Source: Rathayibacter rathayi
Lineage (GTDB): Bacteria > Actinomycetota > Actinomycetes > Actinomycetales > Microbacteriaceae
Assembly: GCF_004011095.1 (NCBI RefSeq)
Contig: NZ_CP028129.1
Location: 1,550,001 to 1,614,000 of the forward strand
DNA length: 64,000 nucleotides
Direction of reading: 5' to 3'
How positions within the stretch are numbered: the stretch's first letter is position 1; each line of letters opens with the position of its first letter. Below, piece by piece: positions 1-64,000 of this stretch. The notes under the pieces are model-generated. The model was given only the letters and a program-made list of their open reading frames with translations, was not told the origin of the DNA and searched no databases. The position numbers and the translations under genes are program-made.

Positions 1-436
1 CCGAAATGTGGATCAACCGACCGGAGAGATCGGCGAGGACCTGGCAGTTGTGCCCCGTGGTCATGTGTTTCCCGGAGTACAGCTCTGGCGCGTCCGACCA
101 GGACCAGCACGGCAGGAGCGTGCCGTCGATGACGGCCGTTGTCCCGCGGAGCGCGGCCTCGACGTCCGGTTGTTCGTCGTCTATCACGACATTGAGCATC
201 GCCTCAACCGACGCGATCGTTCGCGACACGGTCGACTGACTGACACCGACCACATCAGCGATCAACTGCTCGGTCACATTCTGGCGATAATAGAGAAGAG
301 TGACCCGCAACGCTCCCGCGAGGGAAAGTCTGCGCGGACGTCCTCGCCGCCGACGCCACATGAACTCGTTCTCGATCCGTTCGGCGAGGATCGCGTAGTG
401 CTCGGCCGTCATTCCCGTAGTAGACTGTGTGCGCAC
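1..436 (-). CDS. IS5-family transposase, 3' end outside window
   Basis: DDE transposase that moves the surrounding insertion sequence. The minus-strand frame is open from a GTG at 436 (preceded by AAAGGAA) to the window edge, with no stop. The readable part covers the N-terminal helix-turn-helix region (TEQLIADVVGVSQSTVSR) and the first catalytic region (AVIDGTLLPCWSW), and continues into YSGKH. It aligns throughout with the 259-residue transposase at 15068-15847, with scattered substitutions. The frame looks intact, so this copy may be functional if the missing part is complete. Confidence 0.85.
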   Translation of the reverse strand, partial: MRTQSTTGMTAEHYAILAERIENEFMWRRRRGRPRRLSLAGALRVTLLYYRQNVTEQLIADVVGVSQSTVSRTIASVEAMLNVVIDDEQPDVEAALRGTTAVIDGTLLPCWSWSDAPELYSGKHMTTGHNCQVLADLSGRLIHIS

Positions 437-560
437 CGGCTGGTTCCTTTGCGAAGAGTTTCTGTTAGAGGCTGCTCTTCAATCAAAGCGGATCAGCCGG
501 TGTTATTCGTGACCGACACGCGCAAATCCATCTCGATCAATCGTATTTTGCATAAGCCTC
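1..560 (-). mobile_element. IS5-family insertion sequence, cut by window edge
   Basis: This is one end of an insertion sequence whose other end lies outside the window. It is nearly the same as the complete element at 15063-15971. The visible terminus ends with GCATAAGCCTC at 550-560, which matches the terminal repeat GAGG(C/T)TTATGCAAA of the other copy. It carries the transposase gene on the minus strand. Confidence 0.85.
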
Positions 561-662
561 ATTCTTAGATGAATATCACAAGACGAAGTACTATCAAGTT
601 GAAGATCCGGGCAGAAACCGGTCGCATATCGATGCGATAGAAAATGAGGAGAGGAGGACACT

Positions 663-1229
663 ATGGCATTTTCGATTTATACTGCTGGAAATGGGACGTA
701 TGAGGAGTTTTGTGCCGGGTACGACCCCGCTACCATGCCGTTCAATCCGAGGCCTGGCGTAGATGGGTTCCTCGGTAAAGCTGTAGCGAACGAGGATCCT
801 CGGGCGCGGTTGGCGATCGCGAATCGTCTGCTCGATGATGGCGCGGATCCCAGTCTGGTGAGCGCTGATGGTGATCGTATCAATGTGTTGCATGCGTTGT
901 GGGGTCGCGCGCGGGATCGTGACCCCGAAGCGGAAGCGGCGCTGATCGCACGGTTGTTGGACGGCGGTGCGGACATCAACCTGCGCTCACCCAGGTTCGG
1001 CCTTCCACTGACAATGCTTGTCACGGATATTTCGGCCAGCCGCGAATATATGCGGGCCGCGTTTGCTGCGGTCACGGCGCACTCTCGACCCGACTTGACA
1101 GCGCATGTCGATCGGCGTCGTCAGGCCAACGTGGGGCAGTATCTTGCGGAGAACATGTTTGGTTTCATGCATGATGAGGTTTATGCGTATGCTGCGGCGT
1201 CCGGGCAAGATATCGACGTGATCTCATGA
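663..1229 (+). CDS. Ankyrin-repeat-like protein, possible immunity protein
   Basis: 188 residues. The middle holds two ankyrin-like helical pairs: RLAIANRLLDDGADPSLVS, and about 40 residues later ALIARLLDGGADINLRS, each with the LLDxGADxN/S turn typical of ankyrin repeats. No signal peptide or membrane segment is visible. A strong ribosome site (GAGGAGAGGAGG) precedes the ATG. The third base of codons is often A or T at the start of the gene, unlike the GC-rich core genes, which suggests transfer. Its stop overlaps the start of the DUF2185-type immunity gene (ATGA), so both are probably translated together. Short ankyrin-like proteins often serve as immunity or decoy proteins beside polymorphic toxins; that role is inferred from the neighbour, and no toxin is visible. 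Confidence 0.6.
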   Translation: MAFSIYTAGNGTYEEFCAGYDPATMPFNPRPGVDGFLGKAVANEDPRARLAIANRLLDDGADPSLVSADGDRINVLHALWGRARDRDPEAEAALIARLLDGGADINLRSPRFGLPLTMLVTDISASREYMRAAFAAVTAHSRPDLTAHVDRRRQANVGQYLAENMFGFMHDEVYAYAAASGQDIDVIS

Positions 1230-1597
1230 GACGGGAGCAGGGTATGGAGATTATTCCTCAGGCGGGGGCATGTCTGATGACGGTGAACGCGTGGGAGGGT
1301 CGCGCTCCAGTGCGGTGGATGCTGCGGGAGCCCTCGAAGGCACCGGTCGACAATGGCTGGCGCATCATGAGCGCGGCGGACAGCAGCGAGTACCTCGCCG
1401 ACTCGAACAACTGGCGCATCACCGACTTCAATGATGCCTGCGAAATCGAGCCCGCTCTGATCGGCATCTATGACCTACCGGTAGGAAGCGATCTGCAGAT
1501 CGTCATCGACGAGCACGGCACACGCATCGTCGACACGCCGACCGGCCGAGAACTGACACCCGAGAGAATGTACGTCCCACCAAGCCGGCGCCGCTAA
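1226..1597 (+). CDS. DUF2185 / Imm33-type immunity protein
   Basis: 123 residues from the overlapping ATG; a second ATG at 1244 follows GGGAGCAGGG and could be the true start. The core runs GWRIMSAADSSEYLADSNNW, followed shortly by a segment containing EPALIGIYDLPVGS. This is the layout of the DUF2185 (Imm33) family: a GW-F/I-M-S-x-D-E-x-EY-x-D motif, then a conserved helix and a D-x-P-x-G-x-x-F/L end. Family members are small cytosolic proteins often encoded beside secreted polymorphic toxins, which they neutralise. Here no toxin gene is seen. The pair with the ankyrin-like gene sits between inverted IS5-family fragments, so it looks like an orphan immunity cassette. Confidence 0.65.
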   Translation: MRREQGMEIIPQAGACLMTVNAWEGRAPVRWMLREPSKAPVDNGWRIMSAADSSEYLADSNNWRITDFNDACEIEPALIGIYDLPVGSDLQIVIDEHGTRIVDTPTGRELTPERMYVPPSRRR

Positions 1598-1607
1598 CCT
1601 TCTCTTG

Positions 1608-1722
1608 CTACATCACGACCTGGCGGATACAGACGGCCCCTGCGCACCTTCCAAGACGCTCTCAATGCCGTCCGAGGACTCATATTTTTCATTCAGAATG
1701 AAACCGAATCTGCATAATCCTC
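1608..1722 (+). mobile_element. IS5-family remnant (transposase C-terminus)
   Basis: The plus strand encodes YRRPLRTFQDALNAVRGLIF and a short tail ending at TAA 1715-1717. This matches the last residues of the transposase at 15068-15847. Just upstream, ACCTGGCGGATA is joined directly to CAGACGG, missing 14 bases present in the intact copy, so the frame is broken. The end TGCATAATCCTC at 1711-1722 resembles the element terminus. Orientation is opposite to the copy at 1-560. Confidence 0.85.
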
Positions 1723-2063
1723 CTTGATGCACTAGCCGGAGATCAAGCGAAGAGGAGATCGGACATTGGGCGATCCGCAGAGAAGTCTTATCGGCTCTTT
1801 GATTCCGCCGTCAATCGAATTCGGCAGCCTTTCCGTCGTCTTCTGAGCGATTCTGCTCAGGTCTCGACATCGCAGGCGAATCGGTGTGCCCGCCGAGAGT
1901 ACACTCTTTTTGCGGGCCCCAGCGTTGACACTGATGGGGGCCACGGTCTCTCGCTAGCGGGAGCCTATCCTGGCCCCGCGCCAACACCAAACAGGGGCCT
2001 CTGCACCGTCGCAGTCCTCCGCCCTCCGCCCCGTCGGCAGCGCCGACCGTCTCGGAGTCACCG
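1723..2063. other. Intergenic stretch without a recognised gene
   Basis: About 340 bases between the IS remnant and the decayed dehydrogenase. Short open frames exist on both strands but none has a ribosome site or recognisable protein features. The segment probably holds remains of the dehydrogenase promoter region. Confidence 0.5.
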
Positions 2064-3353
2064 ATGCCCCGCTCGAGAAACCGCCTGCGCACTTTGCACT
2101 ACTCTCCGCTCTGGCGGTCACGGCCGCCGCGCTCATCGCGGGCCCGCGGCTCCGGCCTCCGCCGCCCCGGTCGTGCCCGCCGGCTTCACCGACTCGTTGG
2201 TGGCCGCCTTCCCCTCGCCGGCCGCCCTCGCCTTCACCACCGACGGGCGGACCCTGGTCACCTCGCAGACCGGCGCGATCAGGGTGTTGCGCGCAGGCGC
2301 CCTCGTTGCCACTCCGGCGCTCGAGAATCTGCTCGAACGACGAGCGCGGCGTGCTCGGCCTCGCGGTCGGCCCCGCGCCCGGCTCTCGGACGGTCGTTGT
2401 CTACTACACCGCGAAGGGCTCCGACGCCTTCTGCACCACCAACGCGAGCGGCACCACGAACCCCACGGGGGCACCCCGCAATCGCGTCTCCTCGTTCCAG
2501 CTCGGGACCGACGACAGCGTCGGCGACGGGGGCTGCGACTACCGTGGCGGAGTGGGCTCGCCGGGCGACAGCGGCTGCGGCGGCCGCAATGACGCGGCCC
2601 GCGACCCGAACATCCTCAACGGCAAGATCCTCCGGATCACCCTCACCGGCAGGATCCCGGCCGCGAACCCCTACCAGGGAACCGGCAGCGCCTCCTGCCG
2701 ACTCGCTCCTGCCGCCGGCCCGGAGGACCTCGCGGCAGCCGCGAACAGCGACCTGCTGATCACCGTCACCGCGACCGACTCGGGCGGAGTCTCTGCGACG
2801 GCCTCGCGCACGTTCTCGCCGCAGAAGGTGTCGGTCACCCCACCGAGCCCGCCGGGCGCACGGTCGTGGTCAACGGAACCGAGGTCCGCGGAGGGATGAG
2901 CATCGTCTCGTGGGCGGGCGCGGCACTCCAGCTCGAGGTCCCCGACCAGACCGACGCCTCGGGTACCGCCTACCGGTTCTCCTCCTGGTCGGACGGCGGC
3001 ACGGCCTCGCACAGCGTCAGCACTCCCTTGAGCGGCACGACGCTGACGGCTACCCTCGTCGCTCTCCCCGCAGCGCCGACGGCCGTGACGGGTTCGGCGG
3101 GCTCAGGAGGCACCGCCACGCTCTCGTGGTCGCCCCGGCGGGCACGGGCGGTCCGGCGATCACCGGCTACCGGGTGTCTCGCGACGGCTCCGACTCCAGC
3201 GGCGCAGGAGCGTGAAACACGGTCGTCGCCGCGACCAAGCGCTCACAGTCGTTCACAAAGCTCGTCTCGGGGCGCAGCTACACCCTCTCCGTTCAGGTTG
3301 TGACGACGCGCGGAACCGGCCCCGCCGCCTCCGTGCTCGTCACCGAGCACTGA
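2064..3353 (+). pseudogene. Decayed PQQ-dependent sugar dehydrogenase with Fn3-like tail
   Basis: Pieces of one secreted protein can be read in successive frames. A signal-peptide-like start (SALAVTAAALIAGP, then APASAAP in another frame) leads to VPAGFTDSLVAAFPSPAALA, then DERGVLGLAVGPAP and DPNILNGKILRI, the blade motifs of soluble glucose/sorbosone dehydrogenases. After an abrupt join come a PKD-like end (ATDSGGVSATASRTFSP) and a fibronectin type III-like segment (PAAPTAVTGSAGSGGTATL, GGPAITGYRVSRDGS). Lesions seen: frameshifts near 2145, 2335, 2845 and 3130, a large internal deletion near 2680, and a TGA in place of an expected TGG at 3213-3215. The reading ends at TGA 3351-3353. It cannot make a working enzyme. 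Confidence 0.8.
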
Positions 3354-3490
3354 CGAAGCGGCACTCACGCGGTACCCACACGGCACCCACGAGCCTCCCG
3401 GCCGCAGTCCTGCCGCCGCCCAGCCGTCCGCCCCTACGATCGAGCCATGTCGAGCACCCGCACCCGCCCCTCCCGCGTTGGGGGGCCGCG

Positions 3491-4129
3491 GTGAACGACA
3501 CCCTCACCGACATCCTCGACGTCGTGGTCAGCGTCCCCCCGATCTGGCGCACCCTGCTCGCCGGGCTCGCGATCTTCTTTGAGACGACGATCCTGGCGGG
3601 CCTGATCGTTCCCGGCGACACGATCGTGATCGTCAGCGCCACCGGCGTCACCTCTCCGCTCCAGTTCGTCGCGCTCGCCGTCACCGTCGTCGTCGGTGCC
3701 CTCTGCGGCGAGTCCGTCGGCTTCTACCTCGGTCGCTGGTTCGGCCCGCGGATCCGCTCCTCCCGACTCGGACGCCGGCTCGGCGAGAAGAACTGGCTGC
3801 GGGCCGAGCGCTACCTCGCCCGGCGCGGCGGGATCGCGGTGTTCCTGTCGCGCTTCTTGCCGGTGCTGCACTCGCTGATCCCGTTGACCGTCGGGATGAG
3901 TGGCATGCGCTATCGCACCTTCATGGTGTGGACGGTCCCGGCGTGCGTGCTCTGGTCCTCGATTTACGTCGGAGTCGGCGCGGCTGCGGCGGGCAGCTAC
4001 CGCGAGCTCTCCGAGAACCTGCACGGCGCGGGCTACGTCTTCGTGGGCGTCATCGTCGTCTTCGCGCTGCTCGTGCTCCTGGGCAAGAAGCTCCTCAACC
4101 GAGCGGAGGCGCGTCACCTCGATGAGTGA
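3491..4129 (+). CDS. DedA-family membrane protein
   Basis: 212 residues from GTG 3491. DedA/SNARE-associated proteins are inner-membrane proteins linked to lipid carrier flipping and membrane homeostasis. Visible features: an N-terminal hydrophobic re-entrant segment with LAIFFETTILAGLIVPGD, the LCGESVGFYLGRWFG segment, and the family signature FLSRFLPVLHSLIPLTVGMS, followed by two C-terminal membrane helices and a basic tail (KKLLNRAEARHLDE). The frame stays open further upstream into the decayed dehydrogenase, but the family similarity begins at VNDTLTDI. It faces the osmoprotectant operon on the other strand, 29 bases away, so the two units converge. Confidence 0.85.
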   Translation: MNDTLTDILDVVVSVPPIWRTLLAGLAIFFETTILAGLIVPGDTIVIVSATGVTSPLQFVALAVTVVVGALCGESVGFYLGRWFGPRIRSSRLGRRLGEKNWLRAERYLARRGGIAVFLSRFLPVLHSLIPLTVGMSGMRYRTFMVWTVPACVLWSSIYVGVGAAAAGSYRELSENLHGAGYVFVGVIVVFALLVLLGKKLLNRAEARHLDE

Positions 4130-4158
4130 CGCGCCTCCGGGCGTGGATCCGGCGAAGA

Positions 4159-5088
4159 TCAGTCGAGCAGACCCGCCGAGGTCAGCCACTCGCCCGCGAT
4201 GGCCGAGGCCGACTTCTGGTCGTTGACGCTTTCGGAGTTGAGCGCGACCAGATCGTCCGCCGTCAGCTTCGCGCTGACCGCGTTCAGCACCCCCGCCGCC
4301 TCGTTCGTGATCTTGCTCGAGACGATCGGCACGACGTTGTCGGCGACGAACAGTCCGTCCGGATCCGCCAGGGCGACCAGGTCGTTCTTCTGGATGTTCG
4401 GGTCGGCGGTGTAGACGTTCGCCAGCTGGATCTGGTTGCTGGTGAGCGCGTCGACCGTGGTCGATCCGCCGCTGTCCTCGATCGCCTGGAAGGTGGTCGA
4501 AATGCCGTACTTCGATTGCAGCGCCTCGGGCCCGTAGGGGCGAGTCTGCAGCTCGGAATTGCCGCCGACCACGATCGGGTCGGTGACATTCTTCAGCGAG
4601 GCGATGTCGGTGAGGTTCCACTTGTCGGCGAAGGCCTTCGTCACCGTGTACGAGTTCTGGTCGCTTGCGCCGGCAGCATCGAGGGCACGGAGACCGTCGG
4701 GCAGGGCGCCGCCGAGCGCGGAGTAGACGTCGGCGGCGGAGGTCGCCGTCGCGTCGGGCTGGAGCGCCTGGAAGAGGCTGCCGTCGTACTCCGGGAAGAC
4801 GTCGATGGATCCGCTCTCGATCTCGGGCAGGTAGATCTCGCGCTGGCCGATGCGCAGCTGGCGGTCGACGGTGAAGCCGTCGTTCTCCAGTGCCTGCGCG
4901 TAGATCTCGGCGAGGATCTCGTTGGAGTAGTAGTCCTGCGAGCCGACCACGATGGTCTCGGAGCCCGCAGTCGCACCCGATCCCTCATCGAGCGGATTGC
5001 TTGAGGAACACCCTGCCAGTGCCACGACGGCACCGACCGCGAGTGCGCTGAGTGCGACACGGCCCTTCGTGAAATGTGCTGTGAACAT
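4159..5088 (-). CDS. Osmoprotectant ABC transporter, substrate-binding lipoprotein (OpuBC/ProX type)
   Basis: 309 residues; binds quaternary ammonium osmolytes such as betaine or choline outside the membrane and delivers them to the two permeases encoded just upstream. The N-terminus is a lipoprotein signal with lipobox LAGC, Cys27 as the lipid anchor. The mature part begins with ETIVVGSQDYYSNEILAEIY and contains IDVFPEYDGSLFQAL and VDALTSNQIQLANVYTADPN, typical of the QAT-type binding-protein family. The ATG at 5088 has GAAGGGA upstream. It is the last gene of a four-gene minus-strand operon, two bases after the permease stop. The exact substrate cannot be read from sequence. Confidence 0.88.
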   Translation of the reverse strand: MFTAHFTKGRVALSALAVGAVVALAGCSSSNPLDEGSGATAGSETIVVGSQDYYSNEILAEIYAQALENDGFTVDRQLRIGQREIYLPEIESGSIDVFPEYDGSLFQALQPDATATSAADVYSALGGALPDGLRALDAAGASDQNSYTVTKAFADKWNLTDIASLKNVTDPIVVGGNSELQTRPYGPEALQSKYGISTTFQAIEDSGGSTTVDALTSNQIQLANVYTADPNIQKNDLVALADPDGLFVADNVVPIVSSKITNEAAGVLNAVSAKLTADDLVALNSESVNDQKSASAIAGEWLTSAGLLD

Positions 5089-5090
5089 TG

Positions 5091-5843
5091 CTATTTCCCT
5101 TCTTCGATGGGGATTCCCACCACCGCGCGTCGTCGGGGCGACGAGGCACGGGAACCTGAGCGATCGGCGGTACCGGCCAGACCGAGCACGACTCCACGCG
5201 GCACGGCGAAACGCTGGAGGACGGAGAAGACGATCTCGCTGAGCAGCGTCAGCACGATCACCAGGATCGAGCCCGCGAGCATCTGCGGATAGTCGCCGGA
5301 CTTCACTCCACGGAAGATGTACTGGCCGAGTCCGCCCGCGCCGATGTAGTCGGCGAGGGTCGCGGTGGCGATGATCTGCAGCGTCGCGGAGCGCAGCCCG
5401 CCGAGCAACAGCGGCAAGCCCAGAGGAATCTCGACCCTGGTCAGGATCTGCCACTCCGTCATCCCCAGCGAGCGCGCCGCGTCGATCGTGCGACGGTCGA
5501 CCGCCTCGAGCCCGGCGTAGGCCCCGGCGAGCACCGACGGGATCGCGAGCACGACCAACGCGATCAGCGGAGCGCCCAGGCCAAGGCCCAGGCTCATCGC
5601 CGCGAGCACGAGCACGCCGAGCGTCGGCAGGGCGCGCAGGCCACCGGCCACCGGGACGGCGATGCCCTTGCCGCGACCGGTGTGCCCGATCAGGTAGCCG
5701 ACCGGGATCGCGATCGCCGCCGCGATCACCAGCACCAGCAGGCTGATACCGATGTGCTGCGCGACGCGGGTCGGGATCGGATAGTCGCCGCTCCAGTGCG
5801 CGGGATCGGCGATCCATGCAAAGGCCGCAGCGATGAGGTTCAC
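5091..5843 (-). CDS. Osmoprotectant ABC transporter, permease
   Basis: 250 residues from GTG 5843, overlapping the previous permease stop by four bases (GTGA). It forms one half of the membrane channel for osmolyte uptake. Several membrane helices are visible, with the binding-protein-dependent permease loop around EAVDRRTIDAARSLGMTEWQ followed by ILTRVEIPLGLPLLLGGL, which docks on the ATPase. The C-terminus is basic (SPRRRAVVGIPIEEGK). The two permeases of this operon are paralogous, as in OpuB/OpuC and YehW/YehY systems. Confidence 0.88.
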   Translation of the reverse strand: MNLIAAAFAWIADPAHWSGDYPIPTRVAQHIGISLLVLVIAAAIAIPVGYLIGHTGRGKGIAVPVAGGLRALPTLGVLVLAAMSLGLGLGAPLIALVVLAIPSVLAGAYAGLEAVDRRTIDAARSLGMTEWQILTRVEIPLGLPLLLGGLRSATLQIIATATLADYIGAGGLGQYIFRGVKSGDYPQMLAGSILVIVLTLLSEIVFSVLQRFAVPRGVVLGLAGTADRSGSRASSPRRRAVVGIPIEEGK

Positions 5844-6526
5844 GTCGTCACCGCCCCTTCGATGGCGACCGGTCGACGTGCGCGGCGGGCACGATCCAGC
5901 GCCGTCCACGGCATCAGGAGGCGCCCGATCAGCACCAGCAGCCCGTCGAGCACCAGCGCCAACACGATGGTGAGCACGATGCCGGTGACGATCTCGCCGG
6001 TGATGCCGCGCTGGAAGCCGTCGGTGAAGAGCAGGCCGAGGCTCTGGATCCCGAGCACCGCGCCGACCGTGACCAGGCTGACCGTGCTCACGGTCACCAC
6101 CCGCAGCCCCGAGAGCAGCACGGGACCGGCGAGCGGGAACTCCACCCGCCACAAGCGCGCCCAACCGGAGTAGCCCATCGCGGTCGCCGACTGACGGACA
6201 TCGTCCGAGACGGCGCCGAGAGCGTCCGAGGTCGTGCGGACCATCAGCGCGACGCCGTAGAGGGTGAGGCCGGTGATCACATTTGCTGTCGAGCGCAGCG
6301 GGATACCCAACAGGACCGGCAACAGGATGAACATCGCCAGCGAGGGGATCGCGTAGAGCACGCCGAGCCCCGTCAACAGCGTGCCGCGGCTCCAGCGGTA
6401 ACGGTTCGCGAACCAGCCGAACGGCAGCGAGACGAGGAAGCTGAGCAGGATCGGCGGCACCGAGAGAGCCAGGTGCGCCAGCAGGTTCGCGACGATCGCG
6501 TCCGTGTTGTTGACGACCCAGGTCAC
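5840..6526 (-). CDS. Osmoprotectant ABC transporter, permease
   Basis: 228 residues from GTG 6526, which overlaps the ATPase stop (GTGA). It is the second half of the osmolyte channel. The EAA-type coupling loop reads SDALGAVSDDVRQSATAMGY, then SGWARLWRVEFPLAGPVLLSGL. Six or so hydrophobic helices are visible, including LALSVPPILLSFLVSLPFGW near the start. Four-base overlaps on both sides show that ATPase and permeases are translationally coupled. Confidence 0.88.
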   Translation of the reverse strand: MTWVVNNTDAIVANLLAHLALSVPPILLSFLVSLPFGWFANRYRWSRGTLLTGLGVLYAIPSLAMFILLPVLLGIPLRSTANVITGLTLYGVALMVRTTSDALGAVSDDVRQSATAMGYSGWARLWRVEFPLAGPVLLSGLRVVTVSTVSLVTVGAVLGIQSLGLLFTDGFQRGITGEIVTGIVLTIVLALVLDGLLVLIGRLLMPWTALDRARRARRPVAIEGAVTT

Positions 6527-7368
6527 GCGGCGGGGCCGTCCTGTGCGCGCAGCACGCCGGTGGGGCGCCCGTCACTGTCCACGACGATTCGCACTCCGTC
6601 GCGCTCCTGGATCCGCAGGGAACGCTTACCGCGGTCGGCTCCCACGAAGCCGGCCACGAACTCGCTCGCGGGATTCGCCAGGATCTCGGCGGCGGAACCC
6701 TTCTGCGCGATCCGGCCGCCCTTCTCCAGAATCACGACCTGGTCGCCGAGCAGGAACGCCTCGTCGATGTCGTGGGTGACGAAGACGACCGTCTTGTCGA
6801 GCTCGTCCTGCAGGCGCAGGGTCTCGCGCTGCAGGTCGGCGCGCACCAGAGGGTCGACGGCTCCGAACGGCTCGTCCATCAGCAGGATGTTCGGGTCGAC
6901 GGCGAGGCCGCGCGCCACTCCGACGCGCTGCTGCTGACCGCCCGAGAGCTGGCTCGGGTAGCGGGCGGCGAGCGAGCGGTCCAGGCCCACCGTGTCCATC
7001 AGCTCCAGGGCGCGGGCGTGCGCCTGCTTCTTCGCGACTCCGTTCAGCCGCGGCACGGTCGCAATATTGTCGATCACCTTCCGGTGCGGCAGAAGTCCGG
7101 AGTTCTGCATGACGTAGCCGATGCGGCGGCGCAGTGCCACGGCCGGGAGCGAAGAGATGTTCTCGCCGTCGATCTCGATCGTGCCGCCGGTGGGCTCGAT
7201 CATGCGGTTGATCATGCGCAGGATCGTGGTCTTACCGCAGCCGGAGGAGCCGACGAAGACGGTGGTCTGCCGTGACGGCAGCACGAGTGAGAAGTCGTCG
7301 ACCGCTCGCGTGCCGTCCGGGTACTGCTTGCTGACGCCGCGGAACTCGATCACGAAGCCGCCCGCCAT
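6523..7368 (-). CDS. Osmoprotectant ABC transporter, ATP-binding subunit
   Basis: 281 residues from ATG 7368; a GTG at 7353 (VIEFRGVSKQYPDG) is an alternative start. ATP hydrolysis here powers import of compatible solutes. Motifs: Walker A GSSGCGKT (residues 40-47), Q-loop region YVMQNSGLLPH, signature LSGGQQQR, Walker B ILLMDEP and H-loop FVTHD. The C-terminal tail after the ABC domain is short and carries only a CBS-like stretch (DGVRIVVDSDGRPTGVL), so the tandem CBS ionic-strength sensor of OpuA-type proteins is incomplete. It is the first gene of the operon; the region upstream to 7598 would hold the promoter. Confidence 0.9.
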   Translation of the reverse strand: MAGGFVIEFRGVSKQYPDGTRAVDDFSLVLPSRQTTVFVGSSGCGKTTILRMINRMIEPTGGTIEIDGENISSLPAVALRRRIGYVMQNSGLLPHRKVIDNIATVPRLNGVAKKQAHARALELMDTVGLDRSLAARYPSQLSGGQQQRVGVARGLAVDPNILLMDEPFGAVDPLVRADLQRETLRLQDELDKTVVFVTHDIDEAFLLGDQVVILEKGGRIAQKGSAAEILANPASEFVAGFVGADRGKRSLRIQERDGVRIVVDSDGRPTGVLRAQDGPAA

Positions 7369-7598
7369 CCGGCGGAGTGCGCGCCGATTCGTCCCTGTCC
7401 CACGTCTGTGCCCGCTCTCGCTCCGCGCTTGTGGCCGCTGCACGACCCGCGGCCCCAATCGGGGCCAGGCGGTCAGCAAACACCATTCGGAGCCGCCTGC
7501 CAACCCGACAGCGGAGTGTTGCGGGATGTTCCGGGAGCGAGTAAGTGTCCACTGCTCCCCCGGAGGTAACGCGCGGGCGGGCTGGCGCCACGCCCGGT

Positions 7599-8108
7599 CT
7601 AGGGAGCCGCTGCGCGGAGTCGCGCCGGCTCGAGAGTGGGGGCTGTGTCAGCGGCTGCTTGTACGAGCCGTCTCGCTGCTGCTGTGAGCGCCGGCGGGCA
7701 CCCGTCGGTGCCGACGGTCGTCGCTATGAGCACGGCTTCGTTGAGGATCTCGAGCTGAGCTTGATGGACCGGGTCACGAGCTAGGACGGCCTCGATCAGG
7801 ACGGCTCGGTCGGGGAAGTAGCGGTAGAAGGTTCCGGCTGCCACTCCTGCGCGCTTCACGACCTCGCAGATCGTGAGTCGGTCCCGGCCGACTTCAGCCA
7901 TGACCCCCGTCGCCGCCGTGAGGATTCGCTCGCGCGTCTCGATCGCGCGCTGTTGCCGCGGCCGCACGCCATTGATCGAGCGGTCGAGATGTGCTCGACG
8001 CAGGTGCTCAAGCTTCGTCTGCTCTGCTGTACCAGGCGCGAGCGTCACCAGGCCACCGGTCGCCCGAACCATCAGCCTGCGCACACCTTTCTTAGCGATC
8101 GAGCGCAC
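7599..8108 (-). CDS. TetR-family regulator with short C-terminal domain
   Basis: 169 residues if started at GTG 8108. The DNA-binding domain is clear: RERILTAATGVMAEVGRDRL, then TICEVVKRAGVAAGTFYRYF with the typical GTFYRYFPDR. About 48 unusual residues precede it, so a later start is possible. The ligand-binding part is only about 70 residues, well below the usual 120-150, so the gene may be shortened at its 3' end. It lies upstream of the osmoprotectant operon on the same strand with a 230-base gap; control of that operon is possible but not shown. Confidence 0.65.
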   Translation of the reverse strand: MRSIAKKGVRRLMVRATGGLVTLAPGTAEQTKLEHLRRAHLDRSINGVRPRQQRAIETRERILTAATGVMAEVGRDRLTICEVVKRAGVAAGTFYRYFPDRAVLIEAVLARDPVHQAQLEILNEAVLIATTVGTDGCPPALTAAARRLVQAAADTAPTLEPARLRAAAP

Positions 8109-8402
8109 CAGAGCCCGCTCGAACCGCTCAGTGGACGGCTCGACCGTGAGGTATTTGCGAGACCCTTCTGCCTCGGCTTCCGGCCGCTCCCCTGACGAGG
8201 GGGCACGTCTTCCCGACGCAGATGGTTCATTAGTTCTCTTCTCTCGCTGCTCGGGGCGAGCAGGGCCGCACGGATCGCGGCCACCGCAACACTAACGCAT
8301 TAAGTGCGTGTTGTAACATATCGGGTCTGTTATCGGACGCCCAAGGTGTGTATAGGTTCGACCGGGCGTGGGCGAGGCGACGGGTTGCGTCATGATTGCT
8401 TC

Positions 8403-8771
8403 ATGGCCACACCCACCGATCCGCCGCGCGCTGAACGGATTCCAGATGAGGTAGCGGTGGCAGTTCGAGTGATCGGCAGCGAGATCAACAAACGGATTCT
8501 GCGGTTCCTGCTTCAACTCCCCGACCGAAACCGTGGATCGCATTTCGGTCCGATCCACCAGGCGCTGCCAGATTTTTCGAGCATGAGTATCCGCCGGCAC
8601 CTCAAGGAGCTGGAGAGCGTCGGGGTAGTCCTCGTCGATACGCCCGAGGCGGATCGTCACGGTCGATCTCCTCGTTACAGCGTCGATGCGCCCTTCCTCC
8701 GACGCTTGTATGCACAGAGCGAGGCGTGGCTGTTCTCCGAGACGAACGACCAGCCGTCCGTCGAGCTCTAG
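8403..8771 (+). CDS. Winged-helix (ArsR/MarR-like) transcription regulator
   Basis: 122 residues from ATG 8403. The predicted winged helix runs through GSEINKRILRFLLQLPDRNR, FSSMSIRRHLKELESVGVVL and the wing ADRHGRSPRYSVD. No effector domain follows. The gene converges on another small winged-helix gene on the opposite strand, and their stop codons share the palindrome CTAG at 8768-8771. The target is unknown. Confidence 0.65.
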   Translation: MATPTDPPRAERIPDEVAVAVRVIGSEINKRILRFLLQLPDRNRGSHFGPIHQALPDFSSMSIRRHLKELESVGVVLVDTPEADRHGRSPRYSVDAPFLRRLYAQSEAWLFSETNDQPSVEL

Positions 8772-9079
8772 ATCCCCAGCACTGCGTCGACGAGGATGCG
8801 AAGCTCGTCCTCACGCAGCAACTCCCGGACCCGCTCTGCGTCAGCCGCGTAGATCACCTCTCTGAGACCATCCTCTACGTGGGTCGATCGGGTAACCAAC
8901 CCCGCGGACTCGAGCTGGGAGACCCTGTGGCGAAGAGATGCGGGAGCGATGCACAGTCGGCGGCTCAGCTCGCTGCTGGTAGCCGGACCTCCGTGGATCA
9001 GGGCACGCAGCAGCGGGAGCCGTCTGATCGACAGGACATCGGCTAGGACGGGAAGGTCCGTTTCCGCATCGAGGCGCAT
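8768..9079 (-). CDS. Small winged-helix regulator, end of ImmA-like cluster
   Basis: 103 residues. Winged-helix fold: RRLPLLRALIHGGPATSSEL, SRRLCIAPASLRHRVSQLES, AGLVTRSTHVEDGLREVIY. It is the last gene of a minus-strand run; its ATG overlaps the hydrolase stop (TAATG). A helix-turn-helix protein at each end of the run (this one and the XRE gene) suggests the cluster is tightly controlled. Function otherwise unknown. Confidence 0.65.
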   Translation of the reverse strand: MRLDAETDLPVLADVLSIRRLPLLRALIHGGPATSSELSRRLCIAPASLRHRVSQLESAGLVTRSTHVEDGLREVIYAADAERVRELLREDELRILVDAVLGI

Positions 9080-10119
9080 TATTCCTTGCCCCTATCGGTG
9101 TCCTCGCCGACCGTGGCTGACTCCGAATTCCTCTTGAGCCACCCTTGCACCTCGCGTTCGAATCGGACACGATCGACGTTCCATTCGAGCGTGTGGGGCG
9201 CGTCCTCGACGATCACGAGTTCAGCGTTCTGGGCGGCGTCGGCACGCTCAATCGACCTGCGGAGGGGCGCTACGGTATCGCCCGCGCTGTGCAGTACAAG
9301 CATCGGAACGTCGGCCCCGTTCGGCTGCCCGGTCGGCGGCTCTGTCACGCCCAGCTTTCTGAGGGTCAGGTGAGCTGTTTCCTGTGGGAGGCGGAGACGT
9401 GTACAGACGTCGCGTACGAGATCGGCGACCGTGAAGACGGGAGACACGGCGATAATTCCTTCCACCCGAGTCCGCGCCGCGGCAGAAAGGACGAACGCCG
9501 CTCCAAGAGACCATCCCATCAGGACGACTCGCTCTGCGCCGCGCTCGCGCGCGAAAGCGACGGCATCGACGACGTCGGTGATCTGTTGTTCGCCGAAGGG
9601 TCTACCTCGCATAGATTCCTCCGCATGCTGCACGAGCAACGACGCATAGCCAGCGGCGGCAGCCGAGCGGATCCCGCGGAACGTCTGCTGAACGCCCACC
9701 GAATGCCCATGCACATGGACCACCCACAACCCGCCGAACTCCTGCGACACGAGAACCCGCGCCCCTCCGCCGAGCTCGTGCTCAGCGAATGACCCTGGCT
9801 GGGGAGAGTTATAGAAACTGCTCTCCCAATCCCACCGACCTGTAATCTCGCTCGCGTCCCCGCTGGACGCTATCAGCTGACGCGTCACCGACCGCGAGGA
9901 CGAGGGCAATACGGGCCCGATGTGCAGGGTGGAGTTACCGCGACGCAGCGTGTACTCCCCCGGGTCCTTGCTCACCTTTGATCGCCGCAGCGTGATGGTG
10001 TTCTCCCGCCTCGCAACCACATAGACCGTCGGCCGCCACGGACGAGGGTGGCGGAGCCGCCGCACGATCAAAGATGATGGCGGCGTAGCAATCCAACGCT
10101 GGACCCTATGAGCTGGCAT
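9079..10119 (-). CDS. Alpha/beta hydrolase
   Basis: 346 residues. The C-terminal two thirds are an alpha/beta-hydrolase fold: nucleophile elbow GWSLGA with Ser204, acid Asp281 in HSAGDTVAP, and His309 in DAPHTLEW. The first 120 residues are basic and unlike known hydrolases, and no signal peptide or clear membrane helix is visible. The start codon lies 14 bases inside the end of the membrane-protein gene upstream. In the cluster it sits between a membrane protein and a DNA-binding protein. An esterase, thioesterase or peptidase activity is possible; the substrate is unknown. Confidence 0.7.
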   Translation of the reverse strand: MPAHRVQRWIATPPSSLIVRRLRHPRPWRPTVYVVARRENTITLRRSKVSKDPGEYTLRRGNSTLHIGPVLPSSSRSVTRQLIASSGDASEITGRWDWESSFYNSPQPGSFAEHELGGGARVLVSQEFGGLWVVHVHGHSVGVQQTFRGIRSAAAAGYASLLVQHAEESMRGRPFGEQQITDVVDAVAFARERGAERVVLMGWSLGAAFVLSAAARTRVEGIIAVSPVFTVADLVRDVCTRLRLPQETAHLTLRKLGVTEPPTGQPNGADVPMLVLHSAGDTVAPLRRSIERADAAQNAELVIVEDAPHTLEWNVDRVRFEREVQGWLKRNSESATVGEDTDRGKE

Positions 10120-11108
10120 GTATGTTCTCCTTCATCGCGCCTATCAAGACCAGGTCGGTCGCTTCTGCGAGCAGTACTCGTTCGTTTTCAGTCATCTCCC
10201 GCGGCCGGTTCGGGTCCCGCTGGAAATCCAGCAACTCAATTGTCAGTCGATGCAGACGGTCCAGTGGATCTCTGCCCGTCCAATCGAGGACGTCGTACAG
10301 GCTCGTCGATGAGCGGCGCATCCCCGCGTGGGCCGCCTCGAGCGCTGGGAGCAGCTGCCGCGCTCGGCGTCCGCGTCGACTCGTCATGAGCGAGCGCCCC
10401 ACGGTGGGCAGGCTCGCTCCGATGCAGATGCTGGTAATCGCAGCGACATACAGCGGCGGATAGATCCTGCTGAGCATGCTAAGAACCGACCAATGGCCGG
10501 CGACATGGCTCACATTCATCGAGACGGCCACCACTGCCAACGCGATCAGGAGTGCTGCACCGACGGCGACCAGTGTGTACCCTGCCCGCGAGAAACGGAA
10601 CCGCATCCGCGATGCGTAGCGGAAAGAAGCGAGCAGCACGAAAGACATGACACCGCCGACGTACGCCATTTCGGCCGAGTTGTAGACCGCGGCCGCGGGC
10701 TGATCGCCGAAGTCTGTCATGAACGCTGCCGAGCTGGACGGCGCTCGGATCGACGAGAACGAGACAGCCAGGACCGTCTCTGTCGCCACTAGTCCCCCCG
10801 ACGGCCAACCAGCGACGAGGACGTGTCCGGCGCGCCTCCGTCGCGCGGAAGAACGCGATGGAGAGCGCGTACATCCCCGCGATGAGCAAGCTACGAGCAA
10901 GCACATCCGCGAGGTTGACGCCGCCCAGAAGGGCGTCGATCGCCAGATATGGTCCAGGGACATTCAACGTCAGAGACGTGGCTAACAGCGCGGACGAGAC
11001 CAGCGCGCTCGAGTCGTGAACGGAACTCCGTGCGAGGTGACGAATAAACCGACTGATCATCACCGCCGTCACCAGCCATAGGCAACTCGCTGTTACGACC
11101 GAGATCAC
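10106..11108 (-). pseudogene. Multi-helix membrane protein, frame broken at a G6 run
   Basis: Two overlapping frames together give one protein of about 333 residues. The N-terminal frame starts at GTG 11108 (overlapping the upstream stop, GTGA) and contains helices such as VVTASCLWLVTAVMISRF and ARSLLIAGMYALSIAFF. It continues in the other frame with GGLVATETVLAVSFSSIRAP, GGVMSFVLLASFRYASRMRF, TLVAVGAALLIALAVVAVS and a cytosolic tail ending HASS. The break is at six G residues on the coding strand (plus-strand C6 at 10794-10799); removing one G restores reading as VGGLVATET. The layout (about seven helices plus a helical tail, next to XRE and ImmA/IrrE-like genes) resembles actinobacterial membrane proteins annotated as MAB_1171c/DUF6545. 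A real mutation, phase variation or base-calling error are all possible. Confidence 0.7.
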
Positions 11109-11557
11109 CCGAAGACCTCCTCGAAGCGAGCAGGCTCCACCCCCGCATCTCTCAGGGCACGCGCGAGCAGATCAGCGAGGATCTCAACGCTCTCTTCGCG
11201 GGCGGACTCTTCACGCCCGCGGTGAAATGCCAGGCGCCCCCGGAGCACATCGAAGTAGTCCGGCTCGGGTGTGAGCCAACCCAGGAAGATGTGGCTCAGC
11301 TCGTGGAGCTTGCACTGGCTCTCGAGGACGGTGGGCAGACGTGCCTGATACTCGATGATCGCTTTCGACGGCGTGACGAACAACCGTGCGCTCGCGTGCA
11401 AATCGTTTGGCGGCCTCTGAGAAAAGCTAATCGGCTTCCCGATGATCTCGGAGGCTTTCACAACCAGCCAGTCCATCGTCAATCGACGCGGGAGATTCAG
11501 GCCCTTGAACGTTCGACGTGCACTGTCGACCGGCGGTAGATCCTCGTCAGCGGCCAT
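11105..11557 (-). CDS. ImmA/IrrE-like zinc metallopeptidase
   Basis: 150 residues from ATG 11557; an in-frame ATG at 11566 would add three residues. The zinc-peptidase motif HELSH (His85, Glu86, His89) follows a helix typical of ImmA/IrrE proteins (RLPTVLESQCKLHELSHIFL). These peptidases cleave or inactivate a partner XRE-type repressor. The partner is probably the XRE gene directly upstream, whose 3' end overlaps this gene. The next gene starts in the stop codon (GTGA). The third zinc ligand, expected downstream of HELSH, may be one of the acidic residues in EESAREESVEILADLLA. Confidence 0.75.
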   Translation of the reverse strand: MAADEDLPPVDSARRTFKGLNLPRRLTMDWLVVKASEIIGKPISFSQRPPNDLHASARLFVTPSKAIIEYQARLPTVLESQCKLHELSHIFLGWLTPEPDYFDVLRGRLAFHRGREESAREESVEILADLLARALRDAGVEPARFEEVFG

Positions 11558-11996
11558 CGGACTCATCCTCGGCCCGCAACATGCTGATCGCCGTCGTAAG
11601 CTCTCGGATGTCTTCCGTTGTTGCGGTGTCCGCGTATCGGGCTGCAAACTCGAGAATTCTCGCCTTGCGCATCGCCCGAACCAGCTCGATCTGGGCTTCT
11701 ACGCGCTCGGGCAGACCTGTTGATGAGTGATCCCAGAGGTACTCAGGTGGAACGCCGAAGACGTTTGCCAGCGCTGTGAGGACCGTGCGATCGGAGACGG
11801 TTCCACCCGTGCCGTGCAGCATGTACGACCATCGCGCCCTACTGACCTGCACTCCCTGGTGGGCCAGCTCAGCCTGGATTTCACTCCACCGGAGAGGCTT
11901 CCCGGTGTTCACCTCGACGGCGTCCATCAGGAGGTGCAGCTTGCGCGAGAGCTCGCGTCGATGTTCGTCTGCTGGAGTGAAGTGAGCATGCTTCAT
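11547..11996 (-). CDS. XRE-family helix-turn-helix regulator
   Basis: 149 residues from ATG 11996; a GTG at 12023 would add nine. The DNA-binding region is RWSEIQAELAHQGVQVSRAR followed by WSYMLHGTGG, then DRTVLTALANVFGVPPEYL, the usual end of this fold in actinobacterial XRE proteins. It is the first gene of a five-gene overlapping run (XRE, metallopeptidase, membrane protein, hydrolase, winged helix). By analogy with ImmR/ImmA and DdrO/IrrE pairs it should repress its own operon and be inactivated by the peptidase. No strong ribosome site precedes the ATG, so the transcript may be leaderless. Confidence 0.78.
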   Translation of the reverse strand: MKHAHFTPADEHRRELSRKLHLLMDAVEVNTGKPLRWSEIQAELAHQGVQVSRARWSYMLHGTGGTVSDRTVLTALANVFGVPPEYLWDHSSTGLPERVEAQIELVRAMRKARILEFAARYADTATTEDIRELTTAISMLRAEDESDGR

Positions 11997-12180
11997 GACA
12001 CCAAACGTAGCAGAGATTTTCACGACTTAGGCATGTCCAGATTTGCGCCACTTCCACACTGCGGGTGACACCTGCGTGTCGGGACAGTCCCGCGACCGGC
12101 TCCACTGAGCGCCCCGGTAGAGCGAGTTCGTGCGGCAGAAGGAGCTGTCGTGCACAGACGCGACCTCGTGCCGCCTTGCG

Positions 12181-12348
12181 TCATCGGCGCCAGAGGAGCC
12201 GAGCGAAGAACCCACCGCCCGCGGCCTCTTTCGGGTGACCCTGACACCGGTCGACGCGAGGAACCCCCTTCATCACCTGGTCCACATGCTGCCCACAGCC
12301 CGCCCAGTCCTTTTTCCCGCACACCCGGCACGTCACCTGTCGGCACAT
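12181..12348 (-). CDS. Small Cys-rich (zinc-ribbon-like) protein, 55 residues
   Basis: A short gene starting at ATG 12348 with an excellent ribosome site (AAGGAGG, six bases upstream). Cysteines at 2, 7, 10, 18 and 35 and histidines at 21 and 38 (for example MCRQVTCRVCGKKDWAGC) suggest a bound metal ion. Similar small Cys-rich proteins occur in Microbacteriaceae beside rhodanese genes. It is divergent from the CoA-disulfide reductase gene and shares its 74-base promoter region, so control by the same sulfur-sensing repressor is likely. Its function is not known. Confidence 0.75.
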   Translation of the reverse strand: MCRQVTCRVCGKKDWAGCGQHVDQVMKGVPRVDRCQGHPKEAAGGGFFARLLWRR

Positions 12349-12386
12349 CTCGTCCTCCTTCGCCTCGCCCGGCTCGTGCCGAACTC

Positions 12387-12415
12387 TCGACAGACTATAC
12401 CCCTGGGGGTATTAT
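12387..12415 (+). promoter_or_regulatory. Promoter with CsoR/CstR-type operator in the spacer
   Basis: -35 TCGACA at 12387-12392 and -10 TATTAT at 12410-12415 are separated by 17 bases. The near-perfect palindrome ATACCCCTGGGGGTAT (12397-12412) fills the spacer and touches the -10. G/C-tract palindromes of this form are the binding sites of CsoR/CstR-family repressors, one of which is encoded downstream (14397-14696). A repressor bound here would block RNA polymerase. The start codon of the reductase begins eight bases after the -10, so the transcript has almost no leader. Confidence 0.8.
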
Positions 12416-12422
12416 CACAGGC

Positions 12423-14081
12423 ATGAGAACAGTGATCATCGGAGGAGTGGCCGGCGGGATGTCCGCCGCCACGCGGCTGCGCCGCCTGGATGAGGAGCGC
12501 GAGATCGTGGTCCTCGAGCGCGGCGCGTACGTGTCGTTCGCGAACTGCGGTCTGCCCTACTACGTCGGGGGAGTGATCGCAGAGCGCTCTGCTCTGCTGC
12601 TGCAGACACCCGAATCGCTCGCCGCCCGGTTTCGACTCGATGTGCGGGTGCGGCATGAGGCGATCGCGATTGATGCGGTCACCCGGACCGTCACGGTGCG
12701 CGATCTCGCGCTCGGTCGCCGGTTCGAGATCGAGTACGACAGCCTGGTCCTCGCGGCCGGTGCGGGCACCGGGGACGATGTCGACAGCGGCAGCATTCCG
12801 ACGTTCACACTGCGCAGCATCGAGGACGTCGACCGGATCACCGAGACTGTGAGCACGATCCGTGAGCCGAGCGCGATCGTCGTCGGCGCCGGCTTCATCG
12901 GCCTCGAGGCGGTCGAGAATCTCGTCGCCCGTGGGGTCGCCGTCACTCTCCTCCAGCGGGGTCCGCAGGTGCTGTCGCCGCTGGATCCAGAGATGGCTGC
13001 TCCCGTGCAGCAGGCGTTGGTCGACGCGGGCGTCGATGTGCGGACCAGCACGACCCTCACCGCACTCTCCGGCCGTGTCGCGCAGCTCAGTGATGGGACA
13101 ACGGTCGAAGCGGACTTCATCATCCGCGCGGCGGGTGTGCGCCCGGAGACCGGTCTCGCGCGGGCGGCGGGCATCGCGATCGGGCCCACGGGCGGCATCG
13201 CGGTCGATGCACGGCAGCGCACGAGCGCCGCCTCGATCTGGGCGGTCGGAGACGGTGTGGAGAAGATCGACTACCTCGACGTCGAGCCCACCCTCGTCAC
13301 AATGGCGGGATTAGCGAACCGTCACGGCCGCGCCGCTGCCGATGACATCGCCGGTGCCGCCACGACCGATGCCGCCCCGGCGCTGGGCACCTCGATCGTC
13401 GGCGTGCTCGGCCTGACCATCGGCCTCGTCGGCGCGAACGAGAAGCGCCTGCTCGCCGCTGGGCGCGCGCACCGCATCCTCCACACCCACCCGTTCTCCC
13501 ACGCCGGCTACTACCCGGGCGCCGAGCAGATGGCGATGAAGCTGCTCGTCGATCCGCTGACCGATGCGATCCTCGGCGCGCAGATCGTGGGCGGGGACGG
13601 CGTGGACAAACGGCTCGACGTGATCGCCGTGGCCATGACCGCGGGGCTGACCGCCTCGGCGCTCTCCCGCCTCGAACTCGCCTACGCCCCCCAGTACGGC
13701 TCCGCGAAGGACCCGGTGAACCTCCTCGGCTACGTCGCGGAGAACACCGCGACCGGCGCGACCCGGACGCTGCAGTGGCACGAACTCGACGCGGCGCTCG
13801 AAGAAGGAGCCGTCCTCATCGACGTGCGCAGCACCGCCGAGCATGCAGCCAGCGCGATCCCCGGGGCGCTCTCCCTGCCGCTGGAGCAGCTGCGCGAGCG
13901 ACACCACGAACTCCCGACCGGACGTGTCATCGTGCACTGCCAGGTCGGGCAGCGCGGGCACACCGCCGCCCGCCTGCTCACCCAGCTCGGCCACGACGTC
14001 CGCAACCTCGACGGCGGCTACCTTACCTGGACCGCCGGCACCCGCCGCACCACGATCGGCTCCGCCGCTGCTGCGGCCTGA
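12423..14081 (+). CDS. CoA-disulfide reductase-rhodanese fusion
   Basis: 552 residues from ATG 12423, the usual size for the fused enzyme. Residues 1-440 are an FAD/NAD(P)H disulfide reductase: dinucleotide motif GGVAGGMSAA at 7-16, active Cys42 in SFANCGLPYY, a second nucleotide site VVGAGFIGLEAVENL, and FAD contact IWAVGDG. The last 100 residues are a rhodanese domain with catalytic Cys506 in HCQVGQRG. Such CoADR-RHD enzymes reduce CoA persulfides/polysulfides and CoA disulfide in the cytoplasm. It opens a three-gene operon with a rhodanese and a CstR-like repressor behind a matching operator, so a role in sulfide/persulfide detoxification fits well. Confidence 0.88.
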   Translation: MRTVIIGGVAGGMSAATRLRRLDEEREIVVLERGAYVSFANCGLPYYVGGVIAERSALLLQTPESLAARFRLDVRVRHEAIAIDAVTRTVTVRDLALGRRFEIEYDSLVLAAGAGTGDDVDSGSIPTFTLRSIEDVDRITETVSTIREPSAIVVGAGFIGLEAVENLVARGVAVTLLQRGPQVLSPLDPEMAAPVQQALVDAGVDVRTSTTLTALSGRVAQLSDGTTVEADFIIRAAGVRPETGLARAAGIAIGPTGGIAVDARQRTSAASIWAVGDGVEKIDYLDVEPTLVTMAGLANRHGRAAADDIAGAATTDAAPALGTSIVGVLGLTIGLVGANEKRLLAAGRAHRILHTHPFSHAGYYPGAEQMAMKLLVDPLTDAILGAQIVGGDGVDKRLDVIAVAMTAGLTASALSRLELAYAPQYGSAKDPVNLLGYVAENTATGATRTLQWHELDAALEEGAVLIDVRSTAEHAASAIPGALSLPLEQLRERHHELPTGRVIVHCQVGQRGHTAARLLTQLGHDVRNLDGGYLTWTAGTRRTTIGSAAAAA

Positions 14082-14100
14082 CCACGAGACGAAGGAACCC

Positions 14101-14400
14101 ATGAAGAGCATCACCGTCCACGACCTCGCCGCCACGATCGCGCCGACCGTCCTCGACGTCCGCGAACCCGACGAGTACGCCACCGGCCACGCCCGCGGCG
14201 CCGTGAACCTCCCCCTCTCCCAGCTCGGCCAGCGCCTGAACGAGGTCCCCGCAGACCGGCCGGTCCACATCATCTGCCAGTCCGGCGGACGCAGCTCCCA
14301 AGCCACCGAAGCACTCGCCGACCGCGGCTACGACGTCATCGACGTCACCGGCGGCACCTCCGCCTGGGTCGCCGCGGATCTCCCGGTCGATCACGCATGA
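14101..14400 (+). CDS. Single-domain rhodanese
   Basis: 99 residues; a sulfur-carrier protein that takes up and passes on sulfane sulfur through a cysteine persulfide. The active loop is CQSGGRS with Cys59. LDVREPDEYATGHARGAVNL is the conserved first half of the fold. It starts 19 bases after the reductase gene with GAAGGA upstream, and its stop overlaps the start of the repressor gene (ATGA). In CstR operons of other bacteria, stand-alone rhodaneses work beside CoADR-RHD in persulfide removal. Confidence 0.87.
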   Translation: MKSITVHDLAATIAPTVLDVREPDEYATGHARGAVNLPLSQLGQRLNEVPADRPVHIICQSGGRSSQATEALADRGYDVIDVTGGTSAWVAADLPVDHA

Positions 14401-14696
14401 GCGCCACCGACGGGCAGCTGCACGACGCCCTCGCCGTGCGGAAAATCGCGAACAGGCTCAAGCGCGCTCAAGGACAGCTCGCCTCCGTCATCACCGCAGT
14501 CGAGAACGGCGGCGACTGCCGCGACGTCGTCACTCAGCTCGCCGCCGTCTCCAGCGCACTCGACCGGGCCGGGTTCGCCATCATCTCCACCGCCATGCGC
14601 CAGTGCCTCATCGACGATGACACCGACACGACCGATACCCCGCCCCGCAAGCTCACCGTCGACGAACTCGAGAAGCTCTTCCTCACCCTCACCTGA
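14397..14696 (+). CDS. CstR-like (CsoR-family) persulfide-sensing repressor
   Basis: 99 residues of the all-helical DUF156 family. The two sensor cysteines are present: Cys41 in GGDCRDVVTQLAAVSSAL and Cys70 in AMRQCL. In copper-sensing CsoR a histidine lies four residues before the second cysteine; here that position is Ala66. CstR likewise lacks this ligand, and its cysteines form di- and trisulfides when persulfide accumulates. Combined with the rhodanese and CoADR-RHD genes upstream, persulfide sensing is the best reading. Its probable target is the palindrome at 12397-12412, making the operon self-regulating. Confidence 0.82.
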   Translation: MSATDGQLHDALAVRKIANRLKRAQGQLASVITAVENGGDCRDVVTQLAAVSSALDRAGFAIISTAMRQCLIDDDTDTTDTPPRKLTVDELEKLFLTLT

Positions 14697-14877
14697 CGGC
14701 CTAGAGCAACCGCAGGAAGGAGTTGTTTTTCGAGACACACCGTCCAGCGGTCCTTCGCGCTCAGCGCGTCCGGGTTCTCAGGGCGTCTGCTGTCAGGATG
14801 CGGCCCGTCTCGTCGGGCGGAGTCGCGCGACGCTCTACCGCCACCAGCAGCCGGCGACTATCGCCACCATCGAGAGG
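14697..14877 (+). other. Intergenic; possible helix-turn-helix remnant
   Basis: No complete gene. One frame near 14800 reads ARLVGRSRATLYRH, reminiscent of the recognition helix of transposases or serine recombinases. It is too short to assign. The IS3-family fragment begins directly after it. Confidence 0.25.
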
Positions 14878-15062
14878 TGAGCTGCCCAACGTTTCTTGGA
14901 CCAGTTGAATAGTTGTCTACGCGGCGAGGTTCTCGGTGATCCATGCCTGCTCGGCTTCGTTCGGGGTCCGATAGTCGAGTCTCGAGTGAAGTCGTTGTTG
15001 ATTGTAACGCAGTTCGATGTACCGTGTCACGTCGCGGATAGCTTTCTCTCTTGTCGGATATT
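14878..15062 (-). mobile_element. IS3-family element, terminal fragment
   Basis: From TGAGCTGCCCAACG at 14878 the sequence matches the left end of the IS3-family element at 19007-19190 almost base for base. It encodes the end of orfB in frame (RYIELRYNQQRLHS, then ITENLAA and a stop). The match ends at 15062, where the IS5-family element begins. The rest of the IS3 element is missing on the far side. Confidence 0.9.
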
Positions 15063-15971
15063 GAGGCTTATGCAAAGTTGGTTTTTTGTTGCGTGAAGAA
15101 GATGAGCCCGCGGACGGCGTTGAAGGCGTCTCGGAAGGTGCGCAGTGGTCGCCTGTAGTCGGTGTAGACTATCCGCCAGGTCTTAATGTTGGCTATTGTT
15201 CTCTCGATCACGTATCGGTGGGTGTTCACGAAGCAATTGTGTTGCTTCGCGTGATCTGGCAAATGTTCTTCGCCTGGTCTCTTTTTTATTGGTGTGACCA
15301 TTCGGGTGCCTTCGTAGCCTTTGTCGGCGAGCGTGTTGGAGAGGTTGAGGGTGTTGGCTAAGCGGGTTTCTCGGAATGCGTGAGTATCGTGGTGCTTGCC
15401 GGGAATGGGATCCGAGATGTGAATCAACCGGCCGGAGAGATCAGCCAGGACCTGACAGTTGTGCCCCGTGGTCTTGTGTTTCCCGGAGTACAGTTCTGGC
15501 GCGTCAGCCCAGGACCAGCACGGCAGGAGAATACCGTCGATGACGGCCGTCGTCTCACCGAGCGCCGCCTTGACGTCCGGCTGTTCGTCGTCCGTCACGA
15601 CGTTAAGCATCGCTTCAACCAACGCGATCGTCCGCGAAACGGTCGACTGATCGACGCCGACGAGATCGGCTATCAACTGCTCGGTGACGTTGTGGCGATA
15701 GTAAAGAAGAGTGACCTGCAATGCCCCAGCGAGCGAGAGTCTGCGTGGCTGTCCTCGCCGTCGCTGCCACAGAAATTCGTTCTCCATCCGTTCGACGAGG
15801 ATCGCGTAGTGCTCGGCCGTCATTCCCGTAGTAGTCTGCATGTGCACCGGCTGGTTCCTTCGTGAAGAGTGTCTGTTGGAAGTTGCCCTTCAATCGAAGC
15901 GGATCAGCCGGTGTTACCCGTGACAGGCACGCACGATTTCACCTCGATCAACCGGATTTTGCATAAACCTC
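15063..15971 (-). mobile_element. Complete IS5-family insertion sequence
   Basis: About 909 bases bounded by imperfect inverted repeats, GAGGCTTATGCAAAG at 15063 and TTTGCATAAACCTC ending at 15971. It carries one uninterrupted transposase gene on the minus strand. It cuts an IS3-family fragment on its left, while its right flank is unrelated sequence, and no matching target duplication is visible. A deletion or recombination at this copy is therefore likely. Confidence 0.88.
15068..15847 (-). CDS. IS5-family transposase
   Basis: 259 residues, DDE transposase of the surrounding element. The start is taken as GTG 15847, eight bases after GAAGGAA; the next ATG (15841) is also possible. Helix-turn-helix: TEQLIADLVGVDQSTVSRTI. 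Catalytic residues: Asp in TAVIDGILLP, Asp in TLADKGYEG and Glu in VIERTIANIKTW. The stop codon TAA lies inside the terminal inverted repeat. The frame is intact, so this copy could still be active and could mobilise the fragments at 1-560 and 1608-1722 through shared ends. Confidence 0.92.
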   Translation of the reverse strand: MHMQTTTGMTAEHYAILVERMENEFLWQRRRGQPRRLSLAGALQVTLLYYRHNVTEQLIADLVGVDQSTVSRTIALVEAMLNVVTDDEQPDVKAALGETTAVIDGILLPCWSWADAPELYSGKHKTTGHNCQVLADLSGRLIHISDPIPGKHHDTHAFRETRLANTLNLSNTLADKGYEGTRMVTPIKKRPGEEHLPDHAKQHNCFVNTHRYVIERTIANIKTWRIVYTDYRRPLRTFRDAFNAVRGLIFFTQQKTNFA

Positions 15972-16009
15972 ATCGAACTCGAACACTACACTGAGGAAAG
16001 GAATAGATC

Positions 16010-16123
16010 ATGGCTGATGCTCGAGTGCTTGGCGACAGATTCGCGCCCATCACCTCCGACATGGGATTTGTGCGCGCTTCCGCCGATGCGGTTGCCCGAA
16101 CCTACGATGTGCGTTATTTATAA
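16010..16123 (+). pseudogene. Truncated 5' end of an unknown gene, cut by an IS
   Basis: ATG at 16010 follows GAGGAAAGGAAT, a good ribosome site. The frame reads MADARVLGDRFAPITSDMGF, then VRASADAVARTYD, and stops at TAA 16121-16123 within the terminal repeat of an ISL2-like fragment (GCGTTATTTATAAG). This is the N-terminus of a larger protein whose body has been lost. The protein is not recognised. Confidence 0.6.
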
Positions 16124-16545
16124 GCGTTTACCAACCGAGTCGGTAAAGTTCGAGGCGGGTGACGGTGCGACGAGGTTGGAAAGTTCTGTAAGACATCCGC
16201 GATAGCCTGTCTTTAGGATTTTCCAGTGCGCGATGCATCTTTCGACCGTCGAACGGATGGAGGAGATGTACCGGTTGGCTGTATGCGTGTTGTCATCATG
16301 TTGTCCGTGGAGAGGTTTTTCCGGGGAGTGTCTGCGGTGGTTCCGATGTACGCTGGGTCCGCGATCCACTCGGCATTTTCGAGAATCGGTTCCCATCCAC
16401 ACAGGCTGATGGTCGCTCGGTCGTGTCGAGCGCCGGGGGTCGGATCGGACACGCAGAGCAAATTACCGTTCACGTCCGAGGCGACTTGCACGTTCAACCC
16501 TTGACGGTGTCGCTTCCCGGAGTAGTTCGCGCTCCCCGTCGCGGC
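16109..16545 (-). mobile_element. ISL2-like (IS5 superfamily) remnant
   Basis: The minus strand encodes the C-terminal half of a DDE transposase in two frames: NYSGKRHRQGLNVQVASDVN, then LLCVSDPTPGARHDRATI and ADPAYIGTT, then (after a frameshift) STVERCIAHWKILKTGYRG. The lower end carries GCGTTATTTATAAG at 16111-16124, close to the GAGCGTTATTCATAAG ends of the element at 18607-20256. The 5' half of the transposase is absent. Confidence 0.8.
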
Positions 16546-16699
16546 GCGGTTCCCGGATGGTACGGAAGATGCGGAAGCTTTCCCCCAAGCTCAGCTTGTC
16601 CGTGGACCAGAACTGGTAGACCAACCCGTTACAGCTACAAATGTTCTCGAACACCTTTTGTCCTCGCGGAACGTCGTCGCGGTCGTTGTAGATCGCCAT
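16546..16699 (-). pseudogene. Truncated 5' end of an unknown gene, cut by an IS remnant
   Basis: ATG 16699 has a strong ribosome site (AAGGAGG). The frame reads MAIYNDRDDVPRGQKVFENI, then SCNGLVYQFWSTDKLSLGES, and runs into the ISL2-like fragment near 16545. Only about 50 residues remain and the family is not recognised. It lies just downstream of the coiled-coil membrane protein gene on the same strand. Confidence 0.55.
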
Positions 16700-16746
16700 G
16701 TTGCCTCCTTGTTAGATGAGGCAAATATCGGCTAGCCCAGAGAAAT

Positions 16747-17373
16747 CTAGAGCTGGGTGAGAACGAGATACATCACGGCCCCCAGCAAGCCAATCACTGC
16801 CAACACAATGCCCACCACCATTGATGAGGCCGCCCCTTCCTTCGCGGTGGCCACTTCGGCCTGAGCATCTTCAAGCTCCTCCGCGTCCAGTTCAGCTGTC
16901 GCCCGAGCCTCGGAGGCTTTCACCTTGCTATCCGCCGCTGCATCCTGAGCGCGCTGGTAGGTGGCGTTCGCATCCGCGACCGCTTGCTCGTAGACCTCCT
17001 GCCCACCATCGTCGCTCGGACCGAAGCGGACAAAGGATCGGGAGGTGTGAGCAAGGCTGGCAATGAAGAGTGCATCGTCGCGCTCCTCCACCGCAGCGAT
17101 TGCCGCCGTTGCCATATTCTTCGCGGTTGATTCCGCAGCCGTCGCCTCCTTCTCCGAGCGCTCAGCTTGATTTTCCAAAGAGGTCAGGCCAGCCTCCGAG
17201 GCGGTCGCGTTCACGGTGGGCACCGTGGCGAACACCCCGCCGCCCACGATGAGGGCAGCCGCGACGATAAGCACGGGGATGCGGAAGCGCCGGGAGGGCC
17301 GGACTGCCGTCTTCGTCGACGGCTCGCCTGCGGGAAGCGTAGTGCCCCGAGCAGGGGTGGGGGTATCGGTCAT
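16747..17373 (-). CDS. Coiled-coil membrane protein, unknown function
   Basis: 208 residues from ATG 17373 (GAAGGA upstream). A Pro/Thr-rich cytosolic start is followed by a membrane helix at about residues 31-51 (RIPVLIVAAALIVGGGVFAT). A long Ala/Glu-rich segment with heptad character follows (LTSLENQAERSEKEATAAES and ADSKVKASEARATAELDAEE), then a second helix at the C-terminus (VVGIVLAVIGLLGAVMYLVL). The large middle part is therefore probably outside the membrane. It is 45 bases downstream of the DUF4238 gene and likely cotranscribed. No known family was recognised. Confidence 0.7.
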   Translation of the reverse strand: MTDTPTPARGTTLPAGEPSTKTAVRPSRRFRIPVLIVAAALIVGGGVFATVPTVNATASEAGLTSLENQAERSEKEATAAESTAKNMATAAIAAVEERDDALFIASLAHTSRSFVRFGPSDDGGQEVYEQAVADANATYQRAQDAAADSKVKASEARATAELDAEELEDAQAEVATAKEGAASSMVVGIVLAVIGLLGAVMYLVLTQL

Positions 17374-17418
17374 GTGTTCATCCTTCGATCGATCCAGAAT
17401 CATGCATGGGCAAAACTG

Positions 17419-18555
17419 TCAGGCCTCAAGCTCTCGCGGCGGTTCCCCGTACATCGGCGTGCCGTCCCACTCGTGATCGCTCAGGCCGCCGCCCATGGTC
17501 ATGTTGGTTAGCTGCGGCTCCGGAAGCTCATCAGGCACGGAGGCCGCATCGTCCGGGTGGTGATAGAGGTATTCGCGCGAGTTGTGAGAAGTGTGCACGT
17601 TGAAGAACTTCGCGAGGGCGGTAGTGCCCGCTCGCACGGCGTCGTAGCCACCTGCCCTGACCTTGTCGCCGCGCTCGAAGATGAGGGGGTCGCCCGCGGG
17701 AACGCCTTCGACCACCTGCAGGGGATCGAGCATGAGGATGCCGAGCTTGCGTGTGACGGGGAAGCTGATACCCCATGCTGTCATGAACCCGACACCGTGA
17801 AACATATCCGTGTCTTCGTAGTCGTGAATCAAGCCGACCGGCGAATCGCTTGTGATGAGGGAGCGCTTGTCGAAGCGAAAGAGCTGCCACGGCCGACCCA
17901 CGATGTACTTAAGCAACTCCTGCGACATTTCCATCATGCTGGTGATGTGCTCGTGCATCGGAATGGTGATTGACGGCCCGCCCGGTTGGACGGCTTCGCG
18001 CCAGTAGCGCTCCACTTCCTCCTCGGTCGCAGGTCGTCCCAGCGCCTCGGTCAGGTCAGTAGCGAATGCATCGCGCCCGTTCGCACCAATCTGTAGGCGA
18101 AGCATCTCGCCCTGGATCTTCTCGTCGGTGCGGCGAGTGTCAGGGCCGCGGACAACCTGAAGACTCACGAAGTAGCCGAGCTTCCATCGGTCCTCCTCAG
18201 GGAGCGGCCACACGCCCCTCTCCACAGCTTGAAGCGCCTGCATGCAGTCGCTCTCGATGCCGGAAAGAATCTCCTCGATGAGGTCAGGCTGATCGAGCCC
18301 CGACACACGGTAAAAGTGGGTCTGCGCGGCGACGTTGCGGACGGCTGAGGTGAAGCGCTTCTCTCCCGGCAGCTTGATCGCAGTGATTTGCTCGCGCGCA
18401 TCCGCGAACCCACGCAGGTAGGCCTGCGGCACGAAGTGGTGGAGCTTCGATGTCGGCTTCGCCTTGTCGCTCCCCGCTGGCTTCGGTGTTGCCCGCGCGT
18501 GAGCTGAGCGTGCGCTCGTAGCCGCGCGCTGCTTGCTCCGCTTCTTGTTCGCCAT
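17419..18555 (-). CDS. DUF4238 protein
   Basis: 378 residues from ATG 18555. A basic N-terminal tail (MANKKRSKQRAATSAR) precedes the family hallmark KLHHFVPQAYLRGFAD with His39-His40. Other family features are the helix-rich centre (VSLQVVRGPDTRR) and the segment RSLITSDSPVGLIHD. DUF4238 proteins are cytosolic, their biochemical activity is not settled, and they are frequent in mobile and defence-type neighbourhoods. Here the gene lies in an IS-rich stretch followed by a coiled-coil membrane protein, so a two-gene accessory module is plausible. That role is inference. Confidence 0.78.
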   Translation of the reverse strand: MANKKRSKQRAATSARSAHARATPKPAGSDKAKPTSKLHHFVPQAYLRGFADAREQITAIKLPGEKRFTSAVRNVAAQTHFYRVSGLDQPDLIEEILSGIESDCMQALQAVERGVWPLPEEDRWKLGYFVSLQVVRGPDTRRTDEKIQGEMLRLQIGANGRDAFATDLTEALGRPATEEEVERYWREAVQPGGPSITIPMHEHITSMMEMSQELLKYIVGRPWQLFRFDKRSLITSDSPVGLIHDYEDTDMFHGVGFMTAWGISFPVTRKLGILMLDPLQVVEGVPAGDPLIFERGDKVRAGGYDAVRAGTTALAKFFNVHTSHNSREYLYHHPDDAASVPDELPEPQLTNMTMGGGLSDHEWDGTPMYGEPPRELEA

Positions 18556-18712
18556 CGATGCCCCTGCCGGTCCCCCACCTGCCACTTCTACAGGTGTTAA
18601 TTCTTAGAGCGTTATTCATAAGATCTGATTCGGGCGTGTCGTTCCAAGACATCGGCTTCCCATTCGAGAGAATAGAAGTTCCAAAGCTCGCTATTTTCGG
18701 AACGGGAAGCCG

Positions 18713-19006
18713 ATGCGCTACGACTCTACTACAGGCCTGGATGCGGAGCAATTGACGGAGCTGATCTGTCGGATGTGGCAGATTGTCGCGGGAAGGGGCG
18801 AGATTTCGGGACGCCCGGTGCTGCTGAACATTCGCGAGCAGGTCGTTATAACTCTGATCATATTACGGCAGAACGTGAACCAAACGACTATCGCGGATAT
18901 GTTCGGTGTGTCGCAGCCCACGATTTCTCGCGTATATCGGCGGATCGTCCCGCTGATCGAGCAGGCCTGGTGTCTGTCGGGGGTGTGTTGAGAGACGGCT
19001 ATCCAG
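18713..19006 (+). pseudogene. ISL2-like transposase, N-terminal fragment
   Basis: ATG 18713 begins a 92-residue frame with the helix-turn-helix TTIADMFGVSQPTISRVYRR and then LIEQAWCLSGVC. A TGA then ends the frame shortly before the IS3 element starts. The catalytic residues are gone; the short C-terminal piece at 20188-20238 belongs to the same gene. It cannot be active. Confidence 0.85.
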
Positions 19007-19863
19007 TGAGCTGCCCAACGTTTCTTGGACCAGTTGAATAGTTGTCTACGCGGCGTAGGTTCTCGGTGATCCACGCCTGCTCGGCTTCGTTCGGGGTCCG
19101 ATAGTCGAGTCCCGAGTGAAGTCGTTGTTGATTGTAACGCAGTTCGATGTACCGTGTCACGTCGCGGATAGCTTTCTCTGTTGTCGGATATTGAGTGCGA
19201 TTGCGGCGCTCGTTCTTCAGTGTTCCGTTGAATGATTCGGCCCACGCGTTGTCCCAGCAGATTCCCGTCCGGCCCATCGATTGTCTGATGTCGAGCTTCT
19301 TCGCGAGTTTCCCGAAGTCGGCGGAGGTGTAAACGGAGCCGCGGTCACTGTGGAAGATCGTTTTCGCGGCCCGGTTCGGCTGGTTCCTTGCCGCCATTTC
19401 GAGAGGTGATATCACCGACCCATTTGCAGCCGGGTCGATGTGTGGTGAAGTCCCGCTTGACGAGGTCGGGGATGTCAGTCGGATCGCGTGGGGTCGTGGT
19501 CACCGGCCGCCAGGGCTTGGGCTGGCAGGGTTCCAGTCCTGCTGCGCGCAGGAGCCGGCGGACGGTCTCGTGGGCGACTGGACGGCCCCACCGCGCTAGC
19601 TGCGCGGTGACGCGGCGGTAGCCGTAGGTGCCATCGGATGCCTGAAAGGCTGTTCGGAGGAGTTCGGTGATACCCACACGCCATTCAGCGGTTGCGGAGG
19701 TCTTGCGATCGCGCCATTCGTAATAGCTAGATCGGTTGACGCCGACCGTCTGGCACAGTCCGCGGATCGATAGCGTGCGGCTGGAGTCGCGTTCTTCGCG
19801 GCGAATGAGTTCGAGCTTGGCGGCTAGCGGAACTTCTTCGCGAAGAACGCGGATGCTTTTCCC
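19007..19863 (-). pseudogene. IS3-family OrfB, internally deleted
   Basis: After the frameshift site the frame runs through GLCQTVGVNRSSYYEWRD and DGTYGYRRVTAQLARWGRPV to the first catalytic motif KWVGDIT. It then joins, in a different frame, to EMAARNQPNRAAKTIFHSDR, which carries the second catalytic Asp, and ends past NGTLKNERRN with the catalytic Glu. About 50 residues between the first and second Asp are missing near 19400. A further extra base just before the normal stop, compared with the fragment at 14878, makes the C-terminus read ENLRRVDN. Confidence 0.88.
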
Positions 19864-20114
19864 AGAAACAGGTTTTCCTCTTCGAGTTCACGGACCCGCC
19901 GTTCGAGTTCCTTTATTCGCGCCCTGTCCTGAACGGTCAGTTCTTCTTCGCCGCCGGCACTGGTTCGGCGATGCGCCGCCACCCAACTAGTGAGGGTCTG
20001 CGGAACCAGTCCGAACTCTCGAGCGACGTCCGCGACGGATCGCGACCTATCAATCACCTCGCGCACTACCTCCGCGCGGAACTCCGGAGAACACTTCCCA
20101 CGGGAACTGGACAT
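19824..20114 (-). CDS. IS3-family OrfA (transposase DNA-binding subunit)
   Basis: 96 residues. The N-terminal helix-turn-helix reads SRSVADVAREFGLVPQTLTS followed by WVAAHR, and a C-terminal leucine-zipper-like helix reads RIKELERRVRELEEENLFLG. ATG 20114 follows GAAAGGAAGG. The canonical slippery heptamer for producing OrfAB lies near its 3' end. The gene itself is intact, but OrfB is broken, so the element needs a helper to move. Confidence 0.9.
   Translation of the reverse strand: MSSSRGKCSPEFRAEVVREVIDRSRSVADVAREFGLVPQTLTSWVAAHRRTSAGGEEELTVQDRARIKELERRVRELEEENLFLGKASAFFAKKFR
19857..19863 (-). promoter_or_regulatory. -1 ribosomal frameshift site G_GGA_AAA in orfA
   Basis: On the coding strand orfA reads ...CTG GGA AAA GCA..., which contains the slippery heptamer G GGA AAA in the zero frame. 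A -1 shift there continues as GKSIRVLREEVPLAAKLEL, which is the start of the OrfB frame and bypasses the orfA stop (TAG at 19824-19826). This matches the known mechanism for making the IS3-family OrfAB fusion transposase. Confidence 0.75.
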
Positions 20115-20300
20115 CCCGGGCCTTCCTTTCGGTCATCGCGGTAATCTTACCAATTCCGCGGTGGACCAGAAAGAATGGGGCACCTCACACCTCATCCGAG
20201 CAATCACAACACTCGAACTCTACCGACTCGGCTGGTAGACCTTATGAATAACGCTCTCAGCACCGTCAAACGCCACCACACAGCGCGGTGATCCACAGAG

Positions 20301-21254
20301 ATGGGAAGCGTCACACCGCGGAGGCCCGCAGAACTCTACGGCGTCCGGTCACGCATCCCGAAACGGGACAGACTCCTGCACCCGGCTCCCGGGAGCAGCC
20401 ACCACGCCGGCCCGGTGGATGTGTACGGTCATCGGGTGCAGCAGAAACGTTGGCAAGAGATCACTGAGTGGCCGTTGACAGTGGCTGCGGTGATCTTCCT
20501 GGTCGCCTACGCCTGGGAAGTGCTGGGCCACCTCACCGGAGCAACAGCGGCGATAGCTGATGCTGTGATCAACGCCACCTGGGTACTGTTCGTCCTGGAC
20601 TACCTCATCAAGCTGTTCCTCGCCGAACGGCGCGGACGGTGGTTCGTGACGCACCTGTTCGACGTCACCGTGGTAGCGCTACCCATCCTGCGCCCGCTTC
20701 GGCTCCTCCGCTTGGTGACCCTGGTGTCGATCCTGCAGCGCCGTGCGGGCGCTGCATTTCGGGGCCGGGTCATCCTCTTTGCCGCGTCGAGCACCGCGCT
20801 GCTCCTCTTCGTTGCTTCCTTGGCAGTACTCGATGCTGAGCGAGACGCGGACGGAACTCTGATCACGACGTTCCACCAGGCGCTGTGGTGGGCGTTCGTC
20901 ACGATCACCACGGTCGGGTATGGAGACCTCTACCCCGTGACCGGAACGGGGCGGTTCATCGCAGCCGGCATCATGCTGGGCGGCATCGCGCTCATCGGTG
21001 TCGTCACCGCCACCCTCGCCTCGTACATTGTGGAGCGAGTCACGCAACACGACGAGAACACCGACAAGCGAATCCAAGAACAGGTACGCGAACTCTCGGA
21101 CCAGATCCGCCAGCTCCGCGAAGAACTCCGCGAGCGCGACGCAACACGGCTTCCCCGCACAGAACACGGGACAACAACACCAGACACGGGATCGCCAGGG
21201 ATCGGTCGAGATCCGTCGGACGCAACCTCATCACGACACGAAGCGCAGCGATAA
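20301..21254 (+). CDS. Voltage-gated-like potassium channel
   Basis: 317 residues from ATG 20301; a GTG at 20436, just before WQEITEWPLTVAAV, is a plausible later start because the first 45 residues have no family character. An S1-S4-like region is followed by the pore: FHQALWWAFVTITTVGYGDL with the K+ selectivity filter TVGYGD. A last membrane helix (RFIAAGIMLGGIALIGVVTA) leads to a coiled-coil tail (KRIQEQVRELSDQIRQLREE) that could drive tetramerisation. The S4-like segment LRPLRLLRLVTLVSILQRR is rich in Arg, as in voltage-sensing channels. The gene lies directly after the right end of the ISL2-like element. Confidence 0.85.
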   Translation: MGSVTPRRPAELYGVRSRIPKRDRLLHPAPGSSHHAGPVDVYGHRVQQKRWQEITEWPLTVAAVIFLVAYAWEVLGHLTGATAAIADAVINATWVLFVLDYLIKLFLAERRGRWFVTHLFDVTVVALPILRPLRLLRLVTLVSILQRRAGAAFRGRVILFAASSTALLLFVASLAVLDAERDADGTLITTFHQALWWAFVTITTVGYGDLYPVTGTGRFIAAGIMLGGIALIGVVTATLASYIVERVTQHDENTDKRIQEQVRELSDQIRQLREELRERDATRLPRTEHGTTTPDTGSPGIGRDPSDATSSRHEAQR

Positions 21255-21835
21255 CGACCTCGCTGAGGATGCTGCTCACAACTCCGGGCGGGTTTGCTGA
21301 CGGTCGATGTGTCGCGTCGGACAATCCCCTTACACGACACCCGCTCGAAACGAGTCGGCGTCACGGTCGCATCACGGAAGCGGCGAACCTCCGTGCGCAA
21401 CTCAGTCTCCTTCTCGGGACGCGCGGCGCGGCCGTGGTGACGTGGGCGCAGGCGATCGCTGCCGGCCGAACTCACCACTCAGCGGCCATGTCTCAGGAGA
21501 AAGCGGAGGAGGCCGCCGACCACGCAGCGGCAGCGGCTGAACGATCTGCGACCGCAGAGGGAGAGCGGTACGTCGCGGTCCTGCCCCGGATGCGCCCCGA
21601 GCTTCCAGCGCTGTCGTCTCCCGCTCCGGGCTCGCCTTCCGAGGCATCGAGGGCGGGCAATTCAATCGGTCTAGAAGCCCGCCCCTCGAGGCCCCCTGGC
21701 GCGAGGCGAACGCGACAGCACCATCGCGCCAGGAGGCCTTCCCACGGCCCGACCTCTCACCACCGTCACGGCCGATTACCCCCGGGCCCCTGACGTGCCC
21801 CGCGAGGTCAGGAGTCCTCGACCGCCCCGTAGTGC
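21255..21835. other. Intergenic stretch without a recognised gene
   Basis: About 580 bases between the channel gene and the TetR gene. Open frames exist because of the high GC content, but none shows a ribosome site together with a recognisable protein. Its only clear structure is the inverted repeat at 21688-21740. Confidence 0.5.
21688..21740. terminator. Long inverted repeat, possible terminator
   Basis: Arms GAGGCCCCCTGGCGCGA (21688-21704) and TCGCGCCAGGAGGCCTT (21724-21740) are complementary apart from one internal mismatch and the outermost base pairing, with a 19-base loop. It lies between the end of the channel gene and the end of the converging TetR gene. No T-run follows, as is common in actinobacterial terminators. 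Confidence 0.45.
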
Positions 21836-21971
21836 GAGGTCATGTAGTGGCGTAGCAGGAATCGGCTCTCGTCGATGAAGCGCTGGTCGCCGGCGGGGTC
21901 GATGAGGTCATGTAGTGGCGTAGCAGGAATCGGCTCTCGTCGATGAAGCGCTGGTCGCCGGCGGGGTCGAT
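21836..21971. repeat. 68-bp perfect tandem duplication
   Basis: The block 21836-21903, starting GAGGTCATGTAGTGGCGTAG, is repeated exactly at 21904-21971. The unit length of 68 is not a multiple of three, so it shifts the reading frame of the TetR gene in which it lies. Confidence 0.95.
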
Positions 21972-22535
21972 GAGGAACGCGCGTGTGAGCAGCGCGTCCG
22001 CGACCTCGATCGTGACCTCCAGGCGGAACGAGAGCTGAGCGCCGCCCGGCAGACCGTACTCGGAGGCGAGGATCTCGGCGAAGCGGCGGGCGAAGAAGCC
22101 TGCCTCGAACGCCTCGCCCGCGACCTCGGGAGCGTGGATCGTGTCGACGAAGCGGATCGAGCGGAAGCCCGGCTCACCGCGGTGCATCTCGCAGAAGGCG
22201 TCGATGGCGCAGTCGACCGCGCCCCACCAGTTGCCCGGCTTGGTGTCGCGGATCTCGGTGATTACCCGGCGGCGGAAGCGTTCGAGCGCCCGTTCGCGCA
22301 GCGCCTGAAGCACCGCGATGCGGTCCGGGAAGTAGCGGTAGACGGTGCCGATCGCGGCTCCGGCCCGCTCGGCTACCATCGCGGTCGTGAGGCGGTCAAA
22401 GCCGACCTCGTCGACGACGGCGGCCGCCGCATCGAGTAGCGAGGCGAGTCGGGCGGCGCTGCGCACCTGCACCGGTTCATTACGGACTTGAGACGATTCA
22501 CCGAACGGTCGGTCGACGAGGTTTCCAAGAGGCAC
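21840..22535 (-). CDS. TetR-family regulator with altered C-terminus
   Basis: 231 residues from GTG 22535 (AAAGGAG six bases upstream). DNA-binding domain: LASLLDAAAAVVDEVGFDRL, then TTAMVAERAGAAIGTVYRYF. The ligand-binding domain runs to RFIDESRFLLRHYMTS. There the 68-bp duplication changes the frame: the last 23 residues (STPPATSASSTRADSCYATT and neighbours) are a frame-shifted copy of the preceding segment. Without the duplication the protein would end HYMTSHYGAVEDS. The change affects only the extreme C-terminus, so the protein may still work. It is divergent from the SRAP gene. Confidence 0.85.
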   Translation of the reverse strand: MPLGNLVDRPFGESSQVRNEPVQVRSAARLASLLDAAAAVVDEVGFDRLTTAMVAERAGAAIGTVYRYFPDRIAVLQALRERALERFRRRVITEIRDTKPGNWWGAVDCAIDAFCEMHRGEPGFRSIRFVDTIHAPEVAGEAFEAGFFARRFAEILASEYGLPGGAQLSFRLEVTIEVADALLTRAFLIDPAGDQRFIDESRFLLRHYMTSSTPPATSASSTRADSCYATT

Positions 22536-22674
22536 AGCGGGCTCCTTTATTCGTAGTTCCTACAATCGTACGCACGCCGACCGCTGGTCGGGGTCGTCTC
22601 AACGAAAGTCTCTCGCGTTTCGCGCCTCCGAACGGGCTACGTTGGCGCGTTGGGCCGGACATCCGGGAGTTCCT

Positions 22675-23385
22675 CTGTGCGGACGCTTCGTCCTCTCGCA
22701 GACCGCCGCCGATCTGGTGGCGCTCGTCGATATCGACGAGCCGGGCGCCGACCTGCCCGAACCATCGGGGAACATCGCGCCGACCCAGCGGATCGCCGTG
22801 GTCGCCGAGTCGATGAAGGGCGTCGAGGAGGGCAGCCCTCCTCGGCGCAGGCTCGTAGGTGCCCGATGGGGTCTGGTGCCTCGCTCCGCCGCCGATCTGA
22901 CGGCCGGGCCGCCGCTGATCAACGCGCGCATCGAGTCGGTCGCCGAGAAGCCCTCGTTCCGCGAGTCCTTCGGCGCTCGCCGTGCGATCGTGCCCGCCTC
23001 CGGCTGGTAGGAGTGGCGCGACGATGGCGCGAAGGCACCCGTCTACGTCTCGTCGGGCGAGAGCTCGCTTGTACTCTTCGCCGGACTCGACGAGTGGTGG
23101 CGCTCCACGCAGCCGGGAGCGCCGTGGCTGCTGCCGGCGACGATCCTCACCCGCCCCTCCACCGGGCAGCTGGCCGATGTGCACGAGCGGATGCCAGTCC
23201 CGCTGCAGCCGGAGCTGAGCGAGGACTGGCTCGATCCCGCTTCCCCCGGCGGTGGCGAGCTGCTCCGGGCGGCCGCCGAGGGGGCGGCCGAGCTGGCGGA
23301 GAATCTCGAGCTGCGTGCGGTCGGCGCGGCGGTGGGCTCGGTCTCGGCGAACGGACCCGCGCTGATCGAGCCGGTCGGCGCCTGA
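22675..23385 (+). pseudogene. SRAP (YedK/HMCES-type) gene with stop in the catalytic motif
   Basis: SRAP proteins protect abasic sites in single-stranded DNA by crosslinking through the cysteine at position 2. The frame reads CGRFVLSQTAADLVALVDID through WGLVPRSAADLTAGPPLINA to RRAIVPASGW, then a TAG at 23008-23010, then EWRDDGAKAPVYVSSGE and on to VHERMPVPLQPEL. The TAG replaces the Tyr of the conserved G-W/F-Y-E-W motif that holds the catalytic Glu. The expected start codon just before Cys2 is CTG (22675-22677) rather than ATG or GTG. All other parts, including the His of VHERMP and the 236-residue length, are kept. Decay is recent; readthrough is possible but unproven. Confidence 0.8.
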
Positions 23386-23477
23386 TCGAGCCCGCGAAGG
23401 CCTGATCGGCACGACCCAGCCGGCGGTTCGGACGAGAGCGCAATCCGCTCCGGCACCGGGTCTGACAGACTGATCGG

Positions 23478-24533
23478 ATGCCGCTGACGCCCGAGAGCAA
23501 GCCCCTGAGCGCAGGCAAGGCCGAGGTCCTGCACCGCGCCGCCCGCCTCGAGGATCGACTGCACTCTTTCCGGATGGGAAGGGTGACGCGCAAGGGCTAC
23601 CGGCCTCGGGTCATCCCCTACACCGGCTACGGGACCACCACCCAGCTGCGGGTGCTCGCCCGTGTCCTCTACACCAGGCCGACGCCGCCCGGAGCGGAGG
23701 AGGTGCGCCCCGTCGAAGGCGTGCGCGGCTGGCGGAGCTTCACCAGTGTCTTCGTCAGCGGAGCAGTCGTGACCGTCGAGGCCGATGGGCAGAGCCACCG
23801 GGTCACGGCCGATCGCGGCGGTGTGGTCGACGCCGACCTGCCGATCACGCTCGAGCCGGGCTGGCACACCATCACCTTCTCGACCGCGGGCTCGAAGCCG
23901 GTCGAGGCGCCCGTCTTCATCGTGCATCCGCAGGCGCGGCTCGGCGTGGTCTCGGACGTCGACGACACGGTCATGGTCACCGCGCTCCCCCGGCCCTTCG
24001 TCGCCGCCTGGAATACCTTCGTACTCGATGAGCACGCGCGGATGCCCACTCCCGGGATGGCGGTCTTCCTCGACCGCTTCGCCCGTCAGTATGAGGGCTC
24101 CCCCGTCATCTACCTCTCTACCGGCGCATGGAACGTCGCTCCGGCGCTCACGCGCTTCCTCTCGCGCCACCTCTATCCGGCTGGCGCACTCCTGCTCACC
24201 GACTGGGGCCCCACCCATGACCGCTGGTTCCGCAGCGGCAAGCAGCACAAGGAGATGAACCTGCGCCGGCTCGCCGCCGAATTCCCGGATGTGCGCTGGC
24301 TGCTCGTCGGCGATGACGGGCAGCACGACGAAGAGATCTACTCCGACTTCGCGCACGAGCATCCGGACAAGGTCGCGGCGATCGCGATCCGTCAGCTCTC
24401 GACCGGCGAGGCAGTGCTCGCGGGCGGGCGCTCCAAGGCCGAAGACCGCTCCGAGACCAGCGGCACGACCTGGGTCTACGCGCCCGACGGTGCCGGCATC
24501 TCTGAGCAGCTGACGGAGCTCGGCATTCTCTAA
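23478..24533 (+). CDS. DUF2183 / App1-like phosphatase
   Basis: 351 residues. The C-terminal half carries the HAD-like catalytic motif of the App1/DUF2183 family: SDVDDTVMVT (aspartyl nucleophile DxDxT), YLSTGAWNVAP and LVGDDGQHDEEIYSD. Yeast App1 is a phosphatidate phosphatase; bacterial members are uncharacterised hydrolases that probably act on phosphorylated lipids or related substrates. The N-terminal half (VEGVRGWRSFTSVFVSGAVV) is a beta-rich accessory domain common in this family. No signal peptide is visible. It converges on the YceI gene with a shared hairpin between them. Confidence 0.85.
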   Translation: MPLTPESKPLSAGKAEVLHRAARLEDRLHSFRMGRVTRKGYRPRVIPYTGYGTTTQLRVLARVLYTRPTPPGAEEVRPVEGVRGWRSFTSVFVSGAVVTVEADGQSHRVTADRGGVVDADLPITLEPGWHTITFSTAGSKPVEAPVFIVHPQARLGVVSDVDDTVMVTALPRPFVAAWNTFVLDEHARMPTPGMAVFLDRFARQYEGSPVIYLSTGAWNVAPALTRFLSRHLYPAGALLLTDWGPTHDRWFRSGKQHKEMNLRRLAAEFPDVRWLLVGDDGQHDEEIYSDFAHEHPDKVAAIAIRQLSTGEAVLAGGRSKAEDRSETSGTTWVYAPDGAGISEQLTELGIL

Positions 24534-24557
24534 CGGGCGGCACGCGCCCGGAAACGA

Positions 24558-24596
24558 CGGAGCCGCCCGCTCCCCGGAGGGTGAGGGACGGCTCCG
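24558..24596. terminator. Bidirectional hairpin between convergent genes
   Basis: Arms CGGAGCCGCCC (24558-24568) and GGGACGGCTCCG (24585-24596) pair with one mismatch around a 16-base loop. It lies between the end of the App1-like gene and the end of the YceI gene. Confidence 0.65.
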
Positions 24597-24611
24597 GTCG
24601 ATCGGCTCGGA

Positions 24612-25166
24612 CTACGCCTGGTGAGCGGCCTGGAGGTCGAGGGTGATCGTGACCTTCTCGCCGATGAGCACGCCACCGGTCTCGAGGGCCGCGTTGTAGG
24701 TGAGACCGAAGTCGGTGCGGTCGATGGTGGCCTTGGCGGTCAGCCCGGCCTTGTAGTTGCCGTAGGGGTCGGTGCCGAAGCCACCAAACTCCACCTCGAA
24801 GGTGACGGGCTTGGTGGTGCCCTTGATCGTGAGCTCGCCGTCGACGAGGAAGTCGTCGCCGTGGGGGCGGACGGCGGTCGAGACGAAGTGGATCTCGGGG
24901 TACTGCTCGGCCTCGAAGAAGTCGCCGGTGCGGAGGTGACCGTCGCGGTTGGGCTCGTTGGTGTTGACGGACGCGACCTCGGCGGTGGCCTCGACTGTGG
25001 AGTCGAGCGGGTTCTCACCGGTGGTGAACGTGGCCGTGAAGCGCTCGAACTTCCCCTTCACCTTGCTAATCATCAGGTGGCGGACGCTGAACGCGACCTC
25101 GCTGTGGGTGGGGTCGATGACCCAGGTGCCGGCCTTGTAGCCGGGGATGGTGATGGCGTCGGTCAT
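24612..25166 (-). CDS. YceI-family lipid-binding protein
   Basis: 184 residues from ATG 25166 (GAGGAGAAACC upstream). YceI proteins are lipocalin-like barrels that bind isoprenoid chains such as polyprenols or quinones. Family motifs: GTWVIDPTHSEVAFSVRHLM, FTTGENPLDSTVEATAEVAS, RDGHLRTGDFFEAEQYPEI and the C-terminal VLIGEKVTITLDLQA. No signal peptide is present, so this copy is probably cytosolic, as in many actinobacteria. The intergenic space upstream contains a 14-bp tandem repeat. Confidence 0.9.
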   Translation of the reverse strand: MTDAITIPGYKAGTWVIDPTHSEVAFSVRHLMISKVKGKFERFTATFTTGENPLDSTVEATAEVASVNTNEPNRDGHLRTGDFFEAEQYPEIHFVSTAVRPHGDDFLVDGELTIKGTTKPVTFEVEFGGFGTDPYGNYKAGLTAKATIDRTDFGLTYNAALETGGVLIGEKVTITLDLQAAHQA

Positions 25167-25403
25167 GGTTTCTCCTCGAGAGTGACGGTCGTCGCGGGGA
25201 GAGCGTCCCCGTCCGATATAGGCAAGCGCATCGACGTCGACCAGTATTCCATGTAGCGACAACTATTTCATCGTCGAGTCGATGACAGGTCGGGGTATGG
25301 CGCGTGAGCGAGTTGCAGACCATCCCAAACAGGGGGCACTGGGTGGTGGGAGCCGGTCTCGGTACGCCGCTGCGTCGGCTCCTCGACCACCGGGTTCGGG
25401 AGC

Positions 25404-25459
25404 GTTCGTTCGGGCACGTTCGTTCGGGCACGTTCGTTCGGGCACGTTCGTTCGGGAGC
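25404..25459. repeat. 14-bp tandem repeat, four copies
   Basis: The unit GTTCGTTCGGGCAC occurs at 25404, 25418 and 25432, with a fourth copy at 25446 ending GAGC in place of GCAC. It lies in the 323-base gap between the MFS gene end (25490) and the YceI gene start (25166), in which no gene is seen. Confidence 0.9.
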
Positions 25460-25489
25460 GAGCGGCGGGCTACCGGAAGAAGACTGGGG

Positions 25490-26863
25490 TCAGCGGGGGC
25501 CGGGGGTCGGATTGCGGATCCCGACCAGGGAGACCAGGCCGCCGGCGATGAGGAGGGCAGCCGTCGCGACGGCGGCGCGAGAGAAGCCCTCGACGTCGAG
25601 GGAGCCACCGACGACCAGCGAGGTGGCGGCGATGGCGACCAGACCGGCGATCCGCGAGACCGCGTTGTTGACGGCGGAGCCGACTCCGCTGTGCCCGTCA
25701 TCGACCGCGCCGAGGATCGTCGAGGTGAGCGGAGCGACCGTCACTGCCAGGCCGAACCCAAACAGCAGGATGCCCGGGAGCAGCTGCGTGGCGTCATCGG
25801 CTCCCTCCTCGACGACCGAGAGGAGAAGGAATCCGGCGGCGGCGATCAGCGGGCCGATGCCCATGAACAGCCGCGGGCCGAACCGCGCCGACAGGGTCCC
25901 GAAGACCTGCGAGAGCAGGAGCAGCAGGATCGTCGGCGGAAGCGTCGCCAGACCGGCGAGCGTGGCCGTGAAGCCCAGGGTCTGCTGGAGGAAGAGCCCC
26001 AGCGCGAAGAACCCGAACGAGAGTGCTCCGTAGACGAACGCCGTCGAGACGTTGCCGACGGTGAAGTTTCGCGAGGAGAAGAGCGAGAGCGGCAGCATCG
26101 GATGCGCGGCGCGCCGCTCCCACGCCACGAACGCGACGAGGGCGGCGACTCCGCCGATCAGGGCGGTGAGCACGAGCGGATCCTGGATCCCGAGCCGCTC
26201 CTGCTCGATCAGCGCGAACACGGGGCCGCCGAGGCCGAGCACGCCGAGCACCGCTCCGATGCCGTCGATTGGCACGCGAGTACCGGACTCGACGGCGCCG
26301 AGGCGACGCAGCAGCACGAGCGTCACCACGATCGGCAGCAGATTCAGCGCGAAGACGGCGCGCCACGAGCCCGCATCGACGAGCACACCACCGAGGACGG
26401 GGCCGGCGATCGTCGCCGTCCCGGTCCACGCGGTCCAGGCGCCGATGGTGCGAGCCTGCGCCGCGCCGTGCACGGTCGCGATGATGAGGGCGAGCGAGCT
26501 GGGCACGAGGACGGCCCCGGCGGCGCCCTGCAGCATCCGCGCCACGATCAGGACCTCGGCGGTGGGCGCGAGCGAGCACAGCAGCGAGGTGACGCCGAAG
26601 CCGATCAGGCCGATGGTCATGCTGCGGGCCCGGCCGATGCGGTCGGCGAGCGAGCCCGCCACGAGGATCAACGCGCCGAGCGTGATCAGGTACCCGTCGA
26701 CCACCCACTGCTGGACCGCGAGCCCGCCACCGAGTTCACGGGTGATCGCCGGCAGGGCGACGTTGACGACCGTGCCGTCGAGGAAGGCGACGAAGGAGGC
26801 GAGGACGGCCACCACGAGCACCGCGCGGCGACGCCTCTCGGCCGGGTCGGCGGAGGCGGTCAT
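25490..26863 (-). CDS. MFS efflux pump, DHA2 (EmrB/QacA-like) type
   Basis: 457 residues with about 14 hydrophobic segments. Motif A is present as AGSLADRIGRARSM and the DHA2 motif as SFVAFLDGTVVNVALPAI at the start. Motif C-like AGPVLGGVLV follows in helix 5. Such pumps export drugs or cationic compounds with proton exchange; the substrate is unknown. The gene is divergent from the penicillin-binding protein gene, with 127 bases between them. Confidence 0.87.
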   Translation of the reverse strand: MTASADPAERRRRAVLVVAVLASFVAFLDGTVVNVALPAITRELGGGLAVQQWVVDGYLITLGALILVAGSLADRIGRARSMTIGLIGFGVTSLLCSLAPTAEVLIVARMLQGAAGAVLVPSSLALIIATVHGAAQARTIGAWTAWTGTATIAGPVLGGVLVDAGSWRAVFALNLLPIVVTLVLLRRLGAVESGTRVPIDGIGAVLGVLGLGGPVFALIEQERLGIQDPLVLTALIGGVAALVAFVAWERRAAHPMLPLSLFSSRNFTVGNVSTAFVYGALSFGFFALGLFLQQTLGFTATLAGLATLPPTILLLLLSQVFGTLSARFGPRLFMGIGPLIAAAGFLLLSVVEEGADDATQLLPGILLFGFGLAVTVAPLTSTILGAVDDGHSGVGSAVNNAVSRIAGLVAIAATSLVVGGSLDVEGFSRAAVATAALLIAGGLVSLVGIRNPTPGPR

Positions 26864-26990
26864 CCTCGGGCTCTGCTCACCCGCTCACCGTACCGGCGAC
26901 CACCGTCACCGCGGCCTCTCGGCCGGGTATCCGGGCGCGCGGGAACACGGCCGCACGACGGATCCAGCCGCGTCGCCTACTCTCGTAGCC

Positions 26991-29459
26991 ATGTCTGCGC
27001 AAGAAACCGCCCGCGGCGGCGTGCTCGCCCGCGTCCTCGGGATCGTGGGAGCCAGCCTCGCCGGGGGTCTGCTCATCACGGTCGGAGTGACCCCCGCCCT
27101 CGCTGTCACCGGGCTCGCCGAGAACAACCCGACCAGCCTGTTCGAGACGGTGCCCGAGTACCTCGAGCTCGGCCAGCTCGCCCAGAAGACCGAGATCTAC
27201 GCGAAGCGCACCGACGGCTCGGACGAGCTGCTCGCCTCCTTCTACGCGCAGAACCGCGAGGAGGTCGCCTTCGACCAGGTCAGCCAGTCCGTCAAGGACG
27301 CCGCGATCTCGACGGAGGACCCGCGCTTCTACGACCACGGCGGGGTCGACCTGCAGGGCACGATCCGCGCGGTGGTCAGCACGCTGATTGGAGATGACCT
27401 GCAGGGCGGCTCCTCGATCACGCAGCAGTACGTCAAGAACGTCCTCGTGCAGAAGGCGGAGGCGCTCAGCGCGACCGATGAGGCGGCCTCCGAAGCCGCC
27501 TACGACGAAGCGACCGCGACCACTCCGAGCCGCAAGCTCAAGGAGATGAAGCTCGCCGTCGACCTGGAGAAGAAGTACAGCAAGGACGACATCCTGCTCG
27601 GCTACCTCAACATCGCCGGATTCGGCGGCCAGGTCTACGGCATCCAGGCCGCGGCCGAGTACTACTTCTCGACCAACGCGGCCGACCTCAGCCTCGCGCA
27701 GGCGGCGAGCCTGATCGCTACCGTCAACAATCCGAACGGACTGCGGATCGACCGGCCCGAGAACATTCCGTACAACAAGGTCCGCCGCGACTATGTCCTC
27801 GATCAGATGCTGAAGGAGGGGAAGATCTCGCAGGCCGATCACGACGCGGCTGTTGCCGAGGAGATCGTCCCCGCGATCACGCAGACGCCCACCGGCTGTC
27901 AGACGGCCGGCAACGCTGCCTTCTTCTGCGACTACATCACCCGGGTCGTTCAGAACGACCCGGCCTTCGGCGAGGACACAGACACCCGCCTCGCGAACTT
28001 CCAGCGCGGCGGCTACAAGATCCACACGACTCTCGACCGCGACCTGCAGGACACCGCGACCAACGCGACCAACAACGCGGTCCCCAAGGTCCCGACGCTC
28101 GACACGAACATCGGCAGCTCGACGGTCTCGATGGAGGTCGGCACCGGCCGCATCCTGGCGATGGTGCAGAACAAGGACTACGACGCGGCAGGGTCGGACA
28201 ACGGGCAGAATTTCTCCGCGGTGAACTTCACCACGGACACCGCCTACGGCGGATCGTCGGGGTTCCAGGTCGGGTCGACCTACAAGGTGTTCACGCTGGC
28301 GCAGTGGATCGCGAGCGGTCGGACGCTGAACGAGACGGTGAACGGCCGAGAGCGCACCTTCTCCGGCTTCCCCGCCAGCTGCGCACCGGGCGGGGAACTT
28401 GGCACCTCCTACCCGGTCAAGAACGACGACAGCGAGAACGGCAGCTACAGCGTGCTGACGGGCACGATGCAGTCGATCAACACCGTCTTCGTGTCAATGG
28501 CGCAGCAGCTCGACCTCTGCGCGATCCGCGACCGCGCGGCCGCCTTCGGCGTTAAGGCCGCCGACGGGGGCGCGCTCGGCTACAACCCCTCCTCCGTCCT
28601 GGGCTCCGACTCCAACATCTCCCCGCTCTCGATGGTCACCGCCTTCGCCGGCCTCGCCAACAACGGCACCGCCTGCTCCGCGATCGCCATCGACTCGATC
28701 ACCGACGCGACCGGCGCCGCCGTGCAGCCGCCGACCTCGACCTGCAATCAGGCGCTCAGCCCCGAGCTGACCGCCGTCGCGAACTATGCGCTGCAGCGGG
28801 TCGTCACCGGCGGCACCGCCGCCCAGTCCAACCCGGACGACGGCATCGAGCACATCGGCAAGACCGGCACCACCGACAACGCGGAGTCGACCTGGATGGA
28901 TGGCGCGAGTTCCCGCGTCGCGACCGTGGTCTGGGTGGGCAACATCGACGGCCACACCTCGATGCGCGAGGTCCGCTTCCCGAACTCGGAGCTCAAGACG
29001 CGGCCTTATGCCTCGAACATCCGCCACTACATCTGGAACTCGGTGATGACCCGAGCCGACCAGAAGTACGGCGGAGACGACTTCCAGGTGCCCAGTAGCG
29101 CACTGCTGAACGGACGCCAGATCGCCGTCCCCACTGTCTCCGGTCGCTCGGTCGCCGACGCCACGAAGGCGCTGAAGGACCTCGGCTTCGGCGTCGCGCA
29201 GGGCGCACGCATTGATTCATCGCTCCCAGCCGGCGTGGTGGCTGGCACCAATCCGGCCGCGGGCACGGCCGTTGCGCGCTACTCCGACGTCGCCCTGCTG
29301 ATCAGCAATGGCTCCCAGGTGCCGGCGCCCGCCACCCAAACCCCGGCACCTGCGACGGGCGGCTCCGCGGATCCGGACACCGCGACTGACTCGGCGACGC
29401 CCGCCGCGGCTGCGCCCTCGTCGCCCTCGGCGACAGAGACATCGGACGTTGCGGAGTGA
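26991..29459 (+). CDS. Class A penicillin-binding protein with PASTA domain
   Basis: 822 residues from ATG 26991; makes and crosslinks peptidoglycan on the outer face of the membrane. One N-terminal membrane helix (GASLAGGLLITVGVTPALAV). Glycosyltransferase domain: catalytic Glu109 in STEDPRFYDHGGVDL, and GGSSITQQYVKN. Transpeptidase domain: nucleophile Ser429 in GSTYKVF, Ser495 in QSINTVF, and K624 in KTGTT. One PASTA domain follows (VPTVSGRSVADATKALKDLG), then a Pro/Ala/Ser/Thr-rich tail. Long open frames lie antisense to this and the MFS gene but have no support. Confidence 0.92.
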   Translation: MSAQETARGGVLARVLGIVGASLAGGLLITVGVTPALAVTGLAENNPTSLFETVPEYLELGQLAQKTEIYAKRTDGSDELLASFYAQNREEVAFDQVSQSVKDAAISTEDPRFYDHGGVDLQGTIRAVVSTLIGDDLQGGSSITQQYVKNVLVQKAEALSATDEAASEAAYDEATATTPSRKLKEMKLAVDLEKKYSKDDILLGYLNIAGFGGQVYGIQAAAEYYFSTNAADLSLAQAASLIATVNNPNGLRIDRPENIPYNKVRRDYVLDQMLKEGKISQADHDAAVAEEIVPAITQTPTGCQTAGNAAFFCDYITRVVQNDPAFGEDTDTRLANFQRGGYKIHTTLDRDLQDTATNATNNAVPKVPTLDTNIGSSTVSMEVGTGRILAMVQNKDYDAAGSDNGQNFSAVNFTTDTAYGGSSGFQVGSTYKVFTLAQWIASGRTLNETVNGRERTFSGFPASCAPGGELGTSYPVKNDDSENGSYSVLTGTMQSINTVFVSMAQQLDLCAIRDRAAAFGVKAADGGALGYNPSSVLGSDSNISPLSMVTAFAGLANNGTACSAIAIDSITDATGAAVQPPTSTCNQALSPELTAVANYALQRVVTGGTAAQSNPDDGIEHIGKTGTTDNAESTWMDGASSRVATVVWVGNIDGHTSMREVRFPNSELKTRPYASNIRHYIWNSVMTRADQKYGGDDFQVPSSALLNGRQIAVPTVSGRSVADATKALKDLGFGVAQGARIDSSLPAGVVAGTNPAAGTAVARYSDVALLISNGSQVPAPATQTPAPATGGSADPDTATDSATPAAAAPSSPSATETSDVAE

Positions 29460-29991
29460 GCTTCGACCCGGAGTTCCTCGGCGTGCCCGCTGCGGCGCCG
29501 CGGCCGAGGGTTGAGCGTACGGTGCGGCTGCTGCCCTCCACGCACTTCGAGGTACTCCTGGATCCGCGCGACGCTTGGCCGTCTCGACGGCCGTGAACAT
29601 CGACGGCGCGAGCCTGATCGAGTTCGGCCGCGGCGACGACTGGCACCTCGACGAGCGGGCCCCGTGCTCGCCGAGGGCGACCCGGCCTACCGCGGCACGG
29701 GTATCCCCCGCCGCTTCTGAAAGATCGCGGCGTGGAGCCCCGACGGCACGACGCTCGCGGCCAGCGCCTGCCTGCTCGATCAGAGCGGGCTGGTGGAGCG
29801 AATGTCCGAGCGGCTGGTGCCGCTCGGCCCCTTCAGGACCGTCCACCTGCCCGTCGCCGAGATCGGCGAGCTGACCGGGCTCGACGTTGAGGCTCTCGCC
29901 GCCGCGGACGTCCTCGGCGGCTCTGCGGTCGCAGCCGTGGCGCGAACTCGTGGAGCCGGACGACGTGGCGAGCGGGCTCCTCCCCCGCTGA
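29456..29991 (+). pseudogene. DNA/RNA non-specific endonuclease, active site deleted
   Basis: GTG 29456 overlaps the stop of the penicillin-binding protein (GTGA). The first part reads VSFDPEFLGVPAA and, after a frameshift near 29570, AVSTAVNIDGASLIEFGRGD then DWHLDER. These are the N-terminal segments of NUC1-type nucleases. The central part with the catalytic DRGH motif is missing. Reading resumes with YRGTGIPRRF, a TGA in place of Trp, and KIAAWSPDG, ending ELTGLDVEALAAADVL and the stop at 29989-29991. The gene is inactive. Confidence 0.78.
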
Positions 29992-30018
29992 CGGTCCCCA
30001 CGGGGGCAGGATGGGCGG

Positions 30019-30852
30019 ATGAGCACCCCTGTCCTGGTCGAGATCGAGACCGGCGTCCCCGTCCTCCGCGACCCACAGGTCCCACTCGTGCAGGTCGATG
30101 AGACCGGCTATCTCCGCGGCGACGGCGTCTTCGAGACCCTCGCGGTCCTCGACGGACGACCGCGCGCCCTGACCGAGCACTTGCAGCGACTGGCCGACTC
30201 GGCCCGCGCGATCGGTCTGAGAATCCCGGAGGCGGCGCTGTGGTCCCGAGCGATCGACCTCGCGGTCACCAAGCACGATCCGCTCGACGACGTGACGATC
30301 CGCATGATCGCCGCCTACGGCTCGGGCGACGGCGCGCGGTGCACGGTGCGCGCTGCGCCGACTCCCGATTCGAGCGCGCTCCGGAAACGGGGGGCAGCGG
30401 TCGTCGTGCTCGACCGCGGCTACCCGAGCGGGCCGCTCCCGCCGTGGCTCCTGGGTGGCGTGAAGACGACCTCCGGCGCCGTCACCCGGGCCGCGCTGCG
30501 CGAGGCGGCCTCGCGGGGAGCGGATGATGTGCTCTGGCGCACGAGCGATGGGCTGCTGCTGGAGGGCGCGACGTCGAGCCTGGTGCTCCTGTGCGGCACC
30601 GTGCTGTCGACCCCGTCGTCGGGCAGTGTCCTGGCGGGGACGACGGTGGAGCGGATCCTCGCTCTCGGCGAGCGGCGGGGGCTGCGGTCGGCCCGGCGGG
30701 ATGTTCCGGTGTCGGCGCTCGTGGAGGCGGATTCCGCCTGGCTGGTGTCGAGCACACGCCGGGCGATCCCGATCCGCTCGGTCGACGGCGTATCGCTCGC
30801 GCTCGATGGCGCTCTGACGTCCGTGTTCGAGGCGGGGCTGCTGGCCGGCTGA
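30019..30852 (+). CDS. PLP-dependent aminotransferase class IV (ADC lyase / BCAT-like)
   Basis: 277 residues. Fold-type IV PLP enzyme: GYLRGDGVFETLAVLDGRPR is the characteristic N-terminal segment, the likely PLP lysine lies in LLGGVKTTSGAV, and the C-terminal motif is DGLLLEGATSSLVLL. Aminodeoxychorismate lyase (folate pathway), branched-chain aminotransferase and D-amino acid transaminase share these features. A GVK(T)x(S/L) context and the short length favour an ADC-lyase-like enzyme. Start ATG 30019. The gene converges on cofC with only ten bases between. Confidence 0.8.
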   Translation: MSTPVLVEIETGVPVLRDPQVPLVQVDETGYLRGDGVFETLAVLDGRPRALTEHLQRLADSARAIGLRIPEAALWSRAIDLAVTKHDPLDDVTIRMIAAYGSGDGARCTVRAAPTPDSSALRKRGAAVVVLDRGYPSGPLPPWLLGGVKTTSGAVTRAALREAASRGADDVLWRTSDGLLLEGATSSLVLLCGTVLSTPSSGSVLAGTTVERILALGERRGLRSARRDVPVSALVEADSAWLVSSTRRAIPIRSVDGVSLALDGALTSVFEAGLLAG

Positions 30853-30862
30853 CGGGCGCGCC

Positions 30863-31474
30863 TCAGGCCGCCGCCGCGAGCGCGCGCGCCGTATGGGGGC
30901 CGACGCCCGCCTCCTCCGCATCACTCAGGTCGGCGATCGTGTCGACGTCCAGGCGCAGCGTCGACGTGCCGGGCAACGCGAGGACCGTGCAGCCCGCGTC
31001 GCGATGACGCGCGAGCGAGCCCGGGCCGAACGCGGGAGCGACGAGGGCTCCGGCGGCGAGGAGGAGCGCCGTGGTGCCACTCCCCTCGCGATCGGGGACG
31101 ACGGCGGGCAGGGCGCGCGTGGCGAGGGCCCGGGCGAGGTCTGACGGCACGAGCGCGGGCAGGTCGCCGGTCAGGGCGATCACCGGGGCATCCGGTCGCC
31201 GGCGCAGGGCGGTCGAGGCGCCGATCGAGACGGCGGCGTCGAGGGTTCCCGGGTCGGGCACCACCACCAGCTGCGGATGTTCGATGAGCGCGCGCTCGAC
31301 CGCGCCGATGTCCGAGGTGACCAGGAGCAGGGCGGCGACCGGCTCCGCGGCGGCGACGGCGGCGAGGGTGTCCAGAAGGAATGCCTCGGCCAGTGCCGCG
31401 CGCCCCGGCACATCGAGGCGCGTCTTCGAGCCGCCGCGGCCCTTGAACACGACGACCGCGCTCCAGCCGGTCAC
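30863..31474 (-). CDS. cofC: 2-phospho-L-lactate (phosphoenolpyruvate) guanylyltransferase
   Basis: 203 residues from GTG 31474, overlapping the cofE stop (GTGA). It activates 2-phospholactate or phosphoenolpyruvate with GTP for coenzyme F420 assembly. Motifs of the CofC/FbiD nucleotidyltransferase fold: [14 protein letters not shown] near the N-terminus, [20 protein letters not shown] in the centre and the late [14 protein letters not shown]. The translational coupling to cofE supports the assignment. Genes for CofD and FO synthase are not in this window. Confidence 0.87.
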
Positions 31475-32262
31475 CCGCGCTCCTCGCGCGCCGCGACTCC
31501 GGCCGCGAAACCCTCGGCGAAGGCCTCGTCGGCGCCGAGGCGGAACATGTCGTCGGGGCCGGTGCGGGTCAGCGTGCGGGCGCCGGGGCTCTCGACGTCC
31601 GTCACGAGACGGCCGAGCCCGCGCACCACGGCCACCGGCCGACCGCTCGACTTGCCCTTCACGAGATCGCCGAGCGCCGCGATCTCGTCGGCCACGGCGG
31701 GCATGGTCACGCCGAGGGCGCGGCCGAGGGCGTCCACACCGCCGCGTAGGTCGTCGACGATGAGCACGCCCGCGGCTCCGATCGCGGCGTCGGTCTGGCC
31801 GACCCGCCAGGCGCGGCCCAGGGTGTCGCTGATGAGCACGCCGACCCGCGCGCCGAGCCGCTCCCGCAGTCCCGCGCAGAGCACCCGGGCGGAGGCGTCG
31901 GGGTCGACGGGGAGCAGGAGGACCGTCCCCTCCGCGACGTTGCTGGCGTCGACTCCGGCCGCCGCCTGCACGATCCCGAGCCGATTCTCGACGATGCGGG
32001 TAATTCCGGACCCGTACGCGCGGGTGGCGACGACACGGACGGTCTCGGCGGTGATCGCGTCCTCCCGGTCGGCCGCGGCGACGACGCGCCCCTCCGCCTT
32101 CGAGACGATTTTGCTCGTGACCACGAGGATGTCGCCGTCTACGGGCCGGTCCTGGGGAGCGGCGCCCGCGACGGCCGCGAGGATCAGCTCCAGCAGATCG
32201 TCGCCGGGCGCCACCTCCGGGATGCCGTCAAGGGCCCAAGCCTGCACGCGCGTCTCGCTCAC
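31471..32262 (-). CDS. cofE: Coenzyme F420-0:L-glutamate ligase
   Basis: 263 residues from GTG 32262 with GGAGAG upstream; the frame is open 13 codons further but without a better start. CofE adds glutamates to F420-0 with GTP. Motifs: [60 protein letters not shown] and [20 protein letters not shown], all family signatures. The C-terminal FMN-type domain found in FbiB of mycobacteria is absent, so this is the short form. It is followed directly by cofC and preceded by coaD. Confidence 0.9.
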
Positions 32263-32338
32263 CTCTCCATTCTCCCGACTGCCGCGAGCGCGCGGGTCCA
32301 CGGCGGTGGATCAGCACACGGAAAGCTCGGAAGCGGGA

Positions 32339-32821
32339 TCAGCCGGCGGAGAGGTAGGCGGCGACCGCGGGCGGCACGTACGGCGCTACATCGCCGCCGA
32401 GGGAGGACACCTGCCGCACCAGCGAGCTGGACACATGGGCGTGCGCAGGATCCGGCAGGAGGAACACCGTCTCCACATGCGCGAGGTTGCGGTTCACGAT
32501 CGCCATCGGCGTCTCGTAGGCGACATCGACCTGGGAGCGGATGCCCTTCACCAGGATGCTGGCGCCGACGTCGGTGCAGTAGTCGACGAGCAGGCCCATG
32601 CTCCACGAGGCGACGACGATGCGCCCCTGAACTCCCGCCTCCGCGATCGACTGCTCGATCAGCGCGACGCGCTGCGTGATCGGCAGCAGGGCCGTCTTGG
32701 CGGGGTTGTGCACGACCACGACGTGCAGCTCGTCGACCAGGCGCGCGGCCCGCTCGATCACGTCGAGGTGCCCCAGGGTCACGGGGTCGAAGGAGCCGGG
32801 GACGACGGCGATGCGGGCCAT
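32339..32821 (-). CDS. coaD: Phosphopantetheine adenylyltransferase
   Basis: 160 residues, the normal CoaD length. It catalyses the fourth step of coenzyme A synthesis, adenylating 4'-phosphopantetheine. Nucleotidyltransferase motif [20 protein letters not shown] contains the (T/S)xGH-type [24 protein letters not shown] and [20 protein letters not shown] complete the signature. Start ATG 32821. It is 27 bases downstream of recG, as in many actinobacteria. Confidence 0.94.
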
Positions 32822-32848
32822 CCCGACAGAGTAGCGGGCAGGCGGCGC

Positions 32849-35017
32849 CTAGCTCTTGGCGAGGAACTCCCGGTCGCGGTCCTGCACCCGACGCTCCAGC
32901 GCGGCACGGAGGCGGTCGTGCGCGGCGAGGGACGGATCCTCCGCGATCAGGCGCTCGGCGAGCGCCCGCGCCTCCACGATGACGTCCGCGTCCTGCACCA
33001 CCCGGAGCAGGCGGAGCGAGGAGCGGCCACCGGACTGCGAGTCGCCCAGCACATCGCCCTCGCGGCGCAGTTCCAGGTCGACCTCGGCGAGAGCGAAGCC
33101 GTCGAGCGTCGCTGCGACCGCCTCGACCCGCTCGCGCGCAATGGTGCCCGCCACCGCCGCCGTGACGAAGAGGCACACTCCCGCGACTCCGCCGCGCCCG
33201 ATCCGGCCGCGGAGCTGATGCAGCTGCGAGACTCCGAAGCGCTCGGCGTCGAGCACGACCATCATCGAGGCGTTCGGCACGTCGACGCCGACCTCGATCA
33301 CCGTCGTCGAGACCAGCACGTCGATCTCGCCCGCAGCGAAGGCGCGCATCACGGCGTCCTTCTCCTCCGTCGTCATCCGCCCGTGCAACGCGGCCGATCG
33401 GCGCTGTCCGAGCAGCGGATGCGCGCGGACACCCTCGAGCGTCGCCGCGACCGTCGTGAGCGGCGAAGCGGCGTCCTCCCCGGCCGGCTGCGCGCCCTCG
33501 GCAGGCTCGCCCGGCTCGATCGCCGGGCAGACGAGGTAGACCTGGTGACCCGAACGGATCTCCTCCTCGGCCCGCTCCCAGGCCCGCGCGATCCAGGCGG
33601 GGTGCTCGGCGAGGGGCACCACATGGCTAGTGATCCCCGGGCGCCCCGCGGGCAGCTCGCGGATGGTCGAGGTGTCGAGGTCACCGAAAACGGTCATCGC
33701 GACGGTGCGCGGGATCGGCGTGGCCGTCAGCACGAGCACATGCGGCGGCCGCGCGCCCTTGCGGCGCAGAGCGTCGCGCTGGTCGACCCCGAAGCGGTGC
33801 TGCTCGTCGATCACGACGAGACCCAGATCGTAGAACGTGACGGAGTCGCCGAGGAGCGCGTGGGTGCCGACGACAATCTTCGCCGAGCCCGAGACGATCC
33901 GCAGCAGCGCGGCACGCCGCTCGGCCGCGCCCAGCCCTCCCGTGAGGAGGGTCGGCACCAGCTCGGCCGCGAGTTCGGGACCGAGCGTCGTCGCGATCGA
34001 GCGGAGGTGCTGACCCGCGAGGACCTCGGTCGGCGCGAGCAGGGCGGCCTGGCCGCCGCTCTCGGCCGTCGCGAGCATCGCCCGGAGCGCGACGAGGGTC
34101 TTCCCGGAGCCGACCTCGCCCTGCACGAGACGAGTCATCGGGTTCTCGGTCGCCAGGTCGGCGGCAATCTCGCGCCCCACTGCGGTCTGATCCCCGGTGA
34201 GGGCGAACGGCAGGCCGGCGTCGAAACGCGCGAGGAGGCCGCCGCGAGTAGGAACGCGGGCGGTCGCGGGGGTGGTACGCGCCGAAGCGCGGCGCTCAAG
34301 CAGGGCCAGTTGCAGGAGGAACGCCTCGTGGAAGCGCAGCGTCTCGCGGGCCTGCGCCTCCTCACCCTCCCGCTGCGGCCGGTGGATGAGTTCCAGCGCC
34401 TCACCGAGCCCGAGCAGCGAGCGGCCGGCGCGCACCTGCTCCGGCATCGGATCGGGCACCTCGCGCAGGCCATCCAGCAGCACGCCGATCGCGGCCTGGA
34501 GCTGCCAGCTCGAGAGTGCGCTGGTCGCGGGGTAGATCGGGATGGGGCGCTCGGCCCAGTCCTTCGCCAGCTCACCACCCGAGTCTGCGGCGACCGCTTC
34601 CTCGTCGTCGAACAGGCGGTAGTCGGGGTGGGTGAGCTGGGGCGTGTCGCGGAACATCGACACCGTGCCCGCGAAGATCCCGCGCACGCCGCGGTGCAGT
34701 TTCGCCGCGCGCCAGGGCTGCCCGAAGAAGGTCAGCGACAGCGTGCCCGAGCCGTCAGAGATCACGACCTCCAGCAGTGTTCCCCGCCGGTTGCGCATCG
34801 GACGCTCGCGCACCTCGCGCACCTCGGCCACGATCGTCACACTCTCTCCCACGGGGAGCCGCGAGAGCGCCGTCAACTCACCCCGCTTCGCGTAGCGGCG
34901 CGGGTAGTGGCCCAGCAGCTCACCGACCGTGCGGTAGCCGAACGCCTTCTCGACAGCGCTCGCGGTGCGCGGCCCGACCAGCGGCGCGAGAGCGGCGTCG
35001 AGGGGGTCCGGGATCAC
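32849..35017 (-). CDS. recG: ATP-dependent DNA helicase RecG
   Basis: 722 residues from GTG 35017. RecG remodels stalled forks and branched DNA. An N-terminal OB-fold wedge domain (GESVTIVAEVREVRERPM) precedes the helicase core: Walker A VQGEVGSGKTLVALRAML, DEAD-like DEQHRFGVDQRDAL, motif III TATPIPRTVAMTVFG, and the C-terminal RecG segment MMVVLDAERFGVSQLHQLRG, then RIGRGG. It follows the transglutaminase-like gene by seven bases. Confidence 0.94.
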   Translation of the reverse strand: MIPDPLDAALAPLVGPRTASAVEKAFGYRTVGELLGHYPRRYAKRGELTALSRLPVGESVTIVAEVREVRERPMRNRRGTLLEVVISDGSGTLSLTFFGQPWRAAKLHRGVRGIFAGTVSMFRDTPQLTHPDYRLFDDEEAVAADSGGELAKDWAERPIPIYPATSALSSWQLQAAIGVLLDGLREVPDPMPEQVRAGRSLLGLGEALELIHRPQREGEEAQARETLRFHEAFLLQLALLERRASARTTPATARVPTRGGLLARFDAGLPFALTGDQTAVGREIAADLATENPMTRLVQGEVGSGKTLVALRAMLATAESGGQAALLAPTEVLAGQHLRSIATTLGPELAAELVPTLLTGGLGAAERRAALLRIVSGSAKIVVGTHALLGDSVTFYDLGLVVIDEQHRFGVDQRDALRRKGARPPHVLVLTATPIPRTVAMTVFGDLDTSTIRELPAGRPGITSHVVPLAEHPAWIARAWERAEEEIRSGHQVYLVCPAIEPGEPAEGAQPAGEDAASPLTTVAATLEGVRAHPLLGQRRSAALHGRMTTEEKDAVMRAFAAGEIDVLVSTTVIEVGVDVPNASMMVVLDAERFGVSQLHQLRGRIGRGGVAGVCLFVTAAVAGTIARERVEAVAATLDGFALAEVDLELRREGDVLGDSQSGGRSSLRLLRVVQDADVIVEARALAERLIAEDPSLAAHDRLRAALERRVQDRDREFLAKS

Positions 35018-35024
35018 CTAGCGA

Positions 35025-37253
35025 TCATAGGGCGGACCTCGGACGTGCGAGCCGGGCGACCGGGTCGAGCGCCGAGCGCGGGACGAGCATCGCCAGCACT
35101 CGTCGCCCAGGGCCGACCGAGCTGCGCAGCGCGCCGGCCACGGCGACCGCGTCGTCCCACGCCGCCGACTCGGTGGGAGCCGGCGAGTACCGGCGGCGTT
35201 CGACGCGCTCGCGCAGGTCGTGCAGCAGCGCCCCGGCCCCGGGGTCGAGTGCACCGGCCATGCGGGACTCCTGCGCGCGCGGCGACTCCGTCTCCACCAC
35301 GGGGATCCCCAGGTCGCGGGCGTTCGCGAGGAGCTCGGCCCAGGCCGCCTCGACGGAGCCGGCGCGAGCGGAACGCCGACGCACCGCGCGCTGGATCGCG
35401 CGCAGCAGCCAGGGCACGAGCAGCAGCAGGAACAGCAGCACCCAGAGCGTCACCGCCGGAGCCGCCACGGTGTCCGAGGCGCCGACAGCGTCGGGGGTCG
35501 GCGTGGGGGACGCGGCGGTGGACGTCGGCGTCGCCGCAGGGGCGCTGGACGCGCCGGGAGTGGTGCCGGCCGCCGCTCCGGGAATCGTCGGGCCCGTCGA
35601 GGCCGTCGCGCTCGGGAGAGTGTAGGAGGCCGGCGCCCCTCGGCTCGGCGTCGGCTCGAAGGGCAGCCAGCCCACGCCCTCGAAGTACAGCTCGGGCCAC
35701 GCGTGCAGATCCGAGGAGAACACCCGGTAGGTGGTCAGATTGTTGCCCCGAGAGGGGACGACCGAGCCGGGCTGGTAGCCGATCGCGAGTCGCGACGGGA
35801 TTCCGAGCTCGCGTGCCATCACCGCCATCGCCGAGGCGTAGTGGACGCAGTAGCCCTCCTTCTGGTCCAGGAACGCGGCGAGAACGCCCACGCCGTCGCC
35901 GTCGTAGCCCTCCTCGGCCGGGGTTTGCTCTGAGTAGCGGAACTGCGACGAACGGAAGTACGTCTGCAGTGCACGAGCCCTGTCGTAGGCGGTCGGCGCG
36001 CCGGCGGTGACCTCCTGGGCGGTGGTGCTGACGATCTCGGGGACGTCGTCGGGCAGCGAGAGGTAGCGGTCCACACCCGTCGGCGCGGGAGCGGCGAGCA
36101 GTTGCTGCGGGTCGGGCTCGAGCCGTAGCGCCTGCACCTTGTAGTCGTCGCCCGAGCGGGTGGTCGCGTCGCCGCGGATCGAGCCGTCCTGCACGTCCTG
36201 CAGCCAGCCGTCACCCACGCCGGTCAGCGAGGCGACGGGGTACGGCACGGGGAGCCACTGGCTTCGTAGCGTCTCCACCGAGACGTCCACCTCCTCCGAC
36301 TGGCGCGGCACGCTCTCGGCGAGCCCCTCAGGCGCGATCGGCTGGTCGATCGGAGCGGTCTCCTCGGTCGCGTTCGGCCCCCAGTCGTCGCCGTCGAAGT
36401 CCGAGACGGTGAGCACGCGGAGGTAGACGGGCAGGTCGGAGTCGGTGGCATAGCGCAGCACCGTCACGGGGTTGGGGCGGCGAAGATCGGCGCCCAGCGC
36501 GACCACGGGGTCGATCGCCCCGTTGAAGAGGCTGCCCGAGACGCCGGAGGCGGCGGTTATGCGGGTGAAGCCGCTGGCGGACCCGGCGAGCAGGCCCGCT
36601 CCGAGGACGACCGCGGTGACGGCAGCGAGTGAGGGCAGCAGAGCCGCCGTCGCGCTCGGGCGGCCGGGGACGGCGCTGGCGGCGAGCACGCCGGCGTAGG
36701 CGAGCGCCGTGACGACCAGGCTCAGCCAGGACACGGCGGACGGATCAATGATCGCCGGCACCGCGAGCAGCGCGGCCGGGAACAGCCCCGCCAGCGCGGG
36801 CAGTCGCACCGAGAAGGCGAACAGGTCCGCCGCCCAGGCGAGCACGACCACTCCGCCGATCAGGAGGAACGAGATCCCGTTGTCGGCGACGGCGGGCAAC
36901 CCCTGCTGCGCGATCGAGGCGACGCCGCCCTGCGCGAGCGCCTCCGCCTGCGCCACCGCGGCGGGGGTCGGGATCACGAACAGCAGCGCCCGGGCGGGCA
37001 CGAACATCGCGGTCAGGACGCCGACCACGGTGAGCGTGCCGAGGATCGGCGGGACGACGGGGTGCACCCGCAGCGCCCGCGCCGCCGCTGGGACACCGAG
37101 CACGACAGCGACCGCACACGCGAGCAGCACTAACCAGTCGACACCGACGAGGAGTCGGCCCGTGCCCGCGGCCGCGGCGGTGATGGCCAGCCAGAGCAGA
37201 GCGCTGAGCGGAGCCGATCCGGCGCGCGGATCGCCCTCGGCGCGGCGGCTCAT
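35025..37253 (-). CDS. TgpA/DUF3488-type membrane transglutaminase-like protein
   Basis: 742 residues from ATG 37253, overlapping the DUF58 stop (ATGA). About six N-terminal helices (VDWLVLLACAVAVVLGVPAA, ALLFVIPTPAAVAQAEALAQ and others) are followed by a large extracellular transglutaminase domain with Cys in KEGYCVHYASAMAVMARELG, His in SSDLHAWPELYF and a later Asp/Glu. A Thr/Ala/Pro-rich linker, a last helix (PAVTLWVLLFLLLLVPWLLR) and a DUF4129-like cytosolic tail complete the TgpA layout. Together with MoxR and DUF58 proteins it forms a widespread module whose substrate is not established; envelope protein processing is suggested. Confidence 0.9.
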   Translation of the reverse strand: MSRRAEGDPRAGSAPLSALLWLAITAAAAGTGRLLVGVDWLVLLACAVAVVLGVPAAARALRVHPVVPPILGTLTVVGVLTAMFVPARALLFVIPTPAAVAQAEALAQGGVASIAQQGLPAVADNGISFLLIGGVVVLAWAADLFAFSVRLPALAGLFPAALLAVPAIIDPSAVSWLSLVVTALAYAGVLAASAVPGRPSATAALLPSLAAVTAVVLGAGLLAGSASGFTRITAASGVSGSLFNGAIDPVVALGADLRRPNPVTVLRYATDSDLPVYLRVLTVSDFDGDDWGPNATEETAPIDQPIAPEGLAESVPRQSEEVDVSVETLRSQWLPVPYPVASLTGVGDGWLQDVQDGSIRGDATTRSGDDYKVQALRLEPDPQQLLAAPAPTGVDRYLSLPDDVPEIVSTTAQEVTAGAPTAYDRARALQTYFRSSQFRYSEQTPAEEGYDGDGVGVLAAFLDQKEGYCVHYASAMAVMARELGIPSRLAIGYQPGSVVPSRGNNLTTYRVFSSDLHAWPELYFEGVGWLPFEPTPSRGAPASYTLPSATASTGPTIPGAAAGTTPGASSAPAATPTSTAASPTPTPDAVGASDTVAAPAVTLWVLLFLLLLVPWLLRAIQRAVRRRSARAGSVEAAWAELLANARDLGIPVVETESPRAQESRMAGALDPGAGALLHDLRERVERRRYSPAPTESAAWDDAVAVAGALRSSVGPGRRVLAMLVPRSALDPVARLARPRSAL

Positions 37254-38545
37254 GCCACCACCCGCAGCGCGAGGGCCTGCGCCCACGCCCCCTCGACCGA
37301 GGCACTCGGGTCGACGGCGACCGCGTACCAGCCCAGCGAGGCCAGGGCCGTCTCCTCCTCCGCGGTGCCGGCGACGACGAAGGCGATCGCCGGCCGGGCC
37401 TGCGCGGCCAGGGAGGCGAGGGCGTCGAGGTCGGATTCGAGCAGGCGCGTGAGCACGGCGAACACGGGGTGCACTCCCCCGGTGTCGCGCATCTCGGCCG
37501 AGATCCGGGTCACCGCATCGACCGACCCGCGCGAGGGTGCCAGCTCGGCCAGGCGCAGCAGCACGTCGTGCGCCACCTCCCGCTCGTCCTCGGAGTGTTC
37601 CGGCTCGCCGTCCGCGCCGGTCTCGACGAGGTGCGTCTCGAAGCCTCGCTCGAGCAGGTGCACCGCGAGCGACGCCGTCATCGACACCGCCCACTCCAGC
37701 CGCTCGTCGTCGCGGCGCTCGAGCACGCGCTCGGCGCGGGTCTCTAGCAGGATCCAGGCGTGCGGGTCCGTGTTCTGCTCGTCCTGGCGGACCATCAGCT
37801 CGCCGGAGCGGGCACTCGCGCGCCAGTGCACGCGGCGCATCGCGTCACCCGGGCGGTAGTCGCGCGGGATCACGTCGTCGGTGCCGGCGCCGGCCGTGGC
37901 GCGCGCGACCGGGCTCGACCCGCCGGCTCCGTGCGCATCCAAGACGTCGCTCTGCAGCGGCACGACCCGCGGAGACACCACGAACGGCTGAGCAGCGCCC
38001 ACGACGCTCTCCCGCAGCGCCAGCCCGAGGCCGTCGCCGCGCACGAGGCGCAGCGGACCGACGCGGTGGATGCCGCGCCGCTCGGCAGGCAGGCGGTAGC
38101 GGGCACGCACGCGGCCCCCGGCCGGGACGACCGGCAGACCGAAGGCGCCCTCGGCCACCGGCCGCCCGACGACGACTCCGCTCTGCACGCGCTCCAGGCG
38201 GTCGTGGGCGTGTGCCCCGCTGTGCACCGCACGGCCGCGGTTCTCCAGCAGCACCTCGACCTCCACCACATCGCCGGCCGCCACGCTCTGCGGAGTGAAC
38301 CGGCGCTGCACGCGCAAGGACGGCGCGGCCAGGGCCAACGACACCAGGGCGCCCAGTGGCAGCCCGAGCAGGACCAGGCCGAGAAACAGCAGCTCCCGGA
38401 CCGCCCAGAGCGGCGCACTCAGCACTCCCGCGACGCCCAGCAGCACGAGCACCCAGCCGCGCAGCGTCAGCGCGATCCCGCGGAGCGCGGGCAGGCCGCC
38501 CAGGCGGGTCGAGGGGGCCTCGACGGTGCGGGCCTCAGTCGGCAC
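37250..38545 (-). CDS. DUF58 protein of the MoxR module
   Basis: 431 residues from GTG 38545, overlapping the moxR stop by 11 bases. Two N-terminal membrane helices (LRGWVLVLLGVAGVLSAP and LLFLGLVLLGLPLGALVSLA) precede a beta-rich segment and the DUF58 core GTDDVIPRDYRPGDAMRRVH followed by WRASARSGELMVRQDEQ. The C-terminal part has a vWA-like fold without a clean MIDAS. It is thought to be a client of the MoxR ATPase. Order moxR-DUF58-tgpA with overlaps at each junction is conserved in actinobacteria. Confidence 0.9.
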   Translation of the reverse strand: MPTEARTVEAPSTRLGGLPALRGIALTLRGWVLVLLGVAGVLSAPLWAVRELLFLGLVLLGLPLGALVSLALAAPSLRVQRRFTPQSVAAGDVVEVEVLLENRGRAVHSGAHAHDRLERVQSGVVVGRPVAEGAFGLPVVPAGGRVRARYRLPAERRGIHRVGPLRLVRGDGLGLALRESVVGAAQPFVVSPRVVPLQSDVLDAHGAGGSSPVARATAGAGTDDVIPRDYRPGDAMRRVHWRASARSGELMVRQDEQNTDPHAWILLETRAERVLERRDDERLEWAVSMTASLAVHLLERGFETHLVETGADGEPEHSEDEREVAHDVLLRLAELAPSRGSVDAVTRISAEMRDTGGVHPVFAVLTRLLESDLDALASLAAQARPAIAFVVAGTAEEETALASLGWYAVAVDPSASVEGAWAQALALRVVA

Positions 38546-39566
38546 GATTGCCGAAGGGGACGGGGGTCGCCGCGACGATGCGCCGCACGATCTCGGTGAC
38601 CGAGTGCGAGGATCCGGCGCCCGAGCGGCCCGGCAGGCGCGTGGCGGGCAGGAGGCGGTGGCCGAGCACGGGAACGGCGAGCGCGTCGACATCGTCCGGC
38701 ACCACGAAGTCGCGGTCGCCCAGAGCGGCGAGCGCCTTCGACGCGGCGATCAGCTGAAGAGTGGCGCGAGGGCTCCCGCCCAGCCGCAGCTCCGGGTCGA
38801 CGCGCGTGGCCTGCATGATCGCCACCACGTACTCCTGCACCGGCGGCGCGACGTACACCGAGCGCACGTAGGCCATCATCCGCTCGAGCTCGGCGAGGCC
38901 GACGACAGGCTGCAGTTCCTCCAGCGGGCTGGCCGAGTCGCGCGTGCGGATCATCTCGAGCTCGGCGCGCTCGTCGGGGTAGCCGAGCGAGAGGCGGGCC
39001 ATGAAGCGGTCGCGCTGCGCCTCGGGCAGCGAGTAAGTGCCCTCCATCTCGACCGGATTCTGCGTCGCGATCACGGCGAAGGGGCGCGGGAGCAGGTGGG
39101 TGACGCCGTCGACGGAGACCTGGCGCTCCTCCATGCACTCCAGCAGCGCCGACTGCGTTTTGGGCGAGGCGCGGTTGATCTCGTCGCCGATCAGGATGTT
39201 CGCGAATACCGGGCCCGGCTTGAACTCGAAGTCGAGGGTCGCCTGGTTGTAGACCGACACGCCGGTGACGTCCGAGGGCAGCAGGTCGGGGGTGAATTGG
39301 ATGCGCGCCACGCTGCCGCCAACCGAGGCGGCCAGCGACTTCGCCAGCACCGTCTTGCCGGTGCCGGGCACGTCCTCCATCAGGAGGTGGCCGCCGGCCA
39401 GGAACACCGTCAGCGCCATCGACACCTCGGCCGACTTGCCGTCGATCACGCGGGTGAGGTTCTCGAGCACGGCGCCGCAGTGCGCCGTGAACTCCTCACG
39501 GGTCAGGGGCGTCTCGGGCGCCGCTCGGCGGCCGGCAGCGGAGCGGGTGTCTTCGAGCGACGTCAT
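38535..39566 (-). CDS. MoxR-family AAA+ ATPase
   Basis: 343 residues. Walker A is MEDVPGTGKTVLAKSLA, Walker B is NILIGDEINRASPKTQSALL and sensor 1 is FAVIATQNPVEMEGTYSLPE. MoxR ATPases act as chaperones for metal-binding vWA/DUF58 proteins. It is the first gene of a seven-gene minus-strand run to cofC. The 118-base gap to the divergent rsmD gene would hold its promoter. Confidence 0.92.
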   Translation of the reverse strand: MTSLEDTRSAAGRRAAPETPLTREEFTAHCGAVLENLTRVIDGKSAEVSMALTVFLAGGHLLMEDVPGTGKTVLAKSLAASVGGSVARIQFTPDLLPSDVTGVSVYNQATLDFEFKPGPVFANILIGDEINRASPKTQSALLECMEERQVSVDGVTHLLPRPFAVIATQNPVEMEGTYSLPEAQRDRFMARLSLGYPDERAELEMIRTRDSASPLEELQPVVGLAELERMMAYVRSVYVAPPVQEYVVAIMQATRVDPELRLGGSPRATLQLIAASKALAALGDRDFVVPDDVDALAVPVLGHRLLPATRLPGRSGAGSSHSVTEIVRRIVAATPVPFGNRAD

Positions 39567-39684
39567 AGCTACGGATTCTCGCAGCCAGACGGGGAAAAGG
39601 GTTCAGGTTCCGCGAGTTCGCAGTGTGCCGCCAGGCGGGGAGTGCGGGAGAGCGCGGGCGCGGCGCCGCCCTATGCTCGGTCCG

Positions 39685-40275
39685 GTGACCAGGATCATCG
39701 CCGGATTCGCCGGCTCGCTCACCCTCCGGGTCCCGCGCGCGGGCACCCGCCCCACCAGCGACCGCGTGCGCGAGGCCGTCTTCTCAGCTCTGGAGGCGCG
39801 CGACGCGCTCGACGGAGCGACCGTCGTGGACCTCTACGCCGGTTCCGGGGCGCTCGGCCTGGAGTCGGCCAGCCGCGGGGCGAGCGCCGTCGTCCTCGTC
39901 GAACGAGACCCGAAGGCCGCGCGGACCGCCGGTGAGAACGCGCGGGCGATCACGACCGCCGCCGCCAAGAACCGGCACCCCGCGCCCCGGATCGAGGTCG
40001 TGACCGGCTCCGTCCGCTCGTTCCTCGACGGCTCCCCCGCAGTGAATACCGACACCGTGTTCCTTGACCCGCCGTACGACCTCGGCGAAGACGACCTCGC
40101 GGCCGACCTGGCCGGAGTGCTACCGCTTCTGCGCGAGGACGCAGTGGTCGTCGTGGAGCGCAGCTCCCGCAGCCCGGAGCCGCGCTGGCCAGCGGGGCTC
40201 GAGCGCGAGCGGAGGAAGGACTACGGCGAGACGACGATCTGGTGGGCGTCGCCCGCTCCGCCCGCCTCCACGTAG
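39685..40275 (+). CDS. rsmD: 16S rRNA (guanine(966)-N2)-methyltransferase
   Basis: 196 residues from GTG 39685; an in-frame ATG four codons upstream is an alternative. RsmD methylates G966 of 16S rRNA using SAM. Motifs: TRIIAGFAGSLTLRVPRAGT with PTSDRVREAVFSALEA, SAM site VVDLYAGSGALGLESASRG, and the catalytic DPPYDL (N/D-PPY type). The gene ends seven bases from the convergent thiL stop. Confidence 0.92.
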   Translation: MTRIIAGFAGSLTLRVPRAGTRPTSDRVREAVFSALEARDALDGATVVDLYAGSGALGLESASRGASAVVLVERDPKAARTAGENARAITTAAAKNRHPAPRIEVVTGSVRSFLDGSPAVNTDTVFLDPPYDLGEDDLAADLAGVLPLLREDAVVVVERSSRSPEPRWPAGLERERRKDYGETTIWWASPAPPAST

Positions 40276-40282
40276 CCCGGAC

Positions 40283-41317
40283 TCAGCCCGCCGCGCCGTC
40301 CCAGCCGAGATACGGGTCCCAACCGCCGCGCTCGTCGAGCGCCACCCCGCCCAGCCGCACCTCGGGCGCCCCCTCGCGGACGACTCCGAGCGGCACGAAC
40401 TCCTCTGGCAGCACGGTCGCCGGCGGGAAGCACGCGAGCATGGCGTGGTCTTCGCCGCCGCCGAGCACCAGCGCCCTCGCCAGGTCGAGATCCACGCCTT
40501 CGACCCGGGTCAGCTGTCGTGCATGCGCGTCGACCGCCGCCGGGTCCAGGTCGATCACCACGGCGCTCGCCCGGGACATCCGGCGCGCATCGAGCACCAC
40601 TCCGTCCGAGACGTCCATCATCGCGGTGGCGATCCCGCCAGCGGCCGTGCCCGCCGCAATCGGAGCCGTCGGCCGAAGCTGCGCGTCCAGGAGGGACGGG
40701 TGCCGCTCCCGCAGCCGCGCCGCGAGGTCCGCCGACGGCTCCCCCTCCTCCCGCGCCTGCTCGAACAGCAGACGCAGCCCCAGACCGGCGCGGCCGAGCG
40801 GCCCGGCGAGGGCCAGAACGTCCCCCGGGCGCGCGCCGCTGCGCAGCACCGGAGGGCGGCCGTCGAGCGAGCCGAAGGCCGTGATCGAGAGCGTCAGCGT
40901 CGCGGAGGCGGAGAGATCGCCCCCGACGACCCCGCAGCCGGGCGCCATCGCGGCGCAGCCCGCGGCGAGACCGTCCGCGATCCCCTCCAGCACGTCTAGG
41001 CCCAGCGAGTGCGGGGCCGCCAGCGCGACGACGAGCCCGGTGGGCCGCGCACCCATCGCCGCGACGTCGGCGAGGTTCGAGGCGGCCGCCTTCCAGCCCA
41101 GATCCGCCGGAGTCGACCAGGCCAGCCGGAAGTCGGGGCCGTGCACCATCATGTCCGTCGTGACCACGAAACGACCGTCGGGTGCGCGCAGCACCGCGCA
41201 GTCGTCCCCCGGCCCGACCACCGTCTCCGCTCCCCCGCCGGGGAGGCGGGTCAGCACCCGCGCGAGCACCTCGCCCTCGCTGAGCTCGGCCAGGGTGGGA
41301 CTCCGATCCGCTGTCAT
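40283..41317 (-). CDS. thiL: Thiamine-monophosphate kinase
   Basis: 344 residues from ATG 41317. ThiL makes thiamine diphosphate from the monophosphate. Motifs of the PurM/ThiL fold: GPGDDCAVLRAPDGRFVVTT with DMMVHGPDFR, GWKAAASNLADVAAMGARPT, and MMDVSDGVVLDARRM. LGGGEDHAMLACFPPA is the C-terminal signature. Length is typical. Confidence 0.93.
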   Translation of the reverse strand: MTADRSPTLAELSEGEVLARVLTRLPGGGAETVVGPGDDCAVLRAPDGRFVVTTDMMVHGPDFRLAWSTPADLGWKAAASNLADVAAMGARPTGLVVALAAPHSLGLDVLEGIADGLAAGCAAMAPGCGVVGGDLSASATLTLSITAFGSLDGRPPVLRSGARPGDVLALAGPLGRAGLGLRLLFEQAREEGEPSADLAARLRERHPSLLDAQLRPTAPIAAGTAAGGIATAMMDVSDGVVLDARRMSRASAVVIDLDPAAVDAHARQLTRVEGVDLDLARALVLGGGEDHAMLACFPPATVLPEEFVPLGVVREGAPEVRLGGVALDERGGWDPYLGWDGAAG

Positions 41318-41476
41318 GGTTCACACGCTAGCGTTGACGGCGATGTCAGATGACGCGCCCCCTCGAGTCGAGCACAGGGCGTGTTGACTACCGGTCATGC
41401 CGGATAGCACGACGTTGATGTCGTCCTAGATCACCACTGTGAATTCCTCTCCACTGTGGCCCCCAGTCCCAGAACT

Positions 41477-41818
41477 TCACAGGGAACGGTCATCGCGACC
41501 ATAAACGACTACATTCCCGTCGCTGTGAAGCGCCAGCGTCCTCCCCGCGGGTCGGGTTCCAGATTCCCTGGAGGGAGATCGGTCGGCATAATGTGCGACA
41601 ACATTTCCGTCAGACTGAAAATACACCTACGATGCGTTTGAGCGAGCCGAGAAGCGACCGTCGGATCCGTTGGCGTAGATGTAGAGACCGGTCCAGTCGA
41701 ACCGCCCGCATTTTTCCCGAATCGAATCTCACTTGGCGCGGCACTCGCCGCGTCTCTCAAGCAAACCGACACTGACCGGACCGCGCAGAGCGGCCCCGAC
41801 ACTGGACTTCTTCTTCAT
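41477..41818 (-). pseudogene. Decayed bulb-type (mannose-binding) lectin domain gene
   Basis: An ATG at 41818 with AAAGGAAT upstream starts a frame that stops after 29 residues (MKKKSSVGAALRGPVSVGLL...). Downstream on the same strand a second frame reads LYIYANGSDGRFSARSNAS, a TAG (41627-41629), VYFQSDGNVVAHYADRSPS, and LALHSDGNVVVYGRDD before a stop at 41477-41479. The QxDGNVV(x)Y pattern, here twice, is the mannose-binding motif of bulb-type lectin domains. The gene has at least one frameshift and one internal stop. It lies alone in the 590-base gap between thiL and the DUF3515 gene. Confidence 0.6.
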
Positions 41819-41905
41819 CGAAATTCCTTTCTGACGAGGGGTGCTCCCTCCTAGCGCAGCGCAGCTTCCCTGTGACCGCACCAGGCACGCGCCGGTCTCG
41901 CTGAC

Positions 41906-42412
41906 CTACTGGGGTGCGGGTGCCGGCAGGGTGATGTCGCCAAGGTCCTGGCACTTGACGTCGCCCGCGGGGGCAAGGGCGCCGACCGCCGGGGCCAGGT
42001 CGACGAGGACTGAACTACCCGAGATCGCTTCGCTGTCGATGATGACCTCGGTCGCCGGGGTGCGGCCGAACGTGATGAACCGATACCTGGGGGCGTCGGA
42101 ATCGTCCGATATCCAATCAATGCCATTCACTTCTATACAGCGAGGATCCGCAGCGGGAGGCTCGAGCCCGCATCGCAGCAGGACGACAGCCGGAGAACCC
42201 CACGCCGCTGTCCCTTGAGCGTTGGTCTCGCGTCGCGCGATTTCCCCACCGGCACCATCGGTCAGACCACTCGGCAGCCGCGACGAAATAGTTGCACAGT
42301 TCACACTTTCGGAATCATCTGCTGCATCGAGCGCCACGACCGGAGAACAGGCGGTTAGCGCGAGAACGGCAACGAGGCCTGCGGCAGACAACAGAGACCG
42401 TCTAAAAGACAT
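41906..42412 (-). CDS. DUF3515 lipoprotein
   Basis: 168 residues from ATG 42412. The N-terminus is a lipoprotein signal with lipobox LTAC. The rest (TISSRLPSGLTDGAGGEIAR, AWGSPAVVLLRCGLEPPAAD, IEVNGIDWISDD) matches the DUF3515 family of actinobacterial envelope proteins. The function is unknown. The gene is commonly found after ddl in Microbacteriaceae, as here. Confidence 0.87.
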   Translation of the reverse strand: MSFRRSLLSAAGLVAVLALTACSPVVALDAADDSESVNCATISSRLPSGLTDGAGGEIARRETNAQGTAAWGSPAVVLLRCGLEPPAADPRCIEVNGIDWISDDSDAPRYRFITFGRTPATEVIIDSEAISGSSVLVDLAPAVGALAPAGDVKCQDLGDITLPAPAPQ

Positions 42413-42475
42413 TAGACCACCTTGCTGATTGAGTTCATTGTCGACGTCGTGGGCAAAAAAGGGAAGGACGAGCGA

Positions 42476-42673
42476 TCAAGCGGGACCGTGCATTCTCTGC
42501 CTCGGGCAGAGCGCCGCCAACGCCGTCATGATGATCGCAGATGCTCGATCCGAATCCGCTCCGATGCCTGGCGCGTTCCCCGCCGCGATCAGCGCGGTGA
42601 TCTGCTCGCGGATCTGCTCGAACGGCGCCGCAGCGGCGCCCGCCTTGACGCGGATTGCGAGCACCTTCGTCAT
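42476..42673 (-). pseudogene. Truncated GntR-family regulator
   Basis: ATG 42673 overlaps the ddl stop (ATGA). The first half, MTKVLAIRVKAGAAAAPFEQ then IREQITALIAAG, is the typical start of short actinobacterial GntR regulators. The expected winged helix (LPPGTRLPTVRxLA type) is missing; the frame goes on with unrelated residues to a stop at 42476, 65 residues in all. A deletion removed the DNA-binding core. Confidence 0.65.
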
Positions 42674-43776
42674 CGGGCAGCGACCGGGACGCGGTCCAGC
42701 GCCGTATCGAGCAGCTCGCTGATCAGGTCCGGGTAGTCCACGCCGCTCGCTCCCCACATGCGTGGGAACATCGAAACCGGCGTGAATCCGGGCATCGTGT
42801 TGATCTCGTTGACCACGAAGCCGTCGGCAGTGAGGAAGAAGTCGACCCGGGCCAGGCCCTCGGCCCCGATCGCGTCGAAGGCGCGGACAGCGAGGGAGCG
42901 CATCTCGGCGAGCTCGTCGCCGGTGAGGTCGGCCGGGCAGACGAGCTCGATGCCCGGCGCACCGAGATACTTCGCCGCGAAGTCGTAGAATCCGCGGCCG
43001 GTGACGACCACCTCGCCGGCGACGGAGGCGCGGGCCGGGCCGCCGTGGCGCCCACCAAGCACGCCGATCTCGACCTCGCGGCCGATGATGCCCGACTCGA
43101 TCAGCACCCGCGAGTCATGCGCGAACGCCTCCTCCAGTGCCGCGTCGAGCTGCGCGCGCATGCCGACCCGGCTGACGCCGACGCTCGACCCGGCGCGCGC
43201 CGGCTTCACGAACACCGGCAGACTGAGCTCGTCGAGAGCAGCGGAGGCGTCACCCGGGTCGGCGCGCCACTGCGCCTCGGTCACCAGGTACCAGGGCGCG
43301 ACCGTGAGGCCCGCGGCCCGCAGCACCGTCTTGGTGAAGTGCTTGTCCATCCCGAGCGCCGACGCGAGCACACCCGAGCCGACGTAGGGCAGGCCCACCA
43401 GCTCGAGCATCCCCTGCACAGTGCCGTCCTCGCCCCACGGGCCGTGCAGGATCGGCAGTACCGCGTCGACCTCGCCGAGCGAGCGCGACGACCCGTCAGC
43501 CGCGGTTACGGTCAGCTCGCGCGCGAGCACCGACTCCGGCCAGTGCACCCGGGTTCCGTTGTCCTCGACAACGGGCAGTGCCGCCGCGTCGAGCGCGAAC
43601 TTCTCCGGCCTGTCCTCCTCGAGCACGAAAGCGCCGTCGGAGGTAATCCCGACCGGGATCACCTCGAAGCGGTCACGGTCGATCGCCCGTAGCACCCCGG
43701 CCGCCGTTGCGCAGCTGATCGAGTGCTCGCTGGAACGCCCCCCGAACAGAACGGCCACGCGGAGCTTGCTGGTCAT
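42670..43776 (-). CDS. ddl: D-alanine--D-alanine ligase
   Basis: 368 residues from ATG 43776 (AGAGGAA upstream). Ddl joins two D-alanines for peptidoglycan precursors, using ATP. Motifs: VLFGGRSSEHSISCATA, ILHGPWGEDGTVQGMLELVG, the ATP-grasp segment PVFVKPARAGSSVGVSRV and EINTMPGFTPVSMFPRMW. It is downstream of gpsA, whose coding frame runs 104 bases into it, which is unusual. Confidence 0.94.
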   Translation of the reverse strand: MTSKLRVAVLFGGRSSEHSISCATAAGVLRAIDRDRFEVIPVGITSDGAFVLEEDRPEKFALDAAALPVVEDNGTRVHWPESVLARELTVTAADGSSRSLGEVDAVLPILHGPWGEDGTVQGMLELVGLPYVGSGVLASALGMDKHFTKTVLRAAGLTVAPWYLVTEAQWRADPGDASAALDELSLPVFVKPARAGSSVGVSRVGMRAQLDAALEEAFAHDSRVLIESGIIGREVEIGVLGGRHGGPARASVAGEVVVTGRGFYDFAAKYLGAPGIELVCPADLTGDELAEMRSLAVRAFDAIGAEGLARVDFFLTADGFVVNEINTMPGFTPVSMFPRMWGASGVDYPDLISELLDTALDRVPVAAR

Positions 43777-44788
43777 CGAGGTTCCTCTCACCCTGTGGCT
43801 CGTCCGAATCCGTCGTCAGGTGCGGCGCGATGTCCTTGGGATCGAGCGTACCGGCGAGCACCTGCGACACCTGCTCGACGATGGGCATGTCGACGCCCCG
43901 GGCCCGGGCGAGTTCGAGCACAGGGGCGACGGAGGCGAGACCCTCCGCCGTCTGCTGCATCGACTTCACCACATCGCTGAAGCTGTAGCCCTGGCCGAGC
44001 AGGCGCCCCGCCGTGTTGTTGCGCGAGAGCGACGAACTCGAGGTCGCAATCAGGTCGCCCAGCCCCGCAAGACCCGACATCGTCTCCGGCCGCCCGCCGT
44101 ACGCGACCGCGAAATCGGTCATCTCGGCGAGGCCCCGCGTGATGATCGAGGCCTTCGTGTTCTCGCCGTAGCCGACACCGTCCACGATTCCGATCGCCAC
44201 GGCGATCAGGTTCTTCAGCACGCCGCCGAACTCGGTGCCGATCACGTCGGTGTTGACGTAGGAGCGGAAGTAGCGGTTCGTCGCCGCGAGAGCCACCTCC
44301 TGCGCGGTGACGAGGCTCTCGGAGGCGATGACCGCCGCGGTCGGCTGCTCCTTCGCGATCTCGAGCGCGAGGTTGGGCCCGGAGGCGACGGCGATCCGGT
44401 CGGGCGAGACCGGCAGCATCTGCGCGATCACCTCGCTCATCCGCTGGCCGGTGCCCTTCTCGACGCCCTTCATCAGGCTCACCAGCACCGTGCGCTCGGT
44501 GAGGAACGGGGTGATCGCCTCGAGGTTGCTGCGCAGCGACTGCGACGGGATGGAGAGGTAGACGTGGTCCGCACCCTCCAGCGCCTCGTCGATCCGCGGC
44601 GTGGCCCGAATGGTGCGCGGCAGGTTGATGCCGGGGAGGTAGTCGCTGTTGCGCTTGGCCTCGGTGATCTCGCGGGCGAGTTCGGCGCGGCGGGCCCACA
44701 TCACGACGTCCGACCCGCCATCGGCGAGGATCTTCGCGAACGTCGTGCCCCAGCTGCCGGCGCCGAGGACGGCGACACGACGCGGCAC
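43673..44788 (-). CDS. gpsA: Glycerol-3-phosphate dehydrogenase [NAD(P)+]
   Basis: 371 residues from GTG 44788 (AGGAAGG upstream); a TTG at 44821 in frame is less likely. GpsA makes glycerol-3-phosphate for phospholipids. Motifs: VAVLGAGSWGTTFAKILADG, LVSLMKGVEKGTG, GGVLKNLIAVAIGIVDGVGYG and SGLAGLGDLIATSSSSLSRN. The family normally ends near DPKDIAPHLT; here about 45 more residues rich in Arg, Asp and Gly follow, read in the 5' part of ddl. A lost stop codon is the simplest explanation. Confidence 0.92.
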   Translation of the reverse strand: MPRRVAVLGAGSWGTTFAKILADGGSDVVMWARRAELAREITEAKRNSDYLPGINLPRTIRATPRIDEALEGADHVYLSIPSQSLRSNLEAITPFLTERTVLVSLMKGVEKGTGQRMSEVIAQMLPVSPDRIAVASGPNLALEIAKEQPTAAVIASESLVTAQEVALAATNRYFRSYVNTDVIGTEFGGVLKNLIAVAIGIVDGVGYGENTKASIITRGLAEMTDFAVAYGGRPETMSGLAGLGDLIATSSSSLSRNNTAGRLLGQGYSFSDVVKSMQQTAEGLASVAPVLELARARGVDMPIVEQVSQVLAGTLDPKDIAPHLTTDSDEPQGERNLDDQQAPRGRSVRGAFQRALDQLRNGGRGATGDRP

Positions 44789-44804
44789 GCGGATGGGCGC
44801 CTTC

Positions 44805-45548
44805 CTACTGCTCGGACTCAAAACGACCCGTGCCCTTCTGGTTGTGATCGGACGGGTTCCAGCGCTTCTCGGGCGCCGTCTCGCCGCGCAACTCCTCGAG
44901 CAGCGCGGTGATCGCGGCCATCACGACGGCCGAGGCCTCGTTCAGCGTGGCGGAGTCGAGGCTGCGGCCGCGGAACGAGGACAGGTCGACGGGGTCGCCG
45001 ACGATCACCTCGACGCGCTTGCGTCGGAACAGCGTGATCCGCTTGGAGTAGCGGCCCATCAGCTGCTGGGCGCCCCAGTGCGCGACCGGGACGATCGGGA
45101 GCCCGTACTGCAACGCCATCCGCGCCGCCCCCGTCTTGCCGCGCATGGGCCAGAGCTCCGGGTCCCGGGTGAGCGTGCCCTCCGGATAGACGATGATCGA
45201 GCGGCCCTCGTCCACCAGCGCCTTCGCGGTTTTCAGCGGCTCGCTGCCGCGGACCGAGCCCGAGCGCTCGACCGGGATCTGGCCGGAGCCGCGGAGGATC
45301 GCTCCGAGGACCGGCACCGAGAACAGCGAGGCTTTGGCCAGGAACCGCGGTGCGCGGCCGGAGCGCCACAGTGTCCATCCGGTGATGATCGGATCAATTT
45401 CGCTGTAATGGTTCGGCGCGAACACGAAGCCCCCCGTGCTCGGGATCTTCTCCGCGTTCCGGATCCGCAGGTCGACCGAGGCGGCCATCACGGGGATCAC
45501 CACCACCGCGAGGAACCAGAAAATGGACGGACGGCTTCGCTCAGACAC
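44805..45548 (-). CDS. 1-acyl-sn-glycerol-3-phosphate acyltransferase (PlsC-type)
   Basis: 247 residues from GTG 45548. Membrane-bound acyltransferase of phosphatidic acid synthesis. HX4D motif NHYSEID, glycerol-phosphate-binding region PVERSGSVRG and the YPEGTLTRD block are present. One N-terminal helix (IFWFLAVVVIPVMAASV). It precedes gpsA by 16 bases, linking two steps of phospholipid precursor synthesis. A strong hairpin separates it from murA upstream. Confidence 0.88.
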   Translation of the reverse strand: MSERSRPSIFWFLAVVVIPVMAASVDLRIRNAEKIPSTGGFVFAPNHYSEIDPIITGWTLWRSGRAPRFLAKASLFSVPVLGAILRGSGQIPVERSGSVRGSEPLKTAKALVDEGRSIIVYPEGTLTRDPELWPMRGKTGAARMALQYGLPIVPVAHWGAQQLMGRYSKRITLFRRKRVEVIVGDPVDLSSFRGRSLDSATLNEASAVVMAAITALLEELRGETAPEKRWNPSDHNQKGTGRFESEQ

Positions 45549-45588
45549 CCGCCCATCCTCCCATCCCGGCCCCCACTCCCGGAGCCGG

Positions 45589-45656
45589 CGAGGGAACCTT
45601 GGACCGTCGAGGGAGCCTCATGGAGCAGGCTCCCTCGACGGGTCGGGGTTCCCTCG
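45589..45656 (-). terminator. Nested hairpin between murA and the acyltransferase gene
   Basis: An inner perfect 15-bp stem, CCGTCGAGGGAGCCT (45604-45618) with AGGCTCCCTCGACGG (45627-45641), and an outer perfect 10-bp stem, CGAGGGAACC (45589-45598) with GGTTCCCTCG (45647-45656), enclose each other. The position just after the murA stop suggests a terminator or attenuator without a T-run. Confidence 0.75.
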
Positions 45657-45657
45657 G

Positions 45658-47028
45658 TTAGGCGTTGAGTGAGAAGTCGGCGCCCAGCAGCTCGAGCTTG
45701 GTAAGGAAGTTCTCGTAGCCGCGGCTGATGATGCCGACGTTCGAGACCGTGGAGGTGCCCTCGGCGGAGAGCGCGGCGATCAGGTGCGAGAAGCCGCCAC
45801 GCAGGTCCGGCACGACGATATCGGCGCCGTGCAGCTTTGAGGGGCCAGAGATCACCGCCGAGTGCATGAAGTTGCGCTGACCGAAGCGGCAGGCCTGCCC
45901 GCCCAGGCACTCGCGGTGGATCTGGATGGTCGCGCCCATCTCGACCAGCGCGTCGACGAAGCCGAAGCGTTGCTCGTAGACGGTCTCGTGCACGATCGAG
46001 ACCCCCTTGGCCTTCGTCAGCGCCACGACGAGCGGCTGCTGCCAGTCGGTCATGAAGCCGGGGTGCACGTCGGTCTCGATGATGACCGGCTTGAGCTCGC
46101 CGCCCGGGTGGTAGAAGCGGATGCCGTCCTCAGCGATCTCGAACGCTCCGCCGACCTTGCGGAAGACGTTGAGGAAGGTCGTCATCTCCTGCTGGCGCGC
46201 GCCGCCGACGAAGATGTCACCGTCAGTCGCCAGCGCCGCTGCGGCCCAGGAGGCGGCCTCGTTGCGATCGAAGAGCGCGCGGTGGGAGTAGCCGGTGAGC
46301 CGGTCCACGCCCTCGATGCGGATCACGCGGTCGGTGTCGACCGAGATGATGGCGCCCATCTTCTGCAGGATGTTGATCAGATCCATGATCTCGGGCTCGA
46401 TTGCGGCGCCCGAGAGCTCGGTGATGCCGGAGGCGCGGACCGCGGTGAGGAGGACCTGCTCGGTCGCCCCGACGCTGGGGTAGGGCAGCGAGACCTTGGC
46501 GCCGTGCAGGCCCTCAGGGGCCGACATCCGGATGCCCGAGGGCAGCTTCTCGACGACGGCGCCGAAGTTGCGGAGCACCTCAAGGTGGTAGTCGATCGGG
46601 CGGTCGCCGATGCGGCAGCCGCCGAGGTCGGGAATGAACGCCTCACCCAGGCGGTGCAACAGCGGGCCACAGAAGAGGATAGGGATACGACTGGAGCCGG
46701 CGTGCGCGTCGATGTCGGCGAAGTGCGCGGACTCGACGTTGGAGGGATCGAGGATCAGCTCGCCGACCTCGGCGCCCTGCTTCACCTTGACGCCGTGGAC
46801 CTCGAGCAGGCCCTTCACGACGCGGACATCGCTGATGTCGGGCACGTCCCGGAGGGTGGACGCAGTCTCGCCGAGAAGCGCCGCGACCATCGCCTTGGTG
46901 ACGAAGTTCTTGGCCCCCTTGAGTTCGATGCGTCCCACCAGGGGACGACCGCCGTTAATAGTGAGCCGCTCGGTCGTCATTCCCACTCGGGCTCCCGCAG
47001 CCTTGGCGTCCTGAAGAAGTGTGTTCAC
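45658..47028 (-). CDS. murA: UDP-N-acetylglucosamine 1-carboxyvinyltransferase
   Basis: 456 residues from GTG 47028, one base after the leuD stop; ATG 46980 (MTTERLTINGG) is an alternative start. MurA transfers enolpyruvate to UDP-GlcNAc, the first committed step of peptidoglycan synthesis. The active-site loop holds Cys138 in DLGGCRIGDRPIDYH, the residue targeted by fosfomycin. RIELKGAKNFVTKAMVAALL is the N-terminal signature and VVPDLRGGFSHLIAALSAEG the C-terminal one. Compared with typical MurA, N at GAKN is retained. Confidence 0.93.
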   Translation of the reverse strand: MNTLLQDAKAAGARVGMTTERLTINGGRPLVGRIELKGAKNFVTKAMVAALLGETASTLRDVPDISDVRVVKGLLEVHGVKVKQGAEVGELILDPSNVESAHFADIDAHAGSSRIPILFCGPLLHRLGEAFIPDLGGCRIGDRPIDYHLEVLRNFGAVVEKLPSGIRMSAPEGLHGAKVSLPYPSVGATEQVLLTAVRASGITELSGAAIEPEIMDLINILQKMGAIISVDTDRVIRIEGVDRLTGYSHRALFDRNEAASWAAAALATDGDIFVGGARQQEMTTFLNVFRKVGGAFEIAEDGIRFYHPGGELKPVIIETDVHPGFMTDWQQPLVVALTKAKGVSIVHETVYEQRFGFVDALVEMGATIQIHRECLGGQACRFGQRNFMHSAVISGPSKLHGADIVVPDLRGGFSHLIAALSAEGTSTVSNVGIISRGYENFLTKLELLGADFSLNA

Positions 47029-47029
47029 G

Positions 47030-47632
47030 CTATTTCACCGGCAATGTCTTGGGCCGCCAGCTCTCGCGACGGGTCTCGAATTCGGAAATGAGCGCTTCAT
47101 CGCGCAGGGTCAGGCCGATGTCGTCCAGGCCCTCGATCAGGCGCCATCGAGTGTAGTCGTCGATCTCGAAGTCGAAGGTCTCGCCACCGGCGGCGACCGT
47201 ACGCGCAACCAGATCCACTGTCGGTTCTATTCCCGGGGTGCCCTCGATGATCTCCCACAGCCGCTCGACGTCGGGCTCCGACACCACCGCGGCGAGCAGC
47301 CCCTGCTTGCCGGCGTTGCCGCGGAAGATGTCGCCGAACCGGGGAGAGATCACGACTCGGAAGCCGAAGTCGCGCAGCGCCCAGACCGCGTGCTCGCGGC
47401 TGGAACCGGTGCCGAAGTCCGGGCCAGCGACGAGGATCCCCGCGCCGCGGTAGCGCTCCTGGTTGAGCACGAAGTCCTCCTCCTGCCGCCAGCCGTGGAA
47501 GAGGGCATCCTCGAAGCCGGTCTTCGTGATGCGGCGCAGGTACACGCCGGGGAGGATCTGGTCGGTGTCGACGTTCGCGCGTTTAAGCGGCGCCGCGATC
47601 GCGGTGACGGTCTCGAACTTCTGCACGCTCAC
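47030..47632 (-). CDS. leuD: 3-isopropylmalate dehydratase small subunit
   Basis: 200 residues from GTG 47632, overlapping the leuC stop (GTGA). LeuCD isomerises 2-isopropylmalate to 3-isopropylmalate in leucine synthesis. Motifs: [40 protein letters not shown] and [18 protein letters not shown], the swivel domain of the aconitase family. Length is normal. Confidence 0.95.
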
Positions 47633-49134
47633 ACTCCTGTGCTCTCGCGGACCGGCCCCAGGTCCGACGGACTGGAGAGGGTTCCGCGCACGGCGGTCGC
47701 CGCGGCGACCAGGGGCGAGACGAGGTGCGTCTTGGCGCCCTTGCCCTGGCGGCCCTCGAAGTTGCGGTTGGAGGTGGACGCGACGCGCTCCCCCTGGACG
47801 AGCTGGTCCGTGTTCATCCCGAGGCACATCGAGCAGCCGGCGAAACGCCACTCCGCTCCGAACGCGGTGACGATCCGGTCGAGCCCCTCCGCCTCGGCCT
47901 CCAGGCGCACCCGGGCGGAGCCAGGCACGACCATCACGCGGACGCCGGGAGCCTTGGTGCGGCCCTCGACGATCGCCGCGAACGCGCGCAGGTCCTCAAT
48001 CCGGGAGTTGGTGCAGGAGCCCATGAAGACCACGTCGACCGGGATCTCCTTCATCGGCGTCCCGGGTGCCAGCGCCATGTACTCCAGCGCCCGTACGGCG
48101 CTGGAGCGCTCGTTCGGGTCGTCGATGGCCTCCGGGTCAGGCACCGATTGCGAGAGCGAGACGCCCTGGCCGGGGTTGGTCCCCCAGGTGACGAACGGCT
48201 CCAGCGCATCGGCGTCGATGACGACCTCGGCGTCGAACACGGCGCCCTCGTCGCTCGGGAGCGTGCGCCAGTAGGCGACTGCCGCGTCCCAGTCCTCCCC
48301 AGTGGGAGCGTGCGGGCGGCCCCGCAGATAGGCGAACGTCGTCTCATCCGGAGCGACCATGCCGGCGCGGGCCCCGGCTTCGATCGACATATTGCAGATC
48401 GTCATCCGGCCCTCCATCGAAAGCGCGCGGATCGCGGAGCCGCGATACTCGAGGATGTAGCCCTGGCCCCCACCCGTTCCGATGCGGGCGATGACCGCGA
48501 GGATGATGTCTTTCGCGCTCACCCCCTCCTTCACCGTCCCCTCGACGGTGATCGCCATCGTCTTGAAGGGCTGCAGTGGCAGGGTCTGCGTCGCCATCAC
48601 ATGCTCGACCTCGCTGGTGCCGATGCCGAACGCGATCGCACCGAACGCACCGTGCGTCGAGGTGTGCGAGTCGCCGCAGACGACCGTGACCCCCGGCATC
48701 GTCAGGCCGAGCTGGGGGCCGACGACGTGCACGATGCCCTGCTCGACGTCGCCGAGGGAGTGCAGGCGGACGCCGAACTCGTCGGTGTTGCGGCGCAGCG
48801 CGTCGATCTGGGTGCGGCTGATCGGGTCCTCGATCGGGCGGCCGATCTCGAGGGTCGGCGTGTTGTGGTCCTCGGTGGCGATGGTGAGGTCGGGGCGGCG
48901 CAGCGGGCGACCGGCGGCGCGGAGGCCGTCGAACGGCTGGGGACTGGTCACTTCGTGCAGCAGGTGCAGGTCGATATAGACCAGATCCGGCGCGCCATTC
49001 TCGCCCTTGACGACGACGTGGTCGTCCCAGACTTTCTCGGCGAGGGTGCGGGGCTTGTCCGCGTGGGTGTTCTCGGCGTGGGTGCGGGCCTTGGCTCCGC
49101 TCGACGCGGGCGCACCAGGGGTGCTTTCGATCAT
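47629..49134 (-). CDS. leuC: 3-isopropylmalate dehydratase large subunit
   Basis: 501 residues from ATG 49134 (GGAGAAGGG upstream). It carries the [4Fe-4S] cluster bound by cysteines in FMGSCTNSR and [51 protein letters not shown] and EDHNTPTLE are aconitase-family segments. The N-terminus has about 25 extra Ala/Thr/His-rich residues before the first conserved segment ([12 protein letters not shown]). Upstream to the PP2C gene are about 195 bases with the promoter. Confidence 0.94.
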
Positions 49135-49330
49135 GACGGTCCCTTCTCCTCCTGGAGTCACTGCTCCTCCGGGAGTCACTGCGCGGCCGGGCGAGGCACC
49201 GCGACGAGGGAGGCCGTTCAGATCGAGGTCCCGCCGCGGCACAGACGCAGGTGCGGGCCACTCAGCATGCAGAGACACTAGCATCGCACTCCCCCGCTTT
49301 CGGGGCGCCCACGGCGCGGGGTAGCGGGGC

Positions 49331-50101
49331 TCAGGCGCGGGGATCGAGCACCGCGTCAACGACGAGGACCGTCACGTTGTCGCGACCTCCTGCGTCCACG
49401 GCGGCCCGTACGAGCGTCTGCGCGAGGTCGGCGGAGTCACCGGAGTCGCGGCGCGCGAACAAGGCCGCGATCTGCTCGTCCGAGAGTTCCTTCGTGAGCC
49501 CGTCCGAACAGAGCAGGTAGCTGGCGCGGGATACCACCGGAAGTGTCCAGACGTCCGTCTCGACCTCGTCGTCGGCGCCGAGGGCGCGGGTGACGATGTT
49601 GCGGTCCGGATGCGACTCCGCCGACTCACGGGTGAGCAGACCGGCCGAGACGAGTTCCTGTACGGCCGAGTGGTCCACCGTCAATTGCTGGAGCTCTGCG
49701 CCGTCCCAGCGGTAGACCCTCGAGTCGCCGACGTTGAACAACGCCCATCGCGCGGGCCCGGCGGGCTCGGGCAGCACGAGCATCAGCCCGGTCAGCGTCG
49801 TACCGCAGAGCGCACCGCCCACATCCAGCGCCCGCACGGCGGCGTTGGCGCCCTCGACTAGGTCGAACACCGCCTCGACCGAGCCCAGACCCGCCGGCCG
49901 GTTCTCGCGCAACGCCTCGACCGCGGCTGCGCTGGCCAGGTCGCCGCGCGCGTGCCCGCCCATCCCGTCCGCGACCGCCAGGAGCAGCTCGTCCGCGAGC
50001 AGAGCGTCCTCGTTCACTCGGCGGACTGCTCCGACATCGGTGCTGCTGCTGATGGCGAGCCGCAGCGTGCCCTGGGGCAGATCGACCGTGGTCGTCGTCA
50101 T
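49331..50101 (-). CDS. PP2C-family serine/threonine phosphatase
   Basis: 256 residues from ATG 50101. Metal-dependent phosphatase: [13 protein letters not shown] (metal site DGMGG), [29 protein letters not shown] and [12 protein letters not shown]. No membrane or sensor domain follows, so it is a soluble catalytic domain like PstP without its membrane part. Seven bases separate it from the terC gene upstream, so both are one transcript. Confidence 0.9.
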
Positions 50102-50108
50102 CGCGGGA

Positions 50109-51149
50109 TCACTTCTCCTCGGCACTGGACCGGGGGACGTCCGAGACGACCTCCGGGTGCCCATCGTGCAGCTCGATGTGGCGGTGCTCGCGACGCATCG
50201 TGGCCAGGCTCGCCAGCGTCGCGACCGTCATGCTCAGCACGATGACCACGAGCGAGGTGATCGTGTCGATGTCCCACACCGGCACGGGCTCGCCGCCGTT
50301 AATGAAGGGCAGATCATTCTCGTGCAGGGCGTGCAGCACGAGTTTCACGCCGATGAAGGCGAGGATGAAGGCGATGCCGTACTTGAGGTACTCGAGCTTG
50401 TCGATCAGCCCACCGAGCAGGAAGTAGAGCTGTCGCAGGCCCATCAACGCGAAGACGTTCGCGGTGAAGACGATGAAGGGGCTCTCGGTGATGCCGAAGA
50501 TCGCCGGGATCGAGTCGAGGGCGAAGAGTAGATCAGTGGAGCCGATCGCCAGGAAGACGATCAGCATCGGCGTGAAGAAGCGCGTGCCGTCGATGGTGGT
50601 GCGGATCTTCGAGCCGTCGAATGAGTCCGAGATCTTGACGCGGCGGCGCAGGAGCCGGATGAGCAGGTTGTCCGTGGCCTCGTTCTCGTCCTCCTTGCCG
50701 AATGCCTGGTTCCAGGCGGTGTAGACCAGGAAAGCGCCGAAGAGGTAGAAGATCCAGCTGAAGCTCTCGATGAGCTGCGCGCCGAGCAGGATGAAGACCC
50801 CGCGGAAGATCAGCGCAATGATGATGCCCACCATCAGCACCTCCTGCTGCAACTTCGCCGGCACCGCGAAACGGCCCATGATGATGACGAAGACGAACAG
50901 GTTGTCCACCGAGAGGCTGTACTCCGTCAGCCAGCCCGCGACGAACTGGCCGGCGAGCTCACCGCCGCCGAGGATCAGCATCAGCAGCGCGAAAACGAGC
51001 GCCAGCGTGACGTAGAAGCCGACCCACAGGCCCGACTCCTTCAGGCTCGGTACGTGCGGGCGCTTATAGACCAGCAGCAGGTCGGCAGCGAGGATCAGGC
51101 TGAGAACGACGAACGAGCCGATCACGAACCAGACGGGCAGATCGAGCAT
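50109..51149 (-). CDS. TerC-family membrane protein
   Basis: 346 residues with about nine helices. TerC proteins act in metal-ion (manganese) homeostasis and metalation of exported proteins. Family signature YSLSVDNLFVFVIIMGRFAV with the conserved acidic residue, then AIGSTDLLFALDSIPAIFGI and TANVFALMGLRQLYFLLGGL. The charged tail (RREHRHIELHDGHPEVVSDV) is cytosolic. It leads the two-gene unit with the PP2C gene. Confidence 0.92.
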   Translation of the reverse strand: MLDLPVWFVIGSFVVLSLILAADLLLVYKRPHVPSLKESGLWVGFYVTLALVFALLMLILGGGELAGQFVAGWLTEYSLSVDNLFVFVIIMGRFAVPAKLQQEVLMVGIIIALIFRGVFILLGAQLIESFSWIFYLFGAFLVYTAWNQAFGKEDENEATDNLLIRLLRRRVKISDSFDGSKIRTTIDGTRFFTPMLIVFLAIGSTDLLFALDSIPAIFGITESPFIVFTANVFALMGLRQLYFLLGGLIDKLEYLKYGIAFILAFIGVKLVLHALHENDLPFINGGEPVPVWDIDTITSLVVIVLSMTVATLASLATMRREHRHIELHDGHPEVVSDVPRSSAEEK

Positions 51150-51362
51150 GAGGGCCTTCCGAGTGGGTGAGTGTCCGGAAGTCTCTCCCCGGGGAGCGGA
51201 CGGCCGTGCCGGTCAGCGTCACCCGTCCCACCCCCGGCGCCGCGCTGGGGCGGTGCGTACTGACGGGAGCGGGATGGTCGGGATACTCCCCTCCGCGGAT
51301 GCGATCCTAGCGCCGATCCGCTCGGCCGCTGTCCCGGACGGGAAGTTGGAGCGAGGAGTTAA

Positions 51363-51401
51363 ACGAGAAGAACCCCCGGTCCAACCGGAGGTTCTTCTCG
51401 T
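51363..51401 (-). terminator. Terminator hairpin after tRNA-Glu
   Basis: ACGAGAAGAAC and, further inside, CCCCGGT pair with ACCGG and GTTCTTCTCGT to give a stem of about 18 bp with one mismatch and a three-base loop (51363-51401). It lies eight bases beyond the 3' CCA end of the minus-strand tRNA. Confidence 0.8.
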
Positions 51402-51408
51402 GTTGCCG

Positions 51409-51484
51409 TGGTGACCCCAGCGGGATTTGAACCCGCGTTACCGCCGTGAGAGGGCGACGTCCTAGGCCGCTAAACGATGGGGCC
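51409..51484 (-). tRNA. tRNA-Glu (anticodon CUC)
   Basis: On the minus strand the gene runs from GGCCCCATCG at 51484 to the encoded CCA at 51409-51411. Acceptor arms GGCCCCA and TGGGGTC pair; the D-arm carries TTTAGCGGCCTAGGAC; the anticodon stem CGCC/GGCGG holds loop CTCTCAC, giving anticodon CUC; the T-loop is GGTTCAAATCC. The 76-base length includes CCA. Confidence 0.96.
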
Positions 51485-51608
51485 GCGTTTTTGCAACTCG
51501 AAGAGTGTTGCACATGGATCTGCGCCGGTGCAAATCGGGTGGCCCTGTCTCCGGGCGACAGCCGCGCAGGGCCTTGCCCGCCGCTTGCCGAAGCGATTGG
51601 CTCAGAGC

Positions 51609-52247
51609 ATGAGACTGACGAAACTCGAGCACGCGAGCGTCCTGATCGAGCGGGACGACGCCCGGCTCGTGATCGACCCCGGATCCTTCACGCGCCCCAT
51701 CGAGGGGACCGCCAACACAGTCGCCGTGGTGCTCACGCACGAGCACGCCGACCACTGGACCCCGGAGCAGCTGCGGCGCCTGCGCGACGCAGCCCCGTCA
51801 CTGCGGATCTTCGGGCCCGCCGGGGTCGCCGCCGCGGCCGAGGGCTTCGATGTCGAGACGGTCGCTGACGGCGATGTCGTGACAGTCGGCCCCTTCGAGC
51901 TGCGCTTCTGCGGCTCCCGGCACGCGGTGATCCACCGCAGCATTCCCGTCATCGACAACGTGGGCGTCCTGGTGAACGGACGCTTCTACTACGCCGGCGA
52001 CTCGTTCACAGTGCCCCAGGGCGTGAACGTGGAGGTCCTCGCGGCTCCCTCGGGCGCTCCGTGGATGAAGATCGCCGAGGCGATGGACTTCGTGCTCGCC
52101 ATCGCTCCTCGGCACGCGTTCGCGACCCACGAGCAGGTGCTCTCGGAGGCGGGGCGTGCGCTCGGCCACGACCGGCTCGGCTGGGCCGTCCGCGAGGGCG
52201 GCGGCGAGTACCACGCCCTCGAGCCGGGCGACGTGCTGGACCTCTGA
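51609..52247 (+). CDS. Metallo-beta-lactamase-fold hydrolase
   Basis: 212 residues from ATG 51609. Metal-binding motif LTHEHADHW, with YYAGDSF and a late His (FATHEQV) completing the site of the UlaG/YcbL-like group. The fold starts MRLTKLEHASVLIERDD. Substrate unknown; such proteins are often phosphodiesterases or lactonases. It converges with the Sua5-like gene at a shared strong hairpin. Confidence 0.85.
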   Translation: MRLTKLEHASVLIERDDARLVIDPGSFTRPIEGTANTVAVVLTHEHADHWTPEQLRRLRDAAPSLRIFGPAGVAAAAEGFDVETVADGDVVTVGPFELRFCGSRHAVIHRSIPVIDNVGVLVNGRFYYAGDSFTVPQGVNVEVLAAPSGAPWMKIAEAMDFVLAIAPRHAFATHEQVLSEAGRALGHDRLGWAVREGGGEYHALEPGDVLDL

Positions 52248-52256
52248 CGGCGGAAA

Positions 52257-52301
52257 CACACCGACGGCCGGGTCGCAGGCGCGCCCCGGCCGTCGGTTGT
52301 G
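52257..52301. terminator. Bidirectional terminator hairpin
   Basis: CACACCGACGGCCGGG (52257-52272) pairs with CCCGGCCGTCGGTTGTG (52285-52301), a stem of 16 bp with one bulged base. It lies between the convergent metallo-beta-lactamase and Sua5-like genes. Confidence 0.8.
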
Positions 52302-52309
52302 CTAGCGGG

Positions 52310-53089
52310 TCAGTAGTACTCGCCCTGGCGGTAGTCCCAGGAGTTGAACTGCTCGGCGAGGTTCAGCATGATGCGCTCGTAGTCGAGGCCGCGGCGGATG
52401 AGCACGGGGCCCGGGGTGATCGAGCGCTCGCCGCCCTGCACGGGGATGAGGGCGCCCGAGGCATCGACCATCGAGACCATGACGCCCTGCTCGTGGCGCG
52501 AGTTCTCGTCCTTGCCCGGCTGGATCGAGGCGACGTAGGAGTCGGCCGCGACGATCACGTCGGCCTCGTTCTCGATCCGCTCGCCGATGTTCGCGACACG
52601 GCCTCGGTTACCGACGCCCGAAGGGTTCGCCGAGCTGGCGAAGGTGAGGGTGCGGTCGCGCTCCCACATGATCGTGGCCAGCTGCTCGGCGGGGCGGCCG
52701 AAGCGGATGACGAAGCAGCTGGTGCCGCGTCCGTCACGGACCAGCTCACGGGCGTCCTCGTCGATCAGATCGACGGCCTCGGCCTTCCAGGGGAGGATGC
52801 AGCCGAGCAGGATGTCCTGCTCCCAGTGCTTGCGGTAAAACGCGAGCACCTCGTCGTTGAGCTCGGCGAGCTCGGTGAGCTGCTCGATGCTCGAGCAGAG
52901 CACGACGCCCGGCTTGTTGCGGTTGCGCTGCTTGGCCGAGAACTTGCGCTCCAGACCTGCTCCGTCGGTCGTCATCAGGATGTAGCCGACTTTGGTCGCG
53001 CAGACCACCAGTCCACCGGGAGCGGAGAGCGCGTCCACCGCTTCCGCAGGAACCTGCTCACGCCATTCGATCACCGTCGTGCTCGTCAT
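52310..53089 (-). CDS. Sua5/YciO/YrdC-family protein
   Basis: 259 residues from ATG 53089. The family includes L-threonylcarbamoyladenylate synthase (t6A tRNA modification). Motifs: KFSAKQRNRNKPGVVLCSSI (the KRPxxxP-like core), FASSANPSGVGNRGRVANIG (S(T/S)ANxSG) and TPGPVLIRRG near the end. It differs from typical TsaC in several segments (AFYRKHWEQDILLGCILPWK), so a paralogous role is possible. Confidence 0.78.
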   Translation of the reverse strand: MTSTTVIEWREQVPAEAVDALSAPGGLVVCATKVGYILMTTDGAGLERKFSAKQRNRNKPGVVLCSSIEQLTELAELNDEVLAFYRKHWEQDILLGCILPWKAEAVDLIDEDARELVRDGRGTSCFVIRFGRPAEQLATIMWERDRTLTFASSANPSGVGNRGRVANIGERIENEADVIVAADSYVASIQPGKDENSRHEQGVMVSMVDASGALIPVQGGERSITPGPVLIRRGLDYERIMLNLAEQFNSWDYRQGEYY

Positions 53090-53195
53090 TTTGTCCCTTT
53101 CGTGGTGTCCAAGATAGGCGGGGCCCGGCCGAGCGGAAGCCTAGCGGATGGCCTCCCGCCGGCGGAGGCCGCGTCGCCGCAGTCGGGCGGCAGGC

Positions 53196-53693
53196 TCAGG
53201 CGAGCGCCGTGAGCGAGCCGCGTGCGAGCGTGTTGATCGTCAGGTGAAAGCCGACCAGCGAGGCCGGCGTCGACTCGTCGACCGGCAGCGACGTCACTCC
53301 CAGCGCGTGCACCGTGAAGAGGTAGCGGTGCACACGGTCGCCCGGCGGGGGCGCCGCACCGGCGTACGCGAGCGACCCGAGGTCGTTCAGTGATGGGCGC
53401 CCGACGCCCGTCGAGCCGGCGATCAGCTCGGTGACGTCCTTCGGAATGTCAACCAGGACCCAGTGGTGGATCCCGCCGAGGGTCGGCGCATCAGGGTCGA
53501 ACACGGTGACCGCGTAGGACTGCGTCCCCTCGGGGCCGGTACTCCAGCGCAGGGACGGGCTGATACTGCCGCTGGCCTGGGCATCGGCGAGCCGCTCGCC
53601 GTCGATCATGTCGTCGCTGAACACCTCCAGCGGTGCCGCGGCGGGCAAGAAGCCGAGCGGGTGCGGAGGCGTGCTCCTGGTCCAATCGATCAT
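53196..53693 (-). CDS. YbhB/YbcL-family (PEBP, Raf kinase inhibitor-like) protein
   Basis: 165 residues from ATG 53693. Phosphatidylethanolamine-binding-protein fold with motifs ISPSLRWSTGPEGTQSYAVT, FDPDAPTLGGIHHWVLVDIP and PGDRVHRYLFTVHAL. Bacterial members are cytosolic and of uncertain function. It follows the MFS gene by 23 bases and is probably cotranscribed. Confidence 0.9.
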   Translation of the reverse strand: MIDWTRSTPPHPLGFLPAAAPLEVFSDDMIDGERLADAQASGSISPSLRWSTGPEGTQSYAVTVFDPDAPTLGGIHHWVLVDIPKDVTELIAGSTGVGRPSLNDLGSLAYAGAAPPPGDRVHRYLFTVHALGVTSLPVDESTPASLVGFHLTINTLARGSLTALA

Positions 53694-53716
53694 GTCGTTC
53701 TCCTGTTCTTCGTCGA

Positions 53717-54961
53717 TCACTCCGCTGTCGCGGAGGCGGTTCTCCTTCTCCCCTGGCTTCGCATCGAGAGTGCCCCGAGCGTCTGCGCGAGAACCGCGAG
53801 GACGATGAGGACGACGAGAGTGGGCGCCGTCCCTCCCGTGAGAGGAATGAGGACACCGGCGCTGACGAGCAGGACCGCCTGGAGAATTCCCTGGTTCCGC
53901 TCCAGTCCACGCATCACCGTGACCCGAGCGCCGTCGTCGAACCCGTTCATCGCGGGAGCGAGAGCGATCATCGTCGCGGGCCGAACGAAGCCGCCCGCGA
54001 TCCCGAGAAGGGCGAGGCCTGCGATCAAGGCTCCTAGGACGCCGAGTGCGGTCAGGGTGAGCCCGACCACCTGGGTGAGCGCAGTGAGGCGGAATACCAG
54101 GGGCGTGCCGGCGATGAGCGGGGAGAGTCGGGCGGCGGCGAGGCCGGCCAGGGTGTAGAGGCCCAGCACCACGCCGAACGCGGGGAGCGTCAGCCGCAGC
54201 TCCTGGAAGAGCAGCAGCGGCACGACGAAGGTGTAGGCAGCGAGCAGGACGGCGCGGTTCACGGAGTAATAGAGGGACCAGAAGCTCACTGCCGCGGGCA
54301 GCACGGCCGGTCGTGCGGTGTGCTTTCTCCCTCCTGCGGAAACCTGCGCGCCGAGCGGCAGGCGCGCGAGGAGCGCTACGGCCAGCGCACCGCACGAGAC
54401 CAGCGCACTGAGCAGGAACGGCAGCCGGTCCCAGAGCGCGAGTGAGGCGGCTCCGATCACTCCCGCACCGAAGGAGGCGAGGAACATCCCGCTCTGCACC
54501 GCCGTCTCCTGTCGGCGCGCGTCGGCCCCGGCCCGGAGGGACGACGCCAGTGCGGCGTCGCGGCCCGCCGTCAGCGCGAAGCCGCAGCCGGCGAGCAGCT
54601 GACTGACCACGACGGCGACCGGGTCGGCGTCCAGCACGATCACCACGAGGCCCAGCGCCTTCACGCCCTCTCCGACGACGAGCGCACCCGACGAGGACAG
54701 CCGGCGCGTAAGCGGCGAGAGCGGGCCGTCGGCGAGTGCCGCCACCACCGCGTAGAGCGCGAGGAGCAGCGCCACGGCGAGGATCGGGTAGCCCCGCGCG
54801 AGCAGGAAGACCGCGACCACGGGCAGGTGGAAATAGGCGCGCGAGACGATCCGGTAAACGGTGATGAGCGCGGCGGCGCTCCGCCCGCGCACGAGGTCCG
54901 TGCGGTGACCCTCAGGCAAGGGCGGGCACGACGACACGCAGAGAGTCGGCGCCGAGATCAC
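53717..54961 (-). CDS. MFS-type transporter
   Basis: 414 residues from GTG 54961. About twelve hydrophobic segments (HLPVVAVFLLARGYPILAVA, ALVVGEGVKALGLVVIVLDA, SFWSLYYSVNRAVLLAAYTF and others). The motif-A-like loop is poorly conserved, and GLERNQGILQAVLLVSAGVL lies late. Substrate unknown. The gene is divergent from the M20 peptidase gene. Confidence 0.78.
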   Translation of the reverse strand: MISAPTLCVSSCPPLPEGHRTDLVRGRSAAALITVYRIVSRAYFHLPVVAVFLLARGYPILAVALLLALYAVVAALADGPLSPLTRRLSSSGALVVGEGVKALGLVVIVLDADPVAVVVSQLLAGCGFALTAGRDAALASSLRAGADARRQETAVQSGMFLASFGAGVIGAASLALWDRLPFLLSALVSCGALAVALLARLPLGAQVSAGGRKHTARPAVLPAAVSFWSLYYSVNRAVLLAAYTFVVPLLLFQELRLTLPAFGVVLGLYTLAGLAAARLSPLIAGTPLVFRLTALTQVVGLTLTALGVLGALIAGLALLGIAGGFVRPATMIALAPAMNGFDDGARVTVMRGLERNQGILQAVLLVSAGVLIPLTGGTAPTLVVLIVLAVLAQTLGALSMRSQGRRRTASATAE

Positions 54962-55162
54962 CCTGCCGTACGATGGACGCGCCTCCCACTCATGCCAGCT
55001 TCGTGCCGACAATGCGCCACTTTCGGAACGAATGGCCGCGCTCTGCGGCACGACCGGTTTCCGAGGTCCGGCACCCGCCCGCAGCCGGCTCCTGCGTCCA
55101 CTCCACTTTCACGACGTGTCAGAGGAACCGGGCGGCCTGCGGCGCCGAAGTAGGCTGACCCG

Positions 55163-56515
55163 GTGACGACGACCGCGCTCGAGCGCTTCCAGGCCCTATT
55201 GCGCATCGAGACGGTGTCCCACACGGACGAGACGGCCACGGACTGGAGCCGCTTCAATGCGTTCCGCGAACTCGTCGCCGCCCTCTATCCGGCGCTGCAC
55301 GCGGCGCTGGAGTTCGAGACCGTCGCCGGACACTCCCTCCTCTGGCGCTGGCGCGGCGAGGAGCCGGGCGAGCCGGCCGTGCTGATGGCGCACTACGACG
55401 TGGTCAGTGTCACGGCGTCGGAGTGGTCGCAGGACCCGTTCGCCGCCGCCACCGTCGTCGGTACCGACGGGCGCACCTCCGTGGTGGGTCGCGGTGCTCT
55501 CGACGACAAGGGCTCTCTCATCGCCCTCCTCGAGGCGGTCGAGGCCGCCGTGCTGCGCGGCGAGCGACCCCGGAACGACGTGTACCTCCTCTCCACCCAC
55601 AATGAGGAGACGGCCGGCGACGGCGCCCCCTCGGTCGTGACCCTGCTGGGCGCGCGCGGCGTCAGTCCCCGCCTGGTGCTCGACGAGGGTGGCAACGTGC
55701 GGCGCGGCATTCTGCCCGGCGTCACCACTCCGATCGCCGTGATCGGTGTTACCGAGCGCGGGATCATGAACCTCGAGCTGACCTGCCGCGACGTCGGCGG
55801 CCACGCCTCCGCTCCGCCGCCCCCGCCCGGCCTGCTCGCGACCCAGCGGCTCGCCCGCGCGATCCACCGCCTGACCGAGAACCCGTTCCCCTCCACCCTC
55901 CCCGAACCGATCGCCGAGCTGGTGCGCGCCGCCGCCGACCACGCGGACGCGGCCCACGCCGTCTGGTATGCGCGCCCTCACGAGCATCCGGACGCCGTCA
56001 TCGGCGCGCTCGCCGCCCACTCCAACCGCGCGGCCGCGATGCTGCGGACGACCGTGGCGATCACCGAGCTGCGCGGCAGCACCGGCGCGAATGTCCTCGC
56101 CTCCACCGCCAGCGCCACCGCAAACGTCCGGATCAACCCGGGCGGCACCGTCGCAGGGGTGGTCGAACGCATCCGCGCCGTCATCGACGACCCCGAGGTC
56201 GAGATCGAGGTGAAGGTCGCGCACGAGCCCTCCCCCGTCTCCCCCACCGGCGAGCCCGGCGACGGCGGACCGTACGACCTGCTCCGGGCCGTCGTGCAGG
56301 AGTCGTTCCCGGAGGCGGTCGTCGCACCGTACGTGCAGACCGGCGGCAGCGACGCGCGCCACTTCCACGCGATCAGCGACAACGTGTACCGCTTCATCCC
56401 GTTCGAGATCAGCCCGCGACAGCAGCTCGGGATCCACGGGGTCGACGAGTCGGTCGAGGTCGAGCAGTTCGAGCGCGCCATCGGTTTTTATGCGCGGCTG
56501 CTCAGGCGACTCTGA
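55163..56515 (+). CDS. M20-family metallopeptidase
   Basis: 450 residues from GTG 55163. Zinc-dependent exopeptidase: metal-site segments VLMAHYDVVSV and VVGRGALDDKGSLIALLEAV, catalytic Glu in STHNEETAGDGA, and SDARHFHAISDNVYRFIPFE with the last metal His near the C-terminus. The dimerisation domain starts around GVTERGIMNLELTCRDVGGH. It is probably a dipeptidase or carboxypeptidase in the cytoplasm. Confidence 0.9.
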   Translation: MTTTALERFQALLRIETVSHTDETATDWSRFNAFRELVAALYPALHAALEFETVAGHSLLWRWRGEEPGEPAVLMAHYDVVSVTASEWSQDPFAAATVVGTDGRTSVVGRGALDDKGSLIALLEAVEAAVLRGERPRNDVYLLSTHNEETAGDGAPSVVTLLGARGVSPRLVLDEGGNVRRGILPGVTTPIAVIGVTERGIMNLELTCRDVGGHASAPPPPPGLLATQRLARAIHRLTENPFPSTLPEPIAELVRAAADHADAAHAVWYARPHEHPDAVIGALAAHSNRAAAMLRTTVAITELRGSTGANVLASTASATANVRINPGGTVAGVVERIRAVIDDPEVEIEVKVAHEPSPVSPTGEPGDGGPYDLLRAVVQESFPEAVVAPYVQTGGSDARHFHAISDNVYRFIPFEISPRQQLGIHGVDESVEVEQFERAIGFYARLLRRL

Positions 56516-56733
56516 CGGCGCTGGCAACATCCCGGGTGCGGGTGGCATCCCGGGGTGGGGCGGAGGCGGGGAACCTGGGAGAAGCGTTCGATGACGCGCC
56601 GACCGGTGTTGGCCGGGTGTTCATCCCGCAATGATGGACTGGTTCCAGCGGGGTCGCCTCCGCTGAGACAGTGCGCAAGTGCCGACGTCGGGTCGCGTGA
56701 TCCGGCCCCCGCCGATCGTGGAACCCGAGGATC

Positions 56734-57687
56734 ATGTCCCTCCGCCAGGCCGAGTATCCCCGGCCCAACCACTTCATCCTTCACCTGAGCGACACCCACT
56801 TCATTGCCGGAGACGGCGGCCTGTACGGCTCTGACGTCGACAGCGAGGCCCAGCTGCGGCTCCTGTTCGAGGAGCTGGAGCAGTCCGGCGGACGCCCCGA
56901 AGCGATCGTCATCACGGGCGACCTGGCCGATAAGGGTGAACCGGCGGCGTACGCGAAGCTGCGCGCCGTCGTCGAGCCCGCGGCTGCCCGCCTCGGTGCC
57001 GAGGTGATCTGGGTGATGGGCAACCACGACGATCGCGGCGCCTTTCGCTCGGGACTGCTCGACCAGCTCCCGACTACGCAGCCGGTCGACCGGGTGCACG
57101 ACGTGAACGGCCTGCGGATCATCGCACTCGACTCCACCATCCCCGGCGCCCACTACGGCGAGATCTCGGGCGCCCAGCTCGACTGGCTCGCGGAGGAGCT
57201 CTCCAGCCCGGCCCCGCACGGCACGATCCTGGCTCTGCACCACCCGCCGGTGCCGAGCGTCCTGGACCTGTCGGTGCTCGTGGAGCTGCGCGACCAGCCC
57301 GCGCTCGCGGAGGTGCTCGAGGGTTCCGACGTCCGCAGCATCATCGCGGGCCACCTGCACTACTCCTCGACCGCGATGTTCGCCGGCATCCCCGTCTCGG
57401 TCGCCTCGGCCACCTGCTACACCCAGGACTTAAATGTGCCGGTCGGAGCGACCCGCGCCCGCAATGGGGCGCAGGCCTTCAACCTGGTCCACGTCTACGA
57501 CGACACGGTGCTGCACTCGGTGGTGCCGATCGGGGCGTCGACCGAGGTGTCCTACGTCTCGGCTGTCGAAACGCAGCGGATCCTCGCGGACCACGGCATC
57601 GAGATCGCGGCGACGGCTCCGGCTCTGGTGACGCGCGACGCCGCGCTGTATCCGCCACTCGTGGAGCCGGTGGGCGCGAGCGCGTAG
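56734..57687 (+). CDS. Metallophosphoesterase (CpdA/Icc-like)
   Basis: 317 residues from ATG 56734. Calcineurin-like motifs in order: [16 protein letters not shown] (DxH), [13 protein letters not shown] (GD), [12 protein letters not shown] (GNHD), LALHHPPVP and [10 protein letters not shown] (GHxH). This set is typical of class III cyclic-nucleotide phosphodiesterases such as CpdA and Rv0805. The substrate (cAMP or another phosphodiester) is not certain. Its stop lies 20 bases before the repeat array. Confidence 0.88.
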
Positions 57688-57771
57688 GGGCGGCCGGGGC
57701 GCTCGGCGTGCGATCTGCAGGCCCCCGTCCGATTCGCAGGGCCCTGTCCGATCCGCAGGGGATTTACCACA

Positions 57772-57783
57772 GAGAACGCTCTC
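57772..57783. promoter_or_regulatory. Palindrome GAGAACGCTCTC, LacI-operator-like
   Basis: Near-perfect palindrome at the centre of repeat module A. It has the shape of LacI/GalR-family operators with a central CG. Binding is not shown. Confidence 0.4.
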
Positions 57784-57946
57784 ATCCGCGATAAGGAAGG
57801 GCGACGGTCGAGATCTCCTGCGAATCGCACGCTTCCCTGCACACCGTACTTTTCCGCGGGGCAGTCCGATTAGCAGGGGTTCGTCCGATTAGCAGGGGCC
57901 TGTCTGGTTTTCAGGGGTAGGTGCGATTAGCAGGGGATTGGTACCG

Positions 57947-57958
57947 GAGAGCGCTCTC
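57947..57958. promoter_or_regulatory. Palindrome GAGAGCGCTCTC, LacI-operator-like
   Basis: Perfect 12-bp palindrome at the centre of repeat module B, flanked symmetrically by inverted 19-bp repeats. It matches the general form of LacI-family operators in actinobacteria. No LacI-type gene is in the window. Confidence 0.45.
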
Positions 57959-58111
57959 GTCCGCCTGCACAAGGCACGGCGGTTCAGATCCCCTGCGAAT
58001 CGCACAGGGGCCTGCGAATCGCACAGGGGCCTGCGAATCGCACGGAGGCCTGCGAATCGCACGGCGCGCGGGCAGGCGTCCGCGCCTGGCGCCGACGGCC
58101 CGCCCCAGCGC

Positions 58112-59656
58112 TCAGTCCTCGCGCTCCCAGGGGGCCGGGATCGGGTAGTACTCCTCGAGGAACCCGATGACGGCCTTGGTGCGCGCCTCCGCCGAGATCT
58201 CGGGGAAGCTGCCGTCGTTGAGGCAAAAGAAGTCGACTCCGCGGTTCTTCAGGAGCTTGCGCATGTCCTTCAGGCCCTGGTGCATCGTCGTGTCGACATA
58301 CTTCACGGCGGCATTCTCCTGCACCACCGCGCGCCCGGTCATCAGCGCGTAGTAATGGTAGAGCGAGTTGGTGACGGAGACGTCGCTCGCCGAGCGGAAG
58401 CGACTAGCCGCCGTCGCGGTGAACTCCGGCTCGAACTCGGCCTCCAGCTCGGCCATCACGCTCTTGCGGAGCGGAGTGGCGGCGTGCTCGAGGTGGCGCG
58501 TCGTCATCGCCCCGAAGCGCTCGCGCAGTAGGCGCCGGTTGACGCGGGCCGCGTTCTCGAAGCCGCTGCGCGAGGCGTTGGAGTCGCCCATGCCGATGCG
58601 CGTGGTCGCCTCGATGAACTTGGTGATGCCTCCGGGCGAGAAGAAGATCGACGGATCGACCGGACGCCCGAAGAACATGTCGTCGTTGGAGTAGAGGAAG
58701 TGCTCCGCCAGACCCGGGATGCGGTGCAGCTGGCTCTCGACGGCGTGGGAGTTGTGGGTGGGCAGCACGGAGAGGTCGCGGAAGTGGTCCTCGCTGCGCA
58801 CGAGCGTCACGTCGGGGTGCTCGTCGAGCCAGCGCGGGCGCGGGGAGTCGGTGACGATGTAGATGCGCCGGATCCACGGGGCATACATGTAGACGCTGCG
58901 CAGGGCATACTTCAGTTCGTCGATCTGGCGGAAGCGCGCGGGGGCGTCGTCGCCCTCGCCCACCACGTAGCTGGACATCCGGGCCGCGCGGGCGCGCTGG
59001 AATTCGAGATCGGTGCCGTCCACCCACGAAAACACAATGTCGATCTCAAAGCGGATGTCGCTGACCAACGGCTCGAACATGCCCTCGAACGTCGGCCAGG
59101 TGCGGCCGTAGGCCTCGACGTGCGCGTCGATCGCCTCGGCGACGGGAAGGCTGTTGCGCATCAGCGCGTTCTCGGCGGGAGTGATGATTTCCTCCTCGCC
59201 GACCTTCCACAGCTCCAGGCGGACCCCACTCCGGGCGCCGTAGCGCAGCGATCCGGTGGAGGAGACGCGCGGGCGGAACAGCTTGAACACGGCGGCGCGC
59301 GGATATGGCGCCAGAACCCCCTCGGCCAGCAACTGCGGCGGGGTGCCGCGCTTGTCGACGGTCTTCGTGTAAAAGGGTTCGGTCGCGAAGGCGCGAGCAA
59401 GCAGCGTCGCCAGCTCCGCGCCCAGCATGCGGTCGACCGCGAGGAACGGCGAACCGTTGGTGCCGCGAATGAGGCGGTAGGGGAATTCGGCGGCGTCGAG
59501 GACCTCGCCGATCGCGATCAAGTCTTCGGTCCAGGCCGCGCGCGGCGTCGTACTCGAGTTCACCAGCGAGAACAGGCCGGCATGGACCACGACGTCGTCG
59601 CGGTCGAAGTGGCGCGGGCGCAGGAGCGGTGACGGAAGAGCACGGACAGAAGGCAT
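58112..59656 (-). CDS. Stealth-family (sugar-phosphate transferase) protein
   Basis: 514 residues from ATG 59656. Stealth proteins transfer hexose-1-phosphate to build capsule or cell-wall polysaccharides. Conserved regions: CR1 FEIDIVFSWVDGTDLEFQRA; CR2 ARFRQIDELKYALRSVYMYA, then IRRIYIVTD; CR3 around LPTHNSHAVESQLHRIPGLA; FLYSNDDMFFGRPV; and a C-terminal CR4-like part. No membrane helix is seen. The gene follows the CYTH-CHAD gene on the same strand, 44 bases away, and converges on the metallophosphoesterase gene across the repeat array. Confidence 0.9.
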   Translation of the reverse strand: MPSVRALPSPLLRPRHFDRDDVVVHAGLFSLVNSSTTPRAAWTEDLIAIGEVLDAAEFPYRLIRGTNGSPFLAVDRMLGAELATLLARAFATEPFYTKTVDKRGTPPQLLAEGVLAPYPRAAVFKLFRPRVSSTGSLRYGARSGVRLELWKVGEEEIITPAENALMRNSLPVAEAIDAHVEAYGRTWPTFEGMFEPLVSDIRFEIDIVFSWVDGTDLEFQRARAARMSSYVVGEGDDAPARFRQIDELKYALRSVYMYAPWIRRIYIVTDSPRPRWLDEHPDVTLVRSEDHFRDLSVLPTHNSHAVESQLHRIPGLAEHFLYSNDDMFFGRPVDPSIFFSPGGITKFIEATTRIGMGDSNASRSGFENAARVNRRLLRERFGAMTTRHLEHAATPLRKSVMAELEAEFEPEFTATAASRFRSASDVSVTNSLYHYYALMTGRAVVQENAAVKYVDTTMHQGLKDMRKLLKNRGVDFFCLNDGSFPEISAEARTKAVIGFLEEYYPIPAPWERED

Positions 59657-59700
59657 GATTCACATTATCCGCCGTGGATTTCGTGTGTGTGACCGGGCCG

Positions 59701-61221
59701 TCAGCTTGACAGCGACTCCAGACGGGTCATCGCCTTCTCGGCGACCTTCGCGGTCCGGCGGGCGCGATGCCGCTCCTCGGCCGCGACGACACCGAGCGCG
59801 AAGGCGCCCTCGCCGCTGCGGTCGGCCTGGTCGAGGATCAGCGCGCGAGCGGCGAGCGCGTCGCGCTCCTCCCCCAGCGCGTCCGCGAGGTCCTCAGCCG
59901 CCTCGGCGAGCGAGCGTCGGCGAGCACCGACTGCCTCGGGGACGACCGCACGCCAGGCCTCAACGGTGTAGCGGAGCCGCTTCGCCGCCTTCCGCAGGTC
60001 GTGCCGGGCCTCGAGCGAGCCGCCCAACATCGTCGCGCGGGCGTCCGCGATCCGCGAGAGCTCCTTCGCGACCGAGCGACGCACCAGCGCCGTCGCGCTC
60101 GAGTTCGCCTTGGCGGTGCGGGGCGGATCGGCGAGCAGGACGTCGAGCGAGGCGAGGAGCGCGAGGTAGCGGCCGCCGCGCAGGGTGCGGGCGACGCGGC
60201 GCAGCGCTGCCGCGTGCCTCCGCTCGATCTCCTCCAGTAGAGCGGAGGGGACGCTCGGAGCGCCCTGGACTGCGGCGAGGGACGCGCGGAACCTGTCGGT
60301 GAGTACCTCCTGATCGCGGGCGGCGCCGAGGACACCGCCGAGCCAGCGCAGTTCGTCGCGCACGGGATCGGTGGCTGCGCGATCGAGCACGGAGCGGGAG
60401 GCGGCGAGAACGGAGCGGAGCCGGCGGGTGAGTACGCGCATCCGGTGCAGGGCGTCGTCGGCCTCGAGGCGCACGCAGGGGTCCACGGCGCGCAGCTCCC
60501 GCAGGAGTGAGCGGACCGCGGCGAGCGCCGCCTCCCCGCCGTCGCGCGGATCCGGAACCGGCTCGTCGATCGGGCCGCCCGTGGCTCGGGCAAGCTTGGA
60601 GGCGCTCGCGGCCGGGCGGGCGCCCGCGGCGAGCAGGCGCTGCTCGATCGCGTCGAGGATCCGCTCCCCCTCCTCTCCCGGGACGTCGACCAGCTCGACC
60701 TCCCACTCCCGCCAGCGCCGCTCGCGTCCAGTGCGCTGGTCGCGCGCAATCACCAGGTCGTCGGCGATCTCGGCGAGCTGTCTGCCTCGGGAATCGACGA
60801 CGCGGGTGACCGAGCGGACGGTCTCAAGCAGCGCCAGCGGCTCCAGCGGTGCGCGCCCGACCTGGCCGAGCACGGACTCGCGCACGACGGACGGCACAGT
60901 CCGCGAGGGCGTGAGATCCGAATGGATCTCGGTGCGGCCCGAGGAGCCGGGCAGTTTGACGTGCCAGCCCTGGTCGGCTCCGCCTTCGCGACGGCGCAGC
61001 GTGATGCGCGCCCGGGAGAGCGCGCGGTCGAGGGTGTCGAAGTATTCGGCGTGGAGCGTCACCGGCTGCTCGGCGCGCGCGGTCGCCACGATCCCGGCGC
61101 CGGCGAGGTCGGGGAGGCGGGTGTCGGCGTCCACGTCGTACTTGCGCTCGACCTCGGTCTGCACCCTCCGCCCGCCGCTCGCCGGGGACGTCGCCGACTC
61201 GTTCTCCGCACCGCTGGCCAT
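59701..61221 (-). CDS. CYTH and CHAD domain protein
   Basis: 506 residues. The N-terminal CYTH domain (about residues 20-210) begins with the metal/triphosphate motif QTEVERKYDVD (ExExK-type) and has Arg/Lys-rich strands such as ARITLRRREGGADQGWHVKL. The C-terminal CHAD domain (about 230-500) is helical with conserved His/Arg positions: DDALHRMRVLTRRLRSVLAA and EARHDLRKAAKRLRYTVEAW. Such fusions act on or bind inorganic polyphosphate or tripolyphosphate. ATG 61221 is divergent from the oligopeptidase gene with 76 bases between. Confidence 0.92.
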   Translation of the reverse strand: MASGAENESATSPASGGRRVQTEVERKYDVDADTRLPDLAGAGIVATARAEQPVTLHAEYFDTLDRALSRARITLRRREGGADQGWHVKLPGSSGRTEIHSDLTPSRTVPSVVRESVLGQVGRAPLEPLALLETVRSVTRVVDSRGRQLAEIADDLVIARDQRTGRERRWREWEVELVDVPGEEGERILDAIEQRLLAAGARPAASASKLARATGGPIDEPVPDPRDGGEAALAAVRSLLRELRAVDPCVRLEADDALHRMRVLTRRLRSVLAASRSVLDRAATDPVRDELRWLGGVLGAARDQEVLTDRFRASLAAVQGAPSVPSALLEEIERRHAAALRRVARTLRGGRYLALLASLDVLLADPPRTAKANSSATALVRRSVAKELSRIADARATMLGGSLEARHDLRKAAKRLRYTVEAWRAVVPEAVGARRRSLAEAAEDLADALGEERDALAARALILDQADRSGEGAFALGVVAAEERHRARRTAKVAEKAMTRLESLSS

Positions 61222-61297
61222 GCTCCATTGTGGTCACGCTCGGCGCCTGCCGGGCACCCCGGGGCGGCCCGGCGCGCCCTCGCCCTAGGCTGGAGCG

Positions 61298-63418
61298 ATG
61301 ACCGTGCCCGTTCCGCCCGTCGCCCGCCGTGTCCCCCTGGAGCGCCGTCATCACGGCGACGTGGTGCTCGACCCCTACGAGTGGCTGCGCGGAAAGGAGA
61401 ACCCCGAGGTGATCGCGCACCTCGAAGCCGAGAACGCCTATACCGAGGCGACGCTGGCTCCCCTGGCACCGCTGCGCGAGCGCCTGTTCGAGGAGATCCG
61501 CTCCCGCACGAAGGAGACCGACCTCTCGGTCCCCGTGCGCGAGGGCTCGTGGTGGTACTTCTCGCGCTCCTACGAGGGGCGCCAGTACGCTGTGCACTGC
61601 CGCGCGCCGATCACCGGGCCGGACGACTGGACGCCGCCGTCGATTGCCGAGGGCGGACCGCTGAGGGGCGAGCAGGTCGTTCTGGACGGCAACGCGCAGG
61701 CGGAGGGGCACGACTTCTTCTCGCTCGGCAGCTTCGACGTCTCCGCCGACGGTCGCTACCTCCTCTTCGGCACCGACGTCGAGGGCGACGAGCGATACAC
61801 CCTGCGCATCCGCGACCTCCAGACCGGCGAGGACCTGCCCGACGTGATCGAGGGCACCGGCGGCGGAGCGACCTTCGGCGCGGACGCCCGCTTCGTCTTC
61901 TACCCGACCGTCGATGAGTCGTGGCGCCCCGACACCATCTGGCGCCACGCGGTCGGCGGTGGCGTCCCCGACGAGGTCGTCTTCGCCGAGCCCGACGAGC
62001 GCTACTGGATCGGTGTGGGGCTCACCCGCAGCCGCCGCTTCCTCGTCATCGAGATCGGCAGCAAGATCACCAGCGAGTGCCTGGTGCTAGACGCATCGGA
62101 CCCGACCGGCTCCTTCCGCTCGGTCTGGCCGCGCCGCGAGGGCGTGGAGTACGAGGTGGAGCACGCCGTCATCGACGGGCGCGACCGCTTTCTGATCGTG
62201 CACAACGACGGAGCCCTCGACTTCGAGATCGTCGAGGAGCCCGCCGACCTCGCGCTCGACGCCGACGCCCGGGCCCGCGAGCGCCGCGTGGTGGTGCCGC
62301 ACCAGGAGGGTCGCCGGATCGAGGGCGTCGATGCCTTCGCCGGACACGTTGTCGTCTCCTACCGCGCCGACGGGGCCACCCGGCTCGGGCTGCTCCGCGA
62401 GGACGGCGGCGACGCACGGCTGGAGGAGATCGTCTTCGACGAGCCGCTCTACGACGCGGGCCTGGCCGGGAACCCGGAGTGGGAGCAGACCTCGCTCCGC
62501 CTCGCGTACACCTCCTTCGTTACCCCCTCGACCGTGCTCGCGCTCACCGTCGCGACCGGCGAGCGTACCGTCCTCAAGCAGCAGCCGGTGCTCGGCGACT
62601 ACGACCCAGCGCTCTACGTGCAGCGGCGGGAGTGGGCGGTCGCCGAGGACGGCACGCGCGTGCCGCTCTCGCTTGTCTGGCGCCGCGACGCCGCCGACCC
62701 GGACTCGGCACCGGCGCCCCTCCTTCTCTACGGCTACGGATCGTACGAAGCGAGCATCGACCCGGGCTTCTCGATCGCGCGCCTCTCGCTACTGGACCGG
62801 GGGGTCGTCTTCGCGATCGCGCATGTGCGCGGCGGTGGAGAGATGGGCCGCTCCTGGTATGAGAACGGGAAGACGCTGACCAAGCGGACGACCTTCACCG
62901 ACTTCGTCTCGGCGGCGCGGCACCTGGTCGACGCAGGGTTCACCACCCCGCAGCGGCTGGTCGCGCAGGGCGGATCGGCCGGCGGCCTACTGATGGGCGC
63001 GGTCGCGAACCTCGCCCCGGAGGCGTTCGCCGGGATCCTCGCGCAGGTGCCGTTCGTCGACGCGCTCACGTCGATCCTCGATCCGTCGCTGCCGCTGACG
63101 GTGATCGAGTGGGACGAGTGGGGCGACCCGCTGCACGACGCCGAGGTGTACGCCTACATGAAGTCGTACTCGCCGTACGAGAACGTGCGGGAGGATGTGC
63201 AGTACCCGCGGATCCTCGCAACGACGAGCCTGAACGACACCCGGGTGCTCTACGTGGAGCCGGCGAAGTGGGTGGCGCGACTGCGCGAGGTCGGTGCTCC
63301 CGCTCTGCTGCGCACGGAGATGACGGCAGGGCACGGCGGAGTCAGCGGGCGCTACGAGCGCTGGCGCGAGATCGCGTTCGAGTACGCCTGGATGCTGGAC
63401 GTGCTCGGCCTGGCCTGA
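61298..63418 (+). CDS. Oligopeptidase B-like S9 prolyl oligopeptidase
   Basis: 706 residues from ATG 61298. Serine peptidase for short peptides, cytosolic. An N-terminal beta-propeller (KENPEVIAHLEAENAYTEAT, then segments such as LGSFDVSADGRYLLFGTDVE) covers the active site of the C-terminal alpha/beta-hydrolase domain. Nucleophile Ser560 in AQGGSAGGLLMGA, YGYGSYEASIDPGFSIARLS, the oxyanion region AHVRGGGEMGRSWYENGK, and catalytic His in TAGHGGVSGRYERW are all present. Cleavage after basic residues is typical of this family. Confidence 0.92.
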   Translation: MTVPVPPVARRVPLERRHHGDVVLDPYEWLRGKENPEVIAHLEAENAYTEATLAPLAPLRERLFEEIRSRTKETDLSVPVREGSWWYFSRSYEGRQYAVHCRAPITGPDDWTPPSIAEGGPLRGEQVVLDGNAQAEGHDFFSLGSFDVSADGRYLLFGTDVEGDERYTLRIRDLQTGEDLPDVIEGTGGGATFGADARFVFYPTVDESWRPDTIWRHAVGGGVPDEVVFAEPDERYWIGVGLTRSRRFLVIEIGSKITSECLVLDASDPTGSFRSVWPRREGVEYEVEHAVIDGRDRFLIVHNDGALDFEIVEEPADLALDADARARERRVVVPHQEGRRIEGVDAFAGHVVVSYRADGATRLGLLREDGGDARLEEIVFDEPLYDAGLAGNPEWEQTSLRLAYTSFVTPSTVLALTVATGERTVLKQQPVLGDYDPALYVQRREWAVAEDGTRVPLSLVWRRDAADPDSAPAPLLLYGYGSYEASIDPGFSIARLSLLDRGVVFAIAHVRGGGEMGRSWYENGKTLTKRTTFTDFVSAARHLVDAGFTTPQRLVAQGGSAGGLLMGAVANLAPEAFAGILAQVPFVDALTSILDPSLPLTVIEWDEWGDPLHDAEVYAYMKSYSPYENVREDVQYPRILATTSLNDTRVLYVEPAKWVARLREVGAPALLRTEMTAGHGGVSGRYERWREIAFEYAWMLDVLGLA

Positions 63419-63502
63419 TCGGGCGGCTCGGCCTGGGCGCCGCAAGCCCCTCCACCCGCCGTCAGCGGCCAGTAGGGTCGGGGTGCCGACGGAGGGAAGA
63501 GC

Positions 63503-64000
63503 ATGAGCGCAGGCCTGTCGATCGACCGAATCGCCGCATGGGTGGCGGATCAGAGATGGTACGCGAGTAAAGGGCGGCGCCCCGAGCTGGAGGTCCGCGG
63601 CGCCTGGTCGCTGCACCCCGGAGACGCGGAGGTGGTGGACCACCTTTTCCTCGACCGGGCCGGAACCAGCCCGGTCCTCTACCAGGTGCCGGTGACGGTG
63701 CATGCGGCTCCTGTGGCCGGCCTCGAGGACGCCCTCGTCTACTCCGACGACGCGCACTGGGTGTACGACGCACCGCGCGACCCGGTCTTCTCCCGCGCTC
63801 TGCTCGCCATGATCGGCGACGACCTCCGCTCCGACGAGGACGGCGCCCACGGTGGCGCGCGTGCGCAGGGGCACCGGCAGCCGGGAGCCGTGATCGGTGA
63901 GTTCGAGTCCTCGAAGGTCCTCAGCGGCGAGCAGTCGAACACCTCGGTGATCATCCGCACGACCGCAGACGACGGATCCGCCGCGACGCCGGTGATCGTA
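63503..64000 (+). CDS. Maltokinase-like protein, 3' end outside window
   Basis: 166 residues are visible from ATG 63503 (GGAGGGA upstream) with no stop before the window edge. The segment WVADQRWYASKGRRPELEVR is the N-terminal cap motif of mycobacterial-type maltokinases, which make maltose-1-phosphate for the GlgE pathway. VIGEFESSKVLSGEQSNTSV resembles the start of the phosphate-binding part of the kinase domain. The catalytic loop lies outside the window. Confidence 0.75.
   Translation, partial: MSAGLSIDRIAAWVADQRWYASKGRRPELEVRGAWSLHPGDAEVVDHLFLDRAGTSPVLYQVPVTVHAAPVAGLEDALVYSDDAHWVYDAPRDPVFSRALLAMIGDDLRSDEDGAHGGARAQGHRQPGAVIGEFESSKVLSGEQSNTSVIIRTTADDGSAATPVIV

Follow-up and report, generated by a model that had tools for sequence, protein, structure and literature searches.

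Dispersed intergenic modules of facing 19-bp-period arrays across a core of retained length in the genus Rathayibacter

Results

The two repeat modules that lie between convergent genes in the window (the whole stretch of 64,000 nucleotides that was analysed) are members of a dispersed intergenic family, and not a local feature. With a probability of roughly 55%, we read this family as a genus-level set of intergenic double-stranded DNA platforms for a putative binding protein. Modules A and B occupy most of a 424-bp gap (Table 1), and their position and arrangement, as described in the initial annotation, were confirmed base for base by direct reading, the arrays being recovered also by a repeat search and by TRF. 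The unit is an asymmetric 14-bp sequence, GTnCGATnnGCAGG, repeated in tandem every 19 bp, and the forward and reverse arrays face inward across a core. In both modules, GGAT is found just inside the inner forward unit, ATCT or ATCC just inside the inner reverse unit, and CCGC after the palindrome. The reported spacings of 26 bp (start of the last forward unit to palindrome) and 45 bp (palindrome start to first reverse unit) hold in modules A and B alike, and so do the unit counts, namely three forward and one to two reverse units in module A, the second reverse unit being weak, and four of each in module B, where one forward unit is degenerate. The 12-bp palindrome reported for both modules is indeed present in both, albeit imperfect in module A. 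The initial annotation had also set the arrays apart from CRISPR, in agreement with the 14-bp units, the 5-bp linkers and the 155 same-strand steps of 19 bp counted in 35 stretches of the source genome; CRISPR spacers are unique and about 20-50 bp long.

Table 1. Position of the two modules, their parts and the flanking genes in the window
Feature	Position	Strand	Description	Basis
Flanking gene 5' of module A	56734..57687	+	calcineurin-like phosphoesterase; stop 20 bp before module A	sequence and Pfam
Module A forward array	57708..57759	+	three 14-bp units (57708-57721, 57727-57740, 57746-57759), 19-bp period	direct reading, repeat search, TRF
Module A core	57760..57816	+	exactly 57 bp; type A; motif on + strand	
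Module A palindrome (type A)	57772..57783	+	GAGAACGCTCTC, imperfect; starts 26 after last forward unit start	
CCGC of module A core motif	57786..57789	+	common to types A and B	
Module A reverse array	57817..57849	-	57817-57830 perfect; 57836-57849 diverged and weak (CCTGCACACCGTAC)	
Module B forward array	57864..57934	+	units at 57864, 57883, 57902 (degenerate, GTCTGGTTTTCAGG) and 57921	direct reading, repeat search, TRF
Module B core	57935..57991	+	exactly 57 bp; type A; motif on + strand	
Module B palindrome (type A)	57947..57958	+	GAGAGCGCTCTC	
CCGC of module B core motif	57961..57964	+		
Module B reverse array	57992..58062	-	four identical 14-bp units at 57992, 58011, 58030 and 58049	direct reading, repeat search, TRF
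Convergent flanking gene 3' of module B	58112..59656	-	Stealth-family protein; ends 49 bp after module B	sequence and Pfam

Elsewhere in the window, two duplicated pairs were seen (1-562 and 15412-15973, 86% identical; 14877-15065 and 19006-19195, 98% identical), together with a 72-nt exact near-tandem repeat at 21836-21975.

In the 3.1-Mb source genome (G000), the single unit, with one mismatch, was found at 42 + 35 places, and the pattern GATNNGCAGG-N57-CCTGCNNATC, with at most one mismatch, at 37 places, the reversed control giving 0 in each case. At the same stringency, the latter pattern had matches in 12 of 15 genomes of the genus. A slightly longer pattern, searched with zero mismatches, was present in 6 of 398 genomes of the family (a sample that included ten of the same genus), all belonging to one genus, Rathayibacter, out of 85. 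A scan of named species genomes returned 40 stretches, 33 of which fell in five Rathayibacter records; the other 7, singletons in unrelated taxa whose cores lack the inner GGAT/ATCC pair, were treated as chance matches. Plasmid and phage records gave no blastn match at E 1e-3, one viral contig matched each of two patterns, and Rfam gave no match for positions 57600-58200. No tRNA genes were seen beside the modules in 28 stretches. A search of the open literature on Rathayibacter and Microbacteriaceae repeats, dispersed intergenic repeats and the unit sequences found no description of the module.

Absence of the unit and its spacing elsewhere, which had been named as a sign of chance local expansion, is excluded by these matches and by the conserved junctions described below. 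Linkers are often alike, by eye, within one array, so that arrays do grow by local duplication; as an account of the whole, chance or neutral tandem expansion has next to no probability and is refuted by the recurrence in the genome (37 places versus 0 in the reversed control), by simulation (two modules with a 57-bp core and at most one mismatch in the real window versus 0 in 60 Markov-simulated windows), and by the occurrence of modules at the same junctions and in the same directions in other species.

The location of the modules was determined in relation to gene calls made in this analysis from codon usage. None of 40 modules of the source genome lies inside a called gene; 16 are found between convergent, 20 between codirectional and 4 between divergent genes. 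Convergent gaps are enriched (13 of 36 gaps with a module versus 8 of 74 without; P = 0.0035), while divergent gaps are less frequent, though not significantly so (4 of 36 versus 20 of 74; P = 0.08). The modules thereby display the intergenic and 3'-end bias of BIME-like topological sites, 36 of 40 being not divergent. The core motif lies on the strand of the genes in 11 of 19 codirectional cases, and its direction showed no replichore bias when the contig midpoint was taken as terminus. Neighbouring genes include those that we take to be guaA, smc-ftsY, coaE-uvrB, rpe and aspS, from their sequence and Pfam domains. Among 10 neighbour proteins scanned, which are unrelated and mostly housekeeping or metabolic, no candidate binding protein was found.

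The distance between the inner forward and reverse units is 57 or 58 bp at 88 of 90 places when any gap of 42-72 bp is allowed (67 at 57, 21 at 58, one at 56 and one at 71), these places being resolved among the matches listed, which cover 4 of the 15 genomes; an overlapping cluster was scored as 57 or 58 if either occurs, and without this rule 135 of 150 matches are at 57 or 58. The claim that exact spacing marks a defined element is thus borne out well beyond the window. One genome, G001, favours the 58-bp core (15 of 18). The source genome was examined at 35 stretches, of which single-unit matches gave 27 and the pattern or palindrome of the core the other 8; here the step from a forward to a reverse unit measures 71 bp (57-bp core) in 34 instances, and no other distance occurs more than 4 times. 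The fixed part of the element, forward unit, core and reverse unit, measures 85-86 bp. The arms, on the other hand, range from 1 to 9 units, the two arms of a module being unequal (correlation -0.20; 41 modules of the source genome).

When oriented, the cores carry a common motif on one side of the centre (score 1806 versus at most 1103 in 20 shuffles; 86 distinct cores). Two types could be distinguished in the source genome: (i) type A (20 of 40 cores) has GAGAGCGCTCTC within 3 mismatches, followed by CCGC (GAGAGCGCTCTC..CCGC), and (ii) type B, defined as the complement of type A in this split on the palindrome (the other 20 of 40), has at the same place a non-palindromic motif of about GGnCGATYYTRCCGC (score 489 versus at most 320 in 15 shuffles). 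Among all 40 cores, CCGC is unchanged in 28 and has a single altered base in 7. Leave-one-out typing of the cores was correct in 40 of 40 cases, the split itself having been made on the palindrome. No link was seen between core type and gene context or arm length, nor between arm length and motif side.

The palindrome, described initially as the centre of each module, is present in modules A and B and marks only half of the family's cores. It presumably resembles actinobacterial LacI-family operators, and a LacI-type decoy or operator cluster was among the options first listed. That the modules serve as an operator cluster or decoy for a LacI-family regulator binding GAGAGCGCTCTC is nevertheless very improbable: this reading is not supported because only 20 of 40 cores carry the palindrome, the rest having the other motif there, and it has against it that 36 of 40 modules do not lie between divergent genes and that no promoter-like site occurs in 57600-58200.

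Comparison between species was made on 29 orthologous pairs at 18 loci of the source genome, two paralogous matches being excluded. The motif points the same way in 26 of 29 pairs, and the core type is shared by 25 of 29; with each locus entered a single time, the figures are 16 of 18 and 17 of 18, respectively. Identity of the core interior is 0.385 between orthologues versus 0.322 in mismatched pairs, and that of the motif 0.666 versus 0.542; the interior sequence is nearly saturated between orthologues. As length is kept while the letters drift, something presumably measures the length of the core; retained length and orientation, an interior near saturation and the use of the same junctions across species together make strong evidence for a distance-measuring factor. 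Of the four disagreements in type, one comes from L084 (the second of its two modules) and the other three from genomes compared at the guaA junction. This junction (L138; relatives L063, L066, L099, L104 and L144) is the main case of core-type switching: six genomes have a module there, three with a type B core and three with a type A core.

The junction of the window itself holds one intact module with a 57-bp core in G002, a degenerate module in G008 (core of about 50 bp, counted by eye) and one relic-like unit in G014; no module was seen there in the other 11 genomes of the genus. Before ftsY, where 600 nt upstream were scored, a module is present in 5 of 15 genomes (G000, G003, G005, G007 and G008), with cores of 57, 57, 57, 57 and 58 bp and a distance from the inner reverse unit to the ftsY start of 40, 47, 48, 48 and 25 bp, respectively, a comparison of core and flank length that belongs to this one junction (smc-ftsY). 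In G005, the last part of the upstream reading frame covers the forward unit of this module. The module before ftsY is absent in 10 of 15 genomes, two of which, G001 and G002, have a different gene there and hence are not empty smc-ftsY sites. Given losses at many junctions, no module is essential by itself.

The initial annotation had also proposed a large hairpin between convergent genes. At the level of RNA, the facing arrays would pair into one long hairpin and so end or stabilise the transcripts of both convergent genes, a reading consistent with the inverted arrays, with the location of most modules downstream of at least one gene, and with the strong RNA fold of the module region (z -9.0). 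However, any inverted array must fold as RNA, so that this value does not discriminate between DNA and RNA. Inner arms do not covary within G000 (n = 40; the variable NN pair matches in 4 of 40 versus 7.2 expected) or within G003 (n = 13; 6 of 13 versus 6.1 expected), and do so weakly in G002 (9 of 19 versus 6.3 expected; P = 0.09), where, taken alone (n = 19), 2 of 24 arm positions covary (P = 0.017 and 0.038). When genomes are pooled, six of the first 24 arm positions covary (2, 7, 8, 14, 16 and 21), which in our view reflects unit dialects that differ from genome to genome. Moreover, no terminator-like site was seen in 57600-58200, where Rfam likewise gave no match, and other hairpin repeats of the source genome show, by eye, compensated stems. 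The hairpin is not supported because arm covariation is missing within genomes, the motif direction is independent of gene direction, the arms are unequal, and modules occur between codirectional and divergent genes too; we consider an RNA-level element improbable.

Discussion

Of the options first listed, we continue to prefer an iteron-like array that binds protein. In the platform reading, each 14-bp unit would bind one copy of a putative asymmetric DNA-binding protein, and the two inner units, together with a core-binding factor of two specificities, would form one nucleoprotein complex that fixes the distance between them. The outer units would provide added cooperative binding, and would be gained or lost by tandem duplication. 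We suggest, with less confidence, that the complex might act on the DNA itself, through its topology, by insulating adjacent transcription units or by folding the chromosome; a comparable action has been proposed for BIMEs. The placement at 3' ends makes such roles likelier than promoter control. With the same reserve, we favour double-stranded DNA as the working form over an operator of one promoter or an RNA. Modules may also serve as a partition or nucleoid site, as had been listed at the outset. Counting against the platform reading are the many junctions from which modules are missing, the RNA fold (z -9.0) and the pooled arm covariation; enrichment in convergent gaps, for its part, is also a property of mobile repeats, according to the part of PMC3049150 available.

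A more specific version appears possible, although on the whole doubtful, namely that the modules are a putative class of chromosomal assembly site in which a pair of inverted monomer sites about 5.5 helical turns apart is locked by either of two directional core factors, the 19-bp arrays serving as antennae; together they would make up a system, specific to the genus and with its own protein set, for organising or insulating the chromosome. Identification of the factor would reveal either a new actinobacterial protein that organises or insulates DNA or a new mechanism of mobile repeats, and the two core types and the orthologous presence or absence of modules make the question testable.

REP sequences, BIMEs and REPINs are, as far as the parts of PMC3116915 and PMC3733652 available describe them, short dispersed intergenic repeats whose inverted copies keep preferred distances and lie for the most part between genes that are convergent or codirectional (related literature in PMC5552033, likewise available in part), and in these terms the Rathayibacter modules resemble them, being dispersed, intergenic and inverted at a preferred distance. 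In contrast to REPs and REPINs, the module units are asymmetric and not conserved as hairpins, position 3 of GTnCGATnnGCAGG being variable (G56, C19, A6 and T5 of 86) while its would-be partner is C in 86 of 86; modules also have long one-sided tandem arrays, a core of held length and two core types. The RAYT transposase domain (Y1_Tnp, PF01797) is found in 0 of 15 genus genomes versus 5 of 14 control rings. Our best reading is that the modules lie mostly beyond gene ends, like BIMEs, yet form a separate family.

A miniature mobile element, another of the options first listed, may be the origin of the modules. We judge it unlikely that they are at present a REPIN- or MITE-like mobile repeat, in which the forward unit, core and reverse unit would be copied in trans by a recombinase needing two inverted sites at a fixed distance, most copies being old. 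The dispersed, intergenic distribution of a fixed 85-86-bp unit, its enrichment between convergent genes, its patchy occurrence among species and the duplications seen locally (core identity of 0.98 within stretch L131 and 0.96 within L053) speak for such a repeat. Against it, the best core identity between different source-genome stretches examined is 0.75, so that neither recent dispersal nor the near-identical dispersed copies of MITEs were seen; length is held despite near-saturated interiors, when dead copies should drift in length; and neither the PF01797 domain in the genus nor a plasmid or phage match at E 1e-3 was found. The outer ends differ from copy to copy, which argues against fixed termini, and, with ends that vary in unit number, no clean pair of filled and empty sites was found for scoring a target site duplication.

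Two further systems share traits with the platform-like modules. Tn402/Tn5053-type transposons carry arrayed transposase-binding sites, in tandem, of about 19 bp and facing each other; there, the arrays bound a multi-gene transposon, whereas those of Rathayibacter enclose only a 57-58-bp core. The BOX element of Streptococcus pneumoniae, as described in the available part of PMC3049150, is a modular intergenic repeat with a variable number of tandem units and enriched between convergent genes, in all of which it is similar to our modules; BOX, however, has different end modules and a folding RNA, while the Rathayibacter arms consist of one 14-bp unit in opposite directions around a core of fixed length.

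Within the genus, a dispersed palindromic repeat of about 75 nt with 15-99 copies per genome has been reported (PMC6113626, available in part); compared with it by description, without its sequence, our module is likewise dispersed but is probably another repeat. We observed a near-perfect palindrome of about 70 nt (AACGTCAGCTGAGAG...; L041:1854-1921, L044:4657-4718, L035:1838-1909 and L139:4863-4938), with stem changes compensated by eye, in 15 of 15 genus genomes, with 42 matches on both strands in G000. This palindrome probably is the reported repeat, whose description it fits better than the module does. A further dispersed hairpin repeat, GAGGGAACC...GTCGAGGGA..., was seen at window 45589-45656, at L050:797-869 and L048:4526-4595, and in the gap before ftsY in L151 and L150; in G013 and G004 it fills the smc-ftsY gap, where other species have a module. 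A third repeat, inverted and with arms GCGAGATGCCACTTATGACG, lies beside C-rich or G-rich low-complexity tracts (L056:1756-1875, L135:1192-1312 and L042:292-389). Finally, about 2.6 kb of mostly non-coding DNA follows a small-subunit ribosomal protein gene (rpsD by eye) at L037:541-3215 (G000:C1:1060540-1063214), a junction that is far shorter in G003 and G014; within this stretch are a terminator-like hairpin that is duplicated and, near L037:2214, a second module that is interrupted.
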